This document shows, piece by piece, positions 1 to 15,791 of a stretch of 15,791 nt of DNA. The notes under the pieces were generated by a model, which was not told where the DNA came from, searched no databases, and was given only the letters and a program-made list of their open reading frames with translations. Each line of letters opens with the position of its first letter. Within the stretch, counting starts at the first letter, position 1. A program made the position numbers and the translations under genes. This stretch comes from Bacteroidales bacterium. Its GTDB lineage: Bacteria > Bacteroidota > Bacteroidia > Bacteroidales > UBA932. The stretch lies in NCBI GenBank assembly GCA_024683255.1, contig JAIKYL010000008.1, positions 1-15,791 on the forward strand. The letters are read 5' to 3'.

Positions 1-491
1 CCAAGCTGGTGTGCGCCTCCGCTCCTGCGGCTCCGGCCCAGAATTCCGGCCTGGTGGCCTATGAAAGCGACGACAACTTTGTGAAGTTTGTCTATGCGGC
101 CACGTTCAATTTCCGCCGCCAGGCGGATGCCGGTCCCGCCGCGGGCCAGCTGCAGCTGCTGGTAGAGGAGAACGGCCAGCAAAAGAGTACCGTTTCCCTC
201 AGCATGGAAGGCATCGTGGGTGCTAACAACGTTATTTGGCTCCGCCTGGTAAAACAGGCCGATACCTACACCGCCTGGTACTCCGTGGACGGCAGGAAGT
301 ATGAAAAGATGGGTACGGCACAGGCCGTGCTCAAGGATGTGCAGGTGGGTGTGACAGCCTGTGAAGGAGCCCAGCCCGCTATGATGCGGGGCTTTGGCGG
401 TCCCGGCCGCGGCGGCATGCAGATGCCCGTTGCAGCACCGCTCAAGGCCGCTTTCGAAGAGTTCAAGATTAAATCCGCCGGTACCAAGTAA
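1..491 (+). CDS. C-terminal end of a secreted carbohydrate-active protein (concanavalin-like domain), 5' truncated
   Basis: The reading frame is open from the window edge (first full codon at 3) to TAA at 489-491, so only about 162 C-terminal residues are visible and the start lies upstream. The segment GLVAYESDDNFVKFVY, followed by VIWLRLVKQADTYTAWYSVDGRKYEKMG, has the pattern of the concanavalin-A-like beta-sandwich found at the C-terminus of many GH43 beta-xylosidase-type enzymes (also the DUF1349 type): 'xGLxxYxxDxNxVKxxx' then 'WLRLxxxxxxxxAxYSxDGxxW'. A Gly/Arg/Met-rich loop (MMRGFGGPGRGGMQM) is inserted before the last strand, FEEFKI. The catalytic domain is not in the window, so the enzyme family cannot be read. 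GH43 is the likeliest guess; any secreted protein with this accessory domain is possible. The stop overlaps the next start by one base (TAATG), so the two genes are probably co-translated. Confidence 0.7.
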   Translation, partial: KLVCASAPAAPAQNSGLVAYESDDNFVKFVYAATFNFRRQADAGPAAGQLQLLVEENGQQKSTVSLSMEGIVGANNVIWLRLVKQADTYTAWYSVDGRKYEKMGTAQAVLKDVQVGVTACEGAQPAMMRGFGGPGRGGMQMPVAAPLKAAFEEFKIKSAGTK

Positions 492-1084
492 TGTTCCCCG
501 GAATCCGCATCATGCTTTCGGTACTCCTGCTTGTGGGCTGTTTTCGTACGGCCTGTGCGCAGGAGACCCTGCATGCGTCGTCCCATGGGGTGCTGCAGGC
601 TGTCTGCGAGGGTCCGGACGGCATGCAATGGGCTGTTACGGATGCGGGGGAAATCCTGCACTCGGCAGACGGCCTTGCCTGGACCGTCCTGGATTTCAAT
701 GTGCAGTATGCCGGTTTTTACCCTCCGGTGGATTTCCGTGCCGTGGCCTCCGGCGGAGGCTCGGTGATGGTGGCGGGAGTGGATGCCGAAGGCCACCTGG
801 CCGTGTATACCTCCAGCCGCGGCTCCGTGTGGAGCCCCCGTTCCCTGGACTATACGGAAGGAGGGGAGCGGCTTGTGCTGGATGTGGAGCCGGTCTCGCT
901 CAGCTATGATACCCTGCGGGACAGTTTTTTCCTTTGCGGTACCAGCGGAACCCTCTTCGAGATGCCGGGCTGTTCGCATTGCAACCGCCTCACCCGTTAT
1001 CCAACCGACACGCTGTATGTCCGCTTGCGGGCGGGATTCAACGTGATGCTCCTGGGCAGTGGCGGCTTCCGGAAAGTGGAATAG
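491..1084 (+). CDS. Small secreted Asp-box / beta-propeller-like protein of unknown function
   Basis: This is a 197-residue protein. A hydrophobic leader (residues about 8-23) ends in TACAQ, suggesting signal peptidase I cleavage after about residue 24. ATG at 491 overlaps the previous stop by one base; an in-frame ATG at 512 (residue 8) is an alternative start. The mature part has short repeats like the BNR/YCF48 propeller families: WAVTDAGEILHSADGLAW (about 47-64), then MVAGVDAEGHLAVYTSSRGSVW (two parts, about 93-114), then FFLCGTSGTLFEM (about 146-158). HSADGLAW is close to the Asp-box S-x-D-x-G-x-x-W. At under 200 residues it has too few blades for a full propeller, so it may be a partial propeller or may oligomerise. 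Two Cys (C161, C164) near the C-terminus could form a disulfide. No catalytic residues are recognisable. Its place between a glycosidase end and two esterases suggests an accessory role in polysaccharide use; that is inference. Confidence 0.75.
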   Translation: MFPGIRIMLSVLLLVGCFRTACAQETLHASSHGVLQAVCEGPDGMQWAVTDAGEILHSADGLAWTVLDFNVQYAGFYPPVDFRAVASGGGSVMVAGVDAEGHLAVYTSSRGSVWSPRSLDYTEGGERLVLDVEPVSLSYDTLRDSFFLCGTSGTLFEMPGCSHCNRLTRYPTDTLYVRLRAGFNVMLLGSGGFRKVE

Positions 1085-3378
<2,294 letters not shown>

Positions 3379-3380
3379 CT

Positions 3381-4907
3381 ATGAAAAAGTATCTGATCAT
3401 TGCGGCAGCGGCGCTCTGCCTGTGCGCCTGTGCCAAGCAGGTTCCCGGTCAGGTTAATGTGACCGGCGGCACCATCCAGGGTACGGTCCTGGAGAACGTT
3501 ACCGTTTACAAAGGAATCCCCTTTGCAGCCCCGCCCGTGGGCGATTTCCGTTGGAAGGCCCCCCAGCCTGTGGTGGCCTGGCAGGGGATTAAGGAGTGCA
3601 AGGAATTCGGTCCCAATCCCATGCAAGGAAACGGTGAAGGCTGCTCTGAAGACTGCCTGTACCTGAATGTATGGACTCCAGCCAGAAGCCCTAAGGACAA
3701 ATTGCCTGTAATGGTCTGGATCTATGGCGGAGGCTTTGCCGGCGGCGCCACTTCCTATTACGACGGCACGCTCCTTTCCCAGAAAGGCGTGGTTGTGGTG
3801 AGTGTGGCCTACCGCGTGGGCAAGCTGGGCTTCCTGTCCCTGCCTGAGCTGTCGGCCGAAGATCCCAACGGCGTCAGCGGCAACTACGGTCTGCTGGACC
3901 AGATCGCCGGCCTTCAGTGGGTGAAGGACAATATCGCCAAGTTCGGCGGAGACCCTTCCAACGTGACCATTTTCGGCGAATCGGCCGGTGGCATTTCCGT
4001 GAGCATGCTGTGCGCTTCGCCGCTGGCCAAGGGCCTGTTCCAGCGGGCTATTTCCCAGAGCGGCGGTTCCTTCGGCCCCACCAACCCCCAGTCCTATCCC
4101 GGCGAGAACATGCAGACTCTGGCCGTTGCCCAGCAGGCCAACCAGGCCTGGGCCAAGGGCGCTTTTGGCGAAGATTATACGCTTGAGCAGCTGCGTGCGG
4201 CCGATGCCAAGGCCGTAATGGGTGGTTTCGGCGGTTCCGGCGGCTGGCCTGTGACGGACGGCTACGTGATTCCGGACGACCAGTACAAGCTGTACGAGGC
4301 CGGGAAGTACAACGATGTGGATGTGCTCATCGGCTACAACTCCGACGAAGGCCTCAGCTTCGGCTTCTCCTTCGGCGGCGGCAGCCATCAGGACCAGGTC
4401 CGTTCCCGTTATGAGGATTATGCCGATGCCCTTCTGGCCGCCTATCCCGTGGAGGCCGACGGAAAGGTGGGCAAGACCGCCCGTGACCTCACCCGCGACG
4501 CCGCCTTCGGCTGGCAGACCTGGGCCTGGGCCCGCCTGCAGGAAAAGACCGGCAAGGGCAAGGTCTGGCTCTACTATTTTGACCAGCATCCGGAGTATCC
4601 GGAGGACAGCCCCCGCTTCGGCCAGGGTTCCCCGCACGGTCAGGACGTAGCCTATGTCTTCGGCAATCCGGAAGAGGTGCAGCCCACGGACATGGCGCTC
4701 TCCGGCTGGATGATGTCTTACTGGAGCAACTTCGCCAAGACGGGTGATCCCAACGGCGAAGGTCTCCCGGAGTGGCCGCGCTTCCGCAATGAAGAACCTC
4801 AGAGCATGGTGCTCACCGGTGAAGGCTGCTACGCAGCCCCCGTCCCCTCCGAGAAAGCCCTGTGGGTCCTGGACGAGTACTTTGCCTGGCGCCGCAGTCA
4901 GGAATAG
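3381..4907 (+). CDS. Type-B carboxylesterase lipoprotein (para-nitrobenzyl esterase / former CE10 family)
   Basis: This 508-residue protein is full length for the carboxylesterase B family. The leader MKKYLIIAAAALCLCAC suggests a lipoprotein (Cys about 17), though the lipobox (L-C-A-C) is imperfect. Family hallmarks are visible in order: YKGIPFAAPP (43-52), the EDCLYLNVW signature (90-98), the oxyanion loop YGGGFAGG (115-122), the nucleophile elbow GESAGG with S201, the acid E323 in SDEG, and the catalytic His H419 in SPHGQDVAYVFGN. All three triad residues are present, so it should be active on a carboxylic ester. Members near xylanolytic genes are often implicated in removing small acyl groups; the natural substrate here is unknown. 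It is the last gene of the 1-4907 run and is followed by a strong hairpin. Confidence 0.93.
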   Translation: MKKYLIIAAAALCLCACAKQVPGQVNVTGGTIQGTVLENVTVYKGIPFAAPPVGDFRWKAPQPVVAWQGIKECKEFGPNPMQGNGEGCSEDCLYLNVWTPARSPKDKLPVMVWIYGGGFAGGATSYYDGTLLSQKGVVVVSVAYRVGKLGFLSLPELSAEDPNGVSGNYGLLDQIAGLQWVKDNIAKFGGDPSNVTIFGESAGGISVSMLCASPLAKGLFQRAISQSGGSFGPTNPQSYPGENMQTLAVAQQANQAWAKGAFGEDYTLEQLRAADAKAVMGGFGGSGGWPVTDGYVIPDDQYKLYEAGKYNDVDVLIGYNSDEGLSFGFSFGGGSHQDQVRSRYEDYADALLAAYPVEADGKVGKTARDLTRDAAFGWQTWAWARLQEKTGKGKVWLYYFDQHPEYPEDSPRFGQGSPHGQDVAYVFGNPEEVQPTDMALSGWMMSYWSNFAKTGDPNGEGLPEWPRFRNEEPQSMVLTGEGCYAAPVPSEKALWVLDEYFAWRRSQE

Positions 4908-4940
4908 TGTGTTTTTCGGAAACACCTATTTATTTGCGAC

Positions 4941-4986
4941 TTATGTAAATACCCTGCTGCAATCTTACAGCAGGGTATTTGCATAA
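4941..4986 (+). terminator. Strong hairpin terminator after the esterase run
   Basis: Arms 4941-4959 and 4968-4986 are complementary over 19 bp with one G-U pair (T4946 with G4981) around an 8-base loop. The core CCCTGCTG/CAGCAGGG is GC-rich, and flanking A/T runs sit inside the stem (AAAT before, ATTT after). It lies 34 bases after the carboxylesterase stop and before the sigma-factor gene. The near symmetry means it could act in both directions. A classical long U tract after the stem is lacking. Confidence 0.8.
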
Positions 4987-5053
4987 CACATTCAATCTCA
5001 ATCTTTTTCGCAATAGTACGCAGTATTCTGCAAAAAGGAACGTTATTTAATTG

Positions 5054-5599
5054 ATGGAAGAACAGGAACTGGCCAGCAGATGTGCCCGGAGGGACAGGGA
5101 AGCACGGGAAGAGCTGTTCAAGCGGTATAGTCCCCGCTTGTATGCCCTGTGTGTGCGCTATACCCGGAACCGCCAGGAGGCCGATGACCTGCTGCAGGAC
5201 GCCTTCATCCGGGTGTTCGACCGGATGGGCAGGTTCCGCTGGCAGGGCGAAGGATCTCTGTACCGCTGGATGAGCCGCCTTACGCTTTACCTGTTCTTTG
5301 ACAAGGCGCGGCGAAGGCGCCTGATGCGGGAAACGGACATAGGCCCGCTGGAAGAATCGCTCCCGGAACCGGACTATCAGGAGACCCTGCAGGTCCCGCC
5401 GGAAAAGCTGAAAACCTTCATAGACGGCCTCCCGGAACGGTACCGGACGGTATTTCAACTCTACTGTATTGATAATTTGTCCCATGCGGAAATTGCCGGA
5501 CTGCTGGGAATTAAGGAAAAGACTTCATCGGCCGATTTGGCACGCGCACGGGTGCTGCTCTCCAAACAAATAAAAGCCTATCTCCATGAAAACGAATAA
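5054..5599 (+). CDS. ECF-family RNA polymerase sigma factor
   Basis: This 181-residue sigma-70-family factor of the extracytoplasmic-function type has only regions 2 and 4. Region 2 (about 20-88) includes EELFKRYSPRLYALCVRYTRNRQEADDLLQD in two pieces and the promoter-melting/-10 recognition segment FRWQGEGSLYRWMSRLTLYLFFD. Region 4 (about 118-176) has LPERYRTVFQLYCIDNLSH followed by the helix-turn-helix AEIAGLLGIKEKTSSADLARAR. A TTG at 5051 would add one residue, but ATG 5054 is the natural start; AAGGAA at 5035-5040 is a weak possible ribosome site. It overlaps the next gene by 14 bases, the usual arrangement of a sigma factor with its anti-sigma partner. Its regulon cannot be read; the adjacent promoters are candidates. 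Confidence 0.93.
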   Translation: MEEQELASRCARRDREAREELFKRYSPRLYALCVRYTRNRQEADDLLQDAFIRVFDRMGRFRWQGEGSLYRWMSRLTLYLFFDKARRRRLMRETDIGPLEESLPEPDYQETLQVPPEKLKTFIDGLPERYRTVFQLYCIDNLSHAEIAGLLGIKEKTSSADLARARVLLSKQIKAYLHENE

Positions 5600-6668
5600 A
5601 GACTGGGCCGATGCCCTTCGCGAACAATGCTTCCCGGAAGAGGTCTCCCCTTCCGAGGGAAGCTGGGCGGGCATTACCGTTGCCCTGCGCCGGAGAACTG
5701 CACGCCGATGGAGCCTTGCCGCCGCCCTGGCCCTCTTGCTTCCGGTAGGTGGAGTACTGCTTTTCAAACCCTCGTCACCGGCTCCTATGCTGACCCAGGA
5801 GCATACGGTACTGGAATCCTCGGTACCTGAACTGCTGGCGTCTCTCCCTCCTTCCAGTCGGGTGGCCTCTTTGAGCCAGCGGAAAGCGGCTGCTGCGCCT
5901 GTGGAAACGGTGAATGAAATTGTAGAGCCAGTAGCTGAAACTGTGGAGCCGGAAGTTACCCCTGAGGAGCCGGTAACAGTTACAGTGGAAATACCTGTAT
6001 CTGAGCCGGAGGAAGAAACAGTTGCACAGTTTGAAGAGCTTCTGGACGAAGAACAGCCCCGGCGAGCTAAAAGAGTGTCCGTGACCCTTCAGGGTGGAAG
6101 TTCCCTGGGGCAGCGGGATTCCTATCCGCTGCAGGAATATGCCAAAAGGATGAGCTCTCAGACAAAATCGGCCAATCTCTTCTGGAATAATATAATCAAC
6201 AACGGTCAGGCGGACCAGCTGCATTACAGGCACGACCTTCCGCTTAGCCTGGCCCTTACCCTTCGCTGGGACCTGTCTTCCAGGTTGGCCCTTGAAAGCG
6301 GCATCAGCTATACCTATCTTCATTCCTATGGGGAACAAACCGGCCATCAGCAACTCCATTTTGTTGGCATTCCGCTCAAGCTGGACGTGCGGCTGTTTTC
6401 GGCAGGTCCGCTGGATGTAAGTGTTGGTGCTTACGGTATGGGAGAAAAGTGCCTGAGCGCCGTCCAGGGAGGAGTCCGGTACCCGGAGACTGCCGTGCAG
6501 TGGTCGGCCGGCGCATTCCTGGTTGCAGGTTACCGGCTGGGCTCCTTTGCCACCCTGTACCTGCAGCCGTCCCTGTCCTATTACTTCACCAAAACAACGC
6601 TCATCACCTACCGGACGGAGAATCCCCTGGGCTTCACCCTTCAGGCCGGTTTGAGGTTTCATCTTTAG
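5586..6668 (+). CDS. Putative anti-sigma protein: cytoplasmic N-terminus, one TM helix, Pro/Glu linker, outer-membrane beta-barrel-like domain
   Basis: This is a 360-residue protein. Residues 1-40 are cytoplasmic by the positive-inside rule (RRRTARR at 35-41) and contain WADALREQ...PSEGSWAGI, resembling N-termini of proteins encoded next to ECF sigma factors in Bacteroidetes. One TM helix lies at about 42-60. Residues about 62-163 are a low-complexity Pro/Glu/Val/Thr linker with repeated VEPV/EPE units. Residues about 164-360 read as alternating amphipathic strands (VSVTLQGGSSLG, LPLSLALTLRWDL, LALESGISYTYLHS, LHFVGIPLKLDVRLF, TLYLQPSLSYYF) ending in FTLQAGLRFHL, typical of outer-membrane beta-barrel (PorT-like) domains with an aromatic/hydrophobic terminal strand. 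The start overlaps the sigma gene by 14 bases. I infer that it binds the sigma factor from the membrane; direct evidence is positional plus topology. Confidence 0.75.
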   Translation: MKTNKDWADALREQCFPEEVSPSEGSWAGITVALRRRTARRWSLAAALALLLPVGGVLLFKPSSPAPMLTQEHTVLESSVPELLASLPPSSRVASLSQRKAAAAPVETVNEIVEPVAETVEPEVTPEEPVTVTVEIPVSEPEEETVAQFEELLDEEQPRRAKRVSVTLQGGSSLGQRDSYPLQEYAKRMSSQTKSANLFWNNIINNGQADQLHYRHDLPLSLALTLRWDLSSRLALESGISYTYLHSYGEQTGHQQLHFVGIPLKLDVRLFSAGPLDVSVGAYGMGEKCLSAVQGGVRYPETAVQWSAGAFLVAGYRLGSFATLYLQPSLSYYFTKTTLITYRTENPLGFTLQAGLRFHL

Positions 6669-6696
6669 GCGCGCAGTACTTTTCACTTTTATGCGT

Positions 6697-6704
6697 TATA
6701 TTTG
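6697..6704 (+). promoter_or_regulatory. -7 box (TATATTTG) of a Bacteroidetes promoter for the lipoprotein gene
   Basis: TATATTTG fits the Bacteroidetes -7 consensus TAnnTTTG. It lies 22 bases before the ATG at 6727, leaving a short leader. No convincing TTTG -33 box is found 19 bases upstream. The box overlaps codons of an earlier in-frame ATG at 6691, which supports the later start. Confidence 0.55.
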
Positions 6705-6726
6705 CAGAATCAACCATTCCACAGTA

Positions 6727-7509
6727 ATGAAACGCTTATTCGCTTTTTTAGGTATTGCCGCCGCCATGGTAGCTTGTGACAAAGAACAGCCCTGGAGTGA
6801 CCCTACCCAAGAGGAAGATGCTCCTCTTTTCAATATCACCAGGACGGACCTTAGCAGCATATCTTTTGACCTGGATGACATTTCAGATCCCGGTACCATC
6901 ACCTCGCCGGTGAATTATTTTACCAATGTCTCGTGGGAAGAGTGGCGGCATATGAGCAATCCGGAAAGACACGAAGTCCTGGAAGTCCCGGAAGCCACTC
7001 TTAAACAGATGACCACCCGGGCGCTGGTGGAATCGGCCCTTAACCATCCGGAACTGGGCATCGTCAACTACGCGTACAATTATCCCCTGGCAGCCATGGA
7101 CCATTTCGTGGAAAACACCGGACTCATGCGGGAGCTCTATTCCCGCAAGAATGCCCCGGATGTCCTTATCTGGGCATATGGGCAGGCCGCCCTGGATCCG
7201 CTTTATCTGCTGGATCCGGATGCCGCCTGGCAAAACCGGGATTATGAGGCCAATATGTCGCTGGACAAGCTGGATTACCTATCCTTCAAGGCCTTTGACC
7301 TGCTCATGGCCAGCAGTCATTTTGACTTTTCCCACTCCCAGTATCTGGACTATTTCAAATCAACAACCGCCTATAAGATTTCGGAAGAGGGGCTGGATCT
7401 TTCCGGAGAAACCACCTATTACTGCGAACCCCTCCTCATAATCTGGGATAAATACTTCGGCAAGCTGGCACCCGGCATCTGCCTGGGCTCGGACCCTTAC
7501 AGGTTTTAG
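6727..7509 (+). CDS. Lipoprotein of unknown function
   Basis: This is a 260-residue protein. An in-frame ATG at 6691 exists, but it precedes the -7 box, and starting at 6727 gives a clean leader (MKRLFAFLGIAAAMVAC) with lipobox V-A-C at C17. After an acidic spacer (about 18-50), the central part holds LKQMTTRALVESALNHPEL (92-110) and FVENTGLMRELYSRKNAPDVLI (two halves, 127-148). This pattern of 'MTT.ALVE..L.HP' followed by 'LxRELxxRKNAxxVL' recalls uncharacterised secreted proteins of Bacteroidetes; I cannot name a family. The C-terminal third is Asp/Tyr/Phe-rich (LDYLSFKAFDLL, HFDFSHSQYLDYF) and ends in DPYRF. No enzyme motif is recognised. It follows the sigma/anti-sigma pair by 58 bases and may be part of the same response system or its target. 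Confidence 0.75.
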   Translation: MKRLFAFLGIAAAMVACDKEQPWSDPTQEEDAPLFNITRTDLSSISFDLDDISDPGTITSPVNYFTNVSWEEWRHMSNPERHEVLEVPEATLKQMTTRALVESALNHPELGIVNYAYNYPLAAMDHFVENTGLMRELYSRKNAPDVLIWAYGQAALDPLYLLDPDAAWQNRDYEANMSLDKLDYLSFKAFDLLMASSHFDFSHSQYLDYFKSTTAYKISEEGLDLSGETTYYCEPLLIIWDKYFGKLAPGICLGSDPYRF

Positions 7510-7515
7510 CCAGCG

Positions 7516-7554
7516 GCAAAGCCTGTGATAAGTCGGTTTTTTTCCGTATTTTTG
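7516..7554 (+). promoter_or_regulatory. Promoter of the GH95 gene with a 21-base block shared with the GH43 promoter
   Basis: The -7 box TATTTTTG is at 7547-7554. The expected -33 position, 19 bases upstream, reads TGTG (7524-7527), one base off TTTG. A 21-base block (7516-7536, containing CTGTGATAAGTCGG) spans the -33 region. It recurs with one mismatch at 9972-9992, with the same 10-base gap to the -7 box. The block may be an operator or activator site, or part of an alternative sigma promoter. Confidence 0.7.
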
Positions 7555-7569
7555 TAAAAAACAAATGAT

Positions 7570-9906
7570 ATGAAAAAAGCCGTCTGTATGCTGGCCGCGC
7601 TGTGCCTCCTGGCCGCTTGCCGGGAAAAGCCGCAGGAACTGCTGTTGCATTACAATGAGCCTGCTCAATTCTTTGAGGAGGCTCTCCCGCTGGGGAACGG
7701 CCGGCTGGGTGCCATGGTCTATGGCAGAGTGACGCAGGAGGAACGCATTTCCCTTAATGACATCACCCTATGGACCGGAGAGCCGGACAGGGGGCCGGAG
7801 CATCCGGACCTGCAGATGGTGGGGCTCACGGGCTCCGGAGCTGAGACCCTGCAGGCCATCCGGGAAGCCCTGGAGCAGGAGGACTACAAGAAGGCGGAAG
7901 AGCTGCAGTTGGGCCTCCAGGGACATTTCACGGAGAGTTATCAGCCGCTGGGAAGCCTTTATATCCATTATCTGGACTCGGCCGATATAACTGACTACCG
8001 CAGGGAATTGAACCTCTCTACGGCCACGGCAACGGTCTCCTGCCTCAAGGACGGGCAGCCTTTCCGGGCCAGTTGCTTTGTGTCGGCTCCGGATTCTGTA
8101 ATTGTGCTGCGGCTCACTTCGGGGGCCGGGATTGATGCCGATGTCCGGCTGGACAGCCCCCTGGACCACGAAAACGTGGCTTTCCCGGACCGCCTGGCCA
8201 TTGACGGATACGCCCGCTGGCACGCTTATCCCAATTATTATTACGGTGAAAAGCTGCAGATGCCTCTCTCAGACCCTTCCCGCGGCATCCATTTCCGGAC
8301 GCTTCTGGGCTGCAAGCCGGAGGACGGATCGGCCGTAGTGGAAGACGGACTCCTGAAGCTTCGCGGCTGCCACGACGTAATGCTGTACGTGGTTAATTCC
8401 ACCAGTTTCAACGGCTTTGACAAAGACCCTGTCCGCGAGGGGAAAGACTATAAAGCGTTGGCATCGGCCAACTTTGACCGCGTGGCTAGGAAGAATTACA
8501 ACGCCCTCCGGAAAGTCCACGAGGCCGATTTCGGGCAGTTCATGGGCCGCGTGAGCCTGGACCTGGGCGCCACGCCGGATTCCGTGAAGGTCCTTCCCAC
8601 GGACGTGCAGCTAAAGCGCTATACAGACCTCCAGGAAGCCAATCCGGAGCTGGAGGCCCTGTACTACCAGTATGGCCGGTATCTCCTTATTTCCAGCTCC
8701 CGTACGGACGGGGTTCCCGCCAACCTGCAGGGCCTCTGGAACGAGAGTATGGAGCCGCCGTGGAGCTGCAACTACACCATCAACATCAACCTGGAAGAGA
8801 ACTACTGGCCGGCCGAAGCGGCGGCCCTGCCGGAGATGCACGAGGCCATGCTTTCCTTTGTCCGGAATCTTTCCATCAGCGGTATGCCCGTGGCTCAGCG
8901 GCTCTACGGGGTCAGACGCGGTTGGAACGCCGGACACAATTCCGACATCTGGGCCACGGCTACGCCGGTGGGTCTGGGGACGGGGGTTCCCATGTGGGCC
9001 AACTGGACCATGGGCGGTGCCTGGTGCGCCACCCATATCTGGGAGCACTACCTTTTCACCAGGGACCGTGCAGCGCTGGAACGGGACTATCCCGCCCTCC
9101 GGGGTGCGGCCGAATTCTGCCTGGACTTCCTGGTGGAAAAGGACGGGGAACTCATTACTTCGCCGGGTACATCGCCGGAAAATGACTACATAACACCCGA
9201 CGGCTACAACGGCTCCACGCTCTATGGCGCCACGGCCGATCTGGCTTTGGTGCGGGAATGCCTCACAGACGCCGTTAAAGCCGCCCGGGAACTGGGTACG
9301 GATGCCGCCTTCTTGGAAGAGGCCGAAGGTGCGTTGGGGCGCCTCCGAGGCTATCATATCGGCTCGCAGGGCCAGCTTCAGGAATGGTATTACGACTGGG
9401 CCGACAGGGATCCCCAGCACCGGCATCAGTCCCATCTTATCGGAGTGTATCCCGGGCATCAGATTGAGGCCGGCTCGGAGCTGGCCGATGCGGCCCTAAA
9501 GACCCTGGAGATCCGGGGCTTCGAGACCACCGGCTGGAGCTGCGGCTGGCGCATCAACCTTTATGCCCGCCTGCAAGACGGGGAGAATGCCTATAAGATG
9601 TACCGCCGGCTGCTCCGTTATGTGAGTCCGGACCGCTACCGGGGCCCGGACGCCCGCCGGGGCGGCGGCACCTATCCCAACCTCATGGACGCCCACTCGC
9701 CCTTCCAGATTGACGGCAACTTCGGCGGCTGCGCCGGGGTGATGGAAATGCTCCTGCAGAGCGCCGAGGACGGTACCCTACAGACCCTGCCGGCCCTGCC
9801 GTCGGCCTGGCCCAGCGGCTCCGTCAAAGGCCTCCGTACCCGCGGAGGTAAGACCGTGGATCTAACTTGGAAAAACGGTAAAGTTCAGAAACTGACAGTC
9901 CGGTGA
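7570..9906 (+). CDS. GH95 glycosidase lipoprotein (alpha-L-fucosidase or alpha-L-galactosidase)
   Basis: This 778-residue protein is normal length for GH95. The lipobox is LAAC at C17. An N-terminal beta-sandwich region (about 25-290, beginning [28 protein letters not shown]) is typical of the family. The (alpha/alpha)6 barrel follows. It holds the paired Asn N405 and N407 in YTININ, followed by EENYWPAE; the proposed general acid E537 in SPGTSPEN; and D715 in FQIDGNFGG. These match the N421/N423/E566/D766 set known from Bifidobacterium AfcA, so all catalytic residues appear intact. In corn-xylan loci of Bacteroides ovatus a GH95 acts on L-galactose, so the neighbouring arabinoxylan-type genes make alpha-L-galactosidase a serious alternative to fucosidase. 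It has its own promoter. Confidence 0.94.
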
Positions 9907-9971
9907 TTCCACTACTTTTGCCGCCAGTACATACAGAATGCACAGAAGATGGTTTTTGTGGATTCGCGGCA

Positions 9972-10010
9972 GCAAAGTCTGTGATAAGTCGGCAATTATC
10001 TGTATTTTTG
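9972..10010 (+). promoter_or_regulatory. Promoter of the GH43 gene with the shared 21-base block
   Basis: The -7 box TATTTTTG is at 10003-10010, and TGTG sits at the -33 position (9980-9983). The block at 9972-9992 matches 7516-7536 at 20 of 21 bases with equal spacing to the -7 box and to the start codon (54 bases from block start to ATG in both). It lies in the 119-base gap after the GH95 stop. Confidence 0.7.
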
Positions 10011-10025
10011 TACAAATCTACTGAT

Positions 10026-11591
10026 ATGAAGAATACCCTCTGCCTGCTGGCAGTCCTGTGCCTCCTGGCCGGCTGCGCTTCCACCGGGGAACCGGGTTCC
10101 CAGGTGGCCGTTAATCCCCTCACTTATACGGATATTCCGGACCCGGATATCGTCCGCGTGGGTAATGACTATTACATGGTAAGCACCACCATGTACTTCT
10201 GCCCCGGCGCCCCCATCATGCATTCCAAAGACCTGGTGCACTGGCGCATAATCAATTATGTGTACGACGTAATTGAGGATGACGACAAGTATAACCTCCA
10301 GAATGAGCAGAATGCTTATGGCAAGGGCCAGTGGGCAGCCACGCTGCGCTATCACAAGGGCACCTGGTACTGCCTCTTTGTGGCCAACGACCAGCACAAG
10401 ACCTATCTCTACAAGACCAAAAACATAGAGAAAGGCCCCTGGAAGCGCAACGAGATTGAAGGATTCTTCATGCACGACGCCTCGCTCCTCTTCGACGATG
10501 ACAACCGCCTGTGGGTGGCCTGGGGCAACGGAGAAATCCACCTGGTGGAACTGGAGCCGGACGGATCGGCCGTAAAAGCGGGAGCGCAGGAGAAGGTGAT
10601 CATCGACTCCCCGCGTCAGGGCTGGATGCTCCGGGCCGAAGGATCGCACCTGTACCATATCGGCGATTATTATTATGTGCTGGAAATTGACTGGCCCCGG
10701 GGTGGCGTACGTACGGCCACTTGCTGGCGCAGCAAGGACATAGAAGGCCCCTATGAGCGCAAAGTGGTACTGCAGGGCACTCTGGGTGGCCGTGGCGACG
10801 GCATCGCACAGGGTCCCATTGTGGACACGCAGTTTGGGGACTGGTATGCCGTCCAGTTCCAGGACCACGGCGCCGTGGGCCGCATTCCCACCGTCCAGCG
10901 CGTAACCTGGGTGGACGACTGGCCCATCATGGGCAATGACGGCGTACCGGAAGAGGAAGTTACCGTTAACTTGAAGGCCGATGGAGAAGACTACGTCTGG
11001 GACAACGACGAGTTCGATTCCTCCAAACTGGCCCTGGTGTGGCAGTGGAACCACAGGGAGCCGGAAGGCTGGTCCCTCACGGAGCGTCCGGGCTGGATGA
11101 AGCTAAGCGCCAACAGTTGCTGGTTCGGCCTGCCGGATGCCCGCGGAACCCTTACCCAACGCACCGTAGGGCCCCGCTGCGTGAGCGAGGTACTCATGGA
11201 TGCATCGGCCCTGGAGCCCGGTGACGAGGCAGGTATCTGCGCCTTCCAGAGCCGGAGCGCCCGTATCGGCATAGAAGTCTCCCGCGACGGCAGCCGTCTG
11301 GTCACCCTCCGGGAGAAAGAGGACATCCTCTCCCAGATGCCGCTGGAGGGAGATCAGGTATACTTCCGCATCCGCTACGTCTTTACGCCGATGGAAGAGG
11401 GAGACGTCCGCGACACGGCTTTCTTCAGCTGGTCCTCCGACGGAGAGAACTGGTACAACTTCAACTACGCCCTGGAGATGCGCTTTACGCTGGATTATTT
11501 CACCGGTTATCGTACCGGCCTGTACTGCTTCCACCGCGAAGGCCAGGGCGGCGCCGCGTACTTCGACTACTTCCACCAGTGGGTGTACTAA
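10026..11591 (+). CDS. GH43 glycosidase lipoprotein (alpha-L-arabinofuranosidase / beta-xylosidase type)
   Basis: This is a 521-residue protein. An in-frame GTG at 9903 would add 41 residues that include the promoter region, so ATG 10026 is the start; it gives the leader MKNTLCLLAVLCLLAGC with lipobox C17. The five-bladed propeller spans about 30-310 with the GH43 triad visible: general base D39 in IPDPDIV, pKa modulator D151 in FMHDASLLF, and general acid E205 in RAEGSHLY. PDIVRVGNDYYMVSTTM and GAPIMHSKDLVHW are typical family signatures; the latter recalls subfamily 12, though I cannot fix the subfamily. Residues about 325-521 form a C-terminal concanavalin-like domain, the same general type as the partial protein at the window start. 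Release of L-arabinofuranose or xylose from arabinoxylan is the likely role. It is followed by a terminator. Confidence 0.94.
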   Translation: MKNTLCLLAVLCLLAGCASTGEPGSQVAVNPLTYTDIPDPDIVRVGNDYYMVSTTMYFCPGAPIMHSKDLVHWRIINYVYDVIEDDDKYNLQNEQNAYGKGQWAATLRYHKGTWYCLFVANDQHKTYLYKTKNIEKGPWKRNEIEGFFMHDASLLFDDDNRLWVAWGNGEIHLVELEPDGSAVKAGAQEKVIIDSPRQGWMLRAEGSHLYHIGDYYYVLEIDWPRGGVRTATCWRSKDIEGPYERKVVLQGTLGGRGDGIAQGPIVDTQFGDWYAVQFQDHGAVGRIPTVQRVTWVDDWPIMGNDGVPEEEVTVNLKADGEDYVWDNDEFDSSKLALVWQWNHREPEGWSLTERPGWMKLSANSCWFGLPDARGTLTQRTVGPRCVSEVLMDASALEPGDEAGICAFQSRSARIGIEVSRDGSRLVTLREKEDILSQMPLEGDQVYFRIRYVFTPMEEGDVRDTAFFSWSSDGENWYNFNYALEMRFTLDYFTGYRTGLYCFHREGQGGAAYFDYFHQWVY

Positions 11592-11614
11592 ACTGATTAT
11601 CAGTAATATAAAAG

Positions 11615-11646
11615 ATTCTCCCTGTGATTCCGGTCACAGGGAGAAT
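11615..11646. terminator. Bidirectional terminator between convergent GH43 and GH51 genes
   Basis: Perfect 13-bp arms (11615-11627 and 11634-11646; ATTCTCCCTGTGA and its complement) enclose a 6-base loop, TTCCGG. TTCTTTAAA follows on the plus strand, and AAAAGA precedes it, giving a T-rich run on the minus strand. Its position in the 81-base gap between converging genes fits a shared terminator. Confidence 0.9.
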
Positions 11647-11672
11647 TCTTTAAATACCTGTAAACGAGTTGA

Positions 11673-13208
11673 TTACTTCACTTCCAGCACCACCACGGAG
11701 GCGGCGGGGAGGGTGAGCTTCACGGTTTTGCCGGAGACCTTGGCGCCGGAGAATGCGGCGGGAGCCACCTCGGGGGCCTTGCCGAAGTCGTTGTAGGCGT
11801 TGATCTTGGCGGCCTGGAGGATTTCTCCGGAAACGGTCTTGGGCTTGAGCTGGTCAAAAGAGAGCTCCACCGTCACGGGCTTGTCCAGGGACGGATTGGC
11901 CAGGGAGACGTGCAGGGCGCCGGCGGCGTCGCGGGAGGCGCAGGCGCTGAAATTCTCCATCACGCGTCCTTCGGCCGATACAAAGGTACCGCAGCTGTAC
12001 TCCGAAGGCACATAAGTGGCGTTCTGGTGCACGTTGAACATGCGGAACACGTGGTAGGTGGGCGTGAGGACCATCTGGGGACCCTTGGTGAGGATCATGG
12101 CCTGCAGCACGTTCACGATCTGGGCGATGTTGGCCATCTTAAGGCGGTCCGTATGTTTCTGGAAGATGTTGAGGGACAGGGCGGCCACCATGGCGTCGCG
12201 CATGGTGTTCTGCTGGAACAGGTGGCCGGGGTTGTAGCCGGGTTCCACATCGAACCAGGTGCCCCACTCGTCCAGCAGGAGAGCAACCCGCTTGTCCGGG
12301 TCGAAGGCGTCCATGATGGCTTCGTGGTTGCGGAGGACCTCGTCAATCTCCACGCTCTTGGCCAGTACGTTGTAATACTCTTCCGGGGTGAAGTCCGTGG
12401 CCGATCCCTTGCTGCCCGTCCAACCCTTGCAGGTATAATAATGCAGGGAGAGGCCGTCCATCTTGTCGCGGTCCTTCTGCATCATGGTACGGGTCCAGGC
12501 ATAGTCGTAGTCGGATGCGCCGCAAGCCACCTTGAAGAGGCGGTTCTCCCCGTAGTTGCGGGAATAGAGGGCGTAACGCTTATACACATCGGCATAATAA
12601 TCGGCCGTCATGTCTCCGCCGCAGCCCCAGGTCTCGTTGCCAACGCCCAGGTATTTCACCTTCCAGGGCTTCTCTCGGCCGTTCTTGGCGCGGAGTTCGG
12701 CCATGGAGCCGTTCTCCGCCGTCATGTATTCCACCCACTTGGCGAGCTCTTCCACGGTGCCGGAGCCGATGTTGCCGCTGATGTAGGGCTCCGTGCCCAG
12801 CATCTCGCAGAGATTCAGGAATTCGTGCGTGCCGAAGGAGTTGTCCTCCACTGTGCTGCCCCAGTTGTTGTTCACCAGCTTGGGCCGGTTTTCCTTGGGG
12901 CCGATGCCGTCCATCCAGTGGTATTCATCTGCAAAGCAGCCGCCGGGCCAGCGGAGCACGGGCACCTTGAGGGCCTTCAGGGCCTCCAGCACATCCGTGC
13001 GATAGCCGTCCACGTTGGGAATGGAGGAATCCGGGCCCACCCAGATGCCTTCATAGATGCATCGGCCCAGATGCTCTGAGAACTGACCGTAAATCTCGGC
13101 CGGAATCACGGGTTGGTCCTGGGCGGTTTCCCGCACGGACACTTTCACCTGGGCCTGGGCCCCCAGCGAAACGGCAAGCGCCGAAAGGAGAAGGATAATT
13201 TTCTTCAT
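11673..13208 (-). CDS. GH51 alpha-L-arabinofuranosidase, secreted
   Basis: This 511-residue protein has a cleavable signal peptide ([20 protein letters not shown]), so unlike its GH neighbours it is probably soluble in the periplasm. GH51 hallmarks are visible: [21 protein letters not shown] (in two parts, 38-58), [14 protein letters not shown] (85-98), the acid/base E192 in [10 protein letters not shown], the HYYT segment (256-259) and the nucleophile E314 in LLDEWGTW. The barrel is followed by a C-terminal beta-sandwich (about 395-511). Length and both catalytic Glu are normal. It would remove alpha-1,2/1,3-linked L-arabinofuranose from arabinoxylan or arabinan oligosaccharides. It is transcribed divergently from the aldose epimerase gene and convergently with GH43. 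Confidence 0.96.
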
Positions 13209-13256
13209 ATTGGTTGAGGTTATTAATTATTGCTGTTCATTCTACCCTACTTTCAA

Positions 13257-13264
13257 CAAAAATA
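13257..13264 (-). promoter_or_regulatory. -7 box (TATTTTTG on the minus strand) for the GH51 gene
   Basis: CAAAAATA on the plus strand reads TATTTTTG on the minus strand, matching TAnnTTTG, and lies 49 bases upstream of the GH51 start. No clear -33 box is seen. It is only two bases from the divergent -7 box at 13267-13274. Confidence 0.55.
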
Positions 13265-13266
13265 CG

Positions 13267-13274
13267 TATATTTG
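13267..13274 (+). promoter_or_regulatory. -7 box (TATATTTG) for the aldose epimerase gene
   Basis: TATATTTG fits TAnnTTTG and lies 59 bases before the ATG at 13334, leaving an AT-rich leader of about 53 bases. A -33 TTTG at the expected spacing is absent. It is arranged back to back with the GH51 -7 box. Confidence 0.55.
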
Positions 13275-13333
13275 AGGACAGAATTATATCAATTTTTATT
13301 CATAAGTATTTAATTTTAATTTTTCCATACATT

Positions 13334-14479
13334 ATGCGTAAACTTCTTATTATCTGCGCCGGCGCCGCCCTGCTTCTGGCAGCCTGCGCCCCAAAGGAGC
13401 AGAAGGCCGCTCTAACCGCTTCCGGCCTGGATCCCAAGAACTTTGAAAACACTTATAACGGCGCCTCCACGGCCCTTTATACCCTCAACAACGAGAATGG
13501 CATGGAGGTTTGCATCACCAACTTCGGCGGTCGCATCGTCTCCATCGTGGTCCCGGACCGGGACGGCAACATGCGGGACGTGGTGCTGGGCTTCGACAAG
13601 GTGGAAGACTACTTCCCGGAGAACAATCAGACGGACTTCGGCGCCTCCATCGGCCGATATGCCAACCGCATCAACCAGGGACAGATTACCCTGGACGGTG
13701 AAACCTACCAGCTGCCGCAGAACAACTTCGGCCACTGCCTCCACGGCGGTCCCACCGGCTGGCAGTATCAGGTATATGATGTAGTAGAGGCCGATGCCAA
13801 ACACGTAAAGCTCTGCCGCGTTTCCCCGGACGGAGACAACAACTTCCCCGGCAATGTGAAGGCCTTTGTAACCTACACCCTCACGGATGACAATAAGATT
13901 GACATCCAGTATGAGGCCACCACGGACAAGACCACGGTCATCAACATGACCAACCACTCGTACTTCAACCTGGCCGGCGCACCCGACACTCACCGCATTG
14001 TGGACGAGGTGCTGTACGTGAACGCCAGCAACTTCACCCCCGTGGACGAGACTTACATGACCACCGGAGAAATCCGCCCGGTAGCCGGCACACCGTTCGA
14101 CTACACCACCTCCCACCTCATCAGCGACAATATTACGGCCGATGATGAGCAGATCCGTTTCGGCAACGGCTTTGACCACAACTGGGTTCTGGACAACAAC
14201 CGGGACATCAACGTGATTGCCGCCTGCCTGTACAACCCGGTGAACGGCATCAAGCTCTGCGTCTATACGGACGAGCCCGGCATCCAGGTGTACTCCGGCA
14301 ACTTCCTGGACGGCACCGTAAAGGGTAAGAAGGGTATTGTTTACCAGCAGCGCACCGGCATCTGCCTGGAGACCCAGAAGTATCCGGACACGCCCAACAA
14401 GCCCGAATGGCCGTCGGCCGTGTTACGTCCCGGCGAGAAGTACACCAGTCACTGCATATTCGCTTTCACTACGGAATAA
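13334..14479 (+). CDS. galM: Aldose 1-epimerase (mutarotase), lipoprotein form
   Basis: This 381-residue protein interconverts alpha and beta anomers of aldoses such as galactose, arabinose or xylose. The frame is open back to 13214, but ATG 13334 lies after the -7 box and begins a proper leader (MRKLLIICAGAALLLAAC, lipobox LAAC at C18), so this is the start. Family motifs: FGGRIVSIVVPDRDG (64-78), GASIGRYANRI (103-113, R108), FGHCLHGG with H137, NHSYFNL with catalytic acid H208, FDHNW with D281, and the catalytic base E346 in GICLETQKYPD. All key residues of the Lactococcus GalM set are recognisable. Being lipid-anchored outside the cytoplasm, it would act on sugars released in the periplasm or at the surface rather than in the cytosolic Leloir pathway. 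Confidence 0.95.
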   Translation: MRKLLIICAGAALLLAACAPKEQKAALTASGLDPKNFENTYNGASTALYTLNNENGMEVCITNFGGRIVSIVVPDRDGNMRDVVLGFDKVEDYFPENNQTDFGASIGRYANRINQGQITLDGETYQLPQNNFGHCLHGGPTGWQYQVYDVVEADAKHVKLCRVSPDGDNNFPGNVKAFVTYTLTDDNKIDIQYEATTDKTTVINMTNHSYFNLAGAPDTHRIVDEVLYVNASNFTPVDETYMTTGEIRPVAGTPFDYTTSHLISDNITADDEQIRFGNGFDHNWVLDNNRDINVIAACLYNPVNGIKLCVYTDEPGIQVYSGNFLDGTVKGKKGIVYQQRTGICLETQKYPDTPNKPEWPSAVLRPGEKYTSHCIFAFTTE

Positions 14480-14485
14480 ACAAAC

Positions 14486-14515
14486 GAGTCGCGACCCTCC
14501 CCAAGGTCGCGACTC
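14486..14515 (+). terminator. Hairpin after the aldose epimerase gene
   Basis: Perfect 11-bp arms (14486-14496 and 14505-14515, GAGTCGCGACC and its complement) enclose an 8-base C-rich loop and start six bases after the stop codon. The stem is very GC-rich, but the sequence after it (TGGTATATAAAA) lacks a U tract. It is probably a terminator or 3' stabiliser. Confidence 0.7.
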
Positions 14516-14542
14516 TGGTATATAAAACGAACTTAACAAATA

Positions 14543-14566
14543 GACTTTGAAGAATTCTTCATAGTC
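14543..14566. repeat. 24-bp near-perfect palindrome in the leader of the GH127 gene
   Basis: The two 12-base halves (GACTTTGAAGAA and TTCTTCATAGTC) are reverse complements except for one T-T mismatch. The inner 14 bases (14548-14561) are perfectly palindromic. The element sits 105 bases upstream of the GH127 start in a 191-base AT-rich gap. It could be an operator for a dimeric regulator or an RNA hairpin with an AAUU loop. Confidence 0.6.
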
Positions 14567-14573
14567 CAATAGC

Positions 14574-14588
14574 AAAGGTATAACCTTT
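14574..14588. repeat. Short inverted repeat AAAGGT-ATA-ACCTTT
   Basis: Perfect 6-bp arms enclose a 3-base centre, eight bases after the 24-bp palindrome. It may be a second half of a composite operator, or chance in AT-rich sequence. Confidence 0.35.
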
Positions 14589-14607
14589 AAATTATAAAAA
14601 CAAATTT

Positions 14608-14655
14608 ATTTACAACTTTTAACCAATTAAATATTTTTAGTAATAAGTTGTAAGT
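14608..14655. repeat. Spaced inverted repeat just upstream of the GH127 start
   Basis: TTACAACTT (14610-14618) and AAGTTGTAA (14645-14653) are exact reverse complements 26 bases apart, extendable by two further pairs including a G-T. Between them is TATTTTTA (14632-14639), one base off the -7 consensus, 31 bases before the ATG at 14671. The repeat could flank a promoter or fold in the leader RNA. Confidence 0.4.
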
Positions 14656-14670
14656 TATAAAACGTTGAAC

Positions 14671-15791
14671 ATGATGCGCTTCCAATTATTAACGCTTGCC
14701 GTCATTGTATGCCTGGCAGGAGCCTGCAACACGCAAAAAGAGCAGCCCGGGCACGGTTATCCCATAGATCCGGTCTCTTTCACCCAGGTGAAAGTGGAAG
14801 AAAACTCCTTCTGGGGACAGCGCCTTAAGGCTTCCCGTGAGGTAACCATTCCGCTGGCCTTCTCCAAGTGCGAGGAAACCGGACGCTATCGGAACTTTGA
14901 ACAGGCCGCCCAGCAGATGGCCTCCACGGAGAACCTGGGCTTCCCGCCCAGCGGCTTCCCCTTTGACGACACGGATGTTTACAAGACCATCGAGGGCGCC
15001 AGCTACCAGCTGCAAACCTATCCGGATGCAAAACTGGAAGCCTACATAGACAGCGTGCTGGCCATCGTGGCCACCGCACAGGAGCCGGACGGCTACCTGT
15101 ACACGCCGCGCACCATGAATCCGGAGCATCCGCATCCCTGGTCCGGCCTCACCCGCTGGAGCGAAGTGGAAGGCGGCAGCCATGAGTTCTACAACCTGGG
15201 ACACATGCTGGAAGCGGCCGTGGCGCATTATCAGGCCACCGGCAAGCGCAATTTCCTGGATATAGCCATCCGCTATGCAGACTGCGTGGTCCGGGAGATC
15301 GGCGAGGGAGAAGGGCAGACCTGCGTGGTTCCCGGTCATCAGATTGCCGAAATGGGCCTTGCGAAGCTGTACCTGGCCACCGGGGACAAAAAGTACCTGG
15401 ACCAGGCCAAGTTCTTCCTGGACAAGCGCGGCACCACCAAGATCCGCCAGGCGTATAGTCAGTCGCACAAGCCGGTCCTTGAGCAGGACGAGGCGGTGGG
15501 ACACGCCGTACGCGCCGCCTACATGTACGCCGGAATGGCCGATGTGGCCGCCCTCACGGGAGACCCCTCCTACGTGGACGCCATAGACCGCATCTGGGAG
15601 AACATCGTGGAGAAGAAGCTCTACATCACCGGCGGCATCGGCGCCACGGGCAATGGCGAAGCCTTCGGCCCCAACTACTTCCTGCCCAACGCCACTTCTT
15701 ACTGCGAGACCTGCGCGGCCATCGGCAACGTTTATGTGAATTACCGCATGTTCCTCCTGCACGGGGACGCCAAGTATTTTGACGTGCTGGA
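14671..15791 (+). CDS. GH127-type beta-L-arabinofuranosidase lipoprotein, 3' truncated by window
   Basis: About 373 codons are visible and the frame is open to the window end. ATG 14671 is followed directly by a second ATG at 14674; either gives a lipoprotein leader (QLLTLAVIVCLAGAC, Cys 19 or 18). The family (formerly DUF1680) is shown by the (alpha/alpha)6-barrel motifs ENSFWGQRLKASREVTIP, GYLYTP, SHEFYNLGHMLEAAVAHY, GHAVRAAYMYAGMAD, YITGGIGATGNGEAFGP and YCETCAAIGNVY. E330 (in GNGEAFG) and E346/C348 (in CETC) have the same 16-residue spacing as the acid/base E322 and zinc ligands E338/C340 of HypBA1. The expected later Cys-Cys motif with the nucleophile lies beyond the window. It would cleave beta-L-arabinofuranosides; some relatives act on other pectic sugars. 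Confidence 0.92.
   Translation, partial: MMRFQLLTLAVIVCLAGACNTQKEQPGHGYPIDPVSFTQVKVEENSFWGQRLKASREVTIPLAFSKCEETGRYRNFEQAAQQMASTENLGFPPSGFPFDDTDVYKTIEGASYQLQTYPDAKLEAYIDSVLAIVATAQEPDGYLYTPRTMNPEHPHPWSGLTRWSEVEGGSHEFYNLGHMLEAAVAHYQATGKRNFLDIAIRYADCVVREIGEGEGQTCVVPGHQIAEMGLAKLYLATGDKKYLDQAKFFLDKRGTTKIRQAYSQSHKPVLEQDEAVGHAVRAAYMYAGMADVAALTGDPSYVDAIDRIWENIVEKKLYITGGIGATGNGEAFGPNYFLPNATSYCETCAAIGNVYVNYRMFLLHGDAKYFDVL

Follow-up and report, generated by a model that had tools for sequence, protein, structure and literature searches.

The window analysed here is a stretch of 15,791 nt (positions 1-15791), from a bacterium that probably lives in an animal gut, in which a sigma/anti-sigma pair lies within a run of glycan-degrading genes. 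We regard it as a minimal case, comprising a sigma factor, a predicted spanning anti-sigma protein and a single lipoprotein; the two predicted promoters lie less than 1.7 kb apart. Its features are as follows.

5020..5046, + strand: predicted ECF promoter 1, GCAGTATT (5020-5027)-N14-GTTAT (5042-5046), exact motif
5054..5599, + strand: ECF sigma factor, 181 aa (Pfam PF04542 and PF08281; NCBIfam TIGR02937)
5586..6668, + strand: predicted Dma/Reo-type dual membrane-spanning anti-sigma protein, 360 aa (homologues, folding, sigma linkage)
5586..5708, + strand: conserved cytoplasmic head, residues 1-41, presumed sigma-binding (alignment)
5709..5765, + strand: TM helix, residues 42-60 (hydrophobicity and predicted structure)
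5766..6074, + strand: disordered Glu/Pro-rich tether, residues 61-163 (block-mean pLDDT 41-58)
6075..6665, + strand: 8-stranded outer-membrane beta-barrel, residues 164-360, C-terminus GLRFHL (predicted model)
6673..6699, + strand: predicted ECF promoter 2, GCAGTACT-N14-GTTAT, exact motif
6727..7509, + strand: predicted lipoprotein, 260 aa, MKRLFAFLGIAAAMVAC (lipobox; no Pfam match)

The sigma gene directly adjoins the anti-sigma gene and overlaps it by 14 nt, and our analysis bears out the original prediction of an overlapping gene encoding a head, a TM helix, a linker and a barrel-like domain. TIGR02985 scored below its cut-off on the sigma factor (71.4 versus 126.4 bits). The 360-aa protein gave no Pfam or NCBIfam match at E ≤ 1, anti-sigma and FecR-type domains included, and was identified through its homologues, its folding and the literature. 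Structure prediction of residues 164-360 returned the barrel that had been expected, with eight strands. There is one TM helix; the hydrophobic stretch begins at residue 42, and no typical cleavable signal was found. Within the head, Trp27 is invariant in a 50-row alignment, and residues 1-41 are presumed to bind the sigma factor. A metal or ligand site proposed from invariant His, Glu and Cys residues in the close alignment was dropped, as most of these vary in the wider alignment.

Predicted promoter 1 ends 7 nt ahead of the sigma ATG, and predicted promoter 2 begins 4 nt past the anti-sigma stop codon. An ATG at 6691 is an unlikely start for the lipoprotein because it lies inside promoter 2. 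The lipoprotein itself has no Pfam match at E ≤ 0.1, NigD included, and its predicted fold is of low confidence (mean pLDDT 46). A crude lipobox pattern fits 35 of the 79 ORFs downstream of anti-sigma genes, the rest including spurious ORFs and other genes; a lipoprotein as third gene is thus common but not universal. The GH95 gene starts 60 nt after the lipoprotein gene. GH95 and GH43 were assigned by Pfam, and by resemblance we take the other neighbours to be two CE1-like esterases, a carboxylesterase, a GH51 enzyme, an aldose epimerase and a GH127-like enzyme. No SusC/SusD-like ORF appears in the window's ORF list.

Sigma linkage and tether length across the family

Of the candidates scored in a search of 5.8 billion proteins, 132 were homologues at E ≤ 1e-3, the best 120 being listed. 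All 52 loci from a scan of GTDB genomes carry Bacteroidota titles, consistent with restriction to that phylum. Counting matches to any family member, the window protein was matched at E ≤ 1e-3 in 99 of 119 sampled whole genomes from the family of its near relative G002, and a 19-row profile at the same threshold in 78 of 121 genomes from the family of G003, a Bacteroidaceae-titled record; in a larger sample of the latter family, where as many as four candidates were scored in each genome, 225 of 399 matched the profile at E ≤ 1e-10. Homology extends to 5-Mb genomes of G003's family with the profile matched over its full length, as in G371 (5.6 Mb; profile positions 1 to 401, E 1.7e-74). The window protein shares 24% identity with that of a Bacteroidaceae-titled locus, L038, and the B. 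thetaiotaomicron proteins Dma1-3 were not found by name among the 120 of 2550 matches listed, few of which are named.

Linkage to sigma genes was assessed in 115 distinct genes, left after collapsing those of 125 ORFs from loci L001-L122 and the window that had identical last 200 residues; these loci are best-scoring matches plus 20 hand-chosen regions, not a random draw. As anticipated in the original prediction, the homologues are linked to sigma genes: a sigma factor is adjacent or fused in 109 of the 115. In 88 its gene precedes the anti-sigma gene on the same strand, at offsets from -20 to 196 nt with -4 the most frequent, and in 21 the two share one reading frame. Among the six without one, three lie at the edge of the sampled DNA (L016, L022, L077), one is a 74-residue fragment (L051), one is a 241-residue frame lacking the head (L041), and the sixth is the second gene of L040, near a fused gene. 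That gene (L040:9261-10592) encodes a Dma-like barrel protein whose N-terminal part differs and whose tether has 76 residues. A metagenomic protein, P0034, combines the head and tether of this anti-sigma protein with a tail that is unrelated (PF21196), and is probably an assembly chimera. In G003's family (L103, L104 and further loci), the anti-sigma gene is followed by one whose product resembles ribulose-phosphate 3-epimerase, which may be a synteny marker for that branch.

Genes controlled by a sigma factor often follow its gene, and with no anti-sigma Pfam domain found, the 360-aa protein might be a sigma-regulated outer-membrane protein that is not an anti-sigma factor at all. We consider this very improbable, given the conserved cytoplasmic head, the uncleaved-looking TM helix, the tight spacing to the sigma gene, two separate sigma fusions (below) and the genetics of the same architecture (PMC13088901, PMC9308784).

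The original prediction also proposed surveying homologues for conservation of linker length. Measured from the TM end to the first strand, the tether is 104 aa in the window protein and 76-249 residues in 229 of 235 proteins, the other six giving no measure. Only two fall below 97 residues: the second gene of L040 (76), which lacks its own sigma factor, and P0119 (79). In a second set, collected with the L103 protein as query and sharing the L103 gene with the first, 119 of 121 tethers were measured and two were not, with a minimum of 90, a next shortest of 107 and a median of 128; the protein searches behind these ranges restrict matches to 0.55-1.75 times the query length, and the genome searches state no such limit. 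Tether sequence aligns poorly, yet a length floor near 90-100 residues holds in both sets. The lengths show this floor and no matching ceiling. This is the pattern that would be expected of a chain obliged to cross the periplasm.

The floor also bears on whether the chain stays in one piece. Disordered Glu/Pro-rich linkers are prone to proteases, and the intact spanning molecule of the window protein is itself a prediction; a constitutive cut after export would turn the head and TM helix into a short anti-sigma factor of the usual kind and make the barrel an independent outer-membrane protein, with no continuous tether between them. However, a length floor would be superfluous for a cut product, and the hydrophobic stretch from residue 42 lacks a typical cleavable signal; we judge a constitutive cut to be quite unlikely.

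At one relative, a 51-bp (17-residue) tandem repeat present in 11.6 copies lies within the tether (L018:7278-7867). Fifty proteins of the P set have near-identical barrels. The length differences among 49 of these 50 are whole-number multiples of 17 residues, and the proteins (P0042-P0090) form ten in-register length classes (357-510 aa); the tether runs from about 97 to 249 residues in 17-residue steps with the barrel and head nearly unchanged. Worm-like-chain estimates of tension, which depend on an assumed 20-nm gap and a persistence length of 0.4 nm, fall from roughly 15 pN at 97 residues to 4 pN at 249. The idea that the tether is a tuned mechanical element, with a length floor close to what crossing the periplasm requires and a repeat number that sets the ease of sigma release, so that these proteins gauge inner-to-outer membrane spacing, is a long shot. 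Together, the length floor and the repeat series make the spanning claim testable through tether length. As a separate observation, the tethers of P0100, P0119, P0117 and P0045 hold VILSDSEES- or VILSEA-type motifs resembling translated short interspersed repeats.

Fusions of sigma and anti-sigma genes

The tree built from 112 sigma-plus-barrel rows requires two switches between the split and the fused form, and a single grouping of all 24 fused rows was rejected (p-AU 5.9e-5, lnL 96 worse); these trees were quick, with several long branches and no inferred root. One group of 19 rows, from Prevotella- and Porphyromonadaceae-titled genomes and three others, resembles the published Dma3. The other, of five rows (L015, L019, P0102, P0113 and P0117), is nested in the window's subfamily beside the split L005/L006, and its fusions are separate from the Dma3 type. 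Two of them lie at these positions.

L015:6482-8224: fused sigma-anti-sigma, one reading frame
L019:5795-7489: fused sigma-anti-sigma, one reading frame

The five young fusions retain about 20 head residues between sigma region 4 and the TM helix, whereas in the five older fusions inspected region 4 passes almost directly into it. The fused forms inspected have lost either helix 1 or almost all of the head, so some proteins can do without it. A sigma factor joined to the membrane would have to work while anchored or be cut loose, presumably by proteolysis, and the twice-evolved joining of sigma factor to TM helix fits release by cutting rather than unbinding. Those natural fusions that are nearly devoid of a head suggest that membrane tethering and cutting may suffice. 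In the literature searched, the fused layout was found only as Dma3 (PMC13088901) and no second origin was seen.

The putative promoter motif and the predicted regulon

The consensus ahead of sigma genes consists of GCAGTATTt and, downstream of it, (C/A)(A/G)TT(T/A)(A/T), separated by 12 bases of lower conservation. Of 109 regions, 52 contain an exact GCAGTA no more than 160 nt from the start of the sigma gene (20 shuffles: mean 3.0, maximum 5), and among 47 such copies before unfused genes the T residues at positions 23 and 24 are retained in 46 and 46. The full motif, allowing up to 3 mismatches in 14, lies ahead of the sigma gene in 63 of the 109 regions (20 shuffles: mean 1.25, maximum 5) and was not found there in the other 46. 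These shuffles, like those for the downstream regions below, were mononucleotide, and the set includes near-copies such as L005/L006, L009/L013 and L103/L104. Downstream of the anti-sigma gene, at the same tolerance, the motif is present in 14 of 108 regions (shuffled mean 1.95, maximum 7), four of the cases being weak and possibly chance occurrences, and was not found in 94. The copy on the lipoprotein side has counterparts in L001-L007 and the fused L015 and L019; with the window, this makes 10 cases at up to 2 mismatches among the 108.

Within the 15.8-kb window there are exactly two copies, at the sigma gene and at the lipoprotein gene (0 in 200 dinucleotide shuffles), and allowing one mismatch gave no more. 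This distribution tells on a second proposal for the pair, that it senses a glycan and regulates the surrounding GH95, GH43, GH51 and esterase genes, as proposed for Dma2. In its favour, L001-L003 all keep GH95, GH43 and the lipoprotein next to the pair, L001 and L002 keep GH51 as well, and the more distant, fused L019 has a GH95 too (63% identity); read-through from promoter 2 into GH95 is possible, and Dma2 alters glycan-locus expression in B. thetaiotaomicron (PMC13088901). Yet neither motif copy stands at an enzyme gene, and matches to the window's glycan genes beyond L001-L003 are few among the first 52 loci, many of which carry only short flanks (GH51 at L049, a weak GH43 at L045, weak esterases). 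We regard glycan regulation as unlikely, though not negligibly so.

Genome-wide, exact GCAGTA-N16-GTTAT occurs three times in G002 (controls 0), twice at the sigma/anti-sigma locus and once (L126:1501-1527) 33 nt ahead of a gene whose product we take, from resemblance, to be a TonB-dependent receptor. In G001 the lipoprotein site is the sole exact match (controls 0), the sigma site ending in GTTAA. Only exact sites were counted in these two genomes because one-mismatch sites showed little excess over the reversed control (7 versus 4 in G001, 6 versus 3 in G002). Three genomes from the family of G003 each contain two exact copies of a CATTTA variant, the first ahead of the sigma gene and the second ahead of a gene judged by eye to encode a lipoprotein; one of the three lipoproteins has a sub-threshold NigD_C match. 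At up to one mismatch, these genomes hold 12 sites against 0 in the reversed control. Six of them carry one mismatch: one lies ahead of a gene for a DUF4840 predicted lipoprotein, another ahead of a radical-SAM gene, and at the remaining four no ORF of at least 90 aa was found within 150 nt.

If these putative promoters are active, the motif would allow a direct reading of regulons in many unstudied Bacteroidota pairs. The arrangement predicts that the sigma factor activates its own gene and also a lipoprotein gene, following the logic of EcfO-NigD; a promoter motif for B. fragilis EcfO has been published (PMC7366714).

Proposed mechanism and comparison with known systems

The computed features of the locus are very probably best explained by a Dma/Reo-type pair in which one chain crosses both membranes and the sigma factor forms a feedback loop with the lipoprotein. 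The N-terminal head would tether the ECF sigma factor to the inner membrane, and the TM helix and disordered tether would bridge the periplasm to the 8-stranded barrel, both ends of the protein presumably being inserted within one molecule. A change at the outer membrane, whether stress, a ligand or failed barrel assembly, could be relayed through this one polypeptide; proteolysis would most likely cut first the periplasmic part and then the TM helix, freeing the sigma factor. Free sigma would use the GCAGTATT/GTTAT promoters to express both genes of its own pair and the neighbouring lipoprotein, giving a feedback loop with a very small regulon. The earlier proposal of a single polypeptide tethering the sigma factor to an outer-membrane barrel fits the barrel fold, the uncleaved-looking TM helix, the sigma linkage and the minimum tether length.

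Dma1 of Bacteroides thetaiotaomicron was reportedly described by Pardue (2024, PNAS), and EcfO is said to be the subject of work by Ndamukong (2013). Evans (2022; PMC9308784) describes an anti-sigma factor of Phocaeicola that carries an outer-membrane barrel and is predicted to reach across the periplasm; the Dma family has an N-terminal anti-sigma domain, TM helix, long disordered tether and C-terminal barrel, its genes adjoining ECF21 sigma genes and occurring solely in Bacteroidota, and deletion of dma2 raises das2 and neighbouring genes, with a vesicle phenotype that requires das2 (Pardue 2026, J Bacteriol; PMC13088901); and Reo spans all five compartments, with three nigD genes in the EcfO regulon (Gut Microbes 2026; PMC13114119). 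Loss of a Dma protein derepresses its sigma factor and raises OMV production. Contrary to what had been supposed, the layout is not poorly described, and the window pair, by its architecture, its sigma linkage and family-wide homology, belongs to a kind already known. What is new is the likely control sites, the minimum tether length and the second origin of sigma fusion.

Like Dma1/Dma2 with their sigma factors Das1/Das2, the window has a sigma factor beside an anti-sigma protein composed of a head, one TM helix, a disordered tether and a barrel, with a further gene in the operon. The window nevertheless represents a distant subfamily, to judge from the 24% identity with the L038 protein, and has a different downstream protein; its link to them is one of shared architecture and of homology across the family. 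EcfO-Reo of Phocaeicola vulgatus and Bacteroides fragilis likewise pairs a five-compartment anti-sigma factor with a regulon that includes lipoproteins (NigD), but the window lipoprotein has no NigD Pfam match. Dma3 of B. thetaiotaomicron, with its N-terminal sigma domain (PMC13088901), has the fused layout shared by 21 of the 115 surveyed genes. The window gene, in contrast, is unfused, and five relatives in its subfamily were fused by a separate event. In the FecI-FecR-FecA system a surface signal reaches an ECF sigma factor across two membranes through FecR and a TonB-dependent transducer; the route of the signal is the same, but where that system uses two proteins, the window would use one polypeptide.
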